DNA of 64,000 nucleotides from Halobacteriales archaeon QS_4_66_20 (GTDB taxonomy: Archaea > Halobacteriota > Halobacteria > Halobacteriales > Haloarculaceae). Of this stretch, positions 1-64,000 are shown in pieces (the first letter of the stretch is position 1; each line of letters begins with the position of its first letter). The stretch is from contig PXRK01000067.1 in NCBI GenBank assembly GCA_003021015.1, positions 62,001-126,000 on the forward strand. Reading direction: 5' to 3'. A model generated the notes under the pieces. It searched no databases and was not told where the DNA came from. It was given only the letters and a program-made list of their open reading frames with translations. The translations under genes and the position numbers were made by a program.

Positions 1-666
1 CGGCGGGAACCACAACGTCTCGTCGTCGGCCTCGTCGCGCACGGCAGGCGCGAGCGCGTCGGCGTCCCGGACCAGCGGGGACATGAAATCCGCGGCGCCC
101 ATCCTGTTGACTTCGACGCCGGCGAGCAGGCGGTTGAACGCCGGGAGCATCACCAGGTCGGCGCCGTCGTGGACGCCGTTGCCGGCGAGATAGCAGGGGT
201 GGCGCTGCCCCTCGATGTCGATCGTCGGGTGGTCGTGGCCGACGACATACCGGTCGGCGTCCGCCTCGGGGGTGACGTGGCCGTGACAGATCACCGTGTC
301 GCCGACGCGGTACTCCGGGGTCGTCGGCCCGTTCCAGACGACGTCGAGCATCGTGTCGTGGTTGCCGGGCGTGACGACGATCCGCGCCCCGGCGTCGCGC
401 GCGACCGCCCGCAGACCGGAGAGCGTGTCCTCGACCAGGACGGGGACGGTGTCGAACGAGTGCAGCAGGTCGCCCGCGACGACGACCTCGGCCGGGTCGA
501 AGCGGGCACACAACGCCTCGAAGCGCTCGACCATGTCCTCGCCCTCGCCGACCGGCAGATCGACGGTCGAGGCCGCGCCGCGGCCGACGTGGAGATCCGC
601 CAGGATCAGTGTGTCGTCGAGCATGGCCGCACGGTCGCGCAGTCGCAAGTCCGCGAGCGCCTCCAT
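1..666 (-). CDS. Metallophosphoesterase, MJ0037/SbcD-related archaeal type (partial, runs off left edge)
   Basis: The frame opens at an ATG at 666 and stays open for 222 codons to the window edge, so the C-terminus is missing. It carries the calcineurin-like metallophosphoesterase signature: DLHVG (D24, H26), GDLLH (D66), PGNHD (N102, H103), then a CHGH and a GHDH block. These residues bind the two active-site metals. The spacing and the GDLLH variant fit the archaeal MJ0037-type phosphoesterases (TIGR00024-like), which are often encoded beside Lhr-type helicases; that partner would lie outside the window. Substrate is unknown, probably a nucleic acid or nucleotide. Family assignment is confident, function is inferred. 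Confidence 0.82.
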   Translation of the reverse strand, partial: MEALADLRLRDRAAMLDDTLILADLHVGRGAASTVDLPVGEGEDMVERFEALCARFDPAEVVVAGDLLHSFDTVPVLVEDTLSGLRAVARDAGARIVVTPGNHDTMLDVVWNGPTTPEYRVGDTVICHGHVTPEADADRYVVGHDHPTIDIEGQRHPCYLAGNGVHDGADLVMLPAFNRLLAGVEVNRMGAADFMSPLVRDADALAPAVRDEADDETLWFPP

Positions 667-790
667 ACCGGTGCCTCGGGGCGGACGGCCAAAGGGCTGC
701 CGACAGCGCGGCCGCGCCGCCCGTTGTGACCGGACTCGCGTGCGTGCCAGAAACGGGGGAGTTTTGCCCCTCGCACCGTTCGGGGTAGCC

Positions 791-2116
791 ATGGACGCTA
801 CCCACTACGAAGACTGGCTGCGGTCGCTGCGGCGGGAGTTCCACCAGCGACCCGAACCCGCCTGGCGGGAGTTCTGGACGACCGCGCGGATCGTCGAGGA
901 ACTGGAGGCGCTCGGGGTCGACGACATCGCCGTCGGGCCCGAGATCCTCGTCGGCGAGGACCGCCTGGGCCTGCCAGAGGACGGGGAGTTCGAGGAGTGG
1001 CTCGACCGTGCCCGGGACCTGGGCGTCGACGAGGACCTTCTCGATCGGTTGGCGGGCGGCTACACCGGCGCGATCGCCACTGTCGAACGCGGCGAGGGGC
1101 CGACGATCGCACTCCGCGTCGACATCGACGGCCTCCCGCGCGCGGAGGCGACCGACGAGAGCCACGTCCCCGTCGCCGAAGGGTTCGAGTCGCAAAACGA
1201 TGGTCACATGCACGCCTGCGGCCACGACGCCCACATCACGTTCGGGCTGGGTGTCATCAGAGCGATCCAGGACAGCGACTTCGCGGGGACGCTGAAAGTG
1301 CTCTTCCAGCCCGCCGAGGAGGTCGTCGGCGGCGCGAAGGCGGTGGCGACCAGCGGCCACCTCGACGACGTCGACGCGCTGCTGGCGGTGCACGTTGGCC
1401 TCGATCACCCGACGGGCGAGGTCGTGGCGGGCGTCGACGGGTTCCTCGCGGTGTCGCACGTCGACGCCCGGTTCTCGGGCGAGGCGGCCCACGCCGGCGG
1501 GAAACCCAGCGCCGGGCGCAACGCTGTCCAGGCGATGGCGACCGCGATCCAGAACCTCTATGCGATCCCGCGCCACGAGGACGGCGCGACGCGGATCAAC
1601 GCCGGCCGCGTCGGCGGCGGCAACGCCTCGAACATCATCGCCGAGGACGCGTTCATCGTCGGCGAAGTCCGCGGCGAAACGACGGAACTGAAAGAGTACA
1701 TGAAGGAGGAGGCCCACCGGGTCATCCGCAACGCCGCCGAGATGCACGACTGCGAGATCGAGATCTCGGGCGGGAGCGAGGCACCGAGCGCGGAGAGCGA
1801 CGAGGCGGTCGTCGAGCACGTCGCACGCGTCGCCAGCGACAACGACCGCGTGACGTCGCTGCTCCGCCGGGACGACCTGGGCGGCAGCGAGGACGCCACC
1901 TACCTGATGCGGCGGGTCCAGGAGCGCGGCGGGGTCGCCGGCTACGTCGCGGTCGGGACCGACCACCCCGGCGGCCACCACACCGCGACGTTCGACGTCG
2001 ACGAGGCGTCACTGCTGGTCGGCGTCGAGGTGTTGACCGACGCCGTGCTCGCGCTGGCGGACGACTCGTCGCTGGTCGACGGCGAGGAGGAAGCCGGAGC
2101 GAAAGCAGACGGTTAG
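791..2116 (+). CDS. M20-family amidohydrolase / peptidase
   Basis: A 441-residue protein of the M20D amidohydrolase group (AbgA/AbgB, IAA-amino-acid hydrolase and N-acyl-amino-acid hydrolase relatives). It shows the two-metal motif MHACGHDAH near residue 140, a PAEEVVGGAK block, a HAGGKPSAGRNA lid-domain segment and a C-terminal GTDHPGGHHT block. Such enzymes hydrolyse the amide bond of N-acylated amino acids or aminoacyl conjugates. An in-frame extension upstream has no family similarity and crosses the preceding divergent gene, so the ATG at 791 was chosen. The C-terminal tail is acidic. Its last four bases overlap the end of the convergent pilin-like gene. Exact substrate cannot be told from sequence. 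Confidence 0.85.
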   Translation: MDATHYEDWLRSLRREFHQRPEPAWREFWTTARIVEELEALGVDDIAVGPEILVGEDRLGLPEDGEFEEWLDRARDLGVDEDLLDRLAGGYTGAIATVERGEGPTIALRVDIDGLPRAEATDESHVPVAEGFESQNDGHMHACGHDAHITFGLGVIRAIQDSDFAGTLKVLFQPAEEVVGGAKAVATSGHLDDVDALLAVHVGLDHPTGEVVAGVDGFLAVSHVDARFSGEAAHAGGKPSAGRNAVQAMATAIQNLYAIPRHEDGATRINAGRVGGGNASNIIAEDAFIVGEVRGETTELKEYMKEEAHRVIRNAAEMHDCEIEISGGSEAPSAESDEAVVEHVARVASDNDRVTSLLRRDDLGGSEDATYLMRRVQERGGVAGYVAVGTDHPGGHHTATFDVDEASLLVGVEVLTDAVLALADDSSLVDGEEEAGAKADG

Positions 2117-2595
2117 TTCTGCCAGCGGTCGATCGTCTCGTACTCGCCCTCGGGGTTCTCCCACAGCAGCGTCACCGTGGCGCCGTCGAGGGAGAACTCG
2201 CCGTCCCCGCACATCTGCACCGGGTTGTCGTCATCGACGACGAGCGCCATCCCCGGGGACACCCAGTTGTCCTCGGCCAGCCCGAACTCCTCGTGTGCGC
2301 CGTACTCGCCGTTCGGATCGATGTCGCCGGTGCAGGTCGCACCCTCGACTCTGACGGTGAGCTGCATCGGGTTGATCCGCGCACCCTCGCGATGTCTGAT
2401 GAACAGTGCGTCCGCTGTGTCGGGGTTGTCCGTGTAGTCGAAGGCGATCTCCGGTTCGGGCTTTTCGGTCTGCTCGGAGTCGAAGCTGAAGTTCCCGAAG
2501 AACATCGCTGCCGTGAGGATGACGACGATCACCGTCGCCATCAACAGCAGCGCACCGCTGAACGCCGATCCTCTGTCGGTGTGTTGGTCGTTCAT
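2113..2595 (-). CDS. Archaeal type IV pilin-like secreted/membrane-anchored protein
   Basis: A 160-residue protein beginning MNDQHTDRGSAFSGALLLMA. A short charged leader ending in RG is followed by a small-residue start and about 20 hydrophobic residues, the pattern of archaeal type IV pilins and related anchors (PF07790-type N-terminus). The rest (EIAFDYTDNPDTADALFIRH..) is an acidic beta-rich ectodomain with two Cys. An in-frame ATG at 2655 lies at or upstream of the predicted transcription start, whereas the ATG at 2595 has a GGGGAG ribosome site 6 nt upstream, so 2595 is preferred. It converges on the M20 gene with a 4-nt overlap. Whether it is assembled into pili is unknown. Confidence 0.7.
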   Translation of the reverse strand: MNDQHTDRGSAFSGALLLMATVIVVILTAAMFFGNFSFDSEQTEKPEPEIAFDYTDNPDTADALFIRHREGARINPMQLTVRVEGATCTGDIDPNGEYGAHEEFGLAEDNWVSPGMALVVDDDNPVQMCGDGEFSLDGATVTLLWENPEGEYETIDRWQN

Positions 2596-2670
2596 GTTGT
2601 CTCCCCGTCCGAGTCCGTACCCGTTCGCGTCCCACCGCGCGTCTGTTACATGCACAGTTCCATACTACCG

Positions 2671-2680
2671 CTATATAAAC
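2671..2680 (-). promoter_or_regulatory. TATA-like box for the pilin-like gene
   Basis: The minus strand reads GTTTATATAG here, a good haloarchaeal TATA box. The expected start site about 25 nt downstream falls near 2648, after the alternative ATG at 2655 but before the ATG at 2595 with its ribosome site. This decides the start codon. Confidence 0.5.
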
Positions 2681-2748
2681 TTGTTGTAACGATTATGGAA
2701 TCGCGTGTTGGACGTTTCAGCCCGTGAGACCAGCGATATTGGGCCCCA

Positions 2749-2816
2749 GTGCTGAAAATACTCACGCACGACCGTATGAGTGAATCACGTCTGGCTGCAA
2801 ATCACGTCTGGCTGTA
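2749..2816. repeat. Composite of palindromic-element ends
   Basis: The stretch GTGCTGAAAATACTCAC, which matches the inner right side of family-A elements, runs straight into GCACGACCGTAT, a family-B type end. Then AATCACGTCTGGCTG occurs twice (2783-2797 and 2800-2814). It looks like several right-hand ends stacked without an intact left partner, that is, rearranged remains of two families. Confidence 0.6.
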
Positions 2817-2867
2817 CACTCCGCGATATCGGGCAGGCGGAACTCCCGTGTCACGGCCGCAGTCGTC

Positions 2868-2978
2868 ATAGTGATTGTTGTGAGTATTTTCAGTAGTACA
2901 TCGCACTAACGACGGTTTCACGCCTCGAAACTAGGATCTGACGAATACCCGGCGGTAGAGAGTCACAACAATCACTAT
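2868..2978 (+). repeat. Family-A palindromic element, 111 bp
   Basis: Bounded by perfect 16-nt inverted ends ATAGTGATTGTTGTGA / TCACAACAATCACTAT. The interior carries the block GGTTTCACGCCTCGAAACT, itself a small stem-loop candidate (GTTTC/GAAAC), and GACGAATACCCGGCGGTA. The same interior recurs at 3405 (inverted), 22796 (degenerate), 46836, 57764 and 59679 (inverted). Confidence 0.85.
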
Positions 2979-3063
2979 CACCCCTGACTATCCGGGTTTT
3001 GACCTTCTCCTGTGGTCAGACCGGTCGTAAAGAGTTTTGTGGTGTACTGTCGTAGCCCGACGC

Positions 3064-3405
3064 ATGAGCGAGTACACGGTGGCGTTCGAGAGGACGGGCA
3101 AGACCATTACAGTCTCGGACAAGGAGACGATCCTCAGCCGGTGCATCGAGGAGGGGATCGCCCAGGAGTACTCCTGCCGTGTCGGGATGTGCCTGGCCTG
3201 CTCGGCGGAGATCGTCGAGGGCGAGGTCACCCAGCCCGCCGCCCGCGGGCTGACCGAGGCGGAACGCGAGGAGTACGCGCTGACCTGCATGGCCCGGCCA
3301 CAGTCCGACCTCGTCCTCGACAGGGGGCAGTACCCGCCGAGCATCGAGGACGATATCGCGGCGGCCGAAGGATCTGGAGAAGATACCGCGACTGCCGACG
3401 ACTGA
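3064..3405 (+). CDS. 2Fe-2S ferredoxin
   Basis: A 113-residue plant-type ferredoxin with iron-sulfur ligands C38, C43, C46 and C75 in the CxxxxCxxC...C arrangement (CRVGMCLACS ... TCMARP). It is a small cytoplasmic one-electron carrier. The acidic tail (SIEDDIAAAEGSGEDTATADD) is typical for a halophile. Nine in-frame codons upstream carry no family similarity, so the ATG at 3064 was chosen. The final base of its TGA stop is the first base of a family-A palindromic element, so the transcript would end in that hairpin. Partner enzymes are not encoded nearby. Confidence 0.9.
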   Translation: MSEYTVAFERTGKTITVSDKETILSRCIEEGIAQEYSCRVGMCLACSAEIVEGEVTQPAARGLTEAEREEYALTCMARPQSDLVLDRGQYPPSIEDDIAAAEGSGEDTATADD

Positions 3406-3515
3406 TAGTGATTGTTGTGACTCGTTACCGCCGGGTATTTGCCAGACGCTAGTTTCGGGCCGTGAAACCGCCGCTACTGCGATGTGGTGCCGAAAATACT
3501 CACAACAATCACTAT
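3405..3515 (-). repeat. Family-A palindromic element, 111 bp, starting on the ferredoxin stop codon
   Basis: Perfect 16-nt ends ATAGTGATTGTTGTGA / TCACAACAATCACTAT, interior in the opposite orientation to the copy at 2868. Its first base is the last base of the ferredoxin TGA. Together with the copy at 2868 it brackets the ferredoxin gene in inverted orientation, 426 bp apart. Confidence 0.85.
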
Positions 3516-3683
3516 GACGCGACCGCTGTTCTTGCCCGGTTCCGGCGCCAGAAGCCGGAGAACCCCGTCGACAGGCCGACAGTGCTACTCGTTCACGCGA
3601 AGGGGAGCCCATTTATGGATGGGGCGCGTAGTAGCGGTAACGGCTGGCGCCAGTGCTGGACTGCGCACCCGATCTTATCAACC

Positions 3684-4268
3684 ATGACAGGCCGCGTATA
3701 CAAACTCCACTCGACGCTCGAACTGCCCCTGGAAGACGTACACGACCACTTTGACGATCCGGAGCTGCCGGACAGCGTCGACGACGTCGACATCACGCGC
3801 CGCAACAACACGCTGATCATCAGCGCCGTCCCGTCCGACGACAGCATCAGCAAGTACACCCCGACGGCCCAGTTGAAAGCCAGCGTCACCGAGAACCGCG
3901 TCTACGAGGAGGAACCCGAGGACGGCCCGGGCGGGCCGTCGCGCGGGGGCGGCCCGCAGTGGGGCACCCTCGAGGAGGAAGAAGAGATCGAATCCGAACT
4001 CGTCGAGTATGCCTGCTTCAAAGGTGACCGCGAGACCGTCCTCCAGAACACTGCGCTGCAGTACGAGATGTTCGAGGTGCTCTGTGCGATCGCCCGCCAG
4101 GCCGAGAAGGGTGCCCTGACGGCCGTCGCCGCGCGCGACGAGGAGATCGAGGCGATCCGCATCGTCGACGGCGAACGACGGCCGGCCTCCGTGACCGTCG
4201 CCGAGGAGCCCAGCACCGACGAGGAGTCCGGCGGCGTCGACTGGCGCGACAACGAGTTCATCGGTTGA
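3684..4268 (+). CDS. Conserved haloarchaeal protein of unknown function (DUF7110-like)
   Basis: A 194-residue soluble protein beginning MTGRVYKLHSTLELPLEDVH. The N-terminal half contains DITRRNNTLIISAVP and KYTPTAQLKASVTENRVYEE; the C-terminal half has EYACFKGDRETVLQNTALQYEMF and an acidic tail. An acidic Gly/Pro-rich linker separates the halves. I recognise it as a widely conserved haloarchaeal family of unknown role (I believe DUF7110, number not verifiable here). No catalytic motif or membrane segment is visible. The ATG at 3684 starts the conserved block. Confidence 0.7.
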   Translation: MTGRVYKLHSTLELPLEDVHDHFDDPELPDSVDDVDITRRNNTLIISAVPSDDSISKYTPTAQLKASVTENRVYEEEPEDGPGGPSRGGGPQWGTLEEEEEIESELVEYACFKGDRETVLQNTALQYEMFEVLCAIARQAEKGALTAVAARDEEIEAIRIVDGERRPASVTVAEEPSTDEESGGVDWRDNEFIG

Positions 4269-4471
4269 TCGGCCTCCCCAGGGTCGACGGCGGTCGCAGT
4301 TCTCACCCCGGGTTCCCGACGACAGCCCCCCCCGTTCTCGACGGTGCGGTTTTCGGCTGTACAGACATACACATTCACGAACAAATCCGGGTGTTCTCTC
4401 GAAGGAAAAAAGACCACAGTGACGCGATCGAACGGACTCGGAAACCCTTTTTTGACTGAGGCAATTCAGAA

Positions 4472-6418
4472 ATGACAATGAGCGTCGAGTGGGAGGAAGA
4501 CGACCCGTTCGAGGAGCAACGGGAGAAGGTCGAGAACCCGATGAAGCGGCTGTTCCGGGAGTACGGGGTCCGGTACAAGTTCCAGGTGCTGGTCGGGGTT
4601 TTCGCGAGTATCTTCGCCCGGCTGCTGGATTTGGTGCCGCCGGTGTTGCTCGGGTTCGCCATCGACGCCATCTTCCGGCGGGACAAGAACTTCGCTGACG
4701 TATGGTTCGTCCCCGACAGCCTGATTCCCGCGGGTCAACAAGAGCAGTTGCTGTTGACAGTCGCGCTGATCGGCGGCGCGTTCCTGTTCGGGTCGGCGTT
4801 TCACTGGGCCCGCAACTGGGGGTTCAACTCCTTCGCCCAGAACATCCAGCACAACGTCCGGACGGACACCTACGACAAGATGCAGCGGCTGAATATGGAC
4901 TTCTTCGCGGACAAGCAGACCGGCGAGATGATGTCGATCCTCTCGAACGACGTCAACCGCCTGGAGCGGTTTCTCAACGACGGGATGAACTCGATGTTCC
5001 GGCTGACCGTGATGGTACTGGGTATCGCGGGCATCCTCTTCTATCTGAACTGGCAGCTCGCACTGATCGCGCTGCTGCCGGTGCCGCTGATCGCGCTGTT
5101 CACCTACATCTTCATCCGGATCATCCAGCCCAAGTACGCCGAGGTCCGGTCGACCGTCGGCACGGTCAACTCCCGGCTGGAGAACAACCTCGGCGGCATC
5201 AAGGTGATCAAGTCCTCGAACACCGAGGAGTACGAATCCGACCGCGTCGACGACGTGAGCCAGGACTACTTCGACGCCAACTGGGACGCCATCGACACGC
5301 GGATCAAGTTCTTCCCGGGGCTGCGGCTGCTTGCCGGCGTCGGCTTCGTCGCGACGTTCCTGGCGGGCGGCATGTGGGTGCTCGCGGCCGAAGGGGACGC
5401 CCCCTGGATCTTCACCGAGCCGCTGGGGCTGGGCGAGTTCGTCACGTTCATCCTGCTGACCCAGCGGTTCATCTGGCCGATGGCCCAGTTCGGGCAGATC
5501 ATCAACATGTACCAGCGGGCGCGGGCCTCCTCGGCGCGGATCTTCGGGCTGATGGACGAACCCTACCGGGTCGCCGAGGCCGAGAACGCGCCCGACCTGG
5601 AGGTCACCGAGGGCCGCATCGAGTACGACGACGTGAGCTTCGGCTACGACGCGGACGAGGAGCCGATCCTCGAAGACATCGACTTCGAGGTCGAACCCGG
5701 CGAGACGCTCGCCCTCGTCGGCCCGACCGGCGCCGGCAAGTCCACCGTGCTGAAGCTGTTGCTGCGGCTGTACGACGTTGAGGAGGGCGCGATCCGCGTC
5801 GACGGCACCGACGTCCGGGACGTGACGATCCGCAGCATCCGGCAGTCGATGGGGTACGTCAGCCAGGACACGTTCCTGTTCTACGGGACCGTCGAGGAGA
5901 ACATCGCCTACGGCTCCTTCGACGCGAGCCGCGATGAGGTCATCGAGGCGGCGAAGATGGCCGAGGCCCACGACTTCATCACGAACCTGCCGGACGGCTA
6001 CGACACCGAGGTCGGCGAGCGCGGCGTCAAGCTGTCGGGCGGCCAGCGCCAGCGGATCTCGATCGCCCGGGCGATCCTCAAGGATCCGGAGATCCTGATC
6101 CTCGACGAGGCCACGAGCGACGTCGACACCGAGACGGAGATGCTGATCCAGCGCTCGCTGGACGAGATCGCCACCGACCGCACCACCTTTGCGATCGCCC
6201 ACCGCCTCTCGACGATCAAGGACGCCGACAAGATCGTCGTCCTCGAAGGTGGTCAGATCGTCGAGCGCGGCACCCACGAGGAGCTGCTGGACAACGACGA
6301 CCTGTACGCCCACCTCTGGGGCGTCCAGGCCGGCGAGATCGACCAGCTCCCCCAGGAGTTCATCGAGCGCGCCGCCCGCCGGCAGGCCCGTACCGAAGTG
6401 ACTGACGACGACGACTGA
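4472..6418 (+). CDS. ABC transporter, fused permease-ATPase (MsbA/MDR-type half-exporter)
   Basis: A 648-residue protein with an exporter transmembrane domain (about residues 35-330) followed by one ATPase domain (about 375-610). Motifs are intact: Walker [10 protein letters not shown], signature KLSGGQRQR, Walker [11 protein letters not shown] and switch His in IAHRLST. It should homodimerise in the cytoplasmic membrane and export lipids, drugs or another hydrophobic compound; substrate is unknown. The N-terminus ([18 protein letters not shown]) is an acidic cytoplasmic extension. A second ATG two codons on is an equally good start. A solitary palindromic-element end begins 2 nt after the stop codon. 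Confidence 0.9.
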
Positions 6419-6419
6419 T

Positions 6420-6435
6420 ATACAGCCAGACGTGA
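6420..6435 (+). repeat. Solitary 16-nt palindromic-element end
   Basis: ATACAGCCAGACGTGA, identical to the left end of the element at 23168, lies just after the exporter stop codon. No matching right end follows before the next gene, so this is a lone end. Confidence 0.6.
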
Positions 6436-6484
6436 CCTCGGACCGCGCTGTTTTAGTTCCGCCGGCACTTTCGAGGGAACAACT

Positions 6485-6940
6485 GTGGCCATCACGGACA
6501 AGATCTACGTCAAAAACCACCAGCAGCTCGTCTCCCAGCTCGAGCGGTCGTTCCCGAAGGGGGCGTTCAAGGGGGCGACGATGGACGTGCTCTACCAGGG
6601 CGAGGGGCTGTCGAAGCTCAACGACGCCACCCGCGACCGGGTGCTGGACTTTGCGGAGGATTTCCTCGACTGCGACTGCGAGGCCAACCCCCACTGTGGC
6701 TGTGCCGAGCGGAAGTTCCTGCGCTACCTGCTGGAGCTTCGCGAGCAGGGGCTCGGGCCGGACGCCATCGTCGACGTGATGGGCGACGACTACATGCTGT
6801 ACGCCTACCCCGGCGACGTGCTCTCCTTTCTCGACAACTCCGTGCGGACGCTAGAGGCAGCGGAGGCGCTCGCGGCGGTCGACGGGAAACCCGCGGCTGC
6901 CGAGGACGTGCGGGAACTGCGGCAGAATCTGGTCCGGTAG
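6485..6940 (+). CDS. Conserved haloarchaeal protein with four-Cys motif (DUF5814-like)
   Basis: A 151-residue protein starting at GTG (AITDKIYVKNHQQLVSQLER). It contains C63-x-C65-x5-C71-x-C73 (DCDCEANPHCGC), a likely zinc site, followed by a helical region (YLLELREQGLGPDAIVDVMGDDYML). In some archaea a similar domain is fused to Ski2-like helicases (DUF5814 as I recall, unverified); here it stands alone. It lies 66 nt after the ABC exporter and may share its transcript. Role unknown; nucleic-acid or protein binding is a guess from the cysteine cluster. Confidence 0.65.
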   Translation: MAITDKIYVKNHQQLVSQLERSFPKGAFKGATMDVLYQGEGLSKLNDATRDRVLDFAEDFLDCDCEANPHCGCAERKFLRYLLELREQGLGPDAIVDVMGDDYMLYAYPGDVLSFLDNSVRTLEAAEALAAVDGKPAAAEDVRELRQNLVR

Positions 6941-6945
6941 CCCGG

Positions 6946-7362
6946 TTAGTCGTCTTCGAGCGCGTCGGCGATGCGGTCCAGCGAGCGGCGAACGTCGTGG
7001 ACCTCGTCGCGGAGCTTGCGGACTTCGCGGATGAGTTCCTCGTTGTCGCCGCCCTCCTGCTGGCCGCCGCGCGGGCCACCGGGGCCACCGCCCATGCCGC
7101 CGGGGCCGCCGCCCATCATGCCGCCCATCATCTGTGCAAAGGGGTTTCCGCCGCCACCCATGCCGCCGCCGGGGCCGCCGCCCATCATCTCCTCGGGCGG
7201 GCCGCGGGGCTCCTCGCCCTCTTCGCCCTCCTGCTCGGCGCGCTTCTGTCGGATCTCCTCGACGCGCTCGCGGAAGGATTTCTCTTCCCCGTCGTCGCCG
7301 CCAGCCTCGTCACCGGTCGATTCCTCCGCCGTCGATTCGGTCTCCTCGGAGTCGTCTGCCAT
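6946..7362 (-). CDS. Low-complexity acidic Gly/Met-rich protein with C-terminal coiled coil
   Basis: A 138-residue protein in three parts. Residues 1-55 are highly acidic (EETESTAEESTGDEAGGDDG) with a charged helix FRERVEEIRQKRAEQ. Residues 56-98 are built almost only of Gly, Met and Pro (MMGGGPGGGMGGGGNPF). Residues 99-138 form a likely coiled coil (EELIREVRKLRDEVHDVRRS). The GGM-rich middle recalls the tails of group II chaperonins but nothing else does. It converges on the four-Cys gene with a 5-nt gap. Function unknown; the frame is credible because codon composition changes in step with the three regions. Confidence 0.6.
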   Translation of the reverse strand: MADDSEETESTAEESTGDEAGGDDGEEKSFRERVEEIRQKRAEQEGEEGEEPRGPPEEMMGGGPGGGMGGGGNPFAQMMGGMMGGGPGGMGGGPGGPRGGQQEGGDNEELIREVRKLRDEVHDVRRSLDRIADALEDD

Positions 7363-7408
7363 ACCTCTGCTTCCCGTGCGCGCGGGAAAAGAGTTCCGTC
7401 ACTCTTCC

Positions 7409-7906
7409 TTAGAGCAGGAATCGGTCGGTGTCGTCGCTCATGTCGGTGAAGGCGTCGGCGGCCGCCCGGAGGTCGTCGGCAGTCGACTCGCCGAAAGAGG
7501 CGATTTCGACGCGGACGCCCTCGTGTTTCAGGTGCCCACAGAGCCGCGCGAAGTCGCCGTCGCCGGTACACAGCGCGATCGTGTCGACGTGGTTGGCCAG
7601 CGTCACGGCGTCGAGGCTCATCCCGACGTCCCAGTCGGCCTTCTTGCTGCCGTCGGGGAACGTCCGGATGTCTTTGATGCGGGTCTCGAAGCCGATGTCG
7701 GAAAGCGCCTCGAAGAACCTCTCTTCCTCCGGCGCATCGGCCCGGATTACGTACGCGATCGCCCGCGTCAGTTCGCGGCCGTTGACGGCCGCCTCCAGCA
7801 GTTCGGCGTAGTCGATGTTGCGTGTGTACATGCTCTGGGCCGAATGATAGAGGTTCTGCGAGTCGACGAGAACTGCGATCCGCTGGCGGGGATGAATGTC
7901 GTCCAT
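7409..7906 (-). CDS. NYN/LabA-like PIN-fold protein (DUF88)
   Basis: A 165-residue NYN-domain protein. Conserved acidic positions typical of the PIN-like fold are visible: RIAVLVDSQNLYHS near the N-terminus, KKADWDVGMSLDAV in the middle and ALCTGDGDFARLC before the C-terminal third. Family members are putative metal-dependent RNases. A longer frame to 7990 exists, but MDDIHPRQRIAVLVD gives the normal family length, so the ATG at 7906 was chosen. The gene lies 47 nt upstream of the Gly/Met-rich gene on the same strand and is divergent from the REC-PAS-PAS gene. Confidence 0.8.
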   Translation of the reverse strand: MDDIHPRQRIAVLVDSQNLYHSAQSMYTRNIDYAELLEAAVNGRELTRAIAYVIRADAPEEERFFEALSDIGFETRIKDIRTFPDGSKKADWDVGMSLDAVTLANHVDTIALCTGDGDFARLCGHLKHEGVRVEIASFGESTADDLRAAADAFTDMSDDTDRFLL

Positions 7907-8040
7907 ATCTACTGTCAATAAGCCAGCGTCAAAGGCGTTGGGCTCCGAGCGCCCCACAATCCCGGCCAACACTGCCCGTTCCGCAGCCACAACCGCAGGC
8001 CTGGCGACCCGTTTTGTGTGTCATGATATGCCACAGTAGT

Positions 8041-8049
8041 TTTTATGTA
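8041..8049 (+). promoter_or_regulatory. TATA-like box for the REC-PAS-PAS gene
   Basis: TTTTATGTA lies with its centre about 26 nt before the ATG at 8071, the haloarchaeal arrangement for a leaderless transcript. Confidence 0.45.
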
Positions 8050-8070
8050 CGTGATTCCCAGTGTTGAGGC

Positions 8071-9186
8071 ATGGACGGGGAAATAGGAGTCGTGTACGTC
8101 GACGACGAGCCGGGGTTTGCGGATCTCGCACCGGAGTTGCTCGAGGGGGAGCGGGATCACCTCTCGGTGGAGTCGGTCACGAGCGCAGACAGGGCACTGG
8201 ATCGCCTCGACAGGGATGTCGACTGTGTCGTCAGCGACTACGACATGCCGGGGACGAACGGGCTGGAGCTGCTCGAAATGGTCCGTGGTACCTGCCCCGA
8301 CCTGCCGTTCATCCTGTTCACGGGCAAAGGGAGCGAGGAGATCGCCAGCGAGGCCATCTCCGCGGGCGTGACCGACTACCTCCAGAAGGAGGGCAGCACC
8401 GAGCAGTTCGCGGTGCTCGCCAACTCCATTGAGAACGCCGTCACGAAACACCGGGCGGTCGCTGCACTCGAGACCGAACGTGACCGGTTCTCGGTGCTGT
8501 TCGAAAACGCGCCGGACGCGATCGCATTCTACGAGTTCGACGGGGAGGAGCCGATCATCAGGATGGTCAACTCCACATTCCAGGAAACGTTCGGCTACGA
8601 CTCCGGTGCGGCCGTCGAGGAGTCACTCGAAGAGGTCGTCGTCCCGGCGGCGTACGCCGACGAGGGGCGATCGATCAACCGCCGGGTCCGGTCCGGCGAC
8701 CGCGTCGACACCGAGGTGACGCGACAGACCGCCGACGGACTCCGCGAGTTTCGGCTGCGTTCGGTGCCGATACAGCCCGGCGAACACGGGGAACGGGGGT
8801 ACGTCATCTACCACGACATCACCGAGCAGACCGACCGGAAACGGGAGCTCGTCGAACTGGAGACGGCGCTGGAAACGCTGCTCTCGAACGTTCCGGTCGT
8901 GTTCTACGCCTTCGACGCGGAGGGCGTGTTCACCCGTTCGCAGGGCCGGGCGCTCGAACGAATCGGGTTCGAACCCGGCGAGGCCGTCGGCGAGTCTGTG
9001 TTCGACCTGTACGACCACCGCCCCGAGATCATCGAGCACTGCGAGCGCGCGCTCGACGGCGAGCGGGTGAACGCGACCGTCGAGATCGGCGGCAGAACGT
9101 TCGAGACCTGGTACCAGCCCCTCCGCGAGGACGGCGAGGTCGTCGGCGTGGTCGGTCACAAGTACGACGTCACCGAGTACAGGTAG
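8071..9186 (+). CDS. Response-regulator receiver protein with two PAS domains, no kinase domain
   Basis: A 371-residue signalling protein. Residues 1-120 form a receiver domain with acidic pair D11-D12, phospho-acceptor D56 (VVSDYDMPGTNG) and the conserved Thr and Lys in LFTGKG and YLQKEG. Residues about 135-260 (SVLFENAPDAIAFYEFDG ... YVIYHDITEQ) and 270-371 (LLSNVPVVFYAFDAEG ... VVGHKYDVTEYR) are PAS domains. Haloarchaeal relatives usually continue into HisKA and HATPase domains, but this protein stops at the end of the second PAS, 14 nt before a palindromic element. It may be a kinase-less partner or a shortened sensor kinase. Ligand unknown. Confidence 0.85.
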   Translation: MDGEIGVVYVDDEPGFADLAPELLEGERDHLSVESVTSADRALDRLDRDVDCVVSDYDMPGTNGLELLEMVRGTCPDLPFILFTGKGSEEIASEAISAGVTDYLQKEGSTEQFAVLANSIENAVTKHRAVAALETERDRFSVLFENAPDAIAFYEFDGEEPIIRMVNSTFQETFGYDSGAAVEESLEEVVVPAAYADEGRSINRRVRSGDRVDTEVTRQTADGLREFRLRSVPIQPGEHGERGYVIYHDITEQTDRKRELVELETALETLLSNVPVVFYAFDAEGVFTRSQGRALERIGFEPGEAVGESVFDLYDHRPEIIEHCERALDGERVNATVEIGGRTFETWYQPLREDGEVVGVVGHKYDVTEYR

Positions 9187-9200
9187 CGGTCCGGCCCCTG

Positions 9201-9248
9201 ATACGGTCGTGCGTGACTTTCCGGGTGTATAACCAGGCACGACCGTAT
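9201..9248 (+). repeat. Short composite palindromic element
   Basis: Left end ATACGGTCGTGCGTGA at 9201 and right end GCACGACCGTAT ending at 9248 pair over about 12 bp. Inside lies CCGGGTGTAT (9221-9230), the right-end sequence of a different subfamily. Total only 48 bp, so it seems to be a collapsed and recombined copy. Confidence 0.65.
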
Positions 9249-9293
9249 GAACGGGAGAAACATGGAAGTGACGGCCGCCGAAACAGGTACCGC

Positions 9294-9578
9294 ATGGATC
9301 CGGTGTTGCTCCTGACTGCCGGGCTGTTTCTCCTGGGGTTCGCAGTGCTGGTGCCGCACCTCCGCGAGCAGTACGAGGAGCAGTACGACAGCGAGCGCGA
9401 GTACTTCAGGGACAACAACCCGCGCGTCTACAACGTCATTACGGGGGCTGCGGATCAGGAGCAGGATGCGGTCGACGTCCCCGAAGACCAGTGCCCGGCC
9501 TGCGGCGCGGAGAACGACCCCGAGTTCAGCCTCTGTCACAACTGCAACCGCCCGCTGCCGTCGCGGGACGACGACTGA
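9294..9578 (+). CDS. Small membrane-anchored zinc-ribbon protein
   Basis: A 94-residue protein with one N-terminal membrane helix (PVLLLTAGLFLLGFAVLVP, about 3-21), a charged stretch rich in Tyr, Arg and Glu (REQYEEQYDSEREYFRDN) and a C-terminal zinc ribbon CPACGAEN ... CHNCNRPLP. Two CxxC knuckles would bind one zinc in the cytoplasm. The ATG at 9294 precedes the membrane helix; in-frame codons upstream overlap the composite repeat and look non-coding. Haloarchaea have many such small zinc-ribbon membrane proteins of unknown role. Confidence 0.65.
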   Translation: MDPVLLLTAGLFLLGFAVLVPHLREQYEEQYDSEREYFRDNNPRVYNVITGAADQEQDAVDVPEDQCPACGAENDPEFSLCHNCNRPLPSRDDD

Positions 9579-9600
9579 AACGCGTACCGCGTGACTCCAT

Positions 9601-9711
9601 ATACACCCGGACGTGATTCACATCAGTCATCTCGACACAAATCGGTACTGTCAGGGTCGATACTCGTGGATATCGTGTCCTGACCTGTAACAAAGTCACG
9701 TCCGGGTGTAT
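9601..9711 (+). repeat. Family-B1 palindromic element, 111 bp
   Basis: Perfect 16-nt ends ATACACCCGGACGTGA / TCACGTCCGGGTGTAT. The interior block ATCTCGACACAAATCGG ... GGGTCGATACTCGTGGATAT recurs at 28898 (inverted), 31837 and 46139. It lies between convergent genes, 22 nt after the zinc-ribbon stop and 42 nt from the htpX stop. Confidence 0.85.
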
Positions 9712-9723
9712 AGCGTTACAGAG

Positions 9724-9739
9724 TTACGCACGACTGTAT
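9724..9739 (+). repeat. Solitary 16-nt palindromic-element right end
   Basis: TTACGCACGACTGTAT, a right-type end without a left partner, directly after the 9601 element and 15 nt from the htpX stop codon. Confidence 0.5.
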
Positions 9740-9753
9740 GATAGCCGGGTGGT

Positions 9754-10608
9754 TCACATCGAGCGCAGGCGGTTGACGCGCTTCTCGGTCGGCGGGTGGG
9801 TGGAGAAGATCGTCTGGAGGATCCCCCGCTCGGTGCCGAAGATACAGAGGGCGTTGACAGTCTCCTCACCCTTCATGTCCTTGCCCTGGGCGCCGGAGCT
9901 GATCTTCTCCAGCGCGCGGGCCATCGCGTCGGGGTTGCGGGTGTACGTTGCGGCGTCCTCGTCGGCGACGTACTCCCGGTAGCGCGAGATCGCCATCACG
10001 AAGATCATCACGATCATCTGGGCGATCGTCCCGAGCAGCATGCCGACGATGTAGGTGGCGATATTGCGGTCGCCGCCCAGGATATACCCCCACTGGACGA
10101 TGATGCCGACCATCGAGGCGATCGACTGGCCCAGCACCATGATGACGACGTCGCGGTTCTTGATGTGGGCCAGCTCGTGGGCGAGCACGCCCTCGAGTTC
10201 GTCGTGCTCCAGGAGGTCGACGATCTCCCGGGAGATCACGACGACGCCGGCGCCCTTGCGGCCGACGGCAAACGCGTTGGGCACGCCCATGTCCGCGACC
10301 ATCAGGCGCGGTTTCTCGACGCCCATCTCCCGGCAGAGCTGCTCGACCGAGCGGTGGATCTCGCCGTAGTTGTACCGGCCCTCGCGGCCCTCGGGCATGT
10401 CCTCCGCGTCGACGCTGCGGAGGGCCATCCACTTCCCGAACTTGTACTGGAAGCCGACGAACGCGAGGCTGCCCAGCAACAGGAGCGCGAGGACACCGGT
10501 CCCTGTCCCGAACGTGTACATGACGGCTCCGGCGACGGCCGCGTAGAAGCCAAACAGCATGGCTCCCGCGAGCATCATCCGGATCTTGAGTCCGTTGTGT
10601 CCGACCAT
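9754..10608 (-). CDS. htpX: HtpX-type membrane zinc metalloprotease (M48B)
   Basis: A 284-residue protein with two N-terminal membrane helices (about 10-32 and 36-54), the zinc motif H144-E145-x-x-H148 (VLAHELAHIKNRD) and further membrane segments around 155-210. The motif RYREYVADEDAATYT supplies the third zinc ligand. HtpX degrades misfolded membrane proteins and faces the cytoplasm. A second HtpX homologue lies at 59833-60738. The ATG at 10608 is preceded by a TATA-like box about 28 nt upstream, suggesting a leaderless mRNA. Confidence 0.9.
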   Translation of the reverse strand: MVGHNGLKIRMMLAGAMLFGFYAAVAGAVMYTFGTGTGVLALLLLGSLAFVGFQYKFGKWMALRSVDAEDMPEGREGRYNYGEIHRSVEQLCREMGVEKPRLMVADMGVPNAFAVGRKGAGVVVISREIVDLLEHDELEGVLAHELAHIKNRDVVIMVLGQSIASMVGIIVQWGYILGGDRNIATYIVGMLLGTIAQMIVMIFVMAISRYREYVADEDAATYTRNPDAMARALEKISSGAQGKDMKGEETVNALCIFGTERGILQTIFSTHPPTEKRVNRLRSM

Positions 10609-11024
10609 CGTCCCGGACGTAGGATGTCAGTCCTCAAAAAGTATACGTTCGTTGTCGACCGGGGACACTGCGGACGCTTCCCGCTGATCTCCGTGCTGTC
10701 TATCATTTCGCCGACCGCTTGGCCACATCCGCCCCATCCGCAACCTCTAAGTTCGTCCTCGCAAGCCCTAGAGGTATGCCCCCGTCCACGGCTGTCGGCT
10801 GCGACGACGCCCCGGCAGCCCGTGGCGGCGCTCGTTCTCGCAAACGCAAACGGTAGCCAGGCTCGTGGCAGACGTAGCGCCTCTGTCACGGGCCGTCGCG
10901 GCCGCTACCCGGCGGCCGACGGTCCGGCGTGACTCCCGGACCGCCGATTTCCGTCGCACTGGCTCCCGACGAACGACACTACCACCAGACAGCGAACTCA
11001 GACATCGACAACAGAGACCGACAC
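10609..11024 (+). other. Gene-free stretch upstream of dapA: possible leader ORF and hairpins
   Basis: These 416 bases carry the htpX promoter and then a structured leader before dapA. An inverted repeat ACCTCTA/TAGAGGT (10743-10749, 10769-10775) ends exactly before an ATG at 10776 that opens a 26-codon frame ending SRKRKR (10776-10856). Further on, GC-rich stems form between 10893-10905 and 10913-10922, and a perfect 7-bp stem GGTCCGG/CCGGACC (10921-10927, 10936-10942) follows. The first stem's right arm and the second stem's left arm share two bases. No established archaeal riboswitch is recognised. Confidence 0.4.
10634..10646 (-). promoter_or_regulatory. TATA-like box for htpX
   Basis: The minus strand reads GTATACTTTTTGA, centred about 30 nt before the htpX ATG, as expected for a leaderless haloarchaeal mRNA. 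Confidence 0.4.
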
Positions 11025-11945
11025 ATGACAGACACAACGTTCGAGGGCGTGTACCCCGCGATGGTCACGCCATTCAACGAGGACCACAGTATCGACTTCG
11101 ACCAGCTCCAGCGCGACGCACGACGGCTCGAAGCCGCCGGCGTCGACGGGCTCGTTCCGATGGGCTCGACCGGCGAGTCCGCGACCGTCAGCCACGACGA
11201 GCACGTCGAGGTGATCGAGGCGGTCATCGAGGCCGTCGAGGACGTCCCGGTGATCGCCGGTAGCGGCTCGAACAACACCGACGAGGCGCTGTCGCTTTCC
11301 CGGCGCGCGGCCGACGCGGGCGCGGACGCACTGCTGCTGATCAGCCCCTACTACAACAAGCCCGAGCAGCGCGGGCTCCGCGACCACTACCTGACGATCG
11401 CCGACGCGGTCGACGTCCCGCAGATCGTCTACAACGTCCCCTCGCGGACGGGTCAGAACATCGACGCCGATACGGTCGTCGACCTCGCGGGCCACGAGAA
11501 CATCCAGGGGTACAAGGCCGCCGGCGGCGACCTCAACCAGGTGAGTGAAATCGTCGAGCGCACGCGCGAGGAGGAGTTCGACGTACTCTCGGGCAACGAC
11601 GGCGAGACGCTGCCGATCCTCTCGGTCGGCGGCACCGGCTGCATCAGCGTCGCCGCCAACGTCGAACCCGAGCGGATGAGCGCCCTCGTGTGGGCCGCCC
11701 TGGAGGGCGATTACGGCCGCGCCCGCGAGCAGCACCACGAACTCGGCGCGCTGTTCCGGGCGCTGTTCTGGGAGACAAACCCGATCCCCGTCAAGGCAGC
11801 CATGGCGATGCGCGGTCAGGGCGCGAACCGCCTGCGCCAGCCGCTGTCGCCGCTGGCCGAGCAGTACCGCGAGGATCTGAAGGCGGTCCTCACCGCGCTG
11901 GACGACGCGGCGTCGGACGGCGCCTACGCCGAGGCCGAACGATGA
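11025..11945 (+). CDS. dapA: 4-hydroxy-tetrahydrodipicolinate synthase
   Basis: A 306-residue class I aldolase-fold enzyme that condenses pyruvate with aspartate semialdehyde, the first committed step of diaminopimelate/lysine synthesis. The Schiff-base lysine is K164 (GYKAAGGD), with Y136 (YNVPSRTG) and the GSTGE pyruvate-binding loop at residues 47-51. It starts the dap operon; its TGA overlaps the dapB ATG (ATGA), so the two are probably translationally coupled. The ATG at 11025 begins the conserved MTDTTFEGVYPAMVTPF; upstream in-frame codons have no similarity. Confidence 0.95.
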   Translation: MTDTTFEGVYPAMVTPFNEDHSIDFDQLQRDARRLEAAGVDGLVPMGSTGESATVSHDEHVEVIEAVIEAVEDVPVIAGSGSNNTDEALSLSRRAADAGADALLLISPYYNKPEQRGLRDHYLTIADAVDVPQIVYNVPSRTGQNIDADTVVDLAGHENIQGYKAAGGDLNQVSEIVERTREEEFDVLSGNDGETLPILSVGGTGCISVAANVEPERMSALVWAALEGDYGRAREQHHELGALFRALFWETNPIPVKAAMAMRGQGANRLRQPLSPLAEQYREDLKAVLTALDDAASDGAYAEAER

Positions 11946-12721
11946 CTCGCGTGGTCGTCAGCGGCGCGACCGGACAGACCGGCGATGCCGTCATCGCTGC
12001 AGGCCAGGAACGCGACGACGTCAAGATTGTCGCGGGCCTCGCCAGCACCGCCGGCGAGGCGTCCGGGGTTCCGATCTCCCCGGCCGCCGAGGCCGAGCGC
12101 GTCCTCCGCGAGGCAGACGCGGACGCGGTCGTCGACTTCAGCGTCCCTGGGGCGGCGGTCGCCGTCGCCGAGGCCGCGGCCGACGTCGGCGTCCCGCTGG
12201 TCACCGGCACGACCGGCTTTGACGACGGGCAGGCGGCGGCCCTGGAGGAGGCGGCCGACGCGATTCCCGTACTCACGGCTGCGAACTTCTCGCGGGGGGT
12301 CCAGGCGCTGCTCGCCGCCGTCGCCGAGGCCGTCGCGGTGCTTCCCGGCTACGACGTCGAACTCGTCGAAACCCACCACAACCGGAAGGTCGACGCACCC
12401 TCCGGGACGGCGGCGGCTATCGTCGACGCCGTCCAGGAACAGCGCGACATCGAACCGGTGTACGGCCGCGAGGGGGACGCCCCACGGGCGGCCGACGAGA
12501 TGGGCGTGTTCGCGCGGCGTGCGGGCGACGTCCGCGGCGAGCACGAACTTCTGCTGGCCGGCAACGACGAGGTGCTCACGCTCTCGCACCGTGCCGAGGA
12601 CCGTGGCGTGTACGCCGCGGGCGCGCTCGACGCTGTGGAGTGGCTCGTCGGTCGGGAGCCAGGGCGGTACGAGTTCGCGGACGCAATACACAAGGGCGGA
12701 GTCGACGAGGAGCTACTATGA
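11942..12721 (+). CDS. dapB: 4-hydroxy-tetrahydrodipicolinate reductase
   Basis: A 259-residue NAD(P)H-dependent reductase, the second step of the pathway. The N-terminal dinucleotide-binding loop reads SGATGQTG, the TGTTG motif is present (residues about 85-89), and the catalytic block is ETHHNRKVDAPSGTA with the conserved His and Lys. It overlaps dapA by ATGA at the 5' end and dapD by ATGA at the 3' end, so all three are one coupled operon. Confidence 0.95.
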   Translation: MTRVVVSGATGQTGDAVIAAGQERDDVKIVAGLASTAGEASGVPISPAAEAERVLREADADAVVDFSVPGAAVAVAEAAADVGVPLVTGTTGFDDGQAAALEEAADAIPVLTAANFSRGVQALLAAVAEAVAVLPGYDVELVETHHNRKVDAPSGTAAAIVDAVQEQRDIEPVYGREGDAPRAADEMGVFARRAGDVRGEHELLLAGNDEVLTLSHRAEDRGVYAAGALDAVEWLVGREPGRYEFADAIHKGGVDEELL

Positions 12722-13569
12722 GTCTCCAATCCGACATTCAGACGCTGTACGCCGAGTACGAGGAGGGCACCCTCCACGGCGACGAGGAGACAGTGCGCGA
12801 GCAGGCAAGCATCGAGGTGCTGACGGTGTTGAACGAGTTTCTCGACGCGCTCGAGGGCGACGAGATCCGCGCCGCCGAGCGCGTCGACGGCGAGTGGCAG
12901 GCCAGCGAGTGGGTCAAGCAGGGGGTGCTGCTCAACTTCGCGCTGCGGGATATCTCCGCCTACGAGTACGGCGGGACTACCTACAACGACGTGCTGCCGC
13001 TGGCGAGCACTCGGGATCTGCGACGGCGCGGCAGCCGCAACACGCCCGATGGAACGGTCGTCCGCCGGGGTGCGAACCTCGGCAGCGACGTCATCATGAT
13101 GAGCCCCTCGTTCGTCAACATCGGCGCCCGCGTCGGCGACGGGACGCTGGTCGACTCCTGTGACACCGTCGGCTCCTGTGCGCAGGTGGGCGAGAACGTG
13201 AAACTCGGCGCGAACACGCTGATCGGCGGTGTGCTCGAACCGGTCGAGGACGCGCCGGTGGTGATCGAGGACGGCGTCTCGCTCGGGGCGGGGTGCCGGG
13301 TCACGTCGGGGTTCGTCGTCGGCAAGAACTGCGTCGTCGGGGAGAACACGCTCCTCACGCCGCGGATCCCCGTCTACGACCTCGTCGAGGAGGAGGTCAT
13401 CTACGGCCGACTGCCGCCCGAGCGGCGCGCGTTCGCCCGCTACGTCGAGTCGTCGGTCGGCGAGCACGACCTCTTCGAGGGCGGCGCCTACAAGCCGGCG
13501 GTCGTCGCGACGGACATCGGGACCGAGACGCTCGAGGCGACCGAGCGCGAGGACGCACTGCGGGAGTGA
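12718..13569 (+). CDS. dapD: Tetrahydrodipicolinate N-succinyltransferase
   Basis: A 283-residue left-handed beta-helix acyltransferase. Hexapeptide-type repeats run through VMMSPSFVNIGARVGDGTLVD-like, SCAQVGENVKLGANT and EDGVSLGAGCRVTSG segments. It transfers succinyl from succinyl-CoA to tetrahydrodipicolinate, indicating the succinylase branch. It is the last gene of the operon here; the next gene is convergent 19 nt away, so dapE, dapF and lysA must be elsewhere in the genome. Confidence 0.93.
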   Translation: MSLQSDIQTLYAEYEEGTLHGDEETVREQASIEVLTVLNEFLDALEGDEIRAAERVDGEWQASEWVKQGVLLNFALRDISAYEYGGTTYNDVLPLASTRDLRRRGSRNTPDGTVVRRGANLGSDVIMMSPSFVNIGARVGDGTLVDSCDTVGSCAQVGENVKLGANTLIGGVLEPVEDAPVVIEDGVSLGAGCRVTSGFVVGKNCVVGENTLLTPRIPVYDLVEEEVIYGRLPPERRAFARYVESSVGEHDLFEGGAYKPAVVATDIGTETLEATEREDALRE

Positions 13570-13588
13570 GGAGTCGGTCGGTCGACGC

Positions 13589-13957
13589 TCATGTCAGGAC
13601 GCCGCCGATCGCGCCGCCGACGCCGCTGTCGACGGCCGCGATCAGCGCGATGATCGCGACGACGACGAGCGTGCCGAGGCCGGCGATACCGCCGATGAGG
13701 CCGCCGACGGGACCCAGCGCCAGGCCGGCGACCGACAGCAGGATTGCGAGCGCGACGCCGAGGACGAGCGCCCCGAGGCTGCCGGCCAGCAGCCCGTGCC
13801 AGAACCCGCTGAACAGGCCGCCGTCAGCGAGGTAGCCGGCGACGAAACCGCCGACGAGCGCCGCGACGAGCTGTCCGATGCCCGGGAGGAGCATCCCCAC
13901 GAAGCCGAGGACGAGGATGACGCCGAAGCCGATGGTCACCGCACGCCAGTTGGTCAT
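13589..13957 (-). CDS. Small multi-pass membrane protein (DUF5518-like)
   Basis: A 122-residue protein that is almost entirely hydrophobic and Gly/Ala-rich, with about four membrane helices and the block GGFVAGYLADGGLFSGFWHGLLAGSLG. This matches a common haloarchaeal family of unknown function (DUF5518 as I recall). It starts MTNWRAVTIGFGV. It converges on dapD and stands alone. No functional residue can be named. Confidence 0.7.
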   Translation of the reverse strand: MTNWRAVTIGFGVILVLGFVGMLLPGIGQLVAALVGGFVAGYLADGGLFSGFWHGLLAGSLGALVLGVALAILLSVAGLALGPVGGLIGGIAGLGTLVVVAIIALIAAVDSGVGGAIGGVLT

Positions 13958-14166
13958 CGAACGATCACCCGTTGGCTGTTGCGTTCGTTCCGCCTGTGTG
14001 CTGTCGATTCCATATGTTCGTTACAGCGAGCAGCCGCTTGAGTAAACGGTTCCTTCCCGGCGAGGCCGTGTCGGCCGGCGGCCCGCTCGGCTCACCTTTC
14101 TCGTAACCGCCCGTTACGCGCGATAACCGCTGTATAGCAAAATCGGAATGGGCACTACTGGTAGCA

Positions 14167-14475
14167 ATGTCCGAAACAGAGCGGTACACGAAGTACGCGA
14201 TCCTGGCGCAGCTCCAGGAGGCCGAGCTCCAGAACCCCCACGACATGGCGTCGATGTGGGGAACGATCACGAACGAGTGCGGCGAGATCGGCGTCGAGAT
14301 TCTGGATTCGTACGCCGTGCTCGGTCAGTACGACTTCCTGGTGATCGCTGACACCCAGTCCCGGGGACAGGTGCTGCAGGCCGCCCTGATCATGGAACGG
14401 TACGGGCTCGACGTCCAGACGATGGAGATCGTCTCGACGGACGAGTTCGCCCAGCTAGTCGAAGACGTGGCCTGA
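14167..14475 (+). CDS. GYD-domain protein
   Basis: A 102-residue protein of the GYD family (PF08734), a small alpha-beta fold resembling dimeric ferredoxin-like domains. Typical elements are a long first helix (EAELQNPHDMASMWGTITNECG), GQYDFLVIADTQ in place of the GxYD motif, and a C-terminal TMEIVSTDEF strand. Function of the family is not established. A family-B2 palindromic element begins 33 nt after its stop. Confidence 0.75.
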   Translation: MSETERYTKYAILAQLQEAELQNPHDMASMWGTITNECGEIGVEILDSYAVLGQYDFLVIADTQSRGQVLQAALIMERYGLDVQTMEIVSTDEFAQLVEDVA

Positions 14476-14508
14476 CATGTCCGAATTCACAGTCACTGAC
14501 CGGTTCAT

Positions 14509-14619
14509 ATACAGCCAGATGTGATTCACTTAAGCCATGCCGTCCCAACTCCCGTTGTTCGGGGCATGACACAGCCGATAGACTGTCCTGGCACTGTACG
14601 GAGTTACGCCCGGGTATAT
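14509..14619 (+). repeat. Family-B2 palindromic element, 111 bp
   Basis: Left end ATACAGCCAGATGTGA, right end TTACGCCCGGGTATAT (partly decayed pairing). The interior (AAGCCATGCCGTCCCAACTC ... CACTGTACGGAG) is nearly identical to the element at 23168 and unlike families A and B1. It sits between the convergent GYD and metalloprotease genes. Confidence 0.8.
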
Positions 14620-14685
14620 AACTGGCCCGGAGCCACACTCCATTCACCAACGCTGCGGTGACACTCCACCTGACGTAAGCTGTTC

Positions 14686-15717
14686 CTAGATCCCCTCGTC
14701 ATCAATATCGATGACGGTGTCGTCGCGGGAGATGCCGCGGATCAGCCCCAGCGCGACCGCGACATCGCGGATCGTCGGCGGGTCGATCCGGTTGAACGCA
14801 CGGATGTCCTCGTTGGCCGTCCGGAGGTGATCGTTCGCGGTTTCGGTCTCGTCGTCGGCCGCGGCCCGGGCCGCCAGCAGCATCTCGGCGGTGAACGACA
14901 CGGCCAGGCCCATCCGTTCCTCGATACTGTCGAGGTGTCCACGGACGCCCACGAGGTCGATCGTCTCCACTCGCGTGTGACCCTCGAAGACGTCCACCCG
15001 GTCGCGGCTCCGGCCGATCAGCGTCTCCGCAGTCGAAAACGCGCTGTAGGCGTCCTGAAACTGCTCTGTCGCCGCTTCGAAGGACTCGTTTTGCCAGGCG
15101 TCAGTCCCCTGGCTGAACAGCCGGGTCGCCTCGCTGCTTTGCTCCTGTGCGTCGAGGACAGTTTCGAGGATCTCGATCCGGACCTCGTACAGCGGGATCC
15201 GGTCTTCCGGCTGGTTGGACATGATCTCGCGGGGCTCGTCCCCGTGGCCCAGCCCCAGCACGTGCCCGATCTCGTGCTGTGTCGTGATCCTGACCTCCCC
15301 GTACGGGCGAGCGCCCGCGACGACCTTGATCGGGATCGGGTCCGGCGGCCGCGTGCCCGGCCCTAACAGCGGCGCACAGCCCATCACCCGCTCGCTGTAC
15401 TCCTCGATCGCCTCACAGCCGCTCGGGTCGTCCGCGTACTCGATGACGATGTCCGGATCCTCCTCGGCGAGTTCGAACGCCACCTCGAATCCGGCGTACT
15501 CCTCGTCGTTGGCCTCCCAGAACGTCAGCGCCTCCCAGGCGTTGGTCTCGACGTCGTGGTCGGTGTCGCTGAGGTTCTCGATTCGGACGGCCGTTGTCCC
15601 GCCTGCCAGCGGGTGGCGCTGCTCGTCGTCGGAGAACGGCTGCTCGATGCTCGCACAGCCGGCGACCGCCGGGAGGGCTCCGCCAGCTACGGCCGCGAGG
15701 TACCGTCGACGGCGCAT
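14686..15717 (-). CDS. Tat-type lipoprotein with metzincin zinc-protease motif
   Basis: A 343-residue exported protein. The N-terminus RRRRYLAAVAGGALPAVAGC has a twin-arginine-like start and a lipobox with C21 as the lipidated residue. Residues H148, H152 and H158 lie in HEIGHVLGLGH, followed eight residues later by a Met-turn candidate (EIMSNQP, M166), the metzincin arrangement seen in matrixins and archaemetzincins. Residues about 180-330 are helical and could be a substrate or partner module. A cell-surface peptidase is the best reading; substrate unknown. Confidence 0.8.
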   Translation of the reverse strand: MRRRRYLAAVAGGALPAVAGCASIEQPFSDDEQRHPLAGGTTAVRIENLSDTDHDVETNAWEALTFWEANDEEYAGFEVAFELAEEDPDIVIEYADDPSGCEAIEEYSERVMGCAPLLGPGTRPPDPIPIKVVAGARPYGEVRITTQHEIGHVLGLGHGDEPREIMSNQPEDRIPLYEVRIEILETVLDAQEQSSEATRLFSQGTDAWQNESFEAATEQFQDAYSAFSTAETLIGRSRDRVDVFEGHTRVETIDLVGVRGHLDSIEERMGLAVSFTAEMLLAARAAADDETETANDHLRTANEDIRAFNRIDPPTIRDVAVALGLIRGISRDDTVIDIDDEGI

Positions 15718-16028
15718 CTACCCCCCCTCAGGAGTCGACGAATGAGTATCTTCCGGCAACGGCATCCGGCGCCGTGGGCCGGCTTCCACCAGGCCAGCAC
15801 TGCACACTCGTCGCTCCATGGTAACTGCCAACAACCAACAAGAATACCGCTTCCTATGTGAAATACAGCTGTCAAGACTGTGATTTGCGCACGAATCGAC
15901 AAAAAGATCATTATTATTTGCCATTTTTCCCGATAGGCTTTTATGCCCGGGTCTGAAGGTAGTGATACCGGGAAAGGCCGGAGCCGAGGAGAGCGGTGAC
16001 GGCCTCTACTAGAGATGTGAGAAAACCA
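15718..16028 (+). other. Intergenic stretch upstream of the first peptide importer
   Basis: This 311-base divergent region is unusually AT-rich around 15845-15945. A plausible TATA box TTTTATG lies at 15938-15944, giving a leader of some 60 nt to the binding-protein gene. No gene or family repeat is seen. Confidence 0.4.
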
Positions 16029-17888
16029 ATGAATGGGACCCAGAACGCGTCGTCAGACGACAGGACCCGCGGTCAGGGATCGGCCCCCGACCGCAGTCAG
16101 GCACAGGACCACAGAGAAACCCAGCAGAGGCGGGGGGCCAACCGCCGACAGGTGCTGTCGCTGCTCGGCGCGACAACAGCGGCATCGCTGGCGGGGTGTT
16201 CCGGCCTCCTGGGCGACGATTCGGGGGGCGATGGGGACCTCGGCGAGCGGGTGCCGCCGCTCGTCCTGGAGTACTGGACGGGGCTGGGCGGCGACTCGAA
16301 GATCTTCGAGGACACGTCGCCGGTCGTCCAGGAGGCGGCCGAGGCGCTCGGGATGGAGCTCGAAATCGCGCCGACGCAGTTTACCGAACAGATCGGCCAC
16401 GTGGCCAACGACGAGCGGACCCACGACATCAGCTACTGGTCGTTCGGGTTCGCGCCCGACCGCCTGGACCCCGACGAGTGGTGTCGGCGGTTCTCGGCCA
16501 CCTGGGCGGGCGCGGACGGCGATCACAACCCGTCGAACTGGGCGAACTGCGGGTACACCGAGCCGGCGCTGGCACAGGCGTCGGCACAGACCGAGAGCGA
16601 ACGCCAGGAGCTCGTCAACGAATCCCAGGAGATCCTCACCAGCGAGTACGCCGCGATCCCGGTCGCCGGACAGGTGTCGTTCACGGCCTACCGGACCGAC
16701 GAGGTCGAGATCGGCGGCGCCGGAACGGCGGGCATCAACAGGCAGAACCCGTACGTGTACGTCGAGTCGACGCCGAAAAACGGCGACTCCTTTACCGCGT
16801 TCACGTCGCCGGAGATGCTGGAGACGACGAACTTCGGCGTGATCGAAAGCTCCACCTCGCAGGGCGTCTGGAACAAGCTCGTGCACTCGACGCTGACCCA
16901 GTACGACAGCGACCTCGAACTCACGAACGTGCTCGCCGACGAGTGGGAGGCCAGCAACGGCGGCCGGACGATCACCGTCACGCTGAAAGACGCGACGTTC
17001 CACAACGGCGACCCGGTGACCGCGGAGGACGTCCAGTTCACGTTCGAGCAGCTGGTGCGCCACCCCGGGACGTACACGCAGGCGAGCAACCCGCCGTACG
17101 ACTCCATCGACGTCGTCGACGACAAGACGGTAGAGTTCAACCTCGAGGAGCCGTTCCTGCCGCTCGTGAGCCGCGTCTGGCCGCGGTGGGGCATCTTCCA
17201 CAAGCAGACGTGGGTCGACGGCGGCGCCGTGGAGAACCCCGAGGAGTTCTCCATGGACCCGGTGATCGGCTCTGGCCCCTTCGAGATCAACCAGCTCGAA
17301 TCCGGCTCGTTCATGGAGCTGGTGCCCCACGACGGCCACCCGACGATGTCGCCGGACCACAACGTCGTGTTCAGGGTCTACCGGGAGCCGCAGGCGATGT
17401 TCCAGGGGTTCCAGGCGAACGAGGTGCAGATGATCGCCGAGCTCTCGCCGGGCCTGTTCGAGCGGGTCCAGAAGATGGACAACGCCGAGGCGGTCAGCAC
17501 CACCAAGCACACGCCGTTCGGGCTGTACCCACAGACGCCGAAGGCGCCGCTGAAGTTCAAGGAGCTCCGTCAGGCGCTGGGCATGGCGCTCAACCGCCAG
17601 AAGATCAACAACCTGGGCTTCCTCGGCGAGACGGAGCCGGAGTACGCCGGCACACTGTTCACCAACGTCCACCCGTGGCGGCCGCCCGACGACCGGCTGA
17701 CGAAGTTCACCGAGGAGCCCGAGGGCGAACCCGAAGCGGCTCGGCAGCTGCTGGAGGACGCAGGCTACGGCTACGACGGCGACGGGAACCTCCACTACCC
17801 GCCGGACGCGGACCTTACGCCGCTGTGGCCGGCGGAGGAACTCCCGCCCGAAGAGGACTTCCCCTGCCTGAGCGAGTCCGAGGAGTAG
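16029..17888 (+). CDS. Peptide/nickel-type ABC substrate-binding lipoprotein with apparently permuted fold
   Basis: A 619-residue exported lipoprotein: twin arginines R39-R40 (NRRQVLSLLGA) and lipobox LAGC57. The body does not follow the usual order. Residues about 78-232 (LVLEYWTGLGG ... SYWSFGFAPDRLDPDEW ... NESQEILTSEYAAIPV) resemble the C-terminal part of SBP_bac_5 proteins. Residues about 255-619 run from the normal N-terminal block (TSPEMLETTNF) through TFHNGDPVTAEDVQFTFE to AARQLLEDAGYGYDGDG and stop where that C-terminal part should begin. The simplest reading is a circular permutation. It heads an importer operon; the permease gene follows 6 nt later. An upstream GTG at 15996 is a weaker start. 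Confidence 0.85.
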   Translation: MNGTQNASSDDRTRGQGSAPDRSQAQDHRETQQRRGANRRQVLSLLGATTAASLAGCSGLLGDDSGGDGDLGERVPPLVLEYWTGLGGDSKIFEDTSPVVQEAAEALGMELEIAPTQFTEQIGHVANDERTHDISYWSFGFAPDRLDPDEWCRRFSATWAGADGDHNPSNWANCGYTEPALAQASAQTESERQELVNESQEILTSEYAAIPVAGQVSFTAYRTDEVEIGGAGTAGINRQNPYVYVESTPKNGDSFTAFTSPEMLETTNFGVIESSTSQGVWNKLVHSTLTQYDSDLELTNVLADEWEASNGGRTITVTLKDATFHNGDPVTAEDVQFTFEQLVRHPGTYTQASNPPYDSIDVVDDKTVEFNLEEPFLPLVSRVWPRWGIFHKQTWVDGGAVENPEEFSMDPVIGSGPFEINQLESGSFMELVPHDGHPTMSPDHNVVFRVYREPQAMFQGFQANEVQMIAELSPGLFERVQKMDNAEAVSTTKHTPFGLYPQTPKAPLKFKELRQALGMALNRQKINNLGFLGETEPEYAGTLFTNVHPWRPPDDRLTKFTEEPEGEPEAARQLLEDAGYGYDGDGNLHYPPDADLTPLWPAEELPPEEDFPCLSESEE

Positions 17889-17894
17889 GGCCGC

Positions 17895-18827
17895 ATGTCC
17901 GCGTCTAGCCAGGACGGGAACGGCAGCCGGACCGTCAGGGATAGCTACGTCGTCCGGAACCTGACGAGCGGCCTCAGAAACATCTTCCAGGACAGAACGA
18001 CGGCAGTGTACTTTTCGATACTCCTGTTCGTCATCATCATGGGGCTGGCCGGCCCGGCGATCGCACCGCACCAGTACGACGAGGTGCAGTACACGGACGA
18101 CGGCGACATCAACCGCCTCGCGGAGCCGTCGATGGAACACCCGCTCGGGACGACCGACGTCGGTCACGACGTCCTGTCGCGGATCCTCGTCGGGGCGCGA
18201 CCGACGGTCATCACCGGGCTGCTCGGCGGCGCGATGATCATCGGGATCGGGATGACGATCGGCGTCACCGCGGGGTACGTCGGCGGGACCGTCGAGAACG
18301 TCCTGATGCGGATGACGGACCTCGTGTACGGCGTCCCGCTGATCCCGTTCGCAATCGTGCTGGTCGCGCTGTTCAGCGTCGGCTTCACCGAGTCGATCGT
18401 CGTGATCGGGCTGATCCTCTGGCGCGGGAACGCCCGCGTGTTGCGCTCGCAGGTGCTCCAGATCCGCGAGCGGCCGTTCATTCTCGCGGCGAAAAGCACC
18501 GGCGCCAGCACGCCGCGGATCATCCTCAAGCACGTGCTCCCGAACATCGCGTCGATGGCGATCCTGTTCTTTGCGATCGGCGTCGGCTACACGATCCTGA
18601 TCCAGGCCGGGCTGGCGTTTCTGGGCGTCTCCGATCCGTTCGTCCCGTCGTGGGGGATCATGGTCCGGAACGCGTTCAACTCCGGGTTCATGGACGTCGC
18701 GTGGTGGTGGTCGATCCCGCCGGGCGTGCTGATCTCCGTGACGGTGCTGTCGACGTTCATGTTCGGGCGGAGCTACGAAACGACAACCGGCGAGGGGAGC
18801 GACGAAGCGATCATCCAGGCTGGCTAA
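17895..18827 (+). CDS. Peptide ABC transporter permease (DppC-type)
   Basis: A 310-residue inner permease of the OppC/DppC group. It has a first membrane helix (about 38-58), a long external loop with the EHPLGTTDVGHDVLSRI motif, then five more helices. The EAA-type coupling loop is AAKSTGASTPRIILKHVLPN. It forms the channel with the DppB-type protein encoded at 21075. It is 6 nt from the binding-protein gene and 2 nt from the ATPase gene, clearly co-transcribed. Confidence 0.92.
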   Translation: MSASSQDGNGSRTVRDSYVVRNLTSGLRNIFQDRTTAVYFSILLFVIIMGLAGPAIAPHQYDEVQYTDDGDINRLAEPSMEHPLGTTDVGHDVLSRILVGARPTVITGLLGGAMIIGIGMTIGVTAGYVGGTVENVLMRMTDLVYGVPLIPFAIVLVALFSVGFTESIVVIGLILWRGNARVLRSQVLQIRERPFILAAKSTGASTPRIILKHVLPNIASMAILFFAIGVGYTILIQAGLAFLGVSDPFVPSWGIMVRNAFNSGFMDVAWWWSIPPGVLISVTVLSTFMFGRSYETTTGEGSDEAIIQAG

Positions 18828-18829
18828 CA

Positions 18830-21001
18830 ATGTCGGAACAACTGCTTCAGGTCGACGATCTCTCGGTCCGGTACCACACCGCCTCCGGCCCGGTCGCGGC
18901 GGTCTCGGACGTCTCGTTTTCGATCGACGAGGGCGAGTACTTCGGGCTGGTCGGCGAGTCCGGCTCCGGGAAGAGCACGGCAGCGATGGCGATCATGGGC
19001 GGCCTCGCGAGCAACGGCGAGGTCACGTCGGGCTCGATCAGCTACCGCGGGGAGGACATCACCGACCTCTCCGAACGGGAACTGCGCGAGAAACTGCGGT
19101 GGAAGGAGGTCGCGTGGATCCCGCAGGGGTCGATGAGCAGCCTGGACCCGATGATGCGGCTGCACGAGCAGGCGCTGGGCGTCGGCCGCCGTCACAGCGA
19201 CCTCTCCGACGAGGAGATCGGCGGGAAGTTCCGCGACATGTTCGAAGTGGTGGCCCTCCAGCGCGAACGCGCGACAGAGTATCCACACCAGTTCTCCGGC
19301 GGCATGCAGCAGCGCGCGCTGATCGCGCTCGCGCTGTTTCTGGAGCCGTCGCTGATCATCGCGGACGAGCCGACGACCGCCCTCGACGTCATCATGCAGG
19401 ACCAGGTGTTCAAGTACCTCGACGCCGCCCGGGAGGAACTCGCGACGAGCATGCTGTTGATCACCCACGACATCAGCCTGGTGTTCGAGTCCTGCGACCG
19501 GATGGGCGTGATGCACGCCGGCCAACTGGCCGAGAGCGGCTCCGTCCGCGATGTCTACGACTCGCCCCGCCACCCCTACACCTTCCTGTTGCAGGGCTCG
19601 TTCCCCGACATCCGGTACCCCGAGCGGGACCTCGAAGTGATCGAGGGCGACCCGCCACAGCTGTTGGGCGACGTGGCCGAGTGTACGTTCGCCGACCGGT
19701 GCCCGTTCGCCGTCGAGGAGTGTCGGGAGCTCGCGCCCCCGCTCGAACCGGTCGAGGCGGGCGAAGACCCCGACCACCGCGTCGCCTGCATCCGCAGCGA
19801 GGAAGCGTACGACGAGTACCAGCAACGCAGGGCCGACGCGGATGAAGCGACCGGGCGGGAAGAGATCGACACAGGTTCCAAGGAGGCGGCTGGGACTGCC
19901 GCTACGGAGGGGTTCGACGAGGACGCCCCGCTGTTCGAGGTCCGGAACCTAGAGAAGTACTTCGATCGCAACAGGAGCCTGCTCGACAGCCTGTTCGACC
20001 GGAACGACCCGGTCCAGGCCGTCGACGACGTCTCGCTGACGCTCTCGGAGACGGACGCGCGGGGCGTCATCGGCGAGAGCGGCTGCGGCAAGACGACGCT
20101 GCTCAAGACGCTCGTCGGCCTGGAGTCGCCGACGGGCGGGGAGATCCTGTTCAAGGGACGGGACGTCGCCGAGTTCGGCCGGACGGACTGGAAGCGGTTC
20201 CGCAGCGACGTCCAGCTGATCTTCCAGGACCCGTTCAACTCGCTGGACCCGAAGTTCACCGTCGAGGAGACGCTGCGCGAGCCGCTGGCGGTTCACTCGA
20301 TGGACGACCGCGACCGGCGGGTCAGGGAGGCCTGCGAGCAGGTCGGGCTGACCCCGCCGGAGCGGTATCTCGGGCGGCTGCCGGACCAGCTGAGCGGCGG
20401 CGAGAAACAACGGGTGTCGATCGCACGCGCGCTCGTGGTCGATCCCGACGTGTTGCTGGCCGACGAACCGGTGTCGATGCTCGACGTCTCGACCCAGACC
20501 GCCGTCCTGGAGCTGCTGTCGGATCTCGTCGAGGAGCTGGGCCTGGCGATGCTGTACATCTCCCACGACCTCTCGACGGTGTCGTACGTCTGCAACGAGA
20601 TCGACGTCATGTACCTCGGCCGCGTCGTCGAATCCGGGCCGACGGCCGACATCCTGGCCGACCCGAAACACCCCTACTCGCAGGCGCTGATCAACGCCGT
20701 CCCGGTGCCCGACCCGAACGCCGACCGCGAGCGGACGGTCATGGAGGGCGCGCCGCGCGAACCGATCGGGGTCGGCGACGGCTGTCGCTTCCGCGACCGG
20801 TGCCCGGACGCGATGGAGGTCTGCGAGCGGACGCCCCACACCGTCCCGGTCGACGGGACCCGGGACGTCGCCTGTCACCTCTACTACGATCACGAGTCCG
20901 AAACGACGGACGGCGCGGCGTCCGATCCCGTAGCCGACGATGCCGGCGACGGTACGACCGACCACCAGGCCGACGAGCAGCCGGCCGGAGGAGGGAACTG
21001 A
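18830..21001 (+). CDS. Peptide ABC transporter, tandem DppD-DppF fusion ATPase
   Basis: A 723-residue protein holding both ATPase subunits of the importer. Domain 1 (1-330): Walker A GESGSGKST, signature FSGGMQQR, Walker B LIIADEPTTALD, then the Cys-rich Opp tail CTFADRCPFAVEEC. A 40-residue acidic linker follows. Domain 2 (365-700): GESGCGKTT, LSGGEKQR, VLLADEPVSMLD, and tail CRFRDRCPDAMEVC. The Cys clusters are the iron-sulfur-like tails of oligopeptide ATPases. Separate DppD and DppF genes are the rule; this fusion guarantees a heterodimer. Its TGA overlaps an ATG at 21001. Confidence 0.93.
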   Translation: MSEQLLQVDDLSVRYHTASGPVAAVSDVSFSIDEGEYFGLVGESGSGKSTAAMAIMGGLASNGEVTSGSISYRGEDITDLSERELREKLRWKEVAWIPQGSMSSLDPMMRLHEQALGVGRRHSDLSDEEIGGKFRDMFEVVALQRERATEYPHQFSGGMQQRALIALALFLEPSLIIADEPTTALDVIMQDQVFKYLDAAREELATSMLLITHDISLVFESCDRMGVMHAGQLAESGSVRDVYDSPRHPYTFLLQGSFPDIRYPERDLEVIEGDPPQLLGDVAECTFADRCPFAVEECRELAPPLEPVEAGEDPDHRVACIRSEEAYDEYQQRRADADEATGREEIDTGSKEAAGTAATEGFDEDAPLFEVRNLEKYFDRNRSLLDSLFDRNDPVQAVDDVSLTLSETDARGVIGESGCGKTTLLKTLVGLESPTGGEILFKGRDVAEFGRTDWKRFRSDVQLIFQDPFNSLDPKFTVEETLREPLAVHSMDDRDRRVREACEQVGLTPPERYLGRLPDQLSGGEKQRVSIARALVVDPDVLLADEPVSMLDVSTQTAVLELLSDLVEELGLAMLYISHDLSTVSYVCNEIDVMYLGRVVESGPTADILADPKHPYSQALINAVPVPDPNADRERTVMEGAPREPIGVGDGCRFRDRCPDAMEVCERTPHTVPVDGTRDVACHLYYDHESETTDGAASDPVADDAGDGTTDHQADEQPAGGGN

Positions 21002-21078
21002 TGCGCCCCGACTGGACCCGTCTCCGGGCTGTCGGGTCGAACCGGACTGCCGCCATCGGCGAGGGGGGTCGGCGGTGA
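21001..21078 (+). CDS. Possible 25-codon coupling ORF between ATPase and permease genes
   Basis: An ATG overlapping the ATPase stop (TGATG) opens 25 codons (MRPDWTRLRAVGSNRTAAIG...) whose TGA overlaps the GTG start of the next permease (GTGA). It fills the gap exactly and would carry ribosomes from one gene to the next. No family similarity; it may be only a translational-coupling device or chance. Confidence 0.3.
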   Translation: MRPDWTRLRAVGSNRTAAIGEGGRR

Positions 21079-22061
21079 ACAGAGTCCGGTACTTCCTGCT
21101 CCGGTCGGTCCAAACGGTGGTGCTGCTCTGGCTGGTGCTGTCGTTCATCTTCCTGCTGTTCCGGCTGATGCCGGGGAGTTTCGCCGACATCATGCTCGCA
21201 CGCGGCGCCGACGCGGAATCGGTCGCCCAGTTCGAGGAAAACTGGGGGCTCAACGACCCGCTGCACGTGCAGTACGTCAACTACATGACCAACTTCGTCC
21301 AGCTGGACGTCGGCACCTCACTGCAGTACCGGGTGCCCGTTCTCGAACACGTCAGGATGCGCATCTTCAACTCGTTTATCCTGATGGCGCCGGCGATCAC
21401 TGTCGCGTACCTGCTTGGCAGCCTCATCGGGACGATCACCGGCCGCATGCGCGGGTCGAACCTCGAAAAGTACGGCATCGTGCCGATCATCTTCGTCGGC
21501 TCGTTTCCGGCCTTTTTCACCGCGATCGTGCTCGTCATTGTGTTCGCTGGCTGGCTCGACGTCTTCCCGACCGGCGGCATGTACACCCCCGGGACGGCGG
21601 GCCGCGACGGCTCCTGGCTGGCGCCGTATCTGACGGCCGACTTCGCGGTCCACTACGTGCTGCCGTTCACTGCCGTTCTCCTGCGGTACCTGTACCTCCC
21701 GACGCTCATCATGCGGACGAGCGTCGTCGAGGTCATGGACCAGGATTTCCTGTTCTACCACCGGATGACGGGCATCTCCCGGGTCACGGAGTGGTTGCAC
21801 ACAACGAAACACGCGAGCCTCCCCGTCATCACGCTGTACCCGGTGTCGATGACGCGGGCCATCGGCGGGCTGGTGTTCATCGAGGTGGTGTTCAACTGGC
21901 CGGGCATGGGCTTTGCGCTCATCGACGGGGTGCTGTCGCGGGATTTCCCCGTCGTGCAGTTCGTGTTTTTCCTGATCGCCGCCTTCGTCATCATCGCGAA
22001 CTTCGCGGTCGACGTCGTTTACGGGTTCATCGATCCACGGGTGAGCGTCGACGGGGACTGA
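21075..22061 (+). CDS. Peptide ABC transporter permease (DppB-type)
   Basis: A 328-residue permease beginning at GTG (NRVRYFLLRSVQTVVLLWLV), preceded by the purine-rich GAGGGGGG. It has the DppB pattern: first helix, external region with ENWGLNDPLHVQYVNYM, then five helices with the coupling loop QDFLFYHRMTGISRVTEWLHTTK-type segment and the end VVYGFIDPRVS. It completes the importer. Gene order binding protein, DppC, DppDF fusion, DppB differs from the common dppABCDF order. Confidence 0.9.
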   Translation: MNRVRYFLLRSVQTVVLLWLVLSFIFLLFRLMPGSFADIMLARGADAESVAQFEENWGLNDPLHVQYVNYMTNFVQLDVGTSLQYRVPVLEHVRMRIFNSFILMAPAITVAYLLGSLIGTITGRMRGSNLEKYGIVPIIFVGSFPAFFTAIVLVIVFAGWLDVFPTGGMYTPGTAGRDGSWLAPYLTADFAVHYVLPFTAVLLRYLYLPTLIMRTSVVEVMDQDFLFYHRMTGISRVTEWLHTTKHASLPVITLYPVSMTRAIGGLVFIEVVFNWPGMGFALIDGVLSRDFPVVQFVFFLIAAFVIIANFAVDVVYGFIDPRVSVDGD

Positions 22062-22089
22062 TGACATCCTCCCCGTCGGTGCGGTGCCG

Positions 22090-22746
22090 TCAGCCGGACT
22101 CCTGGAGGGCCTCGACCTCCGCGCTGAGTACCTCGGGGTACTCGGCGCCGTACAGCCGGGACTGGACCTCGCCATCGGCCACGAACAGCAGCGCCGGCCC
22201 GCCGACGACGTCGTACTCCCGGTGGAGAGTCCGCGCGCAGTCCGGGCCGTAGACGGCGAACTGCCCGATTCCCTCGGTCTGGTCCGGAGACAGCCCCTCG
22301 AGGTCCTCCCGGACCACGTCACAGGGTGGGCAGTCCTCCCGCCAGACGTAGACGATTACCCGCTCGTACAGCTGCAGCACCGACTCGAGCTGGCTGCCGA
22401 GGATCGGCACGAACCCCACCGGGACCCCCGCCGTTTCGGGCGTGCCACGATCGAGTGCCTGGAGCACGATGGCAGTGAGGACGAGCGAATCGACCGGCGT
22501 GTCCGGGAACCACTCGAGCACCCCGCAGAGGTGGGCGATCAGTCCCTCGTCGACGGCGCTCGATTCGACGAGCCTCGCAACGTCCGGGTCGCGTTCCCCG
22601 ATGGCCGCGACGCGATCGGCCCGGGACCGCTGGCGGAACTGCTCGACAGCGTCCAGATACGCCTCAGTGAGGTCGATTTCGGCGCTGTCCGATACCGAGA
22701 GAATGCCGGCGTCGACGAGCGCGTCGCTCGATTCTAGCGGATCCAT
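22090..22746 (-). CDS. Thioredoxin-fold protein with CPPC motif
   Basis: A 218-residue protein. The C-terminal half is a thioredoxin domain: VIVYVWREDC139PPC142DVVREDLE, then a cis-Pro region VVGGPALLFVADG. The N-terminal half (residues 1-110) is helical and acidic without recognised similarity. It should be a cytoplasmic disulfide oxidoreductase; the CPPC pair is less reducing than the CGPC of classical thioredoxin in known proteins. It converges on the peptide permease gene. Confidence 0.75.
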   Translation of the reverse strand: MDPLESSDALVDAGILSVSDSAEIDLTEAYLDAVEQFRQRSRADRVAAIGERDPDVARLVESSAVDEGLIAHLCGVLEWFPDTPVDSLVLTAIVLQALDRGTPETAGVPVGFVPILGSQLESVLQLYERVIVYVWREDCPPCDVVREDLEGLSPDQTEGIGQFAVYGPDCARTLHREYDVVGGPALLFVADGEVQSRLYGAEYPEVLSAEVEALQESG

Positions 22747-22795
22747 GCTGACGTGTCTTCACCGGCCAGCTATGTATGGCTGTCCCTGCCGTAGT

Positions 22796-22883
22796 TACGA
22801 GTATTTCGGAGGCGAATCGCAGTAACGGCGGTTTCACGGCCCGAAACTGGCGTCTGGAGAATACCCGGCGGGAAAGAGTCACC
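22796..22883 (+). repeat. Degenerate family-A element lacking both terminal ends
   Basis: The interior CGGCGGTTTCACGGCCCGAA ... AATACCCGGCGGGAAAGAGTCAC is clearly family A, but the outer ATAGTGATT/AATCACTAT parts are missing. It lies in the divergent gap upstream of the small membrane protein. Confidence 0.65.
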
Positions 22884-22918
22884 GGGAGACACAAGTGCTC
22901 TCGCTCCAACACCCAGGT

Positions 22919-23140
22919 ATGAGCCTGCTGTCGGACCTGCTACAGAGCATCATCGACATGCCGGGCGAGTTCGCGGAGGTCGCCACGCAGGGTTCCATCC
23001 TGGACACGCTACTGGCGACGACGCTGCTGCTCGTCGGAGCACTGCTAGTGATCGTCTCGTCACTGTTTTTCGGGTATCTCCTCGCCGGGGCCGCCGTTGA
23101 CCTCCTGGTGCCGGACCGGTCGCAGTTTAGCTATCCCTGA
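22919..23140 (+). CDS. Small single-pass membrane protein
   Basis: A 73-residue protein starting MSLLSDLLQSIIDMPG with one strong membrane helix (LLATTLLLVGALLVIVSSLFFGYLLAG, about 32-58). No family recognised. Halobacterial codon usage and a family-A remnant just upstream and a B2 element 27 nt downstream bracket it. Function unknown. Confidence 0.55.
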   Translation: MSLLSDLLQSIIDMPGEFAEVATQGSILDTLLATTLLLVGALLVIVSSLFFGYLLAGAAVDLLVPDRSQFSYP

Positions 23141-23167
23141 CAGCAGTCGTCGGACACAGCAGCTGCT

Positions 23168-23278
23168 ATACAGCCAGACGTGATTCACGTAAGCCATGCC
23201 GTCCCAACTCCCGTTGTTCGCGCCATGACACAGCCGATGGACTGTCCTGGCACTGTACGGAGTCACGTCGGGCTGTAA
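23168..23278 (+). repeat. Family-B2 palindromic element, 111 bp
   Basis: Left end ATACAGCCAGACGTGA, right end TCACGTCGGGCTGTAA, 27 nt after the small membrane-protein gene. The interior matches the element at 14509 almost base for base. Confidence 0.85.
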
Positions 23279-23283
23279 CGTAC

Positions 23284-23299
23284 TTACGTCCGACAGTAT
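23284..23299 (+). repeat. Solitary 16-nt palindromic-element right end
   Basis: TTACGTCCGACAGTAT, 5 nt after the B2 element, with no left partner. It matches the right-end type of the elements at 31837 and 49018. Confidence 0.5.
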
Positions 23300-23429
23300 C
23301 AGCGAAACACGTTCACGACGAAGCAGTCAAGAAGACCGTGTAGCGGTGCTCCGGCGAGATTCAATCAAAGAGCCCTGATCTGGGATAGACACCACGTGCT
23401 TTTTGTACTGCTGTGTCGGATCCACCATC

Positions 23430-24416
23430 ATGCAGACGCTCGTCACCGGCGGCGCGGGGTTCATCGGCGGCCACGTCGCAGAAGCGCTCGCAGCAAGCGG
23501 TCACGATGTCACCGTGCTGGACAATTTCGAACCGTACTACGATCTCGGGATCAAGGAACACAACGTCGAAACCGGCCGCGAGGCCGCAGCCAGTTCGGCA
23601 GGCAGCTACGAACTGGTCAGGGGATCGATCACCGACGAAGAGCTGGTCGCAGAACTCGTCGCCGACACCGACGTAGTCTACCACCAGGCCGCTCAGGCCG
23701 GCGTTCGCAAGAGCGTCGAGGAACCCGCGAAAGTCAACTACTACAACGTCGATGGGACGATTACGCTCCTGGACGCCGCCCGGGCCCACGACCCCCAGCG
23801 CGTCGTCGTCGCCTCCTCCTCCTCAGTGTACGGGAAACCGGAATACCTGCCCTACGACGAAGATCACCCCACAGAGCCAGTCTCACCGTACGGCGTGTCG
23901 AAACTCGCGACCGAGCAGTACGCCCGCGTCTACGCCGAACTGTACGGCCTGCCGACCGTCTCACTGCGATACTTCACGGTGTACGGGCCACGGATGCGGC
24001 CGAACATGGCGATGACGAACTTCGTCTCCCGGTGTCTCCACGGCGAACCGCCGGTCATCTACGGCACGGGCGAGCAGACCAGGGACTTCACCTATGTTGA
24101 GGACGTCAAGCGGATCAACGAGCAACTGCTCACCGACGATAGCGCCGACGGCGAGATTCTCAACATCGGCTCGACAGACAACATCGACATCCAGACGCTG
24201 GCCGAGGTCATCCGCGACGAACTCGCCCCTGAGCTGGACCTCGTCTACGACGAGGCCCGCACCGGCGACGCCGAACACACCCACGCAGATATCTCGAAAG
24301 CCGCGGACCTGCTCGATTACGAACCGACCGTCGACATCCGCGAGGGCGTCCGGAAGTTCATCGACTGGTACCACGAAAACGAGGACTGGTACGACCCGCT
24401 CGTCCGCCAGTCGTGA
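23430..24416 (+). CDS. NAD-dependent sugar-nucleotide epimerase/dehydratase (extended SDR)
   Basis: A 328-residue extended short-chain dehydrogenase. The NAD loop is GGAGFIGGHV (residues 7-16) and the catalytic YxxxK is YGVSK after the conserved SSSSVYG Ser/Thr block. Such enzymes convert UDP-glucose, UDP-glucuronate or related sugars (epimerases, 4,6-dehydratases). Neighbouring aglF- and aglM-like genes suggest a role in making sugars for protein N-glycosylation or surface glycans. The ATG at 23430 starts directly before the Rossmann loop. Substrate is not assigned. Confidence 0.88.
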   Translation: MQTLVTGGAGFIGGHVAEALAASGHDVTVLDNFEPYYDLGIKEHNVETGREAAASSAGSYELVRGSITDEELVAELVADTDVVYHQAAQAGVRKSVEEPAKVNYYNVDGTITLLDAARAHDPQRVVVASSSSVYGKPEYLPYDEDHPTEPVSPYGVSKLATEQYARVYAELYGLPTVSLRYFTVYGPRMRPNMAMTNFVSRCLHGEPPVIYGTGEQTRDFTYVEDVKRINEQLLTDDSADGEILNIGSTDNIDIQTLAEVIRDELAPELDLVYDEARTGDAEHTHADISKAADLLDYEPTVDIREGVRKFIDWYHENEDWYDPLVRQS

Positions 24417-24456
24417 GTGATGGGCCGGCGTGGCGTCTGTCAACTATTGTGTCTGC

Positions 24457-25023
24457 TTAGCCGGTCAGAATCTGCTGCCGAAGCAGCGTGACGTATTGCC
24501 GGTCCCAGTGTTTCGTTTCGACATAGTACGTGAGTGCGGCCTCGACGTATTCCACAGGGAGAACATCGTGAGTCGCCATCGTGCAGAGAATGTGGGGTGT
24601 CGTAAAGAGGATATTCCGATCTTCCAGGGCGAGATTGATGAAGAGATAGTTGGTCGTGTTGAACTCGTCTGTGATGAACAGCTCTGCATCGAGCTCGTTA
24701 GCCAGCCAGATACAGTCCGATTCGCCTCGATCAAGGCCGTAGTCGAGCGGCGCAGCGGTCCGGTCGGCGACATCGTGAGTGGTCACATGCTGTGTGGCCT
24801 TGAGAACGAGGTCGGCAGCGGCAGACAGCAGATCGTCACTCCCTGTCGCGTCGGCGAGTTCTCCGAGGACACTTGTGGGGACATGGACGTCGTACGCGGT
24901 GAGGAGAGCTTTGAATGGGTCTGCACCTGACGGGGCCCTGGGACGACTGTCGACGACCGGAGTGGCGAGATTCAACAGGACGTTGGTATCAACGACGGCG
25001 ACGGCTTGCTCCGTCATTGTCAC
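24457..25023 (-). CDS. PIN-domain protein, likely VapC-type toxin
   Basis: A 188-residue PIN-domain protein with acidic active-site positions: D12 in AVVDTNVLLNL, a glutamate/aspartate pair in DRGESDCIWLANEL and an aspartate in LFITDEFNTTNY. PIN toxins are Mg-dependent RNases, often cutting tRNA or rRNA. Its ATG overlaps the stop of the ribbon-helix-helix gene (ATGA), the antitoxin-first arrangement. It is longer than the usual VapC of about 130 residues, with a C-terminal extension (PVEYVEAALTYYVETKHW). Confidence 0.82.
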   Translation of the reverse strand: MTMTEQAVAVVDTNVLLNLATPVVDSRPRAPSGADPFKALLTAYDVHVPTSVLGELADATGSDDLLSAAADLVLKATQHVTTHDVADRTAAPLDYGLDRGESDCIWLANELDAELFITDEFNTTNYLFINLALEDRNILFTTPHILCTMATHDVLPVEYVEAALTYYVETKHWDRQYVTLLRQQILTG

Positions 25024-25415
25024 GGGCGCGAGTCGTCATCCGGCGACTCAGGATCCGACGCTGCCGTCCACTCGGGAACCTCGCCATCGTAAAAGGATTC
25101 GTCACTCGGGAGGCCGTCTCCAAGCTTCGGGTCGGGCGGTGTCCGGTCAATCGATGCCCGGAGCAACTTCATGCGGAGTGCGTCCTCACGACCGAGGACT
25201 GCTTCGACAGTGTTGTACTCGATACGGTCGTTGTAATAGGCGTCGCTGAGGCGGCGACGGAACTCCTCGTCGCTTGCGAGGGCTTCGAGTTCGTCTTCGA
25301 GGGCATCAATGAGCAACCGCGTCCGCGAGATATCAAGGACGTCGGCGACGCTGTCAGCGCGTTCGACGAGGGATTTCGGGGCGTTGAAATCGACTCGTGT
25401 TTTCTCTTCCGCCAT
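25020..25415 (-). CDS. Ribbon-helix-helix antitoxin-like regulator
   Basis: A 131-residue protein. The N-terminal 45 residues (EEKTRVDFNAPKSLVERADSV ... RTRLLIDALEDEL) form a CopG/RHH DNA-binding domain. The remainder is acidic and probably unfolded until bound to the PIN partner. It overlaps the toxin by 4 nt and is likely to repress its own promoter through the palindrome at 25420-25440. The ATG at 25415 was chosen over an in-frame TTG one codon earlier. Confidence 0.8.
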   Translation of the reverse strand: MAEEKTRVDFNAPKSLVERADSVADVLDISRTRLLIDALEDELEALASDEEFRRRLSDAYYNDRIEYNTVEAVLGREDALRMKLLRASIDRTPPDPKLGDGLPSDESFYDGEVPEWTAASDPESPDDDSRP

Positions 25416-25419
25416 CAAT

Positions 25420-25440
25420 TATGTGTAGAATTTACACATA
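25420..25440 (-). promoter_or_regulatory. Palindromic operator overlapping the antitoxin promoter
   Basis: TATGTGTA-GAATT-TACACATA is a perfect inverted repeat with 8-nt arms starting 5 nt upstream of the antitoxin ATG. On the minus strand the distal arm TATGTGTAAA occupies the expected TATA position about 25 nt upstream. Binding of an RHH dimer pair here would block transcription, the usual autoregulation of toxin-antitoxin operons. Confidence 0.6.
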
Positions 25441-25533
25441 CTTAGGATTATCGTCGTCTCCCTCCGCACCGACAGCGACAGTACGAGCTGAAAATAAAAG
25501 TGGGGACCCGTCAACGGACCGCAGACAATTCCG

Positions 25534-26295
25534 TCAGGACTGGGGTGGTTCGACTTCGTCAGCAGCCGCGCCGGATTCGTCGACGTCTCCCTGCAACCGC
25601 CGCTCGGCTTCGTCACGGTCCTCCGGATAGCCGACGTCGATGCGCCACCCGTCCAGTCCAATCGCGTCGATGGTCCGACCCGAATGCAACAGCAGGTCGA
25701 CCGCATCCGAGAGTTCGTACTCGTCCCTGTGGGAGGGCTGGACGAGGTGACAGGCGTGGAAGATCGACGGCGTGAACGTGTAGAAGCCGGTCATCACGAG
25801 ATTCGACGGCGGATCGTCGGGCTTCTCGATGACCTCGACGATCTCGCCGTACTTGTTGGTGTCACAAACCCCATAGCGGGAGGCGTCCTCCCACGGCACT
25901 TCCTCGACGAGAAACGCGGCGTCGGTGCGCTGTTCCTGATGGCGTTGGACCACGTCCTGCAGATTCGCCTCAAAGATGTTGTCGCCGAGCATCAGCATGA
26001 AGTCGCCGTCGACGTGATCCTCGGTGGTCAGGAGCGCGTGGGCGAGCCCCTTCTGCTCACGCTGGTGGGTGTACGTGATCGGGATCCCCTCGAACTCGTC
26101 GCCGTAGTGCTGGATGATCTGCTCTTTCTTGTAGCCGACGACGACGACGAGACTGTCGGCGCCAAGCTCGACCAACTGCTCGAAACAGTGCGTGAGAATC
26201 GGTTTCCCATCGACTTCGACCATCCCCTTCGGTTTGTCCTCGGTCAGCGGCCTGAGTCGTGTCCCTTCACCGGCAGCGAGTACAACAGCGTCCAT
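25534..26295 (-). CDS. aglF: Glucose-1-phosphate uridylyl/thymidylyltransferase (AglF-like)
   Basis: A 253-residue nucleotidyltransferase with the N-terminal signature LAAGEGTRLRPLTEDKPKGM, the metal-binding MLGDNIF and a VIEKPDDPPSNLVMTGFYTF block. It makes a UDP- or dTDP-sugar from the sugar 1-phosphate. In Haloferax volcanii AglF acts with AglM to make UDP-glucuronate for S-layer N-glycosylation; here an AglM-like gene lies divergently 217 bp away, which supports the same assignment. The symbol is by homology of role. The acidic tail beyond residue 240 is unconserved. Confidence 0.82.
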   Translation of the reverse strand: MDAVVLAAGEGTRLRPLTEDKPKGMVEVDGKPILTHCFEQLVELGADSLVVVVGYKKEQIIQHYGDEFEGIPITYTHQREQKGLAHALLTTEDHVDGDFMLMLGDNIFEANLQDVVQRHQEQRTDAAFLVEEVPWEDASRYGVCDTNKYGEIVEVIEKPDDPPSNLVMTGFYTFTPSIFHACHLVQPSHRDEYELSDAVDLLLHSGRTIDAIGLDGWRIDVGYPEDRDEAERRLQGDVDESGAAADEVEPPQS

Positions 26296-26320
26296 ACGAA
26301 GGTAGCATCATCTTACCGTA

Positions 26321-26330
26321 ATAAGTATTT
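26321..26330 (-). promoter_or_regulatory. TATA-like box for the aglF-like gene
   Basis: The minus strand reads AAATACTTAT, centred about 30 nt before the ATG at 26295, consistent with a leaderless transcript. Confidence 0.4.
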
Positions 26331-26512
26331 GGGCCTCGTTTTCAACAGGTTTTGAAGAAAATGACGCACGGCCTTCTCTGCGATCCGGACTCACCGCGGG
26401 TCCGAACATGTGTGAAATGGCCCGACCAGGCCAGGCTCGGGGCCGGTATGCGATCAAGCGCTCCTCCCGCGGGGTCGTAACATCTAACATCGAACGCCAA
26501 CCCACTGGTAGT

Positions 26513-27814
26513 ATGGACGTAAGCATCGTCGGCTCCGGCTACGTCGGCACGACCATCGCTGCGTGTCTGGCCAACGTCGACCACCAGGTGACGAACATCG
26601 ACATCGACGAGGACATCGTCGAGTCGCTCAACGCTGGCGAGTCGCCGATCCACGAGCCGGGGCTGTCGGAGCTCGTCAGCGAACACGCAGGCGACCGACT
26701 CACCGCGACGACGAGTTACGCGGGCCTTCCCGAGACGGACATCTCCTTTCTGACGGTCCAGACACCGTCGCGCGAGGACGGCAGCATCGACGTTGGGCCA
26801 CTGAAAACCGCCGCCGAAATGACCGGCGCAGCGCTCGCCGACCTGCCCGAGGGAAAGCGCCACCTCGTCATCATCAAGAGTACGGTCACGCCACCACACG
26901 TCGACACCATTACAGACGCCATCTACGGGGCGGTTCCAGCGGACGTGGCCGACCGGATCAGCGTGGCGATGAACCCCGAATTCATGCGCGAGGGCAGCGC
27001 CGTCGAGGACTTCCAGTCGCCGGAGAAGATGGTGTTCGGAACGACCGATGCGTGGGCAACCGACCGCCTGAAGGCCCTCTACGAACCGATCATCGAGACA
27101 CAGGACCCAGACCTCGTCGAGACAGACCCGCGAACTGCCTCGATGATCAAGTACGCCAACAACGGCTTCCTCGCGGCGAAAGTCAGCCTCATCAACGACA
27201 TCGGGAACATCTGCAAGGAGTTCGACATCGACGGCTACGAGGTTGCCGACGCCATCGGCCTCGACGACCGCATCAGTGAGCAGTTTCTGCGCTCGGGTGT
27301 AGGGTTCGGGGGCAGCTGTTTTCCGAAAGACGCCGCGGCAATCGTCGCGGAAGCACGGGAAAGCGGCTACGAGTCGCTGATGCTCTCTGCGGCGCTGGAC
27401 CTCAACGAGCACCAACCGGGCCGCCTGCTCGAACTGGTCGACGACCACGTCGACGTGAACGGCAAACGCGTCGCCGTCCTCGGACTCGCGTTCAAACCTG
27501 GCACCGACGACACGCGGAACTCGCGCGCTGTACCAGTAATCGAAGAACTCCGCGAGCGCGGCGCCGATGTCGTCGCTTACGACCCCGTTGCTGTCAGTGA
27601 TATGCGGGAGCGTTATCCGAACCTATCGTTTACCGCGGCCGACTCCGCTCGGGAGGCGCTCGCTGGCGCGCACGCAGTCGTGGTCGTCACTGACTGGGAC
27701 GAGTTCGCGACCCTCGACGAGGAATTCGACGAGATGGCGACACCCGTCGTCGTCGACGGTCGGCGGACCATCGAGCGCCGCGAAGGCCTCTTTTACGAAG
27801 GTCTCACGTGGTGA
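26513..27814 (+). CDS. aglM: UDP-glucose 6-dehydrogenase (AglM-like)
   Basis: A 433-residue NAD-dependent UDP-sugar dehydrogenase that oxidises the C6 hydroxyl of UDP-glucose to UDP-glucuronate. The NAD loop is GSGYVGTTIA (residues 7-16), the catalytic lysine is K213 (MIKYANNGF), and the catalytic cysteine is C269 in GVGFGGSCFPKD. The C-terminal UDP-binding domain carries LAFKPGTDDTRNS. In Haloferax the homologue AglM supplies glucuronate for N-linked glycans. The ATG at 26513 precedes the Rossmann loop; upstream in-frame codons are not conserved. Confidence 0.9.
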   Translation: MDVSIVGSGYVGTTIAACLANVDHQVTNIDIDEDIVESLNAGESPIHEPGLSELVSEHAGDRLTATTSYAGLPETDISFLTVQTPSREDGSIDVGPLKTAAEMTGAALADLPEGKRHLVIIKSTVTPPHVDTITDAIYGAVPADVADRISVAMNPEFMREGSAVEDFQSPEKMVFGTTDAWATDRLKALYEPIIETQDPDLVETDPRTASMIKYANNGFLAAKVSLINDIGNICKEFDIDGYEVADAIGLDDRISEQFLRSGVGFGGSCFPKDAAAIVAEARESGYESLMLSAALDLNEHQPGRLLELVDDHVDVNGKRVAVLGLAFKPGTDDTRNSRAVPVIEELRERGADVVAYDPVAVSDMRERYPNLSFTAADSAREALAGAHAVVVVTDWDEFATLDEEFDEMATPVVVDGRRTIERREGLFYEGLTW

Positions 27815-27845
27815 GAGACGAGTAGGACGGAATTGAAATACGCGC

Positions 27846-27861
27846 ATACACCCGGACGTGA
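27846..27861 (+). repeat. Solitary 16-nt palindromic-element left end
   Basis: ATACACCCGGACGTGA, identical to the left end of the 9601 element, lies 31 nt after the aglM-like stop codon, without a right partner. Confidence 0.55.
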
Positions 27862-27932
27862 CTCTATAATGCGACGCGTCAACCAGGCAGGTTCGGCCAA
27901 CAGTTAAGTTCGCCTCACGAGTCCTCCAAAGC

Positions 27933-28898
27933 ATGACAGACAGCCACAACGCTCTCGTTCATCACTCGATCTGGGGCACCCACTGGATTCCCGCTGGGGA
28001 CCTCGAAGCCGCAATTACGGAGCGCCTCCCGGAGGTCCAGCTCGACGTCGCGCGGACCCCCAGCGAGTCGGCCACCCTGATCGAAGATGCCGAAATTCTG
28101 CTGTCGTCGTTTGCCGAGCCCTCGCTACTCGACCGAGCGAAGAACCTGGAGTGGATCCAGGCGATGAGCGCCGGCGTCGACACACTCGACCTCGACGACC
28201 TGCGCACGCGGGACGTACTGCTGACTAGCGCCGCCGGCGCCCACGCACAGCCCATTGCCGAGCAGACCCTCGGGTACATGCTCACCTTCGAGCGCCGCCT
28301 CGACGACGCCATCGAGATGCGCCGGTCCGGCTCCTGGGAGCGATTCACCGGCGGCGAACTCGCCGGGAAAACACTGGGAATCGTCGGCCTCGGCGAGATC
28401 GGCCGCCGCACCGCGACCTTTGCCGACGCCATCGGCATGGACGTCGTCGGCAGCAAGCGCGACACTGATGTCGAGATTCCGGGCGTCGACCGCATCCACC
28501 CCCCAGACGAACTCGAATCGGTCCTCGTGGAATCCGACTACCTGCTCGTCGCGTGCCCGCTGACCGAGGAGACGCGCGGCCTGATCGGACGGATCGAACT
28601 CGGGGTGCTGCCCGACCACGCGGTGCTGCTCAACGTCGCCCGCGGCGAGGTCGTCGAGCAGGACGCGCTCGTGAGTGCACTGCAGTGGGGCGTGATCAGG
28701 GGCGCGGCGCTGGACGTGTTCGCACAGGAACCGCTGCCCGCCGACTCGCCACTGTGGGACCTCTCGAACGTGCTCCTCACGCCGCACAACGCTGGCGTAT
28801 CGCCCCAGCTGCCCGACCGGACGGCCGAGATTTTCGCCGACAACTACGAAGCTTACGCGGCTGGCGACCTCGATGCTCTGCGAAATCGGGTGCTGTGA
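27933..28898 (+). CDS. D-2-hydroxyacid dehydrogenase
   Basis: A 321-residue NAD(P)-dependent oxidoreductase. The dinucleotide loop is GIVGLGEIGRR (about 148-158). Catalytic residues follow the family pattern: Arg in NVARGEVV, Glu in FAQEPLP and His in LTPHNAG. The N-terminal catalytic domain includes EWIQAMSAGVDTLD. Substrate cannot be assigned (glycerate, lactate and phosphoglycerate dehydrogenases share the fold). The last base of its TGA is the first base of a palindromic element that fills the gap to the next gene. Confidence 0.88.
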   Translation: MTDSHNALVHHSIWGTHWIPAGDLEAAITERLPEVQLDVARTPSESATLIEDAEILLSSFAEPSLLDRAKNLEWIQAMSAGVDTLDLDDLRTRDVLLTSAAGAHAQPIAEQTLGYMLTFERRLDDAIEMRRSGSWERFTGGELAGKTLGIVGLGEIGRRTATFADAIGMDVVGSKRDTDVEIPGVDRIHPPDELESVLVESDYLLVACPLTEETRGLIGRIELGVLPDHAVLLNVARGEVVEQDALVSALQWGVIRGAALDVFAQEPLPADSPLWDLSNVLLTPHNAGVSPQLPDRTAEIFADNYEAYAAGDLDALRNRVL

Positions 28899-28990
28899 TA
28901 CGGTCGTTCGTGATTCGTTATCTACGAGTATCGACCGTGAGACCCCTGAGTTGTGTCGAGATGGCGTACCCGAATCACGTCCGGGTGTAT
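28898..28990 (-). repeat. Family-B1 palindromic element, 93 bp, filling a convergent gene gap
   Basis: Starts ATACGGTCGTTCGTGA on the last base of the dehydrogenase stop and ends TCACGTCCGGGTGTAT one base before the ferritin-like stop codon. The interior is the inverse of the 9601 element, shortened. The left end belongs to a different end subtype, so the two ends pair only partly. Confidence 0.8.
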
Positions 28991-28991
28991 A

Positions 28992-29447
28992 TCAGTCGTT
29001 CTGGTACTCCGTCTGGAACCCGCGGAACTCGGTCCGGTGGGCCTCCTCGTCGGCGAGGATCGTCACCGCCAGGTCCTCGGTCACGGGGTCGTCCGCCTCC
29101 TCAGCGGCGTCGATCAGGTCGCGGTAGGTCGATATCGCATCCTCCTCGGCGTCGATCACCCCATTAATGACCGAGATCACGTTCGTCGAGTCCCCCGGCG
29201 GCTGGAGCGACTCCTGCCGGGCGGTGAACTCCAGGGACCCGGGTGGGCGGGCGTCGAGTTGCTTGAGCCGGTTGCCGAGCTGCTCGGCATGGCCCAGCTC
29301 CTCCTGAATGTCGGCCTGGAGGCTCTCCTTGATCTCCTCGGCGCGAACGCCGTCGAGGACGATGGCGTTTGTCTGGTAGTTCATCACGGTCTCGATCTCG
29401 TCGCTGTAGGCCTTCCGCAACAGTTCGATAACCTGATCGGAGGACAT
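28992..29447 (-). CDS. Ferritin-like domain protein
   Basis: A 151-residue four-helix protein. Two metal-binding Glu/His helix pairs are visible: EIETVMNYQT and EELGHAEQLGNRL in the first half, DAEEDAISTYRDLI and ILADEEAHRTEF in the second, the diiron pattern of the ferritin superfamily. It may store iron or act as an oxidase; it is not a Dps by motif. The start at 29447 (MSSDQVIELLRKAY) gives the family length. The longer frame to 29492 has an unrelated N-terminus. Confidence 0.8.
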   Translation of the reverse strand: MSSDQVIELLRKAYSDEIETVMNYQTNAIVLDGVRAEEIKESLQADIQEELGHAEQLGNRLKQLDARPPGSLEFTARQESLQPPGDSTNVISVINGVIDAEEDAISTYRDLIDAAEEADDPVTEDLAVTILADEEAHRTEFRGFQTEYQND

Positions 29448-30073
29448 ACCGTTCTGACGTTCGGATCGAGCACCAAAGTGGGTTCTTACCACCTAGTTGC
29501 CGCCACGGGTTCTCAATGCTGTTTTTCTACTTTTTCTCTATATCAAACCATAGACAGTCACTACTTTCTCCTATTAACAAATATAAGGTAAGAAAATACC
29601 TAATTCTACACTAGACAGAAATTTTAACAGTACCTCTCAGTAAGTGGAGAATGGGATGGCACCCAAAACAATCGGAGGCACCGAGGAGACTCCGATCGAC
29701 ACAGCGACGCGTGTCCCACCTGCTGCATATGCGGAAGACAAAAAGGGGGTGACATCGGACAGGAGGCAGGGCACATCCGTCGCGACGACAACGCGAGTTC
29801 CGTGATGGCTGGCGGGCACGCGAGGCATCCATTCATGCTTCGGGACACCGGTGGGGAACGACCGGCGACGGTCGTCCCGTGGTAGCCCGGATGCCGATCG
29901 CGCCCGTCCGAGCGATACACGGAACGCCTCCGTGCCTTTTGCGGTTTTCCGGACGGTACCACGTCCTCTCGTTTCTCTCCTTCGGTCGTCCAACAGTATG
30001 AGTTCTGCAAGAGCCAAACAGCGACGGTGCGAGTGTCGGTAGTTTTTTGTATTACTTCGAGTTATGTCGAACC
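29448..30073. other. Long gene-poor stretch, AT-rich at its left end
   Basis: About 626 bases without a convincing gene. The part 29515-29640 is markedly AT-rich for this genome. A 49-codon frame at 29656-29805 (MAPKTIGGTEETPIDTATRV...) has a TATA-like AAATTTTAAC about 33 nt upstream but no family similarity. Several overlapping frames on the other strand (29624-30089) look like chance: Arg-rich, inconsistent composition. The region could be a decayed gene or an insertion scar. Confidence 0.4.
30043..30056 (+). promoter_or_regulatory. TATA-like box for the HTH-CBS gene
   Basis: TTTTTTGTATTACT is centred about 25 nt before the ATG at 30074, fitting a leaderless transcript. Confidence 0.45.
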
Positions 30074-30616
30074 ATGGAGCTACCGACACCCGAGGATCTC
30101 CGCCAGCGGCGGACGGATCTCGGGCTCACGCAGAGCAAACTCGCCGAGCAGGCGGACGTCTCCCAGCCATTAATCGCACGCATCGAGGGCGGCGACGTCG
30201 ATCCACGGCTGTCGACGCTGCGGCGGATCGTCAACGCACTCCAGGAGGCCGAGGGCGGCCTGTTGCGGGCTGAAGACCTGATGAACACGCCGATCGTCAG
30301 CGTGCCGCCGGACGCCAGCGTGCGCGAGGCCACCGAGGTGATGGACGAGAAGGGCTACTCCCAGATCCCGGTCGTTCGCGACGGGTCGCCCCAGGGGTTG
30401 ATCGGGACCTCGGACATCAGACAGCGCTCGGAGGAGAACGTCGGGGACCTGCCCGTGGCCAAGGTGATGCACGAGTCGATCAGCATCGTCGAACCGGACG
30501 CGACGATCGACACCGTCGACGCCCACCTCGACCACAACGATGCCGTGCTGGTGGTCGAGGACGGCCGCACTGTCGGGATCATCACCGAGGCCGACATCGC
30601 CCGCCACATCTCCTGA
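30074..30616 (+). CDS. XRE-family HTH regulator with tandem CBS domains
   Basis: A 180-residue protein. Residues 1-60 are a Cro/C1-type helix-turn-helix (LRQRRTDLGLTQSKLAEQADVSQPLIARIE). Residues 70-180 are two CBS motifs (EDLMNTPIVSVPPDASVREA and VAKVMHESISIVEPDATI), which usually bind adenosyl nucleotides. The combination suggests a transcription factor that senses energy or SAM-type ligands; it is frequent in archaea. Ligand and targets are unknown. It converges on the phosphatase gene. Confidence 0.85.
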   Translation: MELPTPEDLRQRRTDLGLTQSKLAEQADVSQPLIARIEGGDVDPRLSTLRRIVNALQEAEGGLLRAEDLMNTPIVSVPPDASVREATEVMDEKGYSQIPVVRDGSPQGLIGTSDIRQRSEENVGDLPVAKVMHESISIVEPDATIDTVDAHLDHNDAVLVVEDGRTVGIITEADIARHIS

Positions 30617-30638
30617 ACGCGCTCTCTCATAATCAGTA

Positions 30639-31580
30639 TCAGTCTGCCGGTCCTTCCGCGTCGACAGCGTCGGGCAGCGAGAACTCGTGGGTCATGACCT
30701 CGCCGTCAGCGTCCCGGCCGAGCGCGACAATTCTCTCAGGCGTCTCGACAAGCACCGCCTCCCCACCGTCCTTGCGCCGGTTTTTCCGGATGACGTTCTC
30801 GCAGATGACGTTCCCCTCCCGGACCGGGTACCGCTGAACAGTGTGACCGACGACCTGCGGCGGTGCCTCCACGGGCATGTACTCGAAGTCGAGCCAGGCG
30901 ATGCCCGCGTCCGGGCCGCGCCCGGTGTGGCCGTCGAACCCGAACACGGCAGGGTAGGCGTCCGTAATCGACGACTGGACGTCGGCGTCCTCGCCGGTGC
31001 CGACCGCTTCCCGGAGATCGTCTGCAGCGGCCACGAGGTCGTCGTTCACTGCCCCTGGGTCGTACTGTTCGGGCCGGCCGGCGTGCGCGTAGACGAAGTT
31101 GTACCCCTCGTACGCAGCGACGACGTGGCCGTCCCCGATCACCTGGAGGAGCTGTCTCCGGTCCTCGGGCGTCCGCTCGGCGGAGTACCAGTCTTCCCAG
31201 CCGTAGACGTCCGGCGTCAGCATCCCGAGTTCGTGGTTGCCGACGGTGATCCGGACGTGTCCCGGCGGCGCCTGGCGGGCGAGGCGTGCGGCCATCTCGA
31301 CGACCTGCTGGCTGTGGGCGCCGCGGTCGACGAGGTCGCCGTTGAACACGAGCACGTACGCCTCGCCACCGACCCACTGCAGGCGGCGGGCGGCGTCGGT
31401 CTCGACGATCGGCTCGTACTCGGGGTGGTCCGACAGCGTCAGCAGCGCGCTCCGCGCCGATCGGAGGTTGCCGTGGATGTCGCTGACGCTGACGATGGCC
31501 GGCGGCGCGTCCGTCTCCAGCGCGGCGACGCCGTCCCGCTGTGGGGGCAACACGGGGTCGCAGTCCAGTTGATCTAGCAC
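30639..31580 (-). CDS. PPP-family metallophosphatase
   Basis: A 313-residue calcineurin-like phosphatase with all core motifs: SDIHGN (D34, H36), NGDLVDRG, VGNHELG, and later VYAHAGRP and VVGHTVQ histidines. The GDxVDRG form places it among PPP-type Ser/Thr or diadenosine-tetraphosphate phosphatases. The start is a GTG at 31580 with the strong ribosome site GGAGGAG 6 nt upstream. An ATG at 31628 overlaps the likely TATA box ATATGTG and is therefore rejected. Confidence 0.85.
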   Translation of the reverse strand: MLDQLDCDPVLPPQRDGVAALETDAPPAIVSVSDIHGNLRSARSALLTLSDHPEYEPIVETDAARRLQWVGGEAYVLVFNGDLVDRGAHSQQVVEMAARLARQAPPGHVRITVGNHELGMLTPDVYGWEDWYSAERTPEDRRQLLQVIGDGHVVAAYEGYNFVYAHAGRPEQYDPGAVNDDLVAAADDLREAVGTGEDADVQSSITDAYPAVFGFDGHTGRGPDAGIAWLDFEYMPVEAPPQVVGHTVQRYPVREGNVICENVIRKNRRKDGGEAVLVETPERIVALGRDADGEVMTHEFSLPDAVDAEGPAD

Positions 31581-31652
31581 CTGAGCTCCTCCGCCTACTC
31601 TATCCCCCGTAACAGGGCCACCACACATATACGCAACGGGAGGAATCCGAAG

Positions 31653-31919
31653 TTGAGTTGGGGCTTGATCCGGCAACTCGCCGTGCTGGCGCTGGCGGTG
31701 GTGTACGACCTGTGGTCGGGGGCCGTCGCCGGCACCGTCGCCATCGTCGGCCACGTCGTCGCGGTCCTCGTTGTGACTGGTCTCTCCGCTACGCTGCTGT
31801 CAGTTCGACAGAACAGGTCCCGGGCGGTCGACGCTTATACTGTCGAACGTGATTTGCCTACGTCATCTCGACACAACTCGGGACTGTCAGGGTCGATATT
31901 CGTTGATATCGTGTCCTGA
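31653..31919 (+). CDS. Possible small membrane protein whose C-terminus is encoded by a repeat element
   Basis: An 88-residue frame starting at TTG with GGGAGGA 8 nt upstream. Residues 7-55 form two hydrophobic segments (IRQLAVLALAVVYDLW and TVAIVGHVVAVLVVTGLSAT). From residue about 62 on, the sequence (YTVERDLPTSSRHNSG...) is translated from the B1 palindromic element at 31837-31947, which also supplies the stop codon. If real, the gene has had its original 3' end replaced by the element. No family recognised. Confidence 0.4.
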   Translation: MSWGLIRQLAVLALAVVYDLWSGAVAGTVAIVGHVVAVLVVTGLSATLLSVRQNRSRAVDAYTVERDLPTSSRHNSGLSGSIFVDIVS

Positions 31920-31947
31920 CATCTAACAGAGTCACGTCCGACAGTAT
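31837..31947 (+). repeat. Family-B1 palindromic element, 111 bp
   Basis: Left end ATACTGTCGAACGTGA, right end TCACGTCCGACAGTAT (one mismatch in the 16-bp pairing). The interior equals the 9601 element. Its right end touches the stop codon of the minus-strand gene at 31947. Confidence 0.85.
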
Positions 31948-32120
31948 TAGTCCGACTGAATCTCCTGGAACTGGTCGAGGAGCTCTTCCGTGGATTCGCC
32001 GCCTTCGTACTCGACGCTTCCCTCGTACACCGTCCGCTCGTCGTCGAAACTGGCGTCCACTTCGCTGTTTTTGCGCTCTCGGCGCTCATGCTCCTCTTCG
32101 TCGTATGCTCCCATCGACAT
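31947..32120 (-). CDS. Small acidic haloarchaeal protein (DUF5786-like)
   Basis: A 57-residue protein beginning MSMGAYDEEEHERRERKNSE and ending LLDQFQEIQSD. The highly charged pattern with YEGSVEYEGGESTEELL is that of a small conserved haloarchaeal family (DUF5786 as I recall). No catalytic motif. Its TAA stop overlaps the right end of the B1 element. Function unknown. Confidence 0.7.
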   Translation of the reverse strand: MSMGAYDEEEHERRERKNSEVDASFDDERTVYEGSVEYEGGESTEELLDQFQEIQSD

Positions 32121-32319
32121 TGTGTGACACACTCAAGCTATGTCGTTAGTGATTATCAATGTAACGGTCACTTCACGACGAATTGACGATTGTTCGTGAA
32201 ACTACCGGGGATACGAAAACATATCGTGGATTTAGGCGGTGTAGAAGTGGATGAATGCAAACTATTACACGGAGAAATGAAATTATCTTCGAGCCTGGAG
32301 AACGAGTCAGCACTCGACC

Positions 32320-34197
32320 TCAGTACGACCGTTCCTTGGGCTCGTAGGTCTGATCGTGGCCCTCGAGCACGACCGGCTTGTAGTAGAGGCGGGGCGTGCC
32401 GTCCTCCCAGGCGAGCATCGTGTGTTTGAGCCACTCGTCGTCGCGGCGCTCCTGGTACTGCTGGCGCCAGTGGGCACCCCTGAACTCCTCGCGGGCGAGC
32501 GCGCCGATGGTGATGGCCTCGGCGCAGTCGATGACGTTGCGCGTCTCGATGGTATGGATGAGGTCCGTGTTGTACGTCCGGGATGGGTCGGCGACGCCGA
32601 CGTGTCTGTACTGTTCGCGGGCCTCGCGGATGTCCCGCAGCGCCTGCTTGAGGTTCTGCTCCTCGCGGAACACGTTGACGTTCTCGGTCATCGTCTCCTG
32701 GACCTTCGCCCGGACGTCGGCGTGGTTGATCCCGTCGCGCTCCAGCAGCGTGTCGACGCGGTCTCGTTCGGCCTCGATGGCCCGCTCGAGCACCTCCTCG
32801 GGGATGGCGACGGCACCGCCGTCAGACCTCGTCTGACGTGCTCGCGAATCGTCGGCTTCGCGGCCGCCGTCGGCCGCGACGGGGTCGCTCCCGTCCCCAA
32901 CTATGCCGGGTTCGACCGGCAGGTCGACCTCGCCGGCCTCGCTCTCGGCGGCGGGACCGGTCGGGATCTTGGGCTCGTCCATCTCCGCACCGGCGGCGTG
33001 CCGGCCCGCTCTGGCGCCGAACACCAGCAGTTCCGGCAGCGCGTTGCCGCCGAGGCGGTTGGCGCCGTGGAGGCTGACGCAGGCACACTCGCCGGCGGCG
33101 TACAGCCCATCGATGCAGCTCTCGCCGTGCTCGTTGACCTCGATGCCGCCCATCTGGTAGTGCTGGCCGGGCTTGACCGGCATCGGCTCTTCGAGGCCGT
33201 CGACGCCCTCGAAGTCCTCCGCGAGGTGGAGGATGTTCTCCAGCCGGTCCAGGATGCGCTCCTCGCCGAGGTGGCGCATGTCGAGGTGGACGTACTCGTC
33301 CTCGATCCCCCGTCCCTCGTTGACCTGGGTCAGTTCCGCCCGGGAGACCACGTCGCGGGAGGCGAGTTCGCCCTCGTTGTTGGCGTACCCGTACTCGAAC
33401 ATGAACCGCTCCTCGGCCTCGTTGTAGAGGATGCCACCCTCCCCGCGGACGCCCTCGGAGATCAGGACGCCCGTCGACGGCAGCGTCGTCGGGTGGAACT
33501 GGACGAACTCCATGTCCTCCATCGGCGCGCCGACGCGGTAGGCCATCGCCTGGCCGTCGCCGGTGTTGGCGATGGCGTTGGTCGTGTGGTCGAACGCCTG
33601 GCCGAGCCCGCCGGTCGCGAGGATGACGCCGTTGCGGGCGTAGAACCCGTCGATCTCGCCGGTCTTGATCTCGTAGCCGACGACGCCGTGGCACTCCCGC
33701 CCCTCGGGGTCGTCGTGGTCGGTGACCGCGACGCGGGTGACGAACCACTCCTCGTACACCTCGATGCCGCGCTTGACCACCTGCTCGTACATCGTGTGCA
33801 GCAGGTGGTGGCCGGTCTCCGCCCCCGCATAGGTCGTCCGCGGGTGCGAGAGGCCGCCGAACGGCCGCTGGGAGACCTTTCCGTCCTCCTCGCGGGAGAA
33901 CGGCATGCCCCAGTGTTCGAGCTGGATCACCTCGTTGGGTGCCTCCTTGGCGAACGTGTCCACCGCAGGGGCGTCGCCGAGGTAATCCGAGCCTTTCATC
34001 GTGTCGTAGGCGTGCAGTTCCCAGGAGTCTTCGGGGTGGAGCGCGGCGTTGATGCCGCCCTCCGCTGCCCCCGTGTGGCTGCGGACCGGGTGGAGTTTCG
34101 TGACCAGCGCCACGTCGGCGCCGTGTTCGTGTGCCGCGATCGCTGCCCGGAGGCCGGCGCCGCCGGCGCCGACCACGATGACGTCGTGTTCGTGCAT
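32320..34197 (-). CDS. sdhA: Succinate dehydrogenase flavoprotein subunit
   Basis: A 625-residue FAD-binding subunit that oxidises succinate to fumarate in the TCA cycle and respiratory chain. The FAD loop is VVGAGGAGLRAAI, the flavinylation-region motif HTGAAEGGINAAL is present, and the active-site Arg/His blocks appear in TTYAGAETGHHLLH and QMGGIEVNEHGE. Residues about 430-490 hold a long acidic, low-complexity insert typical of haloarchaea. It is the last gene of sdhCDBA, 2 nt after sdhB. The ATG at 34197 starts MHEHDVIVVG; the longer frame is not conserved. Confidence 0.95.
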   Translation of the reverse strand: MHEHDVIVVGAGGAGLRAAIAAHEHGADVALVTKLHPVRSHTGAAEGGINAALHPEDSWELHAYDTMKGSDYLGDAPAVDTFAKEAPNEVIQLEHWGMPFSREEDGKVSQRPFGGLSHPRTTYAGAETGHHLLHTMYEQVVKRGIEVYEEWFVTRVAVTDHDDPEGRECHGVVGYEIKTGEIDGFYARNGVILATGGLGQAFDHTTNAIANTGDGQAMAYRVGAPMEDMEFVQFHPTTLPSTGVLISEGVRGEGGILYNEAEERFMFEYGYANNEGELASRDVVSRAELTQVNEGRGIEDEYVHLDMRHLGEERILDRLENILHLAEDFEGVDGLEEPMPVKPGQHYQMGGIEVNEHGESCIDGLYAAGECACVSLHGANRLGGNALPELLVFGARAGRHAAGAEMDEPKIPTGPAAESEAGEVDLPVEPGIVGDGSDPVAADGGREADDSRARQTRSDGGAVAIPEEVLERAIEAERDRVDTLLERDGINHADVRAKVQETMTENVNVFREEQNLKQALRDIREAREQYRHVGVADPSRTYNTDLIHTIETRNVIDCAEAITIGALAREEFRGAHWRQQYQERRDDEWLKHTMLAWEDGTPRLYYKPVVLEGHDQTYEPKERSY

Positions 34198-34199
34198 GG

Positions 34200-35078
34200 T
34201 TACCAAAATTTGAGGTTGCTCTTGATCGCTTCCCGCTTGAGTTCCTGAATGTGCTCGGTCAGGGGGATGTCCTTCGGACAGACCTCCGTACAGGAGAACT
34301 GCGTCTGGCACCGCCAGACCCCGTGCTCCTGCTCGACGATCCGGAGCCGCTCTTCTTTGCGAGACTCGCCCTCGCGCTCGTCCATCGCGAACCGGTAGGC
34401 CTTGTTGATCGCCGCCGGCCCGAGGTACTTGTTGTCGCCGGCCGCGATGTTACACGAGGACATGCAGGCGCCACACCAGATGCACCGCGTCGAGAGCTTG
34501 ATCTTCTCGCGGTTCTCCGGCGTCTGGCGCTGCTCCTCCAGTTCGCCGTCCGGCGTCTCGTCGGGGTCGAAGTACGGCTCGACGGCGTGCATCTGCTCGT
34601 AGAAGTGCTCCATGTCCACGACCAAGTCCTTGACGACGTCCTGGTGTGGCAGCGGCTCGATCCGGACCGGCCACTCCAGGTCCCCCATCTGGGTCTTGCA
34701 GCCGAGGCGCTGGCGCCCGTTGACGAACAGCGCGTCCGACCCGCAGACGGCCTGCCGGCAGGAGTGCCGGAAGGTGAGCGACGAGTCGTACACGTCCCTG
34801 GCGTAGATCAGCGCGTCCAGCACCGTCATGCCCTTGTGGTACGGCACGGTGAACGAGTCGAACCGCGGCTCCTCCTTGTCCGCAACTTCGGGGTCGTACC
34901 GGAACACCTTCAGTTCGACTGTCTCCTCGGCCTCGTCGAGGGCCGTCTCGACTTCCTGCTCGCGCTGGGCCGCGCGCTCGCGTTTGACTGCGCGACGGCG
35001 CTCGCCCGGCGACTCAGTCTCCGGTTCGGTTTCGACCTCTTCCTCCGTCTCCCGTTGTTCTTCGATTTGCGTACTCAT
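34200..35078 (-). CDS. sdhB: Succinate dehydrogenase iron-sulfur subunit
   Basis: A 292-residue subunit with an acidic 50-residue N-terminal extension. Cluster motifs: 2Fe-2S in SCRQAVCGSDALFVNGRQRL where Asp replaces the third Cys, as also found in E. coli SdhB; 4Fe-4S in CIWCGACMSSC; 3Fe-4S in CQTQFSCTEVCP. It passes electrons from SdhA to the membrane quinone site. It lies between sdhD (7-nt gap) and sdhA (2-nt gap). Confidence 0.95.
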   Translation of the reverse strand: MSTQIEEQRETEEEVETEPETESPGERRRAVKRERAAQREQEVETALDEAEETVELKVFRYDPEVADKEEPRFDSFTVPYHKGMTVLDALIYARDVYDSSLTFRHSCRQAVCGSDALFVNGRQRLGCKTQMGDLEWPVRIEPLPHQDVVKDLVVDMEHFYEQMHAVEPYFDPDETPDGELEEQRQTPENREKIKLSTRCIWCGACMSSCNIAAGDNKYLGPAAINKAYRFAMDEREGESRKEERLRIVEQEHGVWRCQTQFSCTEVCPKDIPLTEHIQELKREAIKSNLKFW

Positions 35079-35085
35079 GTGATCC

Positions 35086-35451
35086 TCAGAGAACTCCGCT
35101 CATAGCCAGTGCGACTCTCGTGCCCTGCAGGATCAGCAGGAGGCTGGCGACCGTCAGCACGGCGGCGACGACCTTCTTCTGGGTGCCGTCCAGCCCCTGG
35201 TTGACCAGGGCGTTGTACACGCCGTTGACGCCGTGGAACGTCGCCGTCACGAGGAACGTCCACATCAGCGAGAAGTAGCCGACGTTCCCCATCCGCGCCT
35301 GCGTGCCGGCGAACTCGATCTCGGCAGCGTGGTTGACGAAGTGCAGCAGGACGAAGTGGAACGCGAGCACGCCGATCAGGAACACGGCGGTGATCCGCTG
35401 GAGGAACCACCGTTTGCCGCCGCGTTCGAACGAGGAGTAGTGGTCTGCCAT
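35086..35451 (-). CDS. sdhD: Succinate dehydrogenase membrane anchor subunit
   Basis: A 121-residue membrane protein with three helices (about 20-45, 60-85, 95-118). The His-rich segment FHFVLLHFVNH and FHGVNGVYN fit heme or quinone contacts of SdhC/D anchors. It starts at 35451, one base overlapping the sdhC stop. Assignment rests on size, topology and its position between sdhC and sdhB. Confidence 0.88.
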   Translation of the reverse strand: MADHYSSFERGGKRWFLQRITAVFLIGVLAFHFVLLHFVNHAAEIEFAGTQARMGNVGYFSLMWTFLVTATFHGVNGVYNALVNQGLDGTQKKVVAAVLTVASLLLILQGTRVALAMSGVL

Positions 35452-35843
35452 CAGAGCGCACCTCCGAGGAACGTCGGGATGCTCGCGACGGTGATCGCCG
35501 CCGTCAGCAGTAGGGAGGCGTAGAAACTCTTGTCCTGTGCCGTCAGGCCGAGCCCCAGGTCCACGAACAGCAGCCGGATGCCGTTGAGGATGTGAAACAC
35601 CGCCACGGCCAGCAGTCCGATCTCCAGGAACCGGACGATCAGCAGTGCTTCGAGGCCCTGCAGCGTCGCCGTGTACGTCTCTGCCCCCTGCGTCGACGTA
35701 CTGAGGACGGCGATGTGCGTGAACAGGTAGCCGACCAGTATCCAGCCGGTGAACTTGTGGAGGATCCAGGCCCACATCCCGGCCGAGAACTCCCGCCATC
35801 GCCCGAAGCTCTCGACAGTGCCTCGGTCGTAGCTCTGGCTCAT
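35451..35843 (-). CDS. sdhC: Succinate dehydrogenase cytochrome b subunit
   Basis: A 130-residue cytochrome b556-type anchor. Motifs: [25 protein letters not shown] at the N-terminal helix (heme and quinone region, given here in part) and [14 protein letters not shown] in the second. Three membrane helices. It is the first gene of the operon; the ATG at 35843 lies about 28 nt after a TATA-like sequence, so the message is probably leaderless. Confidence 0.9.
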
Positions 35844-35868
35844 ATAGTTGGAAGGTAGGATTGCGCAC

Positions 35869-35880
35869 AAATAGTAGTTT
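35869..35880 (-). promoter_or_regulatory. TATA-like box for sdhCDBA
   Basis: The minus strand reads AAACTACTATTT, about 30 nt before the sdhC ATG, the spacing of a leaderless haloarchaeal operon. Confidence 0.45.
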
Positions 35881-35931
35881 CTACAACGTAGCGCGCTCAC
35901 TCTGGGAAGGCGTTCGCGCGCCACCGCGCTG

Positions 35932-36141
35932 CTACTGCTCTTCGGGGATGTCGACCGGCGCTTCGGCCTCCGCGAGCAGTTCGCGTATCTCCTCGGTACT
36001 GAGCATGTTCACCAGCGACTCGTCGCTGCTGCGGTAGGCGGCGAGTTCCTCGTCGCTCAGGTACGTACTCAGCTGCTCCTCGCCGATGTACGTTTCGAGG
36101 ACGTCGTCGATATCCTCGGGATCGTAGCCTGGGATGACCAT
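35932..36141 (-). CDS. Small acidic protein of unknown function
   Basis: A 69-residue helical acidic protein, [20 protein letters not shown] ... [15 protein letters not shown]. No family recognised. A longer frame to 36282 overlaps the divergent gene and has a Cys/His-rich N-terminus unlike the rest, so the ATG at 36141 was chosen. It lies 89 nt upstream of sdhC on the same strand, but sdhC has its own promoter-like box. Confidence 0.5.
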
Positions 36142-36250
36142 GTGTGTCACTACGGCGGTGGATGGTTTAGTAATGTGGTGCCACGGAGCAGCACTCCGAC
36201 CACCGAAGAAACTTTGACCGTACCTCACGTGCGAGCACTGGAGGCAACCG

Positions 36251-36607
36251 ATGTCCGACAAACCCACCGACGAGGAGTTCACCCTCTACGACTTGCGAGT
36301 GGAGTGTGTCGAGATCACCGGCGAACCGGTCGCCAACTACGACGTCGGCGACTACTTCGAGGTCCGCGGCGGCGAGATCCGTTTCCCCGAGGAGCAGGGG
36401 TTCTCGCTGTACGCGCTCGCGTCGCTGCTGCCGCTGTTACCGGCCAAGCAGCGCGAGACCGCGGAGAACGACTGGATGACGACGGACACCCAGGTGGCAG
36501 GGCCGGACCCGAACGTCGGCGGCGTGTTCGAGATAACGCGGATCGGGAAGCGGGAGTTTGACCACAGTGCTGTCTCCGGTGAGGACCTGCACACCGACGA
36601 GAACTGA
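36251..36607 (+). CDS. TIGR04076-like small protein
   Basis: A 118-residue protein resembling the TIGR04076 family: an N-terminal strand (LRVECVEITGEPVANYDVGDYF), a hydrophobic helix ending in SLLPLLPAKQRETAENDW and a C-terminal AGPDPNVGGVFEITRI. The usual cysteines of the family (iCpyA, aCPDP) are replaced by Ser/Leu and Gly here. Its function is not established. It precedes the aldo/keto reductase gene by about 100 nt on the same strand and may belong with it. Confidence 0.65.
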   Translation: MSDKPTDEEFTLYDLRVECVEITGEPVANYDVGDYFEVRGGEIRFPEEQGFSLYALASLLPLLPAKQRETAENDWMTTDTQVAGPDPNVGGVFEITRIGKREFDHSAVSGEDLHTDEN

Positions 36608-36711
36608 CAACGCCGCTGCACGGACAGCCGTAGAACGTGCCGGACGTGCAGGAGCCGCTTTTGCACGCCGATAGAGTGATTAGTGTGCCATAGCAACAGT
36701 ACCCTCATCTC

Positions 36712-37761
36712 ATGATGTACGAGCTCACGGACGGGTACGAGGCGTGTCGGATCATCAACGGGTACTGGCAGCTCTCGGCGAAGCACAACGAGAACCAGAC
36801 GTCGACCCCCGTCGAGGACACGGCCGAGTTCGTCGACGCCGGACTCACGACGTTCGACTGTGCGGACCACTACACCGGTGTCGAGGAGTTGCTCGGTGAG
36901 TTCAGGAACTGGTACAGGAGGGAGCACGGTACCGACCTGCCGGTCCAGATACACACGAAGATCGTGCCGGACCGGAACAGGCTGGAGTCCGTCTCGCGGG
37001 CGTACATCGAGGGGATCGTCGATCGGTCGCGCCGTCGGCTGTGTGTCGACGCGCTCGACCTGGTTCAGTTCCACTGGTGGGACTACTCGGTGAAGAACTA
37101 CGTCGACGCGGCGCGGCATCTCGCGGACCTCCGGGACGAAGGCAAGATCCGCCACATCGGTGTGACGAACTTCGACGCGCCGCGCCTGGAGGCGCTCCTC
37201 GACGCCGGCGTGCCGGTCGTCAGCAACCAGGTCCAGTACTCGTTGCTCGATACCAGGCCTGAACGCGAGATGGTCGACCTCTGCGAACGACGTGACATGA
37301 AACTACTGTGCTACGGGACGCTTGCCGGCGGCTTCCTGACGAGCAAGTTCGCGGGCGAGCCGGATCCAGGAGAGGCGACAGACCTGGAGAACCGGTCGCT
37401 TACCAAATACAAGCTGATCATCGAGGAGGTCGGGGGTTGGGAGGCGTACCAGAACCTCCTCGGGACCGTCTCCGACATCGCCGACAAGCACGGCGTCTCT
37501 ATCGCTAACGTCGCCACAAGATACGTCCTCGAGAAACCCCGGGTCGGGTCGGCGATCGTCGGCGCGCGGAACACCCGCCACATCGAGTCGAACCAACGGA
37601 CGCTCGCGTTCGAACTGGACGACGAGGACCACCGGACAATCGAGGTGGCCAGGGCCCACCTGGCCGAGGTGCCGGGCGGCGTCTATTCGGTCGAGCGGGA
37701 CCAGGACAGCCGCCACGCGAAGATCATGAACTACAACCTGAACCAGAAGCAGGACAACTGA
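36712..37761 (+). CDS. Aldo/keto reductase family oxidoreductase
   Basis: A 349-residue TIM-barrel oxidoreductase. The catalytic Asp, Tyr and Lys are found in FDCADHYTG and HTKIVPDRN; LVQFHWWDY carries the active-site His. The C-terminal cofactor region reads AIVGARNTRHIESN, the family's NADP-binding Arg block. Together with the following amidohydrolase and peptide-type importer it may be part of a catabolic locus, but its substrate is unknown. Two ATGs occur in tandem at 36712 and 36715; either is possible. Confidence 0.88.
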   Translation: MMYELTDGYEACRIINGYWQLSAKHNENQTSTPVEDTAEFVDAGLTTFDCADHYTGVEELLGEFRNWYRREHGTDLPVQIHTKIVPDRNRLESVSRAYIEGIVDRSRRRLCVDALDLVQFHWWDYSVKNYVDAARHLADLRDEGKIRHIGVTNFDAPRLEALLDAGVPVVSNQVQYSLLDTRPEREMVDLCERRDMKLLCYGTLAGGFLTSKFAGEPDPGEATDLENRSLTKYKLIIEEVGGWEAYQNLLGTVSDIADKHGVSIANVATRYVLEKPRVGSAIVGARNTRHIESNQRTLAFELDDEDHRTIEVARAHLAEVPGGVYSVERDQDSRHAKIMNYNLNQKQDN

Positions 37762-37810
37762 ACGTGGCGCCCGTGACGCGGCACCGATGAGTTGGTCCCG
37801 TCCTGCCGGC

Positions 37811-39052
37811 TCAGATCCGGTCGTCGACCCGCTCGCCGGCCTTGTAGACGGCGGCGACGGCGTCGCGGGTCGCCGAGATGTCTGCGAGAGGATCCTCGTC
37901 GAGTGCGACCAAGTCGGCCTGTCGACCCGGTTCGACTGCACCGACGTCCTCGGCCTGGATGGCGTCGGCAGCCACGCTCGTGCCGGCCTTGAGCGCGTCC
38001 ATCTCGTCCATGCCGGCCTGTTCGACGAGCAGTTCGAACTCGATGGCGTTGTCGCCGTGCGGGTGGAGGTACGAGCCGTTGCAGTCCGTCCCGAGCGCTA
38101 CTGGCACGTCGGCCTCGTAGGCGCGGGTGACCGAGTCTGCGTGCTTGTCGACGTACTCCCGGCCCTTCCGGACGTGGAACTCGGGGAGTCCGTGCTCGTC
38201 ACCCTCATAGGCGAGCCGGTAGATTGCACTGAGCGTCGGGACGACGACCGCCCCATACTCGTGTGCGAGATCGACTCCTTCGCCGCGCTCGCCGAACCCG
38301 ATCGCGTGTTCGATCGTGTCGATCCCGTTGCGGATCGCCGCGTTGACGCCGGCGGTGCCGTAGGCGTGGGCCGCGGCGTGGGTGCCCACCGCGTGGGCCT
38401 CCTCGGCGAACACCTGCGTCTCCGCGTCGGTGTAGTGGACCTGGTCGGGGATCGTGCCCTTCGAGGCCATCCCGCCGGTGATGGTTATCTTGATGAGATC
38501 GGCCCCGCTGCGGAGTTCCTGTCGCGCCTTCTTCCGACACTCGGCGACCCCGTCGGCCTGGACCCCGAGCATCCGGTCCTCGTCGCCGGCCCAGTGGGTT
38601 GGAAGCTGGTTCATGTCGGCGTGACCGCCGGAACGCGAGATCGCCCGGCCGGCAGCGTAGATACGGGGGCCCGGAATCTCGTCGTCCTCCACGGCGTTCC
38701 GCAGCCCGATAGCGGTGCTCCCGCCGACGTCCCGGACGGTTGTGAATCCGGCGCGAAGGAGCTGCCGGAGGTCCGCCCCGCCCAGGGCTGCCTTGTAGGG
38801 GAGACTCTTCTCGATGCGTTCCATTGGCTGGAACGAACGAGTGCCGTTCAGGTGGACGTGACAGTCGAGGAACCCCGGCGTGACGGCGTGGTTCGAGTGG
38901 TCGATCCGGTCAGCCTCGTCCGGAACCGACACCGACTCGCTCGGACCGACCTTCCGGATGGTCCCGTCCTCCACGACGACGCGAGCGTCCCGGATCGGTT
39001 CGTCTGCGATGCCGTCAATGAGCGTTCCACACTGGATGACAGTGCTCGACAT
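37811..39052 (-). CDS. Metal-dependent amidohydrolase (imidazolonepropionase/prolidase-like)
   Basis: A 413-residue amidohydrolase of the group containing Xaa-Pro/Xaa-Arg dipeptidases and imidazolonepropionase-like enzymes. Metal site: HVH in GFLDCHVHLNG, bridging Lys in LIKITITGG, His in AAHAYG, His in TIEHAIGFG and catalytic Asp in ALGTDCNGS. It probably cleaves a dipeptide or cyclic amide brought in by the adjacent importer. It is divergent from the importer permease gene (111 bp between starts), with a shared AT-rich GATACATATTTG. The ATG at 39052 begins the conserved region. Confidence 0.87.
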   Translation of the reverse strand: MSSTVIQCGTLIDGIADEPIRDARVVVEDGTIRKVGPSESVSVPDEADRIDHSNHAVTPGFLDCHVHLNGTRSFQPMERIEKSLPYKAALGGADLRQLLRAGFTTVRDVGGSTAIGLRNAVEDDEIPGPRIYAAGRAISRSGGHADMNQLPTHWAGDEDRMLGVQADGVAECRKKARQELRSGADLIKITITGGMASKGTIPDQVHYTDAETQVFAEEAHAVGTHAAAHAYGTAGVNAAIRNGIDTIEHAIGFGERGEGVDLAHEYGAVVVPTLSAIYRLAYEGDEHGLPEFHVRKGREYVDKHADSVTRAYEADVPVALGTDCNGSYLHPHGDNAIEFELLVEQAGMDEMDALKAGTSVAADAIQAEDVGAVEPGRQADLVALDEDPLADISATRDAVAAVYKAGERVDDRI

Positions 39053-39163
39053 GACGGCACCGACACATCCCTGGATAATGCATTTTCCGGCACGCTTTCC
39101 CCCCGTCGAGTGCAGACACCGATACATATTTGTGGAGCCGATTACCAAGGGAAAGCAGAGCGG

Positions 39164-40105
39164 ATGCTACGTTATCTCATGCGTCGCCTACTGACGATGA
39201 TACCGGTCCTCTTCGGTGTCACCGTCATCATCTCTTCGCTCATCTACCTCGCTCCGGGGGATCCGGCGCGGGCAGCGCTCGGCAACCAGGCCGACGCGGA
39301 GGCCATCCAGGAAGTCCGCGCAGACCTCGGTGTCGACGACCCCATCTACGTCCGCTATGTCGACTGGCTCACGGACGTGCTGCAGGGGGACATGGGGACG
39401 TCGATCGTCACCGGAGAGCCGGTTTCGGCAATGATCGCCGAACGGCTCCCGGCGACGCTGGAGCTCTCCATCGTCGCGATGCTCATCACGTTCATCATCG
39501 CACTGCCGCTGGGCGTCGCCGCGGCGGTGCGTCAGTACTCGTGGCTCGACACCGGGTCAATGATCTTCGCCATCTTCTGGCTCTCGATGCCGTCGTTCTG
39601 GCTCGGGCTCATCCTCATTTTTCTGTTCGCGGTCCAGTGGCAGATCTTCCCGATCTCCGGCCGCGCGGACAGCTTCCTGACCCTCGAGTGGCTGAGCTAC
39701 CTCGCGCTCCCCGCGTTCGCGATCGGCGCCAGACGGGCGGGCCTGCTGACGCGGCTGATGCGTTCGTCGATGCTCGAAATAATCAACGAGGACTACATCC
39801 GGACGGCAAAGGGCAAGGGCATCGGCTCGCAGGCCGTCGTCTACACGCACGCGATGAAGAACGCGATGATACCCGTCGTCACGCTCGTCGGCCTCCAGGT
39901 CCCGCTGATCATCTCGGGGTCAGTGATCATCGAGATCGTCTTCGCCTGGCCCGGGCTCGGCCGCCTGCTCGTCGACTCGGTGTTGCGGCGGGACTACCCG
40001 GTCGTCCAGGCGATCGTCCTCGTGTACTCCTGTCTCGTGCTCGTCGCGAACCTGGCCGTCGACGTCTCGTACACGTACCTCGATCCCAGAATTACCTACG
40101 ACTGA
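39164..40105 (+). CDS. Peptide ABC transporter permease (DppB-type), second importer
   Basis: A 313-residue DppB-type permease starting MLRYLMRRLLTMIPVLFGVT. It has the long external region with ADLGVDDPIYVRYVDWL, then five helices, the coupling loop YIRTAKGKGIGSQAVVYTHAMKN and the terminal DVSYTYLDPR. The start at 39164 matches the family exactly. It is followed 3 nt later by the DppC-type gene. Confidence 0.92.
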   Translation: MLRYLMRRLLTMIPVLFGVTVIISSLIYLAPGDPARAALGNQADAEAIQEVRADLGVDDPIYVRYVDWLTDVLQGDMGTSIVTGEPVSAMIAERLPATLELSIVAMLITFIIALPLGVAAAVRQYSWLDTGSMIFAIFWLSMPSFWLGLILIFLFAVQWQIFPISGRADSFLTLEWLSYLALPAFAIGARRAGLLTRLMRSSMLEIINEDYIRTAKGKGIGSQAVVYTHAMKNAMIPVVTLVGLQVPLIISGSVIIEIVFAWPGLGRLLVDSVLRRDYPVVQAIVLVYSCLVLVANLAVDVSYTYLDPRITYD

Positions 40106-40108
40106 ACT

Positions 40109-41008
40109 ATGCTCAGAGAACGCATCCGCACGGCCGGAATCAATCTCAAAGGCACGCTGAGAGCGATTCGCGACAGCAAGGTCCCCGCGCGAGTGGTGCA
40201 GAGCAACGCCGGCCTCCTGGGTGTTGCGCTCACCGGGACGCTCATCCTCGTCGCGGTCTTCGCCCCCGAGGTCGCTCCACACGATCCGATCGCACAGAAC
40301 TACGATGCGACCAACCAGCCGCCGAGCCTCGAGCACCCGTTCGGGACCGACCGGTTCGGCCGGGACGTGTTCTCCCGGGTCATCCACGGCACCCGGTGGG
40401 CACTCGGGCTCGGCATCAGCATCCTCGTCTTCCAGATCCTCCTCGGCGTCACCCTCGGGCTCGTCGCCGGCTACTACGGCGGCCTCGTCGAGGCTGCGAT
40501 CATGCGTCTCGTCGACGTGATGCTCGCAATTCCAGGGATCGTCCTCGCGCTGGCCATCGCCGGCATGATGGGCGGCGGGATCTTCCCGCTCGTCGTCGCC
40601 CTTGCAGCGGTGGGCTGGCGCGGCTTTGCGCGCCTGGTCCGCGGGGACGTGAAAAGCGTCATGGAGGACGAGTACATCGAGGCTGCCGAGGCCGCCGCCG
40701 TCAGCGACGTCCGGATCATGCTCCGTCACGTGCTGCCGAACGCGTCGGCGAGCATCATCGTCTACGCGACGCTGACCCTGCCGGCGGTCATCCTGCAGGT
40801 TGCGGCGCTGTCGTTCCTCGGGATGGGGGTGAATCCGCCGACACCCGAGTGGGGAGCCATCATCGAGGCAGGACGCGACCAGCTGCAGACCGAGTGGTGG
40901 ATCTCGACGTTCCCCGGACTCGCCATCATGATCACTGTCATCGGGTTCAACGCGCTCGGGGACGCCCTCCGCGACGCGCTGGATCCGAAACAGTCACGAC
41001 CACTTTAG
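40109..41008 (+). CDS. Peptide ABC transporter permease (DppC-type), second importer
   Basis: A 299-residue DppC-type permease. After the first helix comes EHPFGTDRFGRDVFSRVI, the family motif; the coupling loop is EAAEAAAVSDVRIMLRHVLPN. Six helices in total, with the C-terminal end ALRDALDPKQ. Together with the 39164 product it forms the membrane channel. The ATPase gene starts 2 nt later. Confidence 0.92.
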   Translation: MLRERIRTAGINLKGTLRAIRDSKVPARVVQSNAGLLGVALTGTLILVAVFAPEVAPHDPIAQNYDATNQPPSLEHPFGTDRFGRDVFSRVIHGTRWALGLGISILVFQILLGVTLGLVAGYYGGLVEAAIMRLVDVMLAIPGIVLALAIAGMMGGGIFPLVVALAAVGWRGFARLVRGDVKSVMEDEYIEAAEAAAVSDVRIMLRHVLPNASASIIVYATLTLPAVILQVAALSFLGMGVNPPTPEWGAIIEAGRDQLQTEWWISTFPGLAIMITVIGFNALGDALRDALDPKQSRPL

Positions 41009-41010
41009 CC

Positions 41011-42002
41011 ATGTCAGAACCACTCCTCCAGATCGAGGATCTTCACGTGGAGTTCCGGACAGAGGAGGGCACCGTCCACGCGCTCAACGGGGTGAGCCTC
41101 GACATCGACCACAACGAGGTGGTGGGCCTCATCGGCGAGAGCGGCTGTGGGAAGAGCGTGACGGCGCTGTCCGTCCTCCAGCTGTTGCAGATGCCCCCGG
41201 CGGAGGTCACACACGGGCGGATCCTGTTCGACGGCGAAGATCTCCTCCAGCGGTCGGACTCCGGGATGGACGAGATCCGGGGGAACCGGATCAGCATGAT
41301 CTACCAGGACCCGATGAAGTCGCTCAACCCGGTGCTGACGATCGGCAAGCAGGTCATGGAGCCGCTGTTCGCCCACCGGGACGTCACCGCCGAGGAGGCC
41401 CGGGAGGAGGCCGTCGAGATGCTCGACGCGTGCGGCCTCGCCGATTCCGAGCGGCTCGTGGACGAGTACGGGTCATGATCGCGATGGGACTGATCACACG
41501 GCCGGACCTGCTCATCGCCGACGAGCCGACGACCGCGCTGGATGTGACAACCCAGGCGAAGATCCTCGAACTCATGCGGGACATCCAGGCCGAGTTCGAC
41601 ATGGCGATGCTGTACATCAGCCACAACCTGGCGGCGGTCAGCGAACTCGCCGAGCGGATCACCGTCATGTACGCCGGGACGGTTGCCGAGCGGTGTACCC
41701 TCGGGGAGCTGTTCGAGCGGCCGCTACACCCGTACACGCGCAAGCTCACAGAGTCGATCCCGCGCGTCGGGAGGACACAGGATCGCCTGCCGACCATCGA
41801 GGGGTCGGTTCCGAGTCTGGAGTCCCCGCCGTCGGGCTGTCCGTTCGCGTCCCGGTGCCCGAACTACATCGGACCCGTCTGCGACGGACGGGTCCCGGAA
41901 CTGCTCGGGCAGGGCGGAGGCCACGAGGTAGCCTGTCACCTCTACGACGACGCGGTCGAGGCGTCACCGCCATGGGAGGGACCACATGAAGCGCGGTACT
42001 GA
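41011..42002 (+). pseudogene. Peptide ABC transporter ATPase (DppD-type) broken by a deletion of the signature motif
   Basis: The gene reads as two frames. 41011-41478 encodes the first 155 residues with Walker A GESGCGKS and the Q-loop region MIYQDPMKSLNP, then stops after LVDEYGS. 41475-42002 encodes the rest from MIAMGLITRPDLLIADEPTT (Walker B) to the Cys-rich tail CPFASRCPNYIGPVC. The stretch normally reading PHEFSGGMRQR is missing: about 33 bases are replaced by 2 (net loss near 31), which removes the ABC signature and shifts the frame. The two halves overlap by ATGA, so both could be translated, but a protein without the signature should not support normal ATP hydrolysis. Confidence 0.85.
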
Positions 42003-42993
42003 GTCGGTCGCCGACGGGACAGTGGCAGATCCCATCCTCGAAGTCGAGGGGCTCCGCAAGTACTTCCCGATACAGGGGGGGATCCTGAACCGGACAGTCG
42101 GGAACGTGAAAGCCGTAGACGGCGTCTCGTTCGAGATCGGGGACGGCAAGACGCTGGGCCTCGTGGGCGAGTCGGGTTGTGGAAAGTCGACGCTCGGTCG
42201 GACCGTGTTGCGCCTGCACGAGCCAACAGGCGGCCGGATCCGGTACAGAGGGACGGACATCACCGACGCCTCGAAGGCGGAGCTGAAACGGTACCGCCGG
42301 GAGATGCAGGTCATCTTCCAGGACCCGGCCTCGAGCCTCAACCCGCGGCTGTCGGTCGGGAAGATCATCAGGGAGCCGATGCACTCGCTGACAGACTGGT
42401 CCCGGGAAAAGCGCCATGCCCGTACCGTCGAACTCGTCGAGGAGGTGGGGCTCGGGACCGAACACCTCGGACGGGCACCCCACGAACTCAGCGGCGGACA
42501 GCAGCAGCGGGTCGGGATCGCCCGCGCGCTGAGTATCAACCCACGGTTCGTTGTCGCCGACGAGCCGACCAGCGCGCTCGACGTGTCGGTCCAGGCGAGC
42601 ATCCTCAACCTGCTGAACGACCTCCAGGCGGAGTACGACCTCACCTTCCTGCTGATCAGCCACGACCTGAGCGTCGTCCGCCACTCCGCGGACCGGATCG
42701 CCGTGATGTACCTCGGCAAACTCGCCGAGGTTGCACCCACCGACCGGCTGTTCGAGTCGCCCAAGCACCCGTACACGAAGGCACTGTTGTCGTCCGTTCC
42801 CCGGGCAGGACCGGAGCGCATGGAGGATCGCATCCTGCTCGAGGGGTCGGTTCCGAGCCCGGAGAACCCGCCGTCAGGCTGCCGGTTCCACCCGCGCTGC
42901 CAGGAGTACATCGGCCCGGTCTGTGAGGAGGACGAACCGGTGTTCGAGGAGGTCGCCGACGGCCACCGGTGTGCCTGCCACCACTACGAGTAG
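41986..42993 (+). CDS. Peptide ABC transporter ATPase (DppF-type), second importer
   Basis: A 335-residue ATPase with intact motifs: Walker A GESGCGKST, signature ELSGGQQQR, Walker B FVVADEPTSALD and H-loop LLISHDLSVV. The C-terminal Opp tail CRFHPRCQEYIGPVC carries the Cys cluster. It overlaps the end of the broken DppD gene by 17 nt. In this importer it would be the only fully functional ATPase unless it works as a homodimer. Confidence 0.92.
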   Translation: MKRGTESVADGTVADPILEVEGLRKYFPIQGGILNRTVGNVKAVDGVSFEIGDGKTLGLVGESGCGKSTLGRTVLRLHEPTGGRIRYRGTDITDASKAELKRYRREMQVIFQDPASSLNPRLSVGKIIREPMHSLTDWSREKRHARTVELVEEVGLGTEHLGRAPHELSGGQQQRVGIARALSINPRFVVADEPTSALDVSVQASILNLLNDLQAEYDLTFLLISHDLSVVRHSADRIAVMYLGKLAEVAPTDRLFESPKHPYTKALLSSVPRAGPERMEDRILLEGSVPSPENPPSGCRFHPRCQEYIGPVCEEDEPVFEEVADGHRCACHHYE

Positions 42994-43021
42994 ACAGGGA
43001 ACCGGCGCCGCCGAGACCGGC

Positions 43022-44710
43022 CTACAGTCCGACTTCCCGGAGGTGGAGGTGGTACTGCCCCCACCAGAGCGGGTGCTCAGTCCACTCGTCGATGCCCTGC
43101 ACCCCGTCTTCGAACGCGTAGATCCGGTTGAGCAGGTTGAGCGGGATCGCCGGCAGGTCCTGGTGGAGGATCCGCTGGGCTTCGAGCGCCGCCTCCACCC
43201 GGGCCTCGGGGTCGGGGTCGAACTGGGCCTGCCCGATGAGGTCGTCTACCTCCGAATTCTCGTAGTTACCGAAGTTCAGGCCGCCGACCTCGCTCGTCTT
43301 CTGGCTGCTGTGGTAGTAGTCCGAGAGCACCGACGACGCGAACGGGGTGAACGCGCCGCCGCTGTTAGCGAGGTGGTGCTCGTTGTTCTCGAGTTCGGCG
43401 TAGAACGTCGACGCCTCGGGCACCTGGAGGTCGGTCGCGATGCCGACCTCGCTCAGCATGGCCTGGATGGCCTCCGCCTGGTTCGACAACAGCGGGAACG
43501 GGAACGAGTAATGGTTCAGCCGGAGTTCCTCGCCGTCGCGGGCCCTCGTCTCCCCCTCCTCGTCGTTCGTCCAGCCGGCTGCGTCGAGCTCCTCGCGGGC
43601 CGCGTCGGGGCTATAGGCCGGGTGCAGCTCCTCGTTCTCCGACTCGGGAAGCGCGTTCGCCCAGAACGGCGGGACGAACCCCTTGGTCGTCTCCCCCTCG
43701 CCATCGAGCCCGACGTCGATGAGGGGACCGCGGTTGATCGCGTGAGCGATCGCCCGCCGCACCTCGATCTCGTCGGTCGGCGGCTTCGCCGTGTTGACCG
43801 GGAGGAACGTCCACGTCGACTGGGTACGCCGGACCTCTGTCCCGCTGTTGTCCTCGATCGACGCCGCCTGTCCGAGCGCGGTCTCGTAATCGGCGTGGAG
43901 GTCGCCGGCGGTCAGCTCGTTGGCACGCGTAGCGTCTTCCGGGATGATGTCGAGGACGACGCGGTCGACGTTGGACTGTGGGCGGCTCGTGAACTCCGGC
44001 CCCCACTCGTAGTCGTCATACCGCTCCAGTTCGACGTAGTCGGCGGCCGCCCACTCGACGAACTCGTACGGTCCGGTGCCGACGATGACCTCCCGCCCCC
44101 AGTCGTCGCCGGCGTCCTCGACTGCGTCGCGGGGTGCCATCCCGATCTCGAACTCCGAGAGTTCCCGCAGGAACAGCGGGTACGGCTGGTCCGTCTCGAT
44201 CGTCACCTCGTACGTTCCCGACGCCTCCATCTCCGTGACCGGGTCGAAGACCGACGCGTGCGCACCGAGGTCGACGAGCCGCTCGAAGTTCCAGACGACC
44301 TGCTCGGCGTCCAGCTCGGTCTCGTTGTGGAACGTGACGCCCTCCTCGAGCTGGAACACGAACTGCCTCGCGTCGTCGAGTATCTCGTAGTCCGAGGCGA
44401 GATGCGGGACCGGCTCGATATCACTGTTCAGGAGAAACAGGGTCTCGTGGACCGGGGCGAGCGCGACCCCCTCCGGGATCCGTCCGGATTCGTGGATGTC
44501 CAGCGTGCTCGGTTCGCTGTTGAGTCCCACCCGGAACTCCGAGTCCCCGTCCCCGTTTCCGTTTCCGTTTCCGTTTCCGTTTCCGTTCTCGTTGCCGTTA
44601 CCGTCGTCGTCATCGTCGCCGAGGCACCCGGCCAGCCCGGTGCCGACACCGACGCCCAGGGCTGCCAGTAGCTGCCGCCGCCCGATCTTCGGTGTGCTAT
44701 CATACGACAT
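43022..44710 (-). CDS. Peptide/nickel-type ABC substrate-binding lipoprotein, second importer
   Basis: A 562-residue exported lipoprotein. R11-R12 (GRRQLLAALGVG) forms the Tat motif and C29 the lipobox (LAGC). An acidic and Asn-Gly repeat linker (about residues 32-55) follows, then the normal SBP_bac_5 order: SEPSTLDIHESG, ASDYEILDDAR, GVTFHNETELDAEQVVW, VGTGPYEFVEW and a C-terminal lobe ending EHPLWWGQYHLH. It is convergent with the importer genes and has its own promoter. The ATG at 44710 was chosen because the upstream ATG at 44731 lies inside the TATA box. Confidence 0.9.
   Translation of the reverse strand: MSYDSTPKIGRRQLLAALGVGVGTGLAGCLGDDDDDGNGNENGNGNGNGNGNGDGDSEFRVGLNSEPSTLDIHESGRIPEGVALAPVHETLFLLNSDIEPVPHLASDYEILDDARQFVFQLEEGVTFHNETELDAEQVVWNFERLVDLGAHASVFDPVTEMEASGTYEVTIETDQPYPLFLRELSEFEIGMAPRDAVEDAGDDWGREVIVGTGPYEFVEWAAADYVELERYDDYEWGPEFTSRPQSNVDRVVLDIIPEDATRANELTAGDLHADYETALGQAASIEDNSGTEVRRTQSTWTFLPVNTAKPPTDEIEVRRAIAHAINRGPLIDVGLDGEGETTKGFVPPFWANALPESENEELHPAYSPDAAREELDAAGWTNDEEGETRARDGEELRLNHYSFPFPLLSNQAEAIQAMLSEVGIATDLQVPEASTFYAELENNEHHLANSGGAFTPFASSVLSDYYHSSQKTSEVGGLNFGNYENSEVDDLIGQAQFDPDPEARVEAALEAQRILHQDLPAIPLNLLNRIYAFEDGVQGIDEWTEHPLWWGQYHLHLREVGL
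44543..44602 (-). repeat. Hexanucleotide tandem repeat encoding an Asn-Gly linker
   Basis: Ten hexamers: GTCCCC twice, GTTTCC five times, then GTTCTC, GTTGCC, GTTACC on the plus strand. On the coding strand they give alternating Gly and Asn (or Asp/Glu) directly after the lipid anchor. Identical GTTTCC units make slippage likely, so linker length may vary. Confidence 0.8.
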
Positions 44711-44728
44711 TGCAAATCCGTTCGACGA

Positions 44729-44740
44729 CATATAGTAAAG
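44729..44740 (-). promoter_or_regulatory. TATA-like box for the second binding-protein gene
   Basis: The minus strand reads CTTTACTATATG, centred about 25 nt before the ATG at 44710, giving a leaderless transcript. Confidence 0.5.
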
Positions 44741-44856
44741 AGTTTTTGTCTTCAGGGGCTGGGTTCGTCGGTTTTCGACCGAGTCGAGACACGCGGCCCG
44801 GCCATCCGCTGCCGAAGAACGGCACGGTTTAGTGCGGGCCGCGGAAAACGCTGACA

Positions 44857-46131
44857 ATGACGTTCCACGAGCGCGGCTACATGGAGGGTACCCTCGGAAC
44901 GCAGGCCGTCGACTGGGAGGAGCGGATCAACACCCAGCGGCTCCGCGAGGAGCGCAAACAGAAGGCGCTCGACCGCCTGCAGGACACCGACCTGGAGGCG
45001 ATGCTGCTCGTCTCGGACCCGAACATCCGGTACGTAACCGGGCTGGCGATGACCGGCGGCAGCGGCGCCGACCACTACACCTTGCTGACCGAGAACGGCG
45101 ACGTCGTCCACTGGGACACCGCCGACCACGCGAGCAACCAGCGCAAGCACTGCCCGTGGTTGGAGGACATCCGCTACGCCTGCCCCGGCCTGGGCAACGT
45201 CCCGCGCGCCTCCGGCCGCAACTCAGCCCGGCAGTTCCTCCTCTCGACGATGGCCGAACTCGTGGCGGAGGCGATGGACGAGTACGGCGTCGGCGACGAG
45301 ACACTCGGCCTGGACATCGGCAACCAGGGCCTCGTCGCGGCGTTCGAGGACCAGGGCGTCGACGTCGATACGACCACCGCGGGCGAGGTGATGCTCGACG
45401 CCCGCAAGACCAAGACGAACGACGAGATCGAGTGCTTGCGGATGGTCGCGGCCATCTGCGAGGCCGGGTTCCAGCAGATCACGGAGACCGCCGAGCCCGG
45501 CGTGCGCGAGACCGAGGTGTGGGGCGAGGCGGTGCGGGAGCTGTGGCGCCACGGCGCGTTCGTCGGCGGCGGCTACTGCACCTCCGGCCCGAACACCTGG
45601 CCGAAACACCAGGCCAACACTACCGACCGGATGCTCCGCCCCAACGACCTGGTGTACGCCGACTTCTACAACATCGGCTACCTGGGCTACCGCTCGTGTT
45701 ACTACCGGACGTTCTCGATGGGCCAGCCTACCCAGGAGCAGGAGGACGCCTACGAGATTGCCCGGGACAACCTCTACGACGTGCTCGAACGGATCGAGCC
45801 CGGCGCGACCACCGACGAGATTGCGAAGGGGTTCCCGGACATGGAGGGTGAGCACGCCGACTACTACGGGGCCGAGAAGCCCTGGGAGATGACCACCAAC
45901 CACTGGGCGCACGGCCTGGGGCTGCAGCTGTACGAGGTGCCGCTGATCTGGCGCGGCATCTCGCCGGAGCATCCGATCGAGATCGAGGAGGGGATGACGA
46001 TGGCCGTCGAGACCCAGGAGCCCGCCGGCCGGCAGGGCGTCCGCGTCGAGGAGATGGTCGTCGTCCGCGAGAACGGCGTCGAAATTCTGAGCGAGTGGCC
46101 CGTCGAGGAGATTACGCCGATCGACTACTAG
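44857..46131 (+). CDS. M24-family (creatinase/prolidase fold) protein with altered metal site
   Basis: A 424-residue pita-bread-fold protein with an N-terminal creatinase-like domain (LLVSDPNIRYVTGLAMTGG) and a C-terminal catalytic domain. Comparing with the five canonical ligands: Asp in VYADFYNIGYLGY is present, but the second Asp of the usual SDITRTF is Cys (RSCYYRTF). The His (NHWAHGLGL), Glu (AVETQEP) and Glu (VRVEEMV) remain. Some M24 members (creatinase-type, DMSP lyase-type) are not aminopeptidases, so this could be a hydrolase or lyase for a small amino compound. It neighbours the second importer. Confidence 0.82.
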   Translation: MTFHERGYMEGTLGTQAVDWEERINTQRLREERKQKALDRLQDTDLEAMLLVSDPNIRYVTGLAMTGGSGADHYTLLTENGDVVHWDTADHASNQRKHCPWLEDIRYACPGLGNVPRASGRNSARQFLLSTMAELVAEAMDEYGVGDETLGLDIGNQGLVAAFEDQGVDVDTTTAGEVMLDARKTKTNDEIECLRMVAAICEAGFQQITETAEPGVRETEVWGEAVRELWRHGAFVGGGYCTSGPNTWPKHQANTTDRMLRPNDLVYADFYNIGYLGYRSCYYRTFSMGQPTQEQEDAYEIARDNLYDVLERIEPGATTDEIAKGFPDMEGEHADYYGAEKPWEMTTNHWAHGLGLQLYEVPLIWRGISPEHPIEIEEGMTMAVETQEPAGRQGVRVEEMVVVRENGVEILSEWPVEEITPIDY

Positions 46132-46138
46132 GCTGCGC

Positions 46139-46239
46139 TGTATTGTCAACTACTCCATCTCGACACAACTCGGGACTATCAGGGTCGATACTCGTGGATA
46201 TCGTGTCCTGACGTGTCACAGAGTCATGTCCGGGTGTAT
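46139..46239 (+). repeat. Family-B1 palindromic element with decayed left end
   Basis: Right end TCATGTCCGGGTGTAT is nearly standard; the left 16-nt end is eroded (TATTGTCAACTAC). The interior matches the 9601 and 31837 copies. It occupies most of the gap between the convergent M24 and zinc-ribbon genes. Confidence 0.75.
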
Positions 46240-46251
46240 ATCACTCCCCGG

Positions 46252-46767
46252 TCACAGCAGCCGGTACGTTCCGCGGCTCTCGCTGATCTCGCCGGCACGG
46301 ACCAGTTTGCGGAGCGCCTTTCGGGTGTACTCTGCCGGCACGTCGCGCTCGCTCGTGTACGCGACGATATCGCCTTCGGTCGGCTCGTCGAGTTCCCGCA
46401 GCGCGTCCCGGACGATCCCCTCGCGACTCGAACTGCCGCTCGACTCGCGCTCGCTGGCGTCGGCGACCGCGTCGGGGTCGATGCCGGATTCGGCGAGGTA
46501 GGTGTCGTCGTCGATGCCGGCCTCGTCCACCTGCGCGTCGAGTTCCGCGAACGAATCGAGTTCGGCGAGCGCCTCGTCCTGGCCCTGGCGGGCGGCGAGC
46601 ATCGAGGCACGCACCTCGCGGGCGTGGTCCTCGTCGTCGGTGGTAACGAACTCCCGGCGCTTCGCGTACTTGCGGGTCTTCCCGCAGCGGGGGCACTGGC
46701 TGGTTTCGGGGCGCCCCTCGACGATCCACAGCGCCTGACATTCGTCACAGCCGACGACCGCGTACAT
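46252..46767 (-). CDS. Zinc-ribbon protein with C-terminal winged-helix-like region (DUF5817-like)
   Basis: A 171-residue protein. The N-terminus MYAVVGCDECQALWIVEGRP and SQCPRCGKTRKYAKR form a four-Cys zinc ribbon (CxxC...CxxC). A helical middle (HAREVRASMLAARQGQDEAL) and a C-terminal winged-helix-like stretch (GDIVAYTSERDVPAEYTRKA) follow. It is a conserved haloarchaeal family (DUF5817 as I recall) of unknown role, possibly nucleic-acid binding. The ATG at 46767 starts at the ribbon; the longer frame upstream is not conserved. Confidence 0.72.
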   Translation of the reverse strand: MYAVVGCDECQALWIVEGRPETSQCPRCGKTRKYAKRREFVTTDDEDHAREVRASMLAARQGQDEALAELDSFAELDAQVDEAGIDDDTYLAESGIDPDAVADASERESSGSSSREGIVRDALRELDEPTEGDIVAYTSERDVPAEYTRKALRKLVRAGEISESRGTYRLL

Positions 46768-46835
46768 AGCTGGGTGTTCGATGCGAGCGCAATGAACGTG
46801 TTGCCTCCGCGGCACCGTCGGGGTGCCGTCGGGTG

Positions 46836-46938
46836 ATAGTGTGACTGTTTTCGGCGCCACATCGCACTAACGGCGGTTTCACGGCCTGAAACTGGGGTCT
46901 GACGAATGCCCGGCCTAAAGAGTCACAACAATCACTAT
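46836..46938 (+). repeat. Family-A palindromic element, 103 bp, left end shortened
   Basis: The right end TCACAACAATCACTAT is perfect. The left side begins ATAGTG but lacks about 8 bp of the normal end. The interior is family A. It ends 39 nt before the probable start of the next gene, so it covers that gene's promoter region. Confidence 0.8.
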
Positions 46939-46977
46939 GAAACGCTTTTGTTGTTCCGTTCCATTGTTTCGCCAATC

Positions 46978-48210
46978 GTGTCGGCTGGCCCTTCGCTCCG
47001 GACCGCCCTGGCGCTGCTGCTCGTCGCGCTGCTCGTCGTCAGCGGGGGCTGGATCGCGAGCACTCAGTCCGCCGACGCCAACCAGGCGGCCGACGCCGAA
47101 GCCGAGTACGTCGAACTCGAGGACGGGACCCAAATCTGGCCGTACCACAGCCAGACGATCTCTCACTCCACGCGGACGCTGCCGATCAACGTGGTCGTTT
47201 ACGGCGACGCGGAGATCGTCGAACAGATCCTCGCACAGGGCGCCGGGGAGTGGGAGGAAGTCCCCGAACAACAGCAGGACGTCAGCCCGGACGAGGAGTC
47301 AGCCACCATCGAGGGCCCGCGGGTCGACTGGGATCCGGCGGAGGGCGCCGTCCGCTACCTGGCGCTCAGAACCCCGGGCGAGGGGATCCACTACTGGAAG
47401 CCGGCGGACTACCACCTCCACGACGGCGAGTACTTCGGGTCGCGCCACCACGTCCGGGCGTACGTCGACCCGACCGATAGGACGTGGACGGCGATCCAGG
47501 CCCACCGCGAACACTGGGACTGGTTCCGGCTGCGCCACACCGTCCACAGCGTCGAGGAGGCACAGAGTCACGTCGACCAGCGGTTCCAGGGCCGGGAGTA
47601 CGCGGAGCTCCGCCGGGAACGGTTCGGGAACAGCAAGGGGTCGGACGCCGACGGGTGGGTCAGCGTCGTCGAACTCGAACAGTGGCTGCTCGCCGGCGGA
47701 ACGATGCTCGTTGGTTTCGCGACGACCCAGCGCCGGATCGCGACCGCCCTCGACCGGTGGGACGACACCGGCAGGGCAGCGCTTTTGGCTGGCGCCGTCG
47801 CCGTACCGTACCTGTTCGTCCGCTTCGGGTCGATCGCCGCCCACGGGGCGCTGCCGGGGATCGACCCCTGGCTGCTGGTCGCCGCCTTCCTGCCGGTGCT
47901 CGTCGTCGGCGAGCCGGTGCTGACGTACCTCGCGGCCCGCAGGCTGGACGCCACCCCCGCGTTCGCCGTCGCCGCGCTCGCCTTTCTCGTCACGCTGCTG
48001 TTCGATTACACCGTCCTCGGCGTGCGGTCGCTGCCGCTGGACACGGTCGTCCACCACGTCGCCGTCGTCGCCGCGATCGGGTTCATCGCCGCTGGCGCCT
48101 CCCGGAGCGCGCGGGACCCCGACGCCGACCTGGGTCACGTGCGGACCGGCGTCCTTCTGTGGATCGTCGTCGGCGTCCTTCCGCTGCTGCGGTTCGTCTA
48201 CCCGATCTGA
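46978..48210 (+). CDS. Membrane protein with signal helix, extracellular domain and C-terminal helices
   Basis: About 410 residues from a GTG at 46978 (SAGPSLRTALALLLVALLVVS, first helix). Residues about 30-240 are a soluble outer domain with TRTLPINVVVYGDAEIVEQIL and HHVRAYVDPTDRTW; the rest has five or six helices (from LLAGGTMLVGFATT on). I do not recognise a named family. An in-frame ATG at 46906 sits within the family-A element, so it would add element-derived residues; the GTG was preferred as the first codon outside the element with a sensible helix start. Its TGA overlaps another element. Confidence 0.65.
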   Translation: MSAGPSLRTALALLLVALLVVSGGWIASTQSADANQAADAEAEYVELEDGTQIWPYHSQTISHSTRTLPINVVVYGDAEIVEQILAQGAGEWEEVPEQQQDVSPDEESATIEGPRVDWDPAEGAVRYLALRTPGEGIHYWKPADYHLHDGEYFGSRHHVRAYVDPTDRTWTAIQAHREHWDWFRLRHTVHSVEEAQSHVDQRFQGREYAELRRERFGNSKGSDADGWVSVVELEQWLLAGGTMLVGFATTQRRIATALDRWDDTGRAALLAGAVAVPYLFVRFGSIAAHGALPGIDPWLLVAAFLPVLVVGEPVLTYLAARRLDATPAFAVAALAFLVTLLFDYTVLGVRSLPLDTVVHHVAVVAAIGFIAAGASRSARDPDADLGHVRTGVLLWIVVGVLPLLRFVYPI

Positions 48211-48261
48211 TACTGCCGGACGTGATTCCGTTACTACCCGGATAGTCACGTCCGGCAGTAT
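48210..48261 (+). repeat. Minimal family-B4 palindrome, 52 bp, starting on a stop codon
   Basis: Perfect 16-bp ends ATACTGCCGGACGTGA / TCACGTCCGGCAGTAT separated by only 20 nt. Its first base is the last base of the upstream TGA. It looks like a deleted form of the outer element at 57702 and would form a strong hairpin at the mRNA 3' end. Confidence 0.85.
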
Positions 48262-48331
48262 GAGGGCCCCGCGACTGCGGGACAGCCCTGGGCTGTCGGC
48301 CCGGCGCTGTTGCCTCCGGTCGCTGTCGGTG

Positions 48332-48646
48332 CTACGGTTCCTGACGCTTGTACGGCCGCCGCCAGGACGGCGTCACCCGCGTGTACACGACGACCCCGAC
48401 GAACACGACGACATACAGGAGCCACCAGGGGAGGGCGAACCACTGGAAGACGAGCGTCGTCACGAGCAGCCACGTCGCCAGGATCGCCGCGTCGGTGACG
48501 ATCCGGGACCAGTTGTGATGGAGGTACGCCAGCAGCCGCTCCCGTCGGGACTCGACGGCCGGTGGGTCCGACTCCGCCTCGACTGTCCTGACGTCCGGCG
48601 CACGCGCATCGGCCCCGGAGTCGTCCGGATCGCTGGACTCGCTCAT
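48332..48646 (-). CDS. Small two-helix membrane protein
   Basis: A 104-residue protein with a charged, acidic N-terminus (1-40), helices at about 48-70 (IVTDAAILATWLLVTTLVF) and 72-90 (LPWWLLYVVVFVGVVVYT), and a basic C-terminus (RRPYKRQEP). The topology predicts both ends in the cytoplasm. No family recognised; divergent from the GIDE-like gene. Confidence 0.6.
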   Translation of the reverse strand: MSESSDPDDSGADARAPDVRTVEAESDPPAVESRRERLLAYLHHNWSRIVTDAAILATWLLVTTLVFQWFALPWWLLYVVVFVGVVVYTRVTPSWRRPYKRQEP

Positions 48647-48720
48647 TGCGTGTCTGCCTGTCGGATCTGAAGACCGGCGCAGCCTTATCGGCTCCGGACC
48701 GCCGGTTCCCGGCGCCAGAA

Positions 48721-48729
48721 TTTTATACC
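48721..48729 (+). promoter_or_regulatory. TATA-like box for the GIDE-like gene
   Basis: TTTTATACC, centred about 26 nt before the ATG at 48751, fits a leaderless haloarchaeal promoter. Confidence 0.5.
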
Positions 48730-48750
48730 AGTTTCCGTCTCCACGTGTGT

Positions 48751-49848
48751 ATGGTGCTGGAACAGGTTGGCACGGGTGGGGACCTCCTCGCGTCGAGCGT
48801 CGTTCTCCTGCTGTTTCTGCTGGTCCCGCTCGTCGTCGGGCTGGGGATGGTCCACGAGGGGGTCAAACAGTTCCGGATCAGACAGCGCGTCCGCGATACG
48901 CCGACCGAGACGGCGGATGCAGTCGCCGTCGGGCGAACGGAGGTCTCGGGCGTCGCCCGCCCCGCAGAGCAGACCTGTCGGGCGCCGTTCACGGACGAGG
49001 AGTGTCTCTACGTGCAGTTACTGTCGGACGTGAGTACGTGGAGATTTCCACCCCGGAACCGTGCTGAAACGTGTGAATCAACCGGTTTGCGTGTCTTGCC
49101 ATTCCACAGAGTCACGTCCGACAGTAAGTGGAAGATCTCCGAGCGATCCGCTGACGCTGACGGGGGGTGGGAGCTGCTGGATCTCGGGGTGTCCGTCTCG
49201 CCGTTCTACGTCGAGGACGAGACCGGCCGGGTGCTGGTCGACCCGACGCGCGGGGCCGTGAGCAACCCCGTCGTCATGGACGAGAGCTACGGGGTCGAGG
49301 TGCGGCCGGAGCACGCGACCACGACCGTCGTCGAGGCCGGCCAGGAGCCGCCCGAACGGATCGCCGCCTTCCTCCGCGACGGTCGGGAGGTGGCCGTCGA
49401 GCCCGTCGACACCATCGACCTCGTGGAGAACGCGGATCTGACTGGCCGCGGCGACTCGGCCGACCCGGCGACGGCGACCGACCCGATTGCGGCGGCCGAG
49501 TCTGGAACAGGAGATTTGGCGGCGTCTGCGGGTGGGTTCGATCGGTTCCTGGCCGACGAGGTGCCGGTCACGGCCCACCGCGATCGGAAGTACGAACAGC
49601 AGGTGGTGCCCGTCGGCTCGTCGGTGTACGTGTTCGGCAACGCGACGCCGCGTTCGGACGCGTCGGGGACCGGCGGGGAGCGACTCGCGATCGGTCCGGA
49701 CCCGTCGACGGATCTGTTTCTCGTCTCCACCGCTGGCGAGGCGGAGCTGTTGCCCCAGTTCGAGCGGTCGACGCGGAGGCTCATCGCTCTCGGCCTCCTG
49801 CTCAGTGCTCCCGCAGTCGGCGTGATCGCGTCCATCCTGGTCGCGTGA
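48751..49848 (+). CDS. GIDE-like membrane protein carrying a translated repeat insertion
   Basis: A 365-residue protein with membrane helices near both ends (about 11-32 and 342-363). The middle resembles the archaeal counterpart of the GIDE domain (PF12483): CRAPFTDEECLYVQL, then SPFYVEDETGRVLVDPTRG and YEQQVVPVGSSVYVFG. Between residues 90 and 126 the frame runs straight through a family-B3 palindromic element (SDVSTWRFPPRNRAE...), where relatives have a short segment like VEEYRSSGKNS before KWK. The protein is therefore altered in the loop joining two strands. Function of archaeal GIDE-like proteins is unknown. Confidence 0.75.
   Translation: MVLEQVGTGGDLLASSVVLLLFLLVPLVVGLGMVHEGVKQFRIRQRVRDTPTETADAVAVGRTEVSGVARPAEQTCRAPFTDEECLYVQLLSDVSTWRFPPRNRAETCESTGLRVLPFHRVTSDSKWKISERSADADGGWELLDLGVSVSPFYVEDETGRVLVDPTRGAVSNPVVMDESYGVEVRPEHATTTVVEAGQEPPERIAAFLRDGREVAVEPVDTIDLVENADLTGRGDSADPATATDPIAAAESGTGDLAASAGGFDRFLADEVPVTAHRDRKYEQQVVPVGSSVYVFGNATPRSDASGTGGERLAIGPDPSTDLFLVSTAGEAELLPQFERSTRRLIALGLLLSAPAVGVIASILVA
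49018..49127 (+). repeat. Family-B3 palindromic element, 110 bp, inside a coding sequence
   Basis: Perfect 16-bp ends TTACTGTCGGACGTGA / TCACGTCCGACAGTAA. The interior (GTACGTGGAGATTTCCACCC ... CCGGTTTGCGTGTCTTGCCA) matches the intergenic copy at 61421 closely. The reading frame of the GIDE-like gene stays open throughout. Confidence 0.88.
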
Positions 49849-49987
49849 GCGACTGCCGGGTCGTGCTGGCCGCGCGAGCATCCGTCCAGCCACGCTGGCC
49901 GCGTGAGCGACCTCCGAGGCTAGGACCGAGCGAGCCAGCATACCCAACCAGCAGCCTCATACCACTCGGCTGAATACGGCCGGGCAG

Positions 49988-51172
49988 ATGGTGGCAGCGA
50001 GCGCAGTGCTCACGCTGGTGGTGGCGGGGCTGGCGAGCCTGTTCATGGCGTGGGCCATCGGCGCCGGGTCGTCGGGGTCGACGCCGTTCGCTCCCGCAGT
50101 CGGTGCGAACGCAATCTCGATCATGCGGGCGGGCTTCCTGGTCGGGATTCTCGGCCTGCTCGGGGCCGTCCTGCAGGGCGCCAACGTCACGGAGGCCGTC
50201 GGGTCGGAGCTGGTCATCGGCCAGTCGCTGTCGGCGACGGCGGCGACGCTCGCGCTGCTGATCGCCGCCACGCTCGTAGCCATCGGCATCTTCACCGGCT
50301 ACCCGATCGCGACCGCCTTCACCGTCACCGGCGCGGTGGTCGGCGTCGGGCTGGCGATGGGCGGCGACCCCGCGTGGGCGAACTACCGCCAGATCACGGC
50401 GCTGTGGATCGCGACGCCGTTCGTCGGCGGCGGGGTCGCGTACGCGACAGCCCGCCTGCTCCGGGGCGACCGGCTGGCACAGACGGTGGCGATTCCGCTG
50501 CTGGGCGGCGTCGTCGGACTTGTCCTCGCGAACGTGCAGTTCGTCTTTTTCGCCCCCGGCGACGAACAGGCCTCGATCGCGCAGGCGACCGTCCAGCGGC
50601 TCGGCGGGGGGACGGTGACGTACGCGGTCGCGACGTTGCTGGTCGCCGGCGCGGTCGCGGGGCTGCTGGCCCACCGCACCAGGGTCGACCCCGAGCGGGC
50701 CCAGCAGCGGTTCCTGCTGAGTCTCGGAGCGCTGGTCGCGTTCTCCGCCGGCGGCAGCCAGGTCGGCCTCGCGATCGGGCCGCTCGTGCCGCTGCTCGGC
50801 GGGTTCGACATCCCGCTGGTCGCAGTGTTGCTGGGCGGCGGCCTCGGCCTCCTGGTGGGCTCCTGGACGGGCGCGCCCCGCATGATCAAGGCGCTGTCCC
50901 AGGACTACTCGGCGCTGGGCCCGAACCGCTCCATCGCGGCGCTGATCCCCTCGTTTGCCATCGCCCAGACCGCCGTGTTCTTCGGGATTCCCGTCTCGTT
51001 CAACGAAATCATCGTCTCCGCGATCATCGGCAGCGGCTACGCAGCCAGCGGCGAGGGCGGCGAGGTCAGCGGCGCGAAGATGGGCTACACCGTGCTGGCG
51101 TGGGTCGCCTCGCTCGCCGGCGCGCTCGCGATCGGCTACGGCGGCTTCCTCGCCGTCGACTCGCTGCTGTGA
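49988..51172 (+). CDS. Inorganic phosphate permease (PiT/PHO4 family)
   Basis: A 394-residue multi-pass permease. The inverted family repeats are seen as APAVGANAISIMRAGFLVG near the N-terminus and FNEIIVSAIIGSGYAA near the C-terminus; PiT proteins carry GANDVANA-type motifs in these places, here altered to GANAIS and SFNEII. Ten or more helices. It probably imports phosphate (or sulfate) with Na+ or H+. The 49849-49987 gap before it holds imperfect GCTGGCCGCGTGAGC repeats only. A family-A fragment follows its stop. Confidence 0.85.
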   Translation: MVAASAVLTLVVAGLASLFMAWAIGAGSSGSTPFAPAVGANAISIMRAGFLVGILGLLGAVLQGANVTEAVGSELVIGQSLSATAATLALLIAATLVAIGIFTGYPIATAFTVTGAVVGVGLAMGGDPAWANYRQITALWIATPFVGGGVAYATARLLRGDRLAQTVAIPLLGGVVGLVLANVQFVFFAPGDEQASIAQATVQRLGGGTVTYAVATLLVAGAVAGLLAHRTRVDPERAQQRFLLSLGALVAFSAGGSQVGLAIGPLVPLLGGFDIPLVAVLLGGGLGLLVGSWTGAPRMIKALSQDYSALGPNRSIAALIPSFAIAQTAVFFGIPVSFNEIIVSAIIGSGYAASGEGGEVSGAKMGYTVLAWVASLAGALAIGYGGFLAVDSLL

Positions 51173-51176
51173 TTGT

Positions 51177-51200
51177 GATGTGGTGCCGAAAACACTCACA
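51177..51200 (-). repeat. Family-A element fragment
   Basis: GATGTGGTGCCGAAAACACT plus CACA matches the right inner end of inverted family-A copies (compare 3481-3504). Only this piece survives, 5 nt after the phosphate permease stop codon. Confidence 0.6.
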
Positions 51201-51212
51201 GAGCGTTACGAG

Positions 51213-52718
51213 CTATTCGACCGCCTCGACGTCGGCGGCCTCCCCGCCCTCCGCTTCCTCGTGGTAGGCGTCGAGTCCGGAGATGCGCGCCTTCAGAATG
51301 CGCGTGTTCTCGACCTGTTCGACGCGGATCGTCAGCCCGTCGTACTCGATGCGCTCGCCCTGCTCGACCAGCCGGCCGGCCCGGTTGAAGATGAAGCCGG
51401 CGATGGTCTCGAACTCCTCGCCCTCGGGGAGTTCGATCCCCAGGGAGTCGTTGACCTCGTCGATGTTGACCTCGCCTTTGACAACCGCCGCCCCGTCGCC
51501 GACGAACTCGATGGGCTCGGCCTCGCCGCCTTCGAGGATCTCGCCGACGATCTCCTCGACGAGGTCCTCCATCGTCACCAGCCCCTCGGTGGTGCCGAAC
51601 TCGTCGATGACGATCACCATGTTCAGCCGCTGTTCGCGCATCTCTGTCAGCAGGTCGTCGACGTTCTTGGTCTCGGGGACGTGCAGCGTCGGTTCGATCA
51701 ACGATTCGAGGTCGACGGGCGTGTCGTCGTCGCCGTAGTTGCTGTCGCGGATCAGGTCGTTGATGTGGACCACTCCGAGGATGTTGTCGAGTTCGCCGTC
51801 GTAGACGGGCAGACGCTCGTGGTTGCTCTGGACGCAGGTCTCGATCGCCTCCTCGATCGAGGCGTCCTTGGGGACGGCGGTCATGTCCAGCCGGGGGGTC
51901 ATCACCTCCTTGACGATCGTGCGGTTGAACCGGAGGGTTCGCTGGAGCATCTCCCGTTCCTCCTGGTCGAGGACGCCCTCGCGCTCGCCGGTCTTGATCA
52001 TGTCGCGGATCTCCTGGCGGGTGACGTAGGACTCCTCGATGGCCGCCCGGCCGCCGGTCACTTTGTTGACAGCCCGGGTCAGGTAGTCGAACAGCACCAC
52101 CAGCGGCAACAGCAGCGTCTCCGCGAACTTCAGCGGCCGGGCGATGCGCAGCGCCCACGGCTCGGAGTTGTCGACAGCGTAGGACTTGGGGGCGCTCTCG
52201 CCGAACAGCAACACAAGCGCCGTGACGCCGAACGTCGCAACCGCGACTGCCCGCCCCTGGCTGGACATGAAGTAGGCGAGCAGCCCCGTCGCGATCGACG
52301 ACATGGCGATGTTGACAAGGTTGTTGCCGACGAGGATCGTCACGAGCAGGCGGTGGGGGTCCTGCTTCAGGCTCTGCAGCGTCTTCGCGCCACGCTTCCT
52401 CTCGGAGACCACTGCCTCCACGCGGTGGCTCGGCAGCGAGAACATCGCGATCTCCGAGGAGGAAAAAAACGCCGAGAGACCGAGCAACACGAACAGCACG
52501 AGTCCGCCGATCACGGCGAAGGCGGCGTCCGACAGCTCGGTCCCGAACACCTCGACCGCCGCCAGTCCCGCGCCGAACAGCTCAGCCGCGAGCCCTGCGC
52601 CGAGCAGCTCCGTCACCCGGCCCGGGACGGCCGCCGCCGTGGCGTCGCTCCCGACAGTCGCCGCAGGGGCCGTCCCGACGGCGGTTGCCAGGCTGTCGAG
52701 GACGGAGAGACTCATCAT
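51213..52718 (-). CDS. CNNM/CorC-type membrane protein (DUF21-CBS-CorC_HlyC)
   Basis: A 501-residue protein. An N-terminal hydrophobic region about 1-60 precedes a DUF21 membrane domain (about 65-240: LLGLSAFFSSSEIAMFSLP, LVGNNLVNIAMSSIAT, VLLFGESAPKSYA). Two CBS motifs follow (VKEVMTPRLDMTAVPKDASI and VPETKNVDDLLTEMREQR), then a CorC_HlyC domain (ERIEYDGLTIRVEQVENTRI). Homologues act in magnesium or sodium transport. Two ATGs at 52718 and 52715 are equally possible. Confidence 0.9.
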   Translation of the reverse strand: MMSLSVLDSLATAVGTAPAATVGSDATAAAVPGRVTELLGAGLAAELFGAGLAAVEVFGTELSDAAFAVIGGLVLFVLLGLSAFFSSSEIAMFSLPSHRVEAVVSERKRGAKTLQSLKQDPHRLLVTILVGNNLVNIAMSSIATGLLAYFMSSQGRAVAVATFGVTALVLLFGESAPKSYAVDNSEPWALRIARPLKFAETLLLPLVVLFDYLTRAVNKVTGGRAAIEESYVTRQEIRDMIKTGEREGVLDQEEREMLQRTLRFNRTIVKEVMTPRLDMTAVPKDASIEEAIETCVQSNHERLPVYDGELDNILGVVHINDLIRDSNYGDDDTPVDLESLIEPTLHVPETKNVDDLLTEMREQRLNMVIVIDEFGTTEGLVTMEDLVEEIVGEILEGGEAEPIEFVGDGAAVVKGEVNIDEVNDSLGIELPEGEEFETIAGFIFNRAGRLVEQGERIEYDGLTIRVEQVENTRILKARISGLDAYHEEAEGGEAADVEAVE

Positions 52719-52804
52719 CGGCCCGTTAGTTCTCGACTCCCGGTCAAAAGGGTTGTCATGCGCTGGGCGAAGGTATTACACCGTCCTCGTCCGTACTGGG
52801 GGGT

Positions 52805-53107
52805 ATGAGCGAGCCAGCGATCACCCTGTACCGGCTGCAGGCCTGTCCGTACTGCGAGCGCGTCGTCAGGAAACTCCACGAATATGACCTCGCGTACCGC
52901 TCGCGGTTCGTCGAACCGATGCACTCCGACCGGGACGTCGTCAAGCGACACAGCGGCGTCCGGACGGTCCCGGTGATCGTCGACGGGCACACGGGTGTTA
53001 CGATGGCCGAGAGCGCGAACATCGTCGAGTATCTCGACGCGACCTACGGCGAGGCCGACGCAGCGTCGGCGGCCGCGGACGCGACGGTCGCCGGGGAGGG
53101 GTCGTAG
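52805..53107 (+). CDS. Glutaredoxin
   Basis: A 100-residue glutaredoxin with C14-P-Y-C17, the cis-Pro block TVPVIVDGHTG and a GST-N-like ending ESANIVEYLDATYG. It reduces disulfides with a low-molecular-weight thiol, gamma-glutamylcysteine in haloarchaea. The stop codon is directly followed by the ATG of the peroxiredoxin-fold gene, so the two are translated together. Confidence 0.9.
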   Translation: MSEPAITLYRLQACPYCERVVRKLHEYDLAYRSRFVEPMHSDRDVVKRHSGVRTVPVIVDGHTGVTMAESANIVEYLDATYGEADAASAAADATVAGEGS

Positions 53108-53629
53108 ATGGTGGAGTTCGACGTCGTCGAACTCGACGAGGCGGCCCACCCCGAGGAGGGCGACATGGCACCCGACTTCACGCGGCCGCTGGTCAACGAC
53201 GAGTACTGGGCGGACGTCGCGCTCTCGGAGCTGACCGGGGAGGGCCCGGTCGCGCTCGTGTTCCACCCCATGGACGGCGCGTTCCCGGCGACGTACATCT
53301 GGAACGAACTGCGCGACCGCGACCTCGACGCGCACGACGTGACGGTCGTCGGACTCTCGATCTCCTCGCCGTACGAGCACAAGACGCTGATCGACGAGCG
53401 CGGCCTCGCGGACCGCGACGTGCGGTTTTTTTCCGATCCGGCCAACGGCGTCGCGGCGGAGTACGGCATCGTCAACGACCTCGACGGGATGACCGGGATC
53501 AGCGAGCCCCGGCCCGCGACGTTCGTCGTCGACGAGGACCGGACCGTCGAGTACGCCTGGGTCGCCAGCGAGTGGCCCGCCTTCCCCGAGTACGACGAGT
53601 TCGAGGCGGCGGTCGAACGGGTCGCGTAA
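53108..53629 (+). CDS. Peroxiredoxin-fold (AhpC/TSA) protein without any cysteine
   Basis: A 173-residue thioredoxin-fold protein in the AhpC/TSA or redoxin group: GDMAPDFTRPLVND, VALVFHPMDGAFPATYIWNEL, VVGLSISSPYEHKTLID and PATFVVDEDRTVEYAWVAS. The position of the peroxidatic cysteine (normally in a PxxxTxxC context) is Ala-Thr here, and the whole protein has no Cys. It is fused by zero spacing to a glutaredoxin gene. It may have lost catalysis and act as a binding or scaffold partner. Reading-frame integrity is clear. Confidence 0.85.
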   Translation: MVEFDVVELDEAAHPEEGDMAPDFTRPLVNDEYWADVALSELTGEGPVALVFHPMDGAFPATYIWNELRDRDLDAHDVTVVGLSISSPYEHKTLIDERGLADRDVRFFSDPANGVAAEYGIVNDLDGMTGISEPRPATFVVDEDRTVEYAWVASEWPAFPEYDEFEAAVERVA

Positions 53630-53648
53630 CGGGGGCGAGTTCGGGACG

Positions 53649-54275
53649 ATGACAGACGACGCCGACGGCACGACGGACCAGGAGGCGACAGTGAACGATA
53701 CGGTCGCCGAGGCGGCCGAGGCGATCCGGCACGGCCAGCTCGCCGTTTACCCGACCGAGACGGTGTACGGGCTGGGCGCCGACGCGCTCGACGCCGACGC
53801 CGTCGAGCGGGTGTTCGCGGCGAAAAACCGCAATCGCGAGAACCCGGTGTCGCTGGCGGTGCCGGACGCCGAGAGCACCACCGAGTACACCGCGCCGAGC
53901 GACCGCGAGCGGGCGTTCATGGAGGCGTTCCTCCCCGGTCCCGTCACGGTCGTCCTCGAACGGCGGCCGATGGTTCCCGACGCCTTGACTGCCGGCAGGG
54001 ACCGGGTGGGCGTTCGGGTACCGGATCACGAGATCGCGCTGTCGCTGCTCCGCGAGGCCGCGCCCGTGACCGCGACGAGCGCGAACGTGAGCGGCCGTCC
54101 GAGCGCGCGCGGCGTGGCCGACCTGGACGATCGGATCCGCGAGTCCGCTACTGTGGTCGTCGACGGCGGCGAAACGCCCGGCGGGGGCTCGACAGTCGTC
54201 GACGTGGCCCGCGAGGAGATCCACCGGCGGGGGCCGCTCGCCGACGACATTGAGGCCTGGCTGGCCGAGCACTGA
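53649..54275 (+). CDS. L-threonylcarbamoyladenylate synthase (Sua5/YrdC)
   Basis: A 208-residue Sua5/YrdC-domain protein that makes threonylcarbamoyl-AMP for the tRNA t6A37 modification. Signature segments: AVYPTETVYGLGADA (nucleotide-binding loop), AKNRNRENPVSL, LPGPVTVVLER, and TATSANVSGRPS. The C-terminal Sua5 domain is missing, so this is the YrdC-length form. It begins 19 nt after the peroxiredoxin-fold gene on the same strand. Confidence 0.92.
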   Translation: MTDDADGTTDQEATVNDTVAEAAEAIRHGQLAVYPTETVYGLGADALDADAVERVFAAKNRNRENPVSLAVPDAESTTEYTAPSDRERAFMEAFLPGPVTVVLERRPMVPDALTAGRDRVGVRVPDHEIALSLLREAAPVTATSANVSGRPSARGVADLDDRIRESATVVVDGGETPGGGSTVVDVAREEIHRRGPLADDIEAWLAEH

Positions 54276-54373
54276 GCGATGAGAGGTCCGGCAGGATCTG
54301 CTACTGGGGCTGCCGGGGGCCGGAGACCCGCACCTGCGACTTCTTCGGGCGACGTCGCGTTGCAGTGCTGCGC

Positions 54374-55030
54374 TCAGCCGCCGAGCAGGCTCCGCAGCGA
54401 GCGCGTCTTGACGCCGCACTCCGGCTGGTACTCGCAGGGCTCGCACTTGGCCCGATCCTCGGTCCGGGCGGGCGGGCCGTCGATGGCCTCGGCGATCCGG
54501 ACAGCCTCGCGGTACTCGGCAGTCCGGCGGACCGTCACGTCGACCTGCCGGATCACGCCGTAGGCGGGGTACTCGGCGTACACCTGCTCGACGCTCCGTT
54601 CGCGCTCCCAGGACAGCACCTTCGCGGCGGCGATCAACCGGACGCTCTGGGGGTGCCAGACGCCGGTTTCGGGCGGCTCGCCCGCGAACGCGAGCGAGAG
54701 TGACGGCGGGTCGCCGTCGAGCACCTTGTGCGCGATCCCCCGGCAGTCCCGGCCCTCGAGGAACACGTCCCTGTCGGGCGGCGCCGCCAGCGACTCCCAG
54801 TCGTCCAGGCCTGCTTTCGCGGCGCCCAGCCGCGAGCGGTACTGTGTCGGCGTCACCGCGATCGGTGCGTCCCTGATCGCAGCGTCGTCTGCGAGCAACT
54901 CCTCGTAGCGGAACGCCAGTTCGCGTCTCGCCGTCACCTCCTGGGGTACCTCCGGTTCGGGCGATCGGCGGCGGTAGTACAGCTTGCGTGGGCAGTACGC
55001 GGCAGTCTCGACCTCGCGGAAGGCGTGCAT
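54374..55030 (-). CDS. Stand-alone Cas4/Dna2-like protein with degenerate nuclease motifs
   Basis: A 218-residue protein. The N-terminus has AAYCPRKLYYRR and the C-terminus KCEPCEYQPEC, the four Cys that hold the iron-sulfur cluster in Cas4 and Dna2-like nucleases. The central PD-(D/E)xK core, however, reads RGIAHKVL where GxxDxV is expected and lacks a clear E-x-K after it. HPQSVRLIAAAKVL may be the QxxxY-type helix. No CRISPR array or other cas gene lies in the window. It may bind DNA without cutting it. The ATG at 55030 was chosen because upstream codons are Arg/Pro-rich and unconserved. Confidence 0.7.
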   Translation of the reverse strand: MHAFREVETAAYCPRKLYYRRRSPEPEVPQEVTARRELAFRYEELLADDAAIRDAPIAVTPTQYRSRLGAAKAGLDDWESLAAPPDRDVFLEGRDCRGIAHKVLDGDPPSLSLAFAGEPPETGVWHPQSVRLIAAAKVLSWERERSVEQVYAEYPAYGVIRQVDVTVRRTAEYREAVRIAEAIDGPPARTEDRAKCEPCEYQPECGVKTRSLRSLLGG

Positions 55031-55125
55031 GGGGCGGGCTGGTCGCGGCTTCGGACATAAAGGCGGGGAGCGGGTGGCTCCGCTCCGGACCGCCCAAAAC
55101 CCCGGCGGGTGCGCCGCCACCGCAG

Positions 55126-55425
55126 TCAGGTGGAGTAGTGGCTGACGACGTAGTCGTCGTTACCCACCCCGATGATCGCCCACTCGTAGTCGAGGTCCGC
55201 CCCCTCCAGGCGTCGTTCGAGCGTCGAGACGTGATCCTCCCAGGTCACGAAACACCGGAGTCCGCCGGTTTCGGGCGGGTCGTCCGGTTCGGCCATCGGT
55301 GTCAGTTCCACGACGCGCCACTTGCGGTGTGCGCGCAGCGTGCCGTCGTCCGCAGTGACGGTGTACCCGAGGTCGTTGAAAATCGACTCGGCCTCGCGTT
55401 CGAGAGACGTGCTAGCAACTCCCAT
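55126..55425 (-). CDS. Conserved haloarchaeal protein of unknown function
   Basis: A 99-residue protein beginning MGVASTSLEREAESIFNDLG. It has an alpha-beta pattern with RKWRVVELTPMAEPDDPPET, GLRCFVTWED and DYEWAIIGVGNDDYVV. It looks like one of the small single-domain families found across Halobacteria; I cannot name it with certainty. It lies 95 nt upstream of the Cas4-like gene on the same strand and may be co-transcribed. Confidence 0.6.
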   Translation of the reverse strand: MGVASTSLEREAESIFNDLGYTVTADDGTLRAHRKWRVVELTPMAEPDDPPETGGLRCFVTWEDHVSTLERRLEGADLDYEWAIIGVGNDDYVVSHYST

Positions 55426-55570
55426 TCACAGTCCCGTACTCCTGGCTCGGGCTTAAACGTATCTTAGTGACACTGACACAACAACAAGTGGCTGGTCGCG
55501 ACGGCAGGGCGGCGGTGGCGGGGACGGTCGGCGTCCAGTACGGTGACAGCAGGGAGAGCCGTGCTTCGTG

Positions 55571-55810
55571 CTACTCGTGAGCGGCGTCCCACTCCTCGGC
55601 TTTGGTGCGGTTGCTACAGACGTTACACTGGACGCGGCCCATCGAGTCGACGGCGTTGTTGACTGTTCCGCAGTTCGTGCAGAAAAAGCCCCACCGCTGC
55701 TGGCCGCGCTCGTCCGCGTAGACGACGTGGAACGGTCCCTTGGCGCCGCGCTTGCCCTCGGTCCGGTCGACGAACAGCGTCTGCCCGCCAGGGCCAGTGA
55801 CTGATTGCAT
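55571..55810 (-). CDS. Small zinc-ribbon protein (DUF5816-like)
   Basis: A 79-residue protein with CTNCGTVNNAVD and CNVCSNRTKAEEWDAAHE, two CxxC knuckles for one zinc. The N-terminal half reads FVDRTEGKRGAKGPFHVVYA. It matches a conserved haloarchaeal family (DUF5816 as I recall). The ATG at 55810 gives the family N-terminus; a longer frame to 55837 exists. Function unknown. Confidence 0.72.
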   Translation of the reverse strand: MQSVTGPGGQTLFVDRTEGKRGAKGPFHVVYADERGQQRWGFFCTNCGTVNNAVDSMGRVQCNVCSNRTKAEEWDAAHE

Positions 55811-55993
55811 GGGCACTCCTTCGCCGGCCAGCGACAAAGACCTCTCGTTGCCCGGCCGCTCGCACCGCGACGACCCGGAGTGGAAACACTCAAGCGCGCA
55901 GTCGAGGAGGAGTTCGCTTGATAGTGATTCAGCCGTCGAACCGACACCGCAGGAGAAACGGCTGCGTCGGGCGACCGTCTGCGAGCGGCCCGG

Positions 55994-57205
55994 TCAGGCG
56001 AACGTTCGCGAGACGTCCTCGTCCTCGTCTTCGGTCTGGATCTTCTCGTAGGCCTCCCGGAAGTCGCTCATCCGGACCTCGGTGCGGTCGTCGCGGATGG
56101 CGAACATCCCGGCCTCTGTACAGACCGCCTTGATGTCGGCGCCGGAGGCGCCCTCGGCCATCGCGGCGAGCCGGCCGAAGTCGACGTTGTCGTCGACGCT
56201 CATCGAGCGGGTGTGGATCCTGAAGATCTGCTCGCGGCCGGCCTCGTCGGGCTCGGGCACCTCGATCAGGCGGTCGAACCGTCCCGGGCGCAGAATCGCC
56301 CGGTCGAGCATGTCGAAGCGGTTGGTGGCGGCGATGATGCGGATGTCGCCCCGGTCCTCGAACCCGTCCATCTCCGAGAGCAGCTGCATCATCGTCCGCT
56401 GGACCTCGGCGTCGCCCGACGTCTTCGACTCCGTCCGCTTGGCGGCGATGGCGTCGATCTCGTCGATGAAGATGACGGCAGGCTGGTGCTGGCGGGCGAG
56501 CTCGAACAGGTCGCGGACGAGCTTCGCGCCCTCGCCGATGAACTTGTGGACGAGTTCGGAGCCAGCCATCTTGATGAACGTGGCATCGGTCTGGTTGGCG
56601 ACGGCCTTCGCGAGCATCGTCTTGCCGGTGCCCGGCGGGCCGTGCATCAGCACACCCGACGGCGGGTCGATGCCGATGTCCTCGAACATGTCGGGGTTCT
56701 TCAGCGGCATCTCGACGGTCTCGCGGACCTCCTCGATCTGTTCGTTGATGCCGCCGATGTCGCCGTAGGTAACCTCCGGGCTGCGGTCGACCTGCATCAC
56801 GCGGGCCCGCACGTCAGTCTCGTCTTCCAGCGTCTTGACGATCGACAGTGAGTTGTTGACCGCGACGCGGTCGTCGGGTTCGAGGTCCTCGCGCATCTCC
56901 TCGGTGACCTCGGTCAGCGCCTCCTGGTTGTTGCCGTGCTGTTTGATGATGACGCCCTCGTCGGTCAGCTCTTGGACCGTGGCGACGAACAGCGGGGACT
57001 GCTTGAGCTTCTTGTTCTCGTGGGTCAGCCGCTCGAGCTTCTGCTGGTACTTGTTGTTCTCCGCGTTGGCATCGAGCAGTTTGTCCCGCATCTCCTCGTT
57101 CTGGGATTCGAGCACCTCCAGGCGCTCCTCCAGCGATTCGACCTTCTCCTGCTTGGACGCGTCGTCGTCGTACGGGAGTTCGACGTCGTCCACCGTATCA
57201 GTCAT
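55994..57205 (-). CDS. pan: Proteasome-activating nucleotidase
   Basis: A 403-residue AAA ATPase that unfolds proteins for the 20S proteasome. Residues 15-68 are a coiled coil (EESLEERLEVLESQNEEMRD region), 70-135 an OB fold, and 150-385 the AAA domain: Walker A GPPGTGKT (189-196), Walker B IFIDEIDA, sensor IIAATNRF and Arg finger RPGRFDR. The C-terminus ends RTFA instead of the classical hydrophobic-Tyr-X tail used to open the 20S gate in methanogen PAN; Phe may substitute. The start MTDTVDDVEL gives the usual length. Confidence 0.95.
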   Translation of the reverse strand: MTDTVDDVELPYDDDASKQEKVESLEERLEVLESQNEEMRDKLLDANAENNKYQQKLERLTHENKKLKQSPLFVATVQELTDEGVIIKQHGNNQEALTEVTEEMREDLEPDDRVAVNNSLSIVKTLEDETDVRARVMQVDRSPEVTYGDIGGINEQIEEVRETVEMPLKNPDMFEDIGIDPPSGVLMHGPPGTGKTMLAKAVANQTDATFIKMAGSELVHKFIGEGAKLVRDLFELARQHQPAVIFIDEIDAIAAKRTESKTSGDAEVQRTMMQLLSEMDGFEDRGDIRIIAATNRFDMLDRAILRPGRFDRLIEVPEPDEAGREQIFRIHTRSMSVDDNVDFGRLAAMAEGASGADIKAVCTEAGMFAIRDDRTEVRMSDFREAYEKIQTEDEDEDVSRTFA

Positions 57206-57410
57206 TACCCTACTGTAGCGGTTTCAATAATAAGAGGTTTCGGGTCGGTTTTTACCCCTGGTAACGAGTGACGTACCCGGATCCCGCGACTGCGTCGACC
57301 TGTCTCGCAGTTGATCTGTACTGTCGCGAGTGTTGCCGGACTGAATAACCGTGAAGAATAAAATAGAATACAAAATATTATTAGTCTGTATCTCCGAACG
57401 GGTAGATACG

Positions 57411-57671
57411 ATGAGTGCAACCGAGACGGTACGGGAGAACGCACCCGAAGATCTGGAAACGCTGCGGGAGCTGCCCCCGAGCGCGAAGCTCGTGGCGAAG
57501 GTACTGGAGTACAACGACTCGCTGACACAGAGCCAGCTTGCGGAGGAGACGCTGCTGCCGCCGCGGACGGTCAGGTACGCGCTGACGCGGCTCGAAGACG
57601 CGGGCATCGTGGATTCGCGGTTCTCCTTTTCCGATGCGCGCAAGCGGATCTACACGCTCGCTGCCGAGTGA
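57411..57671 (+). CDS. Winged-helix DNA-binding protein (MarR/TrmB-like)
   Basis: An 86-residue protein. Residues 25-84 are a winged helix: KLVAKVLEYNDSLTQSQLAE, then LPPRTVRYALTRLEDAGIV as recognition helix and RFSFSDARKRIYTLAAE as wing. It is a single-domain regulator, common in haloarchaea. The AT-rich stretch ACAAAATATTATTAG at 57370-57384 contains the probable TATA box. Targets unknown. It is divergent from pan by 205 bp and could regulate it, though nothing proves this. Confidence 0.82.
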   Translation: MSATETVRENAPEDLETLRELPPSAKLVAKVLEYNDSLTQSQLAEETLLPPRTVRYALTRLEDAGIVDSRFSFSDARKRIYTLAAE

Positions 57672-57701
57672 CTGGCTTCGGGTCGTACGGTTCTTCGAGG
57701 T

Positions 57702-57923
57702 ATACTGCCGGACGTGACTCTGTTACTCCGAGTGATGCTCGGACTGGGGGTTTCGGTTGTCTCATACTGATTGTTGTGATTATTTTCATCACCACATCGC
57801 AATAGCGGCGGTTTCACGGCTCGAAACTGGCATCTGACGAATACCCGGCGGTACAGAGTCACAACAATCAGTATCAGATGCTGAGCGCTATCCGGGTGGG
57901 AACGGAATCACGTCCGGCAGTAT
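57702..57923 (+). repeat. Outer family-B4 palindromic element interrupted by a nested element
   Basis: Perfect 16-nt ends ATACTGCCGGACGTGA / TCACGTCCGGCAGTAT, the same as the 52-bp element at 48210. Removing the nested element leaves 62 + 49 = 111 bp, the standard length. Confidence 0.85.
57764..57874 (+). repeat. Family-A palindromic element, 111 bp, nested, with compensated ends
   Basis: Ends ATACTGATTGTTGTGA / TCACAACAATCAGTAT. Compared with other A copies, position 4 has changed G to C on the left and the matching base C to G on the right, so pairing is kept. It is inserted in the 57702 element. Confidence 0.87.
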
Positions 57924-57989
57924 AGGACTGGTCGCCCTCAGACAGCGGGAGTCGAAACCCACAAGCGCCGGCCTGTCGAACCGACACCG

Positions 57990-58934
57990 ATGACGGTCCT
58001 AGAGCGCTACGAGCCGCTCGTCGACGACCCCGACGCCTTTCGCGCCGCCTGCGAGCGTCCGCTACCCGCGGTCGTGCGCGTGAACACGATCAAGACGACC
58101 GTCGACCGGGCTCGCGAGGCACTGGCGGAGGTCGGGATCGCGTCCGAGCAGACGGACTGGCACCCCGGGATGCTCCGCCTCCCCGAGGCACAGCCCGGCG
58201 CCAACTGGCCGTACGTCCACGGCTGGCTCCACGGCCAGGAGGAAGTGTCGGCGGTCCCCGCCGAGGTGCTGGACCCACAGTCCGGCGAGCGCGTCTGGGA
58301 CGCCTGCGCCGCGCCGGGGAGCAAGACCACGCAGCTGGCGGCGCTGCTGGACGACGAGGGGCTCGTCGTCGCGACGGACAACAACATGGGCCGGGTGTCG
58401 GCACTCCGGTCGAACACCGAACGCCTCGGCGCCACGAGCGTCGCCGTCACCGTCGAGGACGCGCGCAACCACTCGCTGAAACCGTTCGCCGCCGCCGACG
58501 ACGAGCCAGGGCCGACGACGGCCGACGGGGCGCTGTACGACCGCACGCTCGTGGACGTCCCCTGCTCCTGTGAGGGCACCGTCAGGAAGAACCCCGACGT
58601 GCTCGACGAGTGGGAGTTCGCCCAGGTCGAGGGGGTCGCTGGCGTCCAGAAGGGGATCCTCCGGCGCGCGGTCCAGGCCACCCGTGCGGGCGGCACCGTC
58701 GTCTACTCGACCTGTACCTTCGCTCCCGAGGAGAACGAGGCGGTGCTGGACTACGCTCTCGAAGAAGAAGCCTGCGAACTCGTCGCGTTCGACCTGCCGC
58801 TGGACTCCTCGCCGGGGATCACCGAGTGGCGCGGCGACACCTACGACGACAGCGTGACCCGCGCCAAGCGGATCTACCCCCACCAGAACGACACCGGCGG
58901 GTTCTTCTGTGCGAAACTGGAGGTAACCGGCTGA
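57990..58934 (+). CDS. RNA (cytosine-C5)-methyltransferase (NOL1/NOP2/Sun family)
   Basis: A 314-residue SAM-dependent m5C methylase. SAM site DACAAPGSKTTQLAALL (104-120), motif IV with C192 (LVDVPCSCEGT) and motif VI with catalytic C242 (YSTCTFAPEENE). The C-terminus keeps the family's FFCAKL. It modifies tRNA or rRNA; the target is not deducible. The next gene starts on the last base of its stop codon (TGATG) and appears to encode the RNA-binding part that is fused in many relatives. Confidence 0.92.
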   Translation: MTVLERYEPLVDDPDAFRAACERPLPAVVRVNTIKTTVDRAREALAEVGIASEQTDWHPGMLRLPEAQPGANWPYVHGWLHGQEEVSAVPAEVLDPQSGERVWDACAAPGSKTTQLAALLDDEGLVVATDNNMGRVSALRSNTERLGATSVAVTVEDARNHSLKPFAAADDEPGPTTADGALYDRTLVDVPCSCEGTVRKNPDVLDEWEFAQVEGVAGVQKGILRRAVQATRAGGTVVYSTCTFAPEENEAVLDYALEEEACELVAFDLPLDSSPGITEWRGDTYDDSVTRAKRIYPHQNDTGGFFCAKLEVTG

Positions 58935-59476
58935 TGGCGCCCGACGATGCGGACCGCGGTAGCGGCGCGGCCCGGGAGAACCACAGCGACCGGTTCGACC
59001 GCCTGCCGGCGACCGCCGAGGAGCGTGTCGTCGCGGGTCGTCCGACCAGGGCGGCGGTGCTGTCCTGGTGGGACGGGCGGTTCGGGATCGACCCGGCGAT
59101 CTTCGAGCCGTACTCCTTCTGGGAGCGCGGCAGGGGGAAGATCTGGCTCTTCTACGGCGACGTCCCCTCGCCGGTCGACATCGACGGCCTCGGGATGCTG
59201 GCGCTGCGGGCGCGCCAGGAGCACTGGAAGCCGACGCTTGAGGCGGTCCAGCGGTTCTGCGATCACGCGACGCGCAACTGCATCCACCTCTCGCGGCCCG
59301 AGGCCGCCCGGTTTTTTGCCGGTGAGGACCAGGAACTCGACTGGGACGGCGACTGGGGGTATCTGATCGTGACTCACGAACTGGCGGGCGAGCGCGAGCC
59401 GCTTGGCGTCGGGCTGTACGTCCACGGCGAACTCCGCTCGATGGTCCCGAAGGGGCGGCGTCGGGAACTGGGGTAA
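58934..59476 (+). CDS. PUA/RsmF-C-terminal-like companion of the m5C methylase (DUF7122-like)
   Basis: A 180-residue protein overlapping the methylase stop by one base. Residues 25-180 (RLPATAEERVVAGRPTRAAV ... FEPYSFWERGRGKIWLFYGD ... PLGVGLYVHGELRSMVPKGR) resemble the C-terminal domain that follows the catalytic domain in NOL1/RsmF-type methylases. Its separate reading frame suggests a split enzyme acting as a complex. The overlap ensures coupled translation. RNA binding is an inference. Confidence 0.75.
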   Translation: MAPDDADRGSGAARENHSDRFDRLPATAEERVVAGRPTRAAVLSWWDGRFGIDPAIFEPYSFWERGRGKIWLFYGDVPSPVDIDGLGMLALRARQEHWKPTLEAVQRFCDHATRNCIHLSRPEAARFFAGEDQELDWDGDWGYLIVTHELAGEREPLGVGLYVHGELRSMVPKGRRRELG

Positions 59477-59578
59477 CGTAACTGTTGGGAAGTTACCGGG
59501 ATCACCGTTTCGAGGACGCGATCCTGCACATCTACCCACGAGAAAGGGGATCACCCGACCGGTATCGAGGTCCACTTC

Positions 59579-59660
59579 ATAGTGATTATTGTGAGTCCTT
59601 ACCGGAGCGACCGCAGTAAGGCGTGTGGTCGCACCGGTAAACAGTCACAATAATCACTAT
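59579..59660 (+). repeat. Palindromic element with A-type ends and unrelated interior, 82 bp
   Basis: Ends ATAGTGATTATTGTGA / TCACAATAATCACTAT: a G-to-A change relative to other A ends is matched by C-to-T on the other side. The 50-bp interior (CCTTACCGGAGCGACCGCAG ... GTGGTCGCACCGGTAA) is itself palindromic and unlike the family-A interior. Confidence 0.85.
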
Positions 59661-59678
59661 CAGACCTGGTGACCTGGC

Positions 59679-59788
59679 GGAGTGACTGTTGTGACTCTTC
59701 AGGCCGGGCATTCGTCAGACTCCAGTTTCAGGCCGTGAAACCGCCGTTAGTGCGATGTAGCACCGAAAACAATCACAACAATCACTAT
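59679..59788 (-). repeat. Family-A palindromic element, 110 bp
   Basis: Right end TCACAACAATCACTAT is standard; the left reads GGAGTGACTGTTGTGA with drifted outer bases. The interior is family A in the orientation of the 3405 copy. Confidence 0.8.
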
Positions 59789-59832
59789 GAGACAGCCCGG
59801 CGCGGCCGGGTTCCGCAGGGCCTCGATTCTCG

Positions 59833-60738
59833 CTACCTGTCCATATCGACGGCGAATTCGCGGAGCTTCGCGACGCGGTCCTCGACGGCGGGGTGGGTGC
59901 GGAACAGCCGGGAGAGTTTGGTCTCGCGGATCTCGGCGGCCAGCAGCGCGCTGGCGCGCTCGGCCTCGCGGAGGTCCTCCTCGGGCACCGACTCGAGTTC
60001 GTCGCTGATCGTCTCCAGGGCGCTGGCGAGTGCGGCGGGGTCGCCGGTGATCGTCGCGGCGCCGCGGTCGGCGGCGAACTCCCGGTACCGCGAGATGAGG
60101 CGGCCGACGAGGAACGCACCGACCCAGACGACGAGCGCGGCGACGTAGCCCGCCAGCAGCTGCCAGCCGCCGCCCTCACCGCCGTTGCCGCCGTCGCCGA
60201 ACAGGAAGCCCCAGCGGACGATCCAGCCGGCCATGATCGACAGCGCCGCGATCACTGTCATCAGCTGGAAATCACGGTGCATGATGTGGGCGAGTTCGTG
60301 GGCGAGCACGCCGTCGAGTTCCTCGTCGTCGAGCTCCTCGAGCAGGCCCGTCGTGACGCAGACGACGGCGTTGCCCTGCTTGCGGCCGGCCGCGAACGCA
60401 TTGGGCGTTTCGTTGTCGGCGACGGCGACCCGTGGCTTGGGCACGCCGGCCTGCTGGGCGAGGTAGGTCACCCGGTCGTGCAGATCCGGGTACTCCTCGC
60501 GCTCGACTACGTCGGCGCCCATCGTTCGCAGTGCCAGGTTGGCGCCGAAGTAGTACTGGCTGCCCGCCAGCAGGAGGACGGCGACGGCGATGCCGCCGAA
60601 GTGGCCCAGGCCCGGCGCGGCGACGAAGAAGCCAAACAGCAGCGCCGCTGCGTAGCCCAGGCCGATGTACAGCCCGCCAAGCACCAGCATGGCCAGCACC
60701 ATGCGGACGCCGAGGCCCCAGTCGTATCGCCGCTTCAT
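59833..60738 (-). CDS. Second HtpX-type membrane zinc metalloprotease (M48B)
   Basis: A 301-residue paralogue of the 9754 gene: two N-terminal helices (about 12-38 and 46-64), zinc motif H147-E148-x-x-H151 (VLAHELAHIMHRD), then RYREFAADRGAATITG with the third ligand, and membrane segments between. The start at 60738 (MKRRYDWGLGVRM) was preferred over ATGs at 60765 and 60828, which add a non-hydrophobic stretch and lie near the likely TATA position. Two HtpX paralogues are common in haloarchaea. Role: quality control of membrane proteins. Confidence 0.88.
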   Translation of the reverse strand: MKRRYDWGLGVRMVLAMLVLGGLYIGLGYAAALLFGFFVAAPGLGHFGGIAVAVLLLAGSQYYFGANLALRTMGADVVEREEYPDLHDRVTYLAQQAGVPKPRVAVADNETPNAFAAGRKQGNAVVCVTTGLLEELDDEELDGVLAHELAHIMHRDFQLMTVIAALSIMAGWIVRWGFLFGDGGNGGEGGGWQLLAGYVAALVVWVGAFLVGRLISRYREFAADRGAATITGDPAALASALETISDELESVPEEDLREAERASALLAAEIRETKLSRLFRTHPAVEDRVAKLREFAVDMDR

Positions 60739-60999
60739 ACGTCTATTTACGAACTGAGGCAGCATAAGTGGCCGGCCGCGTTTCTCGGATCGAAACGAAC
60801 CTCGTGCGGTCGGCGCGCGCTCCGTCATCGGCGGCTTTCAGCAGTCACGTCATGACGACAGCAATCCTTCGGATTCCCGGCGAGCAAGCAGGGGATTCCA
60901 ACACGAGAGCTCCGGTGACAGTCCCGACAGTCGCCCTTACACCAAAGAAAGCCCGGCATAGCCGCGAGATTAAGGGGCAGGGCGCCGTACGTCGGCGTG

Positions 61000-61392
61000 A
61001 TGGCCGGCGATCCGTCGTTCGCAATCCCCCAGCGTCCGGAGCGGACCTACCCCTACAGCGGCGGCGTCGAGTACGAGGGCGAGACCGTCTTCAGGCTCGT
61101 CCCGGCGGCGGATCGCACCGACGCCGACCTCGACGACCTCGTCCTGACAGTCCTTGAGAGCGGTCCGTACCGCTACGGCGACTTCCTTAACCTCCCGATG
61201 CCGCTGTATCTCGTCCGCGACGAGGAGACCCGCGACGTGTTCCGGCTCTCGATCCGCAACGGCGAAATCCGGCTGCACGTCCTCCCCGACACCGAATCGG
61301 CCGGCCTGCGGGCGATCTACGACCGGATCGCCGACCGGTCGGACGGGGACTGGCGGGTTGCCTGTGAGACTGTGGAGTCTGAAAAGAGCTGA
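61000..61392 (+). CDS. Conserved haloarchaeal protein of unknown function
   Basis: A 130-residue protein starting MAGDPSFAIPQRPERTYPYS with an in-frame GTG one codon earlier. It has two alternating alpha-beta stretches (EYEGETVFRLVPAADRTDAD and YLVRDEETRDVFRLSIRNGE) and an acidic C-terminus. I see no motif for an enzyme. It lies 203 nt upstream of the HMG-CoA reductase gene on the same strand, with a palindromic element between them. Confidence 0.55.
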   Translation: MAGDPSFAIPQRPERTYPYSGGVEYEGETVFRLVPAADRTDADLDDLVLTVLESGPYRYGDFLNLPMPLYLVRDEETRDVFRLSIRNGEIRLHVLPDTESAGLRAIYDRIADRSDGDWRVACETVESEKS

Positions 61393-61420
61393 CGTGACAG
61401 TACACTCTCTGCCAGGACTC

Positions 61421-61530
61421 ATACTGTCGGACGTGAGTACGTGGAGATTTTCACCGCGGAACCGTGCTGAAATGTGTGAATACGCCGGTTTGCGTATCTT
61501 GCCATTCCACAGAGTCACGTCCGGGTGTAT
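61421..61530 (+). repeat. Family-B3 palindromic element, 110 bp
   Basis: Left end ATACTGTCGGACGTGA, right end TCACGTCCGGGTGTAT, so the two ends belong to different subtypes and pair imperfectly. The interior matches the element inside the GIDE-like gene at 49018. It lies between the 61000 gene and the HMG-CoA reductase gene, 64 nt before the latter's ATG. Confidence 0.85.
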
Positions 61531-61594
61531 ATTCCCGTACCGACCGCGACGGTCGTCCGGAGCGCTTACGGGGGCCGGCAGCCATCGCACAGTC

Positions 61595-62818
61595 ATGAGC
61601 GATCCGACGGCGGACGCGACAGCCCTCGCCGGGCGGGTACAGGACGGCGAGCTCCGACTGTACGAACTCGACGACTACGCCGACGCCGAGACGGCGGCGG
61701 CGGCCCGCCGCGAGTTCGTCGAGCGCGAGACTGGCGCAAGCCTCGACAGCGTCGGCGAGTACACGTTCGCGGCCGAAAGCGCAGAGCCGAACATCGAGAA
61801 CATGATCGGCGGCGCACAGCTTCCGATGGGCGTCGCCGGCCCGGTCACCGTCGACGGCGGCGCCGCGGCGGGCGAGCACTACCTCCCGCTGGCGACGACC
61901 GAGGGCGCGCTGGTCGCCAGCGTCAACCGCGGCCTGGGCACCATCGAGGCCGCCGGCGGCGCAACGGCGCGCGTGACCGACTCCGGGATGACCCGCGCGC
62001 CCGTCTTCCGGGTGGCGGGCGTCGCCGAGGCGGAGACGGTCGTCGAGTGGGTCGCCGACAACCGCGAGCGCCTCCGGGAAGCAGCCGAATCGACGACCAG
62101 CCACGGCGAACTCCTCGACGTGGACCCCTACGTCGTCGGGGACAACGTCTTCCTGCGGTTCGTCTACGACACCAAGGACGCGATGGGGATGAACATGGCG
62201 ACCATCGCAACACGGGAGGCCGCCGCGGTGATCGAGGCCGAGACGCCGGCGGAGATGGTGGCGCTGTCGGGCAACCTCTGCTCGGACAAGAAGCCGGCGG
62301 CGATCAACGCCGTCGAGGGCCGCGGTCGGACGGTCACCGCCGACGTCGTCCTCCCCCGCGACCTCGTCAACGAGCGGCTCGACACCACGCCGGAGGCGAT
62401 GGCAGAGGGCAACACCCGCAAGAATCTCGTGGGCAGCGCCAAGGCTGCCAGCCTCGGGTTCAACGCCCACGCCGCCAACACGGTCGCGGCGGCGTTTCTC
62501 GCGACCGGTCAGGACGCCGCCCAGGTCGTCGAAGGGGCCAACGCCATCACGACGATGGACGCCCGCGAGGCGGGGCTGTACGCGAGCGTCTCGCTGGCCG
62601 CGCTGGAACTGGGCACCGTCGGCGGCGGCACCGGGCTGGCGACCCAGGGGGAGGCCCTGGAGATTCTCGGCCTGGGTGGCGGCGGCGACCCGCCGGGTGC
62701 GAACGCCGACGCGTTCGCGGAAGTGATCGCCACCGGGGCGCTCGCCGGCGAACTCTCCCTCGTGGCCGCGTTCTGCTCGCGCCACCTCGCGAGCGCCCAC
62801 GAGGAACTCGGCCGGTAA
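61595..62818 (+). CDS. hmgA: Hydroxymethylglutaryl-CoA reductase (NADPH)
   Basis: A 407-residue class I HMG-CoA reductase, the rate-limiting enzyme for the mevalonate pathway to archaeal isoprenoid lipids. Signatures: ENMIGGAQLPMGVAGP, the DAMGMNMAT cofactor loop, SGNLCSDKKPAAINAVEGRG with catalytic Lys, and GTVGGGTGLATQ. The catalytic His is in SRHLASAHEELGR at the C-terminus. This is the classic target of mevinolin in haloarchaea. The ATG at 61595 begins MSDPTADATALAGR; a longer frame through the palindromic element upstream is rejected. Confidence 0.95.
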   Translation: MSDPTADATALAGRVQDGELRLYELDDYADAETAAAARREFVERETGASLDSVGEYTFAAESAEPNIENMIGGAQLPMGVAGPVTVDGGAAAGEHYLPLATTEGALVASVNRGLGTIEAAGGATARVTDSGMTRAPVFRVAGVAEAETVVEWVADNRERLREAAESTTSHGELLDVDPYVVGDNVFLRFVYDTKDAMGMNMATIATREAAAVIEAETPAEMVALSGNLCSDKKPAAINAVEGRGRTVTADVVLPRDLVNERLDTTPEAMAEGNTRKNLVGSAKAASLGFNAHAANTVAAAFLATGQDAAQVVEGANAITTMDAREAGLYASVSLAALELGTVGGGTGLATQGEALEILGLGGGGDPPGANADAFAEVIATGALAGELSLVAAFCSRHLASAHEELGR

Positions 62819-62819
62819 C

Positions 62820-62940
62820 CGCCGGCGGGAGGTTCTCACGCCCGGGGGCGCCGCACTGCTTGCCGGTCTCGCAGGCTGTAGCGCCCCGGGAGAGTTGGGG
62901 AGCGACGCCGAGAACACGCCCCAGCAGCGTGACGAAATGA
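62820..62940 (+). pseudogene. Remnant of a Tat lipoprotein signal sequence
   Basis: In a frame different from hmgA, bases from about 62820 read RRREVLTPGGAALLAGLAGC followed by SAPGELGSDAENTPQQRDE. This is a near-perfect haloarchaeal Tat/lipobox leader (twin Arg, hydrophobic run, LAGC). There is no start codon ahead of it because hmgA ends there, and the frame soon runs into the next gene. It is most likely a decayed or truncated gene. Confidence 0.5.
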
Positions 62941-62953
62941 CGGCGGGGACCGA

Positions 62954-64000
62954 TTACGCCTCCTCGACGGCTGCGGCGGTCTCCCGGAACAGCCCGTCGA
63001 GGACCTCGGGCAGCGTCGGGTGGTACGCCCGGTCGGGGATCTCCCGGACGTCAAGGCCCATCTCGACGACGATCTGCAGCGTCTTGGCCATCGTGTCGGC
63101 GTGGTAGTGCAGCCCCTGGTAGCCCAGGACGGTGCCGTCATCGCGGTCGACGACGAGTTTCGCCAGCCCCTCGGGGACGTCCTTGGATTTGAACACGCCG
63201 TCGTCGCTGGCCTGCCGGGTCGACGTAACAACATCGAACTCCGCCGCTCGCGCCGTCTCCTCGGTGTGCCCGACGCGGGCGAACGGGTACACGCCCAGCC
63301 CGGAGAAGATGACGTGGTGGTGGACGTTCTCGTACGGCTCCAGTGGCTCGCCGCTGGCATGCGCGAGGATGTTCTCGGCGGCCTGGAACCCCTGCTCCTT
63401 GGCGACGTGGAGGATCGGCTCCTTCCCGTTGGCGTCGCCAACCACGAACACCCGCTCGTCGTCGACGGCCTGCATCGTGTCCGCGACCCACTCGCCTGCC
63501 GGGTCGATTCCAGTATTTTCCAGCCCCAGCGGCGCGATCGTCGGTTTCCGGCCGGTAAAACAGAACAGCTGGTCGCCCTCGACGACCTGCTGGCCGCCGT
63601 CCTCATCCTCCAGATAGAGGCGGACACCGCCGTCCTCGGTCGGCTCGACGCGCTGCTCGTAGACGTTCGTCGGGACCTCGAGGTCCCACTCCTCGCGGTA
63701 CAGCTCCAGTGCGGCGTCGCCAAAGGGCGGCTCGGCCTCGTCGATCGGCCGGGCGTCGTGCTCGACGACAGTCAGGTCCATCCCGCCGGCCTCCGCGAGG
63801 TACGGCACCAGCTCCATCCCGACGTAGCCAAAGCCCATCACGATCCCGGAATCGGGGAACTCGGTGGCGTCGAGCACATCGGCGCTGGTCATGTAGTCGA
63901 CCTCGTCTATCCCGGCGATGTCGGGGATGTTGACGCTCGACCCAGTCGCAACGACGACGTAATCGGGCTCGTAACGCTGCCCGCCGGCCTCGACGGTCCG
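62954..64000 (-). CDS. FAD/NAD-dependent oxidoreductase, dihydrolipoamide-dehydrogenase type (partial, runs off right edge)
   Basis: The frame is open from the window edge for 348 codons, so the N-terminus with the FAD loop and redox Cys pair is missing. Visible: DYVVVATGSSVNIP (end of FAD domain), an NAD-binding region GIVMGFGYVGMELVPYLAEA, VFVVGDANGKEPILHVAKEQG (second FAD contact) and the dimer-interface block AYHPTLPEVLDG with the His-Glu pair typical of lipoamide dehydrogenases and mercuric reductase relatives. An internal ATG at 63892 is not the start. Substrate cannot be decided without the N-terminus. Confidence 0.85.
   Translation of the reverse strand, partial: RTVEAGGQRYEPDYVVVATGSSVNIPDIAGIDEVDYMTSADVLDATEFPDSGIVMGFGYVGMELVPYLAEAGGMDLTVVEHDARPIDEAEPPFGDAALELYREEWDLEVPTNVYEQRVEPTEDGGVRLYLEDEDGGQQVVEGDQLFCFTGRKPTIAPLGLENTGIDPAGEWVADTMQAVDDERVFVVGDANGKEPILHVAKEQGFQAAENILAHASGEPLEPYENVHHHVIFSGLGVYPFARVGHTEETARAAEFDVVTSTRQASDDGVFKSKDVPEGLAKLVVDRDDGTVLGYQGLHYHADTMAKTLQIVVEMGLDVREIPDRAYHPTLPEVLDGLFRETAAAVEEA

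Follow-up and report, generated by a model that had tools for sequence, protein, structure and literature searches.

The window, the whole stretch of 64,000 nucleotides of contig PXRK01000067.1 (Halobacteriales archaeon QS_4_66_20) that was analysed, carries a gene for a substrate-binding protein (SBP) of the SBP_bac_5 family together with genes for an ABC importer (Table 1). The SBP gene is followed after 6 bases by the gene for a DppC-type permease, then by those for a fused DppDF ATPase and a DppB-type permease, so that the SBP is genetically linked to Opp/Dpp permeases and ATPases and its likely role would be ligand capture for the adjoining importer. DppD and DppF form a single 723-aa gene here and two genes in most related loci. 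The twin-arginine pair and the LAGC lipobox are conserved, and these motifs suggest that its N-terminus is exported via Tat and lipid-anchored.

Table 1. Features of the permuted SBP gene, its operon and the control gene, in positions of the window.
Feature	Positions	Strand	Basis
Circularly permuted SBP_bac_5 (Cluster C) substrate-binding protein, 619 aa	16029-17885, stop to 17888	+	ORF translation, Pfam, C-block profile
Twin-arginine motif NRRQVL (RR39-40) to lipobox LAGC (Cys57)	16143-16199	+	Sequence
N-terminal module, residues ~75-254, equivalent to the canonical C-terminal block	16251-16790	+	C-block HMM (93-227), phmmer, AF2 of the module alone
Core module, residues ~255-592, equivalent to the canonical N-terminal and middle part	16791-17804	+	Pfam, phmmer
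Cys174 in the N-terminal module	16548-16550	+	Co-occurrence with tail Cys
C-terminal tail of the close subfamily (LTPLWP..PEEDFPCL), with Cys613 at 17865-17867	17805-17885	+	Alignment of relatives
DppC/OppC-type permease, 310 aa	17895-18827	+	ORF list, operon comparison
Fused DppD-DppF-type ATPase, 723 aa, two nucleotide-binding domains	18830-21001	+	ORF list, operon comparison
DppB/OppB-type permease, start uncertain	21069-22061	+	ORF list, operon comparison
Canonical-order SBP_bac_5 protein of a second importer, internal control	43022-44710	-	Pfam

The modules of the window protein are circularly permuted. Pfam SBP_bac_5 (PF00496) aligns positions 2-286 of its 368 with residues 298-588 (1.1e-49) at 170 bits, above the gathering score of 32.4 for family membership, and the rest of the profile is absent at the C-terminus, where the chain ends. 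The core module closes with the stretch AARQLLEDAGYGYDGDGNLHYP. A phmmer comparison with PDB chains places query residues 276-579 on residues 28-339 of DppA (1dpp) and query residues 108-222 on residues 376-485; likewise, residues 89-213 fall on residues 349-466 of Lmo0135, so that in both cases the N-terminal block lies on the C-terminus of the chain. No PDB chain was collinear with the whole window protein. Against a single canonical protein such as DppA or Lmo0135 the match of the N-terminal block is weak (~5 bits), and the case rests on profiles.

An HMM was built solely from 70 canonical C-terminal blocks, the SBP ORFs being taken from fetched loci. This HMM matched each of the 61 permuted proteins tested, always in the N-terminal part and with iE values as low as 8e-26, and residues 93-227 of the window protein with an iE of 7.2e-7. 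The reciprocal HMM, made from permuted N-terminal blocks, matched 63 of the 70 canonical proteins at a median position of 0.83 of their length, and none of 122 shuffled or reversed controls was matched by either HMM at 1e-3. The SBP ORFs split sharply into two groups: with few exceptions, the core of the permuted proteins is offset by ~190-255 residues and leaves a tail of ~0, whereas canonical proteins have an offset of 12-84 and a tail of ~110-250. The window protein thus contains both parts of the complete Cluster C fold, the core and the C-terminal block, in swapped order and not in the canonical N-to-C order; on these matches it is classed as a Cluster C member by homology and a variant by topology. 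An earlier sequence-only reading had proposed a circular permutation with a C-terminal-type block (residues 78-232) ahead of the usual N-terminal block (255-619), and had suggested that the block would align to the C-terminal part of DppA. The order holds, with boundaries now set at ~75-254 and ~255-592, and the permutation is borne out by the reciprocal profile tests, by the structure prediction and by a widespread family of the same order. The control protein on the minus strand, chosen in that reading for its normal order, does cover PF00496 collinearly (positions 1-366).

The whole window protein was modelled with AF2 using 18 sequences, giving a pLDDT of 82.9 and a pTM of 0.78, with poor values only in the leader (1-68) and at the extreme C-terminal end. 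The best PDB folds found with Foldseek for this model were AppA, DppA and NikA, with a TM (target) of ~0.5 over ~370 sequential columns, a result to be expected of an order-dependent aligner facing a permuted protein. When the N-terminal block was folded alone with the same relatives, it reached a pLDDT of only 58.6 and a pTM of 0.49; the same residues average ~90 in the whole-protein model. A block that folds as a separate domain had been named beforehand as evidence against the permutation, and these models predict the opposite. The break lies just past the 'AARQLLEDAG' helix and aligns by phmmer to about residue 340 of DppA, a position that, from established knowledge of DppA and OppA, we take to be inside lobe II (domain III). 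The N-terminal block would therefore complete lobe II and the last return strand to lobe I. On this point the sequence-only reading has to be corrected, as it had the module completing lobe I; with the new termini placed in lobe II and not in lobe I, the lipid-anchored end moves there as well.

In the close relatives of the window protein, Cys174 and the tail cysteine (Cys613) occur together in 30 rows, including the window protein twice (P1 and L001), and are both absent in 7 rows, which may represent one clade or one loss event; there are no mixed cases. Some members of this close subfamily have no further cysteine beyond that of the lipobox. This co-occurrence suggests that Cys174 and Cys613 probably form a disulfide between the new N-terminal module and the new tail.

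The permuted order is not confined to this gene. The window genome encodes three permuted SBPs (on C67, C38 and C83), the C38 protein being 35% identical over the full length, and full-span matches to the window protein at a threshold of 1e-25 were found in 53 of the 295 genomes that were sampled from the order. These homologs, which we call type I, mostly adjoin Opp/Dpp operons among the loci examined. A scan of the collection found type I members in Natronobiforma, Halomarina, Halorussus, Natrialba, Haloferax, Halorubrum, Salinigranum and others. The order also occurs in complete plasmids and chromosomes; the plasmid cases include Haloarcula marina and, unexpectedly, the Alphaproteobacteria Nitratireductor, Maritalea, Microvirga, Neorhizobium, Roseomonas and Ketogulonicigenium. 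Two of these type I proteins are WP_254280445.1 from Haloarcula marina and WP_113156578.1 from Nitratireductor. The alphaproteobacterial members checked start with a leader peptide in which no lipobox was seen, so that the permuted order does not depend on a lipid anchor. In a tree computed from rotated alignments, the bacterial members and haloarchaeal type I fall together on the same side of a branch (support 93/87). The window protein accordingly groups as one member of a large, old permuted clade common to haloarchaea and Alphaproteobacteria, and is not a single oddity. Neither module of type I has a close canonical relative. One locus (L060, G190:C2:135188-138935) carries a tandem pair of type I genes. 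In public annotation the permuted proteins are plain 'ABC transporter substrate-binding protein' entries.

A second group, type II, consists of one SBP (L186, G029:C6) and about 16 relatives, mostly from one haloarchaeal family. Its break is before the AxxLL helix, about 20 residues earlier than in type I. Compared by BLAST with a canonical ortholog (L223, G218:C3), residues 240-544 match 37-341 with 49% identity (5e-99) and residues 46-237 match 349-540 with 39% identity (9e-47); core identity to canonical orthologs ranges from 41 to 49%. Type II and its canonical orthologs share the operon order SBP-PermB-PermC-ATP-ATP. Comparison of these orthologs argues for a second, independent permutation that took place within a conserved operon. 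One type II protein (L235:6842-8629, G206) groups with the canonical orthologs (support 97/96), which may point to another permutation or to a reversal, and another (L237, G246:C5) is encoded in two frames, as a broken gene or through a sequencing error. A third permuted set, f21 (L176-L179), comes from another archaeal family of the same phylum. One of its members (L176:5733-7439) has a PGF-CTERM-like C-terminal tail, PGFGVIAVIAGVMAATYLLRRRR, possibly a C-terminal anchor in place of the N-terminal lipid.

AU tests on 36 rows, aligned after rotation and run under LG+G4 without mixture, rejected a single clade for all permuted proteins (p 2e-52), types I and II together (1e-56) and type I with f21 (8e-4); given the simple model and the rotated rows, the last is the softest of these results. 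A single origin was not rejected for type II (0.245) or for f21 (0.279). These tests indicate that the permutation arose at least three times, in type I and in two or more further lineages. Among long open frames that resembled duplicated intermediates, none turned out to be one. Three candidates (G026, 1336 aa; G084, 886 aa; G120, 833 aa) each contain one permuted SBP preceded by an open frame in GC-rich DNA, and a 1582-aa frame (L189, G023) was classed by profile alone. A further ORF (L131:5312-7255) was set aside as canonical in sequence, having only a weak N-terminal match.

Other origins of the swapped order were considered. Type I could be a chimera made by domain shuffling, in which the C-block now at the N-terminus came from another SBP gene and the original one was lost. 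Such an origin was suggested for the part of Treponema MglB-2 that is permuted (PMC4990184), and the type I N-terminal block does resemble canonical proteins less strongly than the core does. In type II, however, the core and the C-block find their matches in one and the same set of canonical orthologs, which share its operon, and this demonstrates that true permutation occurs in the family, and we regard a chimera as unlikely for type I. Far less probable is an unrelated extra domain fused to an SBP that lost its C-block, the core working alone or with a partner: PF00496 by itself gives just such a C-terminally truncated match, but the two block profiles recognise each other's proteins almost throughout and the N-terminal block is predicted to fold well only in context. 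An assembly, frameshift or gene-fusion artefact from two SBP genes, conceivable in a draft genome of 86 contigs, has next to no probability, since two paralogs, dozens of other genomes and complete plasmids and chromosomes show this order too.

We therefore regard it as highly probable that the product of the window gene is a Cluster C (SBP_bac_5) SBP with a natural circular permutation, which serves a complete Opp/Dpp-type ABC importer as its capture subunit. The two-lobed fold would be kept, with the break in lobe II, after the AxxLLxxAG helix and before the strand that follows it, and with the original chain ends linked to each other. After Tat export and lipid anchoring, as the motifs suggest, the protein would be tethered by lobe II instead of lobe I, and ligand closure and docking on the permease pair would presumably proceed as usual. 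In the close subfamily the putative disulfide would hold the new C-terminal tail against the N-terminal module. The permutation presumably came about through tandem duplication followed by fusion and trimming, and the step it alters may be the anchor on lobe II or the order of folding.

For the family as a whole, a good case can be made that Cluster C SBPs were permuted repeatedly, with at least three and perhaps five origins, and that the chain was opened each time close to one particular helix-strand loop in lobe II. One of the lineages would span Archaea and Bacteria and another would have been swapped in place in a conserved importer operon, tether and folding order passing to the other lobe while transport continued. 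Permuted proteins are mostly laboratory constructs, and natural ones in transporters are, to our knowledge, rare, with one Cluster B family of known structure. Cluster C is among the largest families of binding proteins, and in it permutation appears recurrent and successful, the rotated form being widespread and unremarked in archaea and proteobacteria. The permuted order explains why profile searches call these SBPs truncated. Type II, with permuted and unpermuted orthologs in the same operon, offers natural test pairs for ABC import that bear on tether position, folding order and lobe dynamics, and the lobe II loop is marked as an opening site for such proteins that could be useful in sensor design.

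No earlier report of a permuted SBP_bac_5 or Cluster C protein was found in open-access full text, although one may exist elsewhere, and the sole natural precedent found was MglB-2 (Tp0684) of Treponema pallidum. This permuted glucose-binding protein, for which a 'Cluster Bc' was proposed, is the tethered binding protein of an ABC importer, and its structure and ligand are known (PMC4990184). Both MglB-2 and the window protein are natural circular permutations of ABC-importer binding proteins. MglB-2, however, has a Type I/Cluster B sugar-binding fold broken in the N-lobe, with a fourth hinge crossing (PMC4990184), whereas the window protein belongs to Cluster C in fold and sequence and is broken in lobe II. 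Unlike MglB-2, permuted Cluster C proteins appear to have several origins and occur in Archaea and Bacteria; type II resembles the window protein in being a Cluster C SBP that is permuted and encoded in an Opp/Dpp operon, and has a separate origin. The window protein has the same fold elements and operon partners as DppA (1dpp), AppA (1xoc), OppA and NikA, all of PF00496, and the same Tat/lipobox export as canonical haloarchaeal Cluster C members, but relative to DppA, AppA, OppA and NikA its modules are rotated and its termini lie in lobe II.

Follow-up and report, generated by a model that had tools for sequence, protein, structure and literature searches.

A MITE-like element inserted in frame within a GIDE-like membrane protein gene of a haloarchaeon

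Introduction

Prokaryotic MITEs are short, carry no transposase gene, end in terminal inverted repeats, create target duplications of fixed length, lie dispersed in many copies, are mobile among close relatives and have a partner transposon with matching ends. Those of Haloquadratum walsbyi have been described along with other transposase-free repeats (portions of PMC3119063). In-frame fusions of MITEs with genes are not considered unusual, and the palindromic elements of Rickettsia are singled out for the frequency of theirs (excerpts of PMC10969869); the same excerpts summarize the work of Ogata (2000, 2002), in which these elements lie in frame in many genes with the peptide kept. Enterobacterial RU-type repeats form 24 gene-fusion loci, situated at C-terminal regions and, in the sections of PMC2759123 that treat them, never within conserved domains of superfamily proteins. 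In the open-licence papers searched, we found no in-frame MITE insertion from an archaeon.

Here we analyze a 108-bp element in a haloarchaeal gene. Like prokaryotic MITEs, it has no transposase gene and terminal inverted repeats (15 bp), a 3-bp target duplication seen in 30 of 53 copies as well as by comparison of the window copy with its empty site in siblings, and a dispersed, mobile distribution, being present in 3 of 18 genomes with the site empty in two siblings. Its many copies recall Haloquadratum walsbyi and other prokaryotic MITEs and are mostly extragenic here. Unlike known prokaryotic MITEs, the present sequence family was seen only in three genomes (the host G000 and its siblings G106 and G107), and no partner transposon with matching ends was found for it; its 3-bp duplications set it apart from the Haloquadratum SMRs, which have inverted ends without target duplication. 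With Rickettsia palindromic elements, as these excerpts portray them, it shares a palindromic build, a length within about 100-150 bp and an in-frame position in a protein gene, but only one of 53 copies is read through, with no sign of coding constraint. Similar to RU-type repeats, it is a small mobile repeat in frame with a gene, whereas its insertion splits a conserved block.

Results

A 108-bp element within a GIDE-like gene

The window, the whole 64,000-nucleotide stretch of DNA analyzed, belongs to contig C67 of G000 (86 contigs, 2.89 Mb, 89% complete). The locus comprises the following features:

48751..49848, plus strand: GIDE-like membrane protein gene (open frame, codon scores, Pfam PF12483, start position)
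49019..49126, plus strand: MITE-like element of family B, 108 bp, read in its frame 2 (same-length copies elsewhere; missing from empty sites)
49019..49033, plus strand: left terminal inverted repeat TACTGTCGGACGTGA, 15 bp, perfect
49112..49126, minus strand: right terminal inverted repeat, 15 bp, perfect
49016..49018, no strand: target-site duplication AGT, left copy (one AGT at the G106 and G107 empty sites)
49127..49129, no strand: target-site duplication AGT, right copy (empty-site comparison)

Running from ATG 48751 to TGA 49848, the gene specifies 365 aa as found and 328 aa minus the insert. In a profile search, its product matched Pfam PF12483 (GIDE) with 41.7 bits against a cut-off of 23.6, in agreement with the name given in the preliminary description, and 20 of 22 aligned relatives were positive for this profile at E 0.001. 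Codon scores are gene-like on both flanks of the insert (0.49 and 0.62), and the start codon is kept in both siblings. Two further points of that description hold, namely that a repeat with perfect inverted ends lies inside the coding sequence and that the frame stays open through it, the 365-aa ORF being uninterrupted. Its dimensions had been overstated, at 110 bp (49018-49127) with 16-bp ends, because one duplication base per side was included: pair 16 consists of the T of the left AGT and the A of the right AGT. The ends are indeed perfect but 15 bp long, the element measures 108 bp, and the insert amounts to 37 residues (90-126 of the product) rather than about 36.

Elements of this type have TACTGYCGGACGTGA as terminal ends. 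With 44 DNA matches in the genome, and 19 end-like sites in the window where 0.76 are expected, the element is far beyond chance. In the message, it is predicted to fold into a hairpin (-51.1 kcal/mol, with z = -4.7), which may hinder translation.

Empty sites in sibling genomes

Near-identical orthologues occur in two genomes of the same genus (G107:C39 and G106:C49). Both show the empty site CTCTACGTGC-AGT-GGAAGATC, and the window reads AGT-(108 bp)-AGT. Net insertion relative to the siblings is 108 + 3 = 111 bp, or 37 codons, with zero host bases lost. By this sum, insertion of an intact copy preserves any frame and, given the single AGT of the siblings, no frame repair was needed. The preliminary description had instead proposed that the frame was restored through loss of host sequence, with a VEEYRSSGKNS-like family segment missing. 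The empty sites of both siblings rule out such repair, and the supposedly missing segment, WKISERSADADGG, follows immediately after the insert; the idea had arisen because 110 bp were counted and WKISERSADADGG was not recognized as the counterpart of that stretch.

Relatives were gathered from 29 loci (27 other genomes and the two siblings), all 29 with a matching ORF at E < 1e-3. After the short L058 and L059 were dropped, 27 were aligned (25 other-genome loci and the two siblings), and none of them carries the 37 inserted residues. This orthologue alignment had been suggested earlier as the check that could overturn the proposed donation of protein sequence by the repeat; the proposal stands at the DNA level, where in-frame codons were added, and goes no further.

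Signs of weak constraint on the host gene

The insert falls inside the family consensus PFTDxECLxxxYxVxE and splits a conserved block, the insertion point lying between the near-invariant C118 and the invariant W136 (alignment A1, 22 sequences; numbering of row 1). Such a position is easier to reconcile with a failing gene than with a new part of the protein. Profile searches found no solved structure matching the GIDE-like family profile. The loop structure prediction that had been suggested was run; the single-sequence AlphaFold model reached a mean pLDDT of 39.5, too poor for placing the insert.

Both sibling orthologues are altered. In G106, one base is deleted and the 3' part of the gene is gone; in G107, a 150-bp in-frame deletion leaves a 275-aa frame open, although both assemblies are incomplete and the defects may partly be assembly errors. 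Codon changes polarized with G106 gave one silent and four replacing changes on the G000 branch and three silent and one replacing on the G107 branch. For the neighboring gene (49988-51172), the silent:replacing counts are 8:1 and 10:2, respectively. The GIDE-like gene differs from this neighbor on the G000 branch (Fisher p = 0.023), while the comparison of its G000 and G107 branches (p = 0.21) and that of the whole G000-G107 pair (7 silent, 5 replacing) with the neighbor (p = 0.11) are non-significant. Small as they are, these counts give signs of weak constraint on the gene in all three sibling genomes. As one sibling copy is broken and the other carries an in-frame deletion, the gene looks dispensable in this species cluster.

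We regard a recent ordinary MITE insertion into a weakly constrained gene, with the frame open by arithmetic and chance, as the very probable explanation. Several observations count against parts of it: the AGT duplicated in the window departs from the TNA seen at all 29 other clean duplications, no autonomous element with these ends came to light, two of the three codon-change comparisons are non-significant, the sibling defects may partly be assembly errors, and the frame has stayed open, which a tolerated protein would need. We think it unlikely, though worth weighing, that translation of the 37 MITE-encoded residues gives a working GIDE-like protein with an extra loop or internal segment. 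The fully open frame with gene-like codon usage on both flanks, the C-terminal GIDE block that is still there, a helix predicted at each end in a low-confidence model and the open frame of the G107 orthologue would all fit such a protein. Against it, the insert sits within the C118-W136 block rather than in a variable linker, more changes on the inserted branch are replacing than silent, and a hairpin of -51 kcal/mol would be in the message.

Element families and their copies

Two further copies in the window belong to family B and to its sister family A, which also measures 108 bp and has ends of the same type:

61422..61529, plus strand: another family-B copy, intergenic, with a TACACCC-type right end (interior recurs)
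48211..48260, plus strand: 50-bp short copy of family A, just upstream of the gene (longer copy at this place in the G106 locus)

The former confirms the earlier remark that the same interior is intergenic near 61421. An ORF (61154-62818) runs from within the preceding gene through this intergenic element into the next gene; its likely true start is ATG 61595, so that automated annotation might join the element to the gene by mistake. The 50-bp copy looks like an internal deletion of a longer family-A copy, since the copy at the same place in G106 is longer, with another repeat with TAGTGATTATTGTGA ends nested inside.

Family B yielded 44 DNA matches in G000, 26 in G107 and 12 in G106, the only positive genomes among 18 of the genus. 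Searches of these three genomes with family A gave 44, 29 and 14 matches, respectively. A scan of GTDB species genomes, from which records close to the window's own genome were possibly excluded, detected paired ends in 11 stretches, all from the Halobacteriales archaeon MAGs SW_10_66_29 and SW_7_65_23, which by their matching coordinates appear to be G107 and G106, respectively; plasmids, viral contigs and Rfam contained no match to the element.

For comparison across copies, we compiled 53 distinct near-full-length copies of both families, leaving out duplicates and those with <80 aligned bases or <20 bases of flank. They are partly non-independent, as some look like orthologous pairs (L014/L083, L013/L085). 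Length is 108 bp in 47, 107 bp in four and 109 bp in two. The 3-bp flanks are identical in 30 copies and different in 23; the 30 clean duplications read TGA (15), TCA (10), TAA (4) and AGT (1), the last being the window copy.

Copies in genes and coding potential

Whether copies sit in genes was assessed heuristically by codon scores and a stop check on both flanks. Both flanks were open and gene-like in one frame for two of the 53 copies, the window's (L135) and L079; in L079, the element has a stop in that frame, and a gene ending there on the opposite strand gives the better score. By this test, gene read-through is confined to the window copy (1/53). Several further copies score well on both sides, with stops nearby, and none of 22 TACASCC-type elements passed. 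ORFs take up 73% of the window's bases and 59% of its TNA sites, yet a single copy reads through, which marks a strong depletion of the family from genes. Among the 30 copies with clean duplications, six (L065, L112, L115, L077, L080 and L093) lie exactly on a gene's TGA stop codon, whereas such stops make up 3.3% (52/1,561) of the window's TNA sites that were tested. Insertions there recreate the stop and are harmless, and the excess may reflect only which sites are harmless.

To examine the element's own coding potential, we took the 24 family-B copies that measure 108 bp, of which 23 have an open frame 2 in forward and 22 in reverse orientation. The silent fraction of frame 2 among distinct variants is 0.26 (0.26 expected) forward and 0.27 (0.30 expected) reverse, and stop-making variants number two in each orientation, where 3.8 and 4.3 are expected. 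Differences are small in all frames, the largest silent excess being in reverse frame 1 (0.32 against 0.26). Shuffled sequences mostly have zero to two open frames, and three occurred in 412 of 5,000; the element has as many open frames as such shuffles would give. There is thus no good sign in these sequences of selection for coding, the slight stop deficit of frame 2 being the sole hint towards it.

These data bear on a process as in Rickettsia, whereby a palindromic element is selected for in-frame insertion into many genes and its peptide kept. Length plus duplication as a multiple of three and the frequently open frame 2 would suit it, but the lone read-through copy, the empty count among TACASCC-type elements and the lack of a silent excess led us to reject such a coding element; the stop-making variants and an open-frame count at shuffle level speak against it as well, and we consider this process extremely improbable. 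An equally slight chance attaches to the element being ancestral at this locus and cleanly excised from both siblings, given its absence from the aligned relatives, the single AGT without footprint in both siblings and the window copy's standing as nearest to the family-B consensus among 24 copies (two differences, at adjacent sites), a closeness expected of a young insertion.

Search for a mobilizing partner

Profile searches for PF13340 were negative in all three genomes (G000, G106 and G107). Five PF01609 loci were inspected, and none has such a pair of ends; the single PF01609 gene found in G000 (L156) is of IS5 type and is not bounded by the element's ends. Duplication of TNA is typical of some IS5-family groups (ISL2/IS1031-type) and likewise occurs here in 29 of 30 clean cases (TGA, TCA and TAA), with AGT in the window copy. 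We left the element out of the IS5 family because no IS5-type transposase was found between these ends. Twenty stretches around single-ended sites were mostly partnerless and contained no autonomous element, and 100 of 171 sites with TACASCC ends revealed no autonomous partner.

One 1,143-bp end pair in the window (27847-28989) was rejected as an autonomous element, as it flanks a D-2-hydroxyacid dehydrogenase gene (27933-28898) instead; the ends bracketing this gene are inward-facing TACACCCGGACGTGA. Similar inward-facing ends surround one small gene in L140 (528-1137), which we take to be cold-shock-like. Overall, G000 is heavily burdened with small elements for which no transposase partner is visible: this incomplete 2.9-Mb genome has 171 TACASCC-type end sites and, when one mismatch is tolerated, 175 of the TACTGYC type.

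Discussion

With its empty and filled forms both at hand, the locus gives a clean record of a MITE entering a haloarchaeal gene. It also illustrates how 108 bp of element plus 3 bp of duplicated target leave any reading frame intact. In the recent-insertion scenario, a non-autonomous MITE-like element of 108 bp entered the gene after the lineage split from G106 and G107, presumably moved by a transposase acting in trans, and duplicated the three bases AGT. Every intact-copy insertion would keep the frame by the 111-bp sum. The window copy is stop-free in two of its six phase and orientation combinations, so that roughly one in three in-gene hits would leave the frame open. With a conserved block split and the gene seemingly dispensable, the insertion was probably tolerated since the protein no longer matters much, a view that takes in a putative loss of protein function and, from small codon counts, relaxed selection.

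Given that the other 52 copies lack gene read-through and that the gene is apparently on its way out, an uninterrupted frame across a repeat says little in favor of donated protein sequence. If the product were made and working, the locus would be a noteworthy archaeal example of residues contributed by a repeat within a conserved block.
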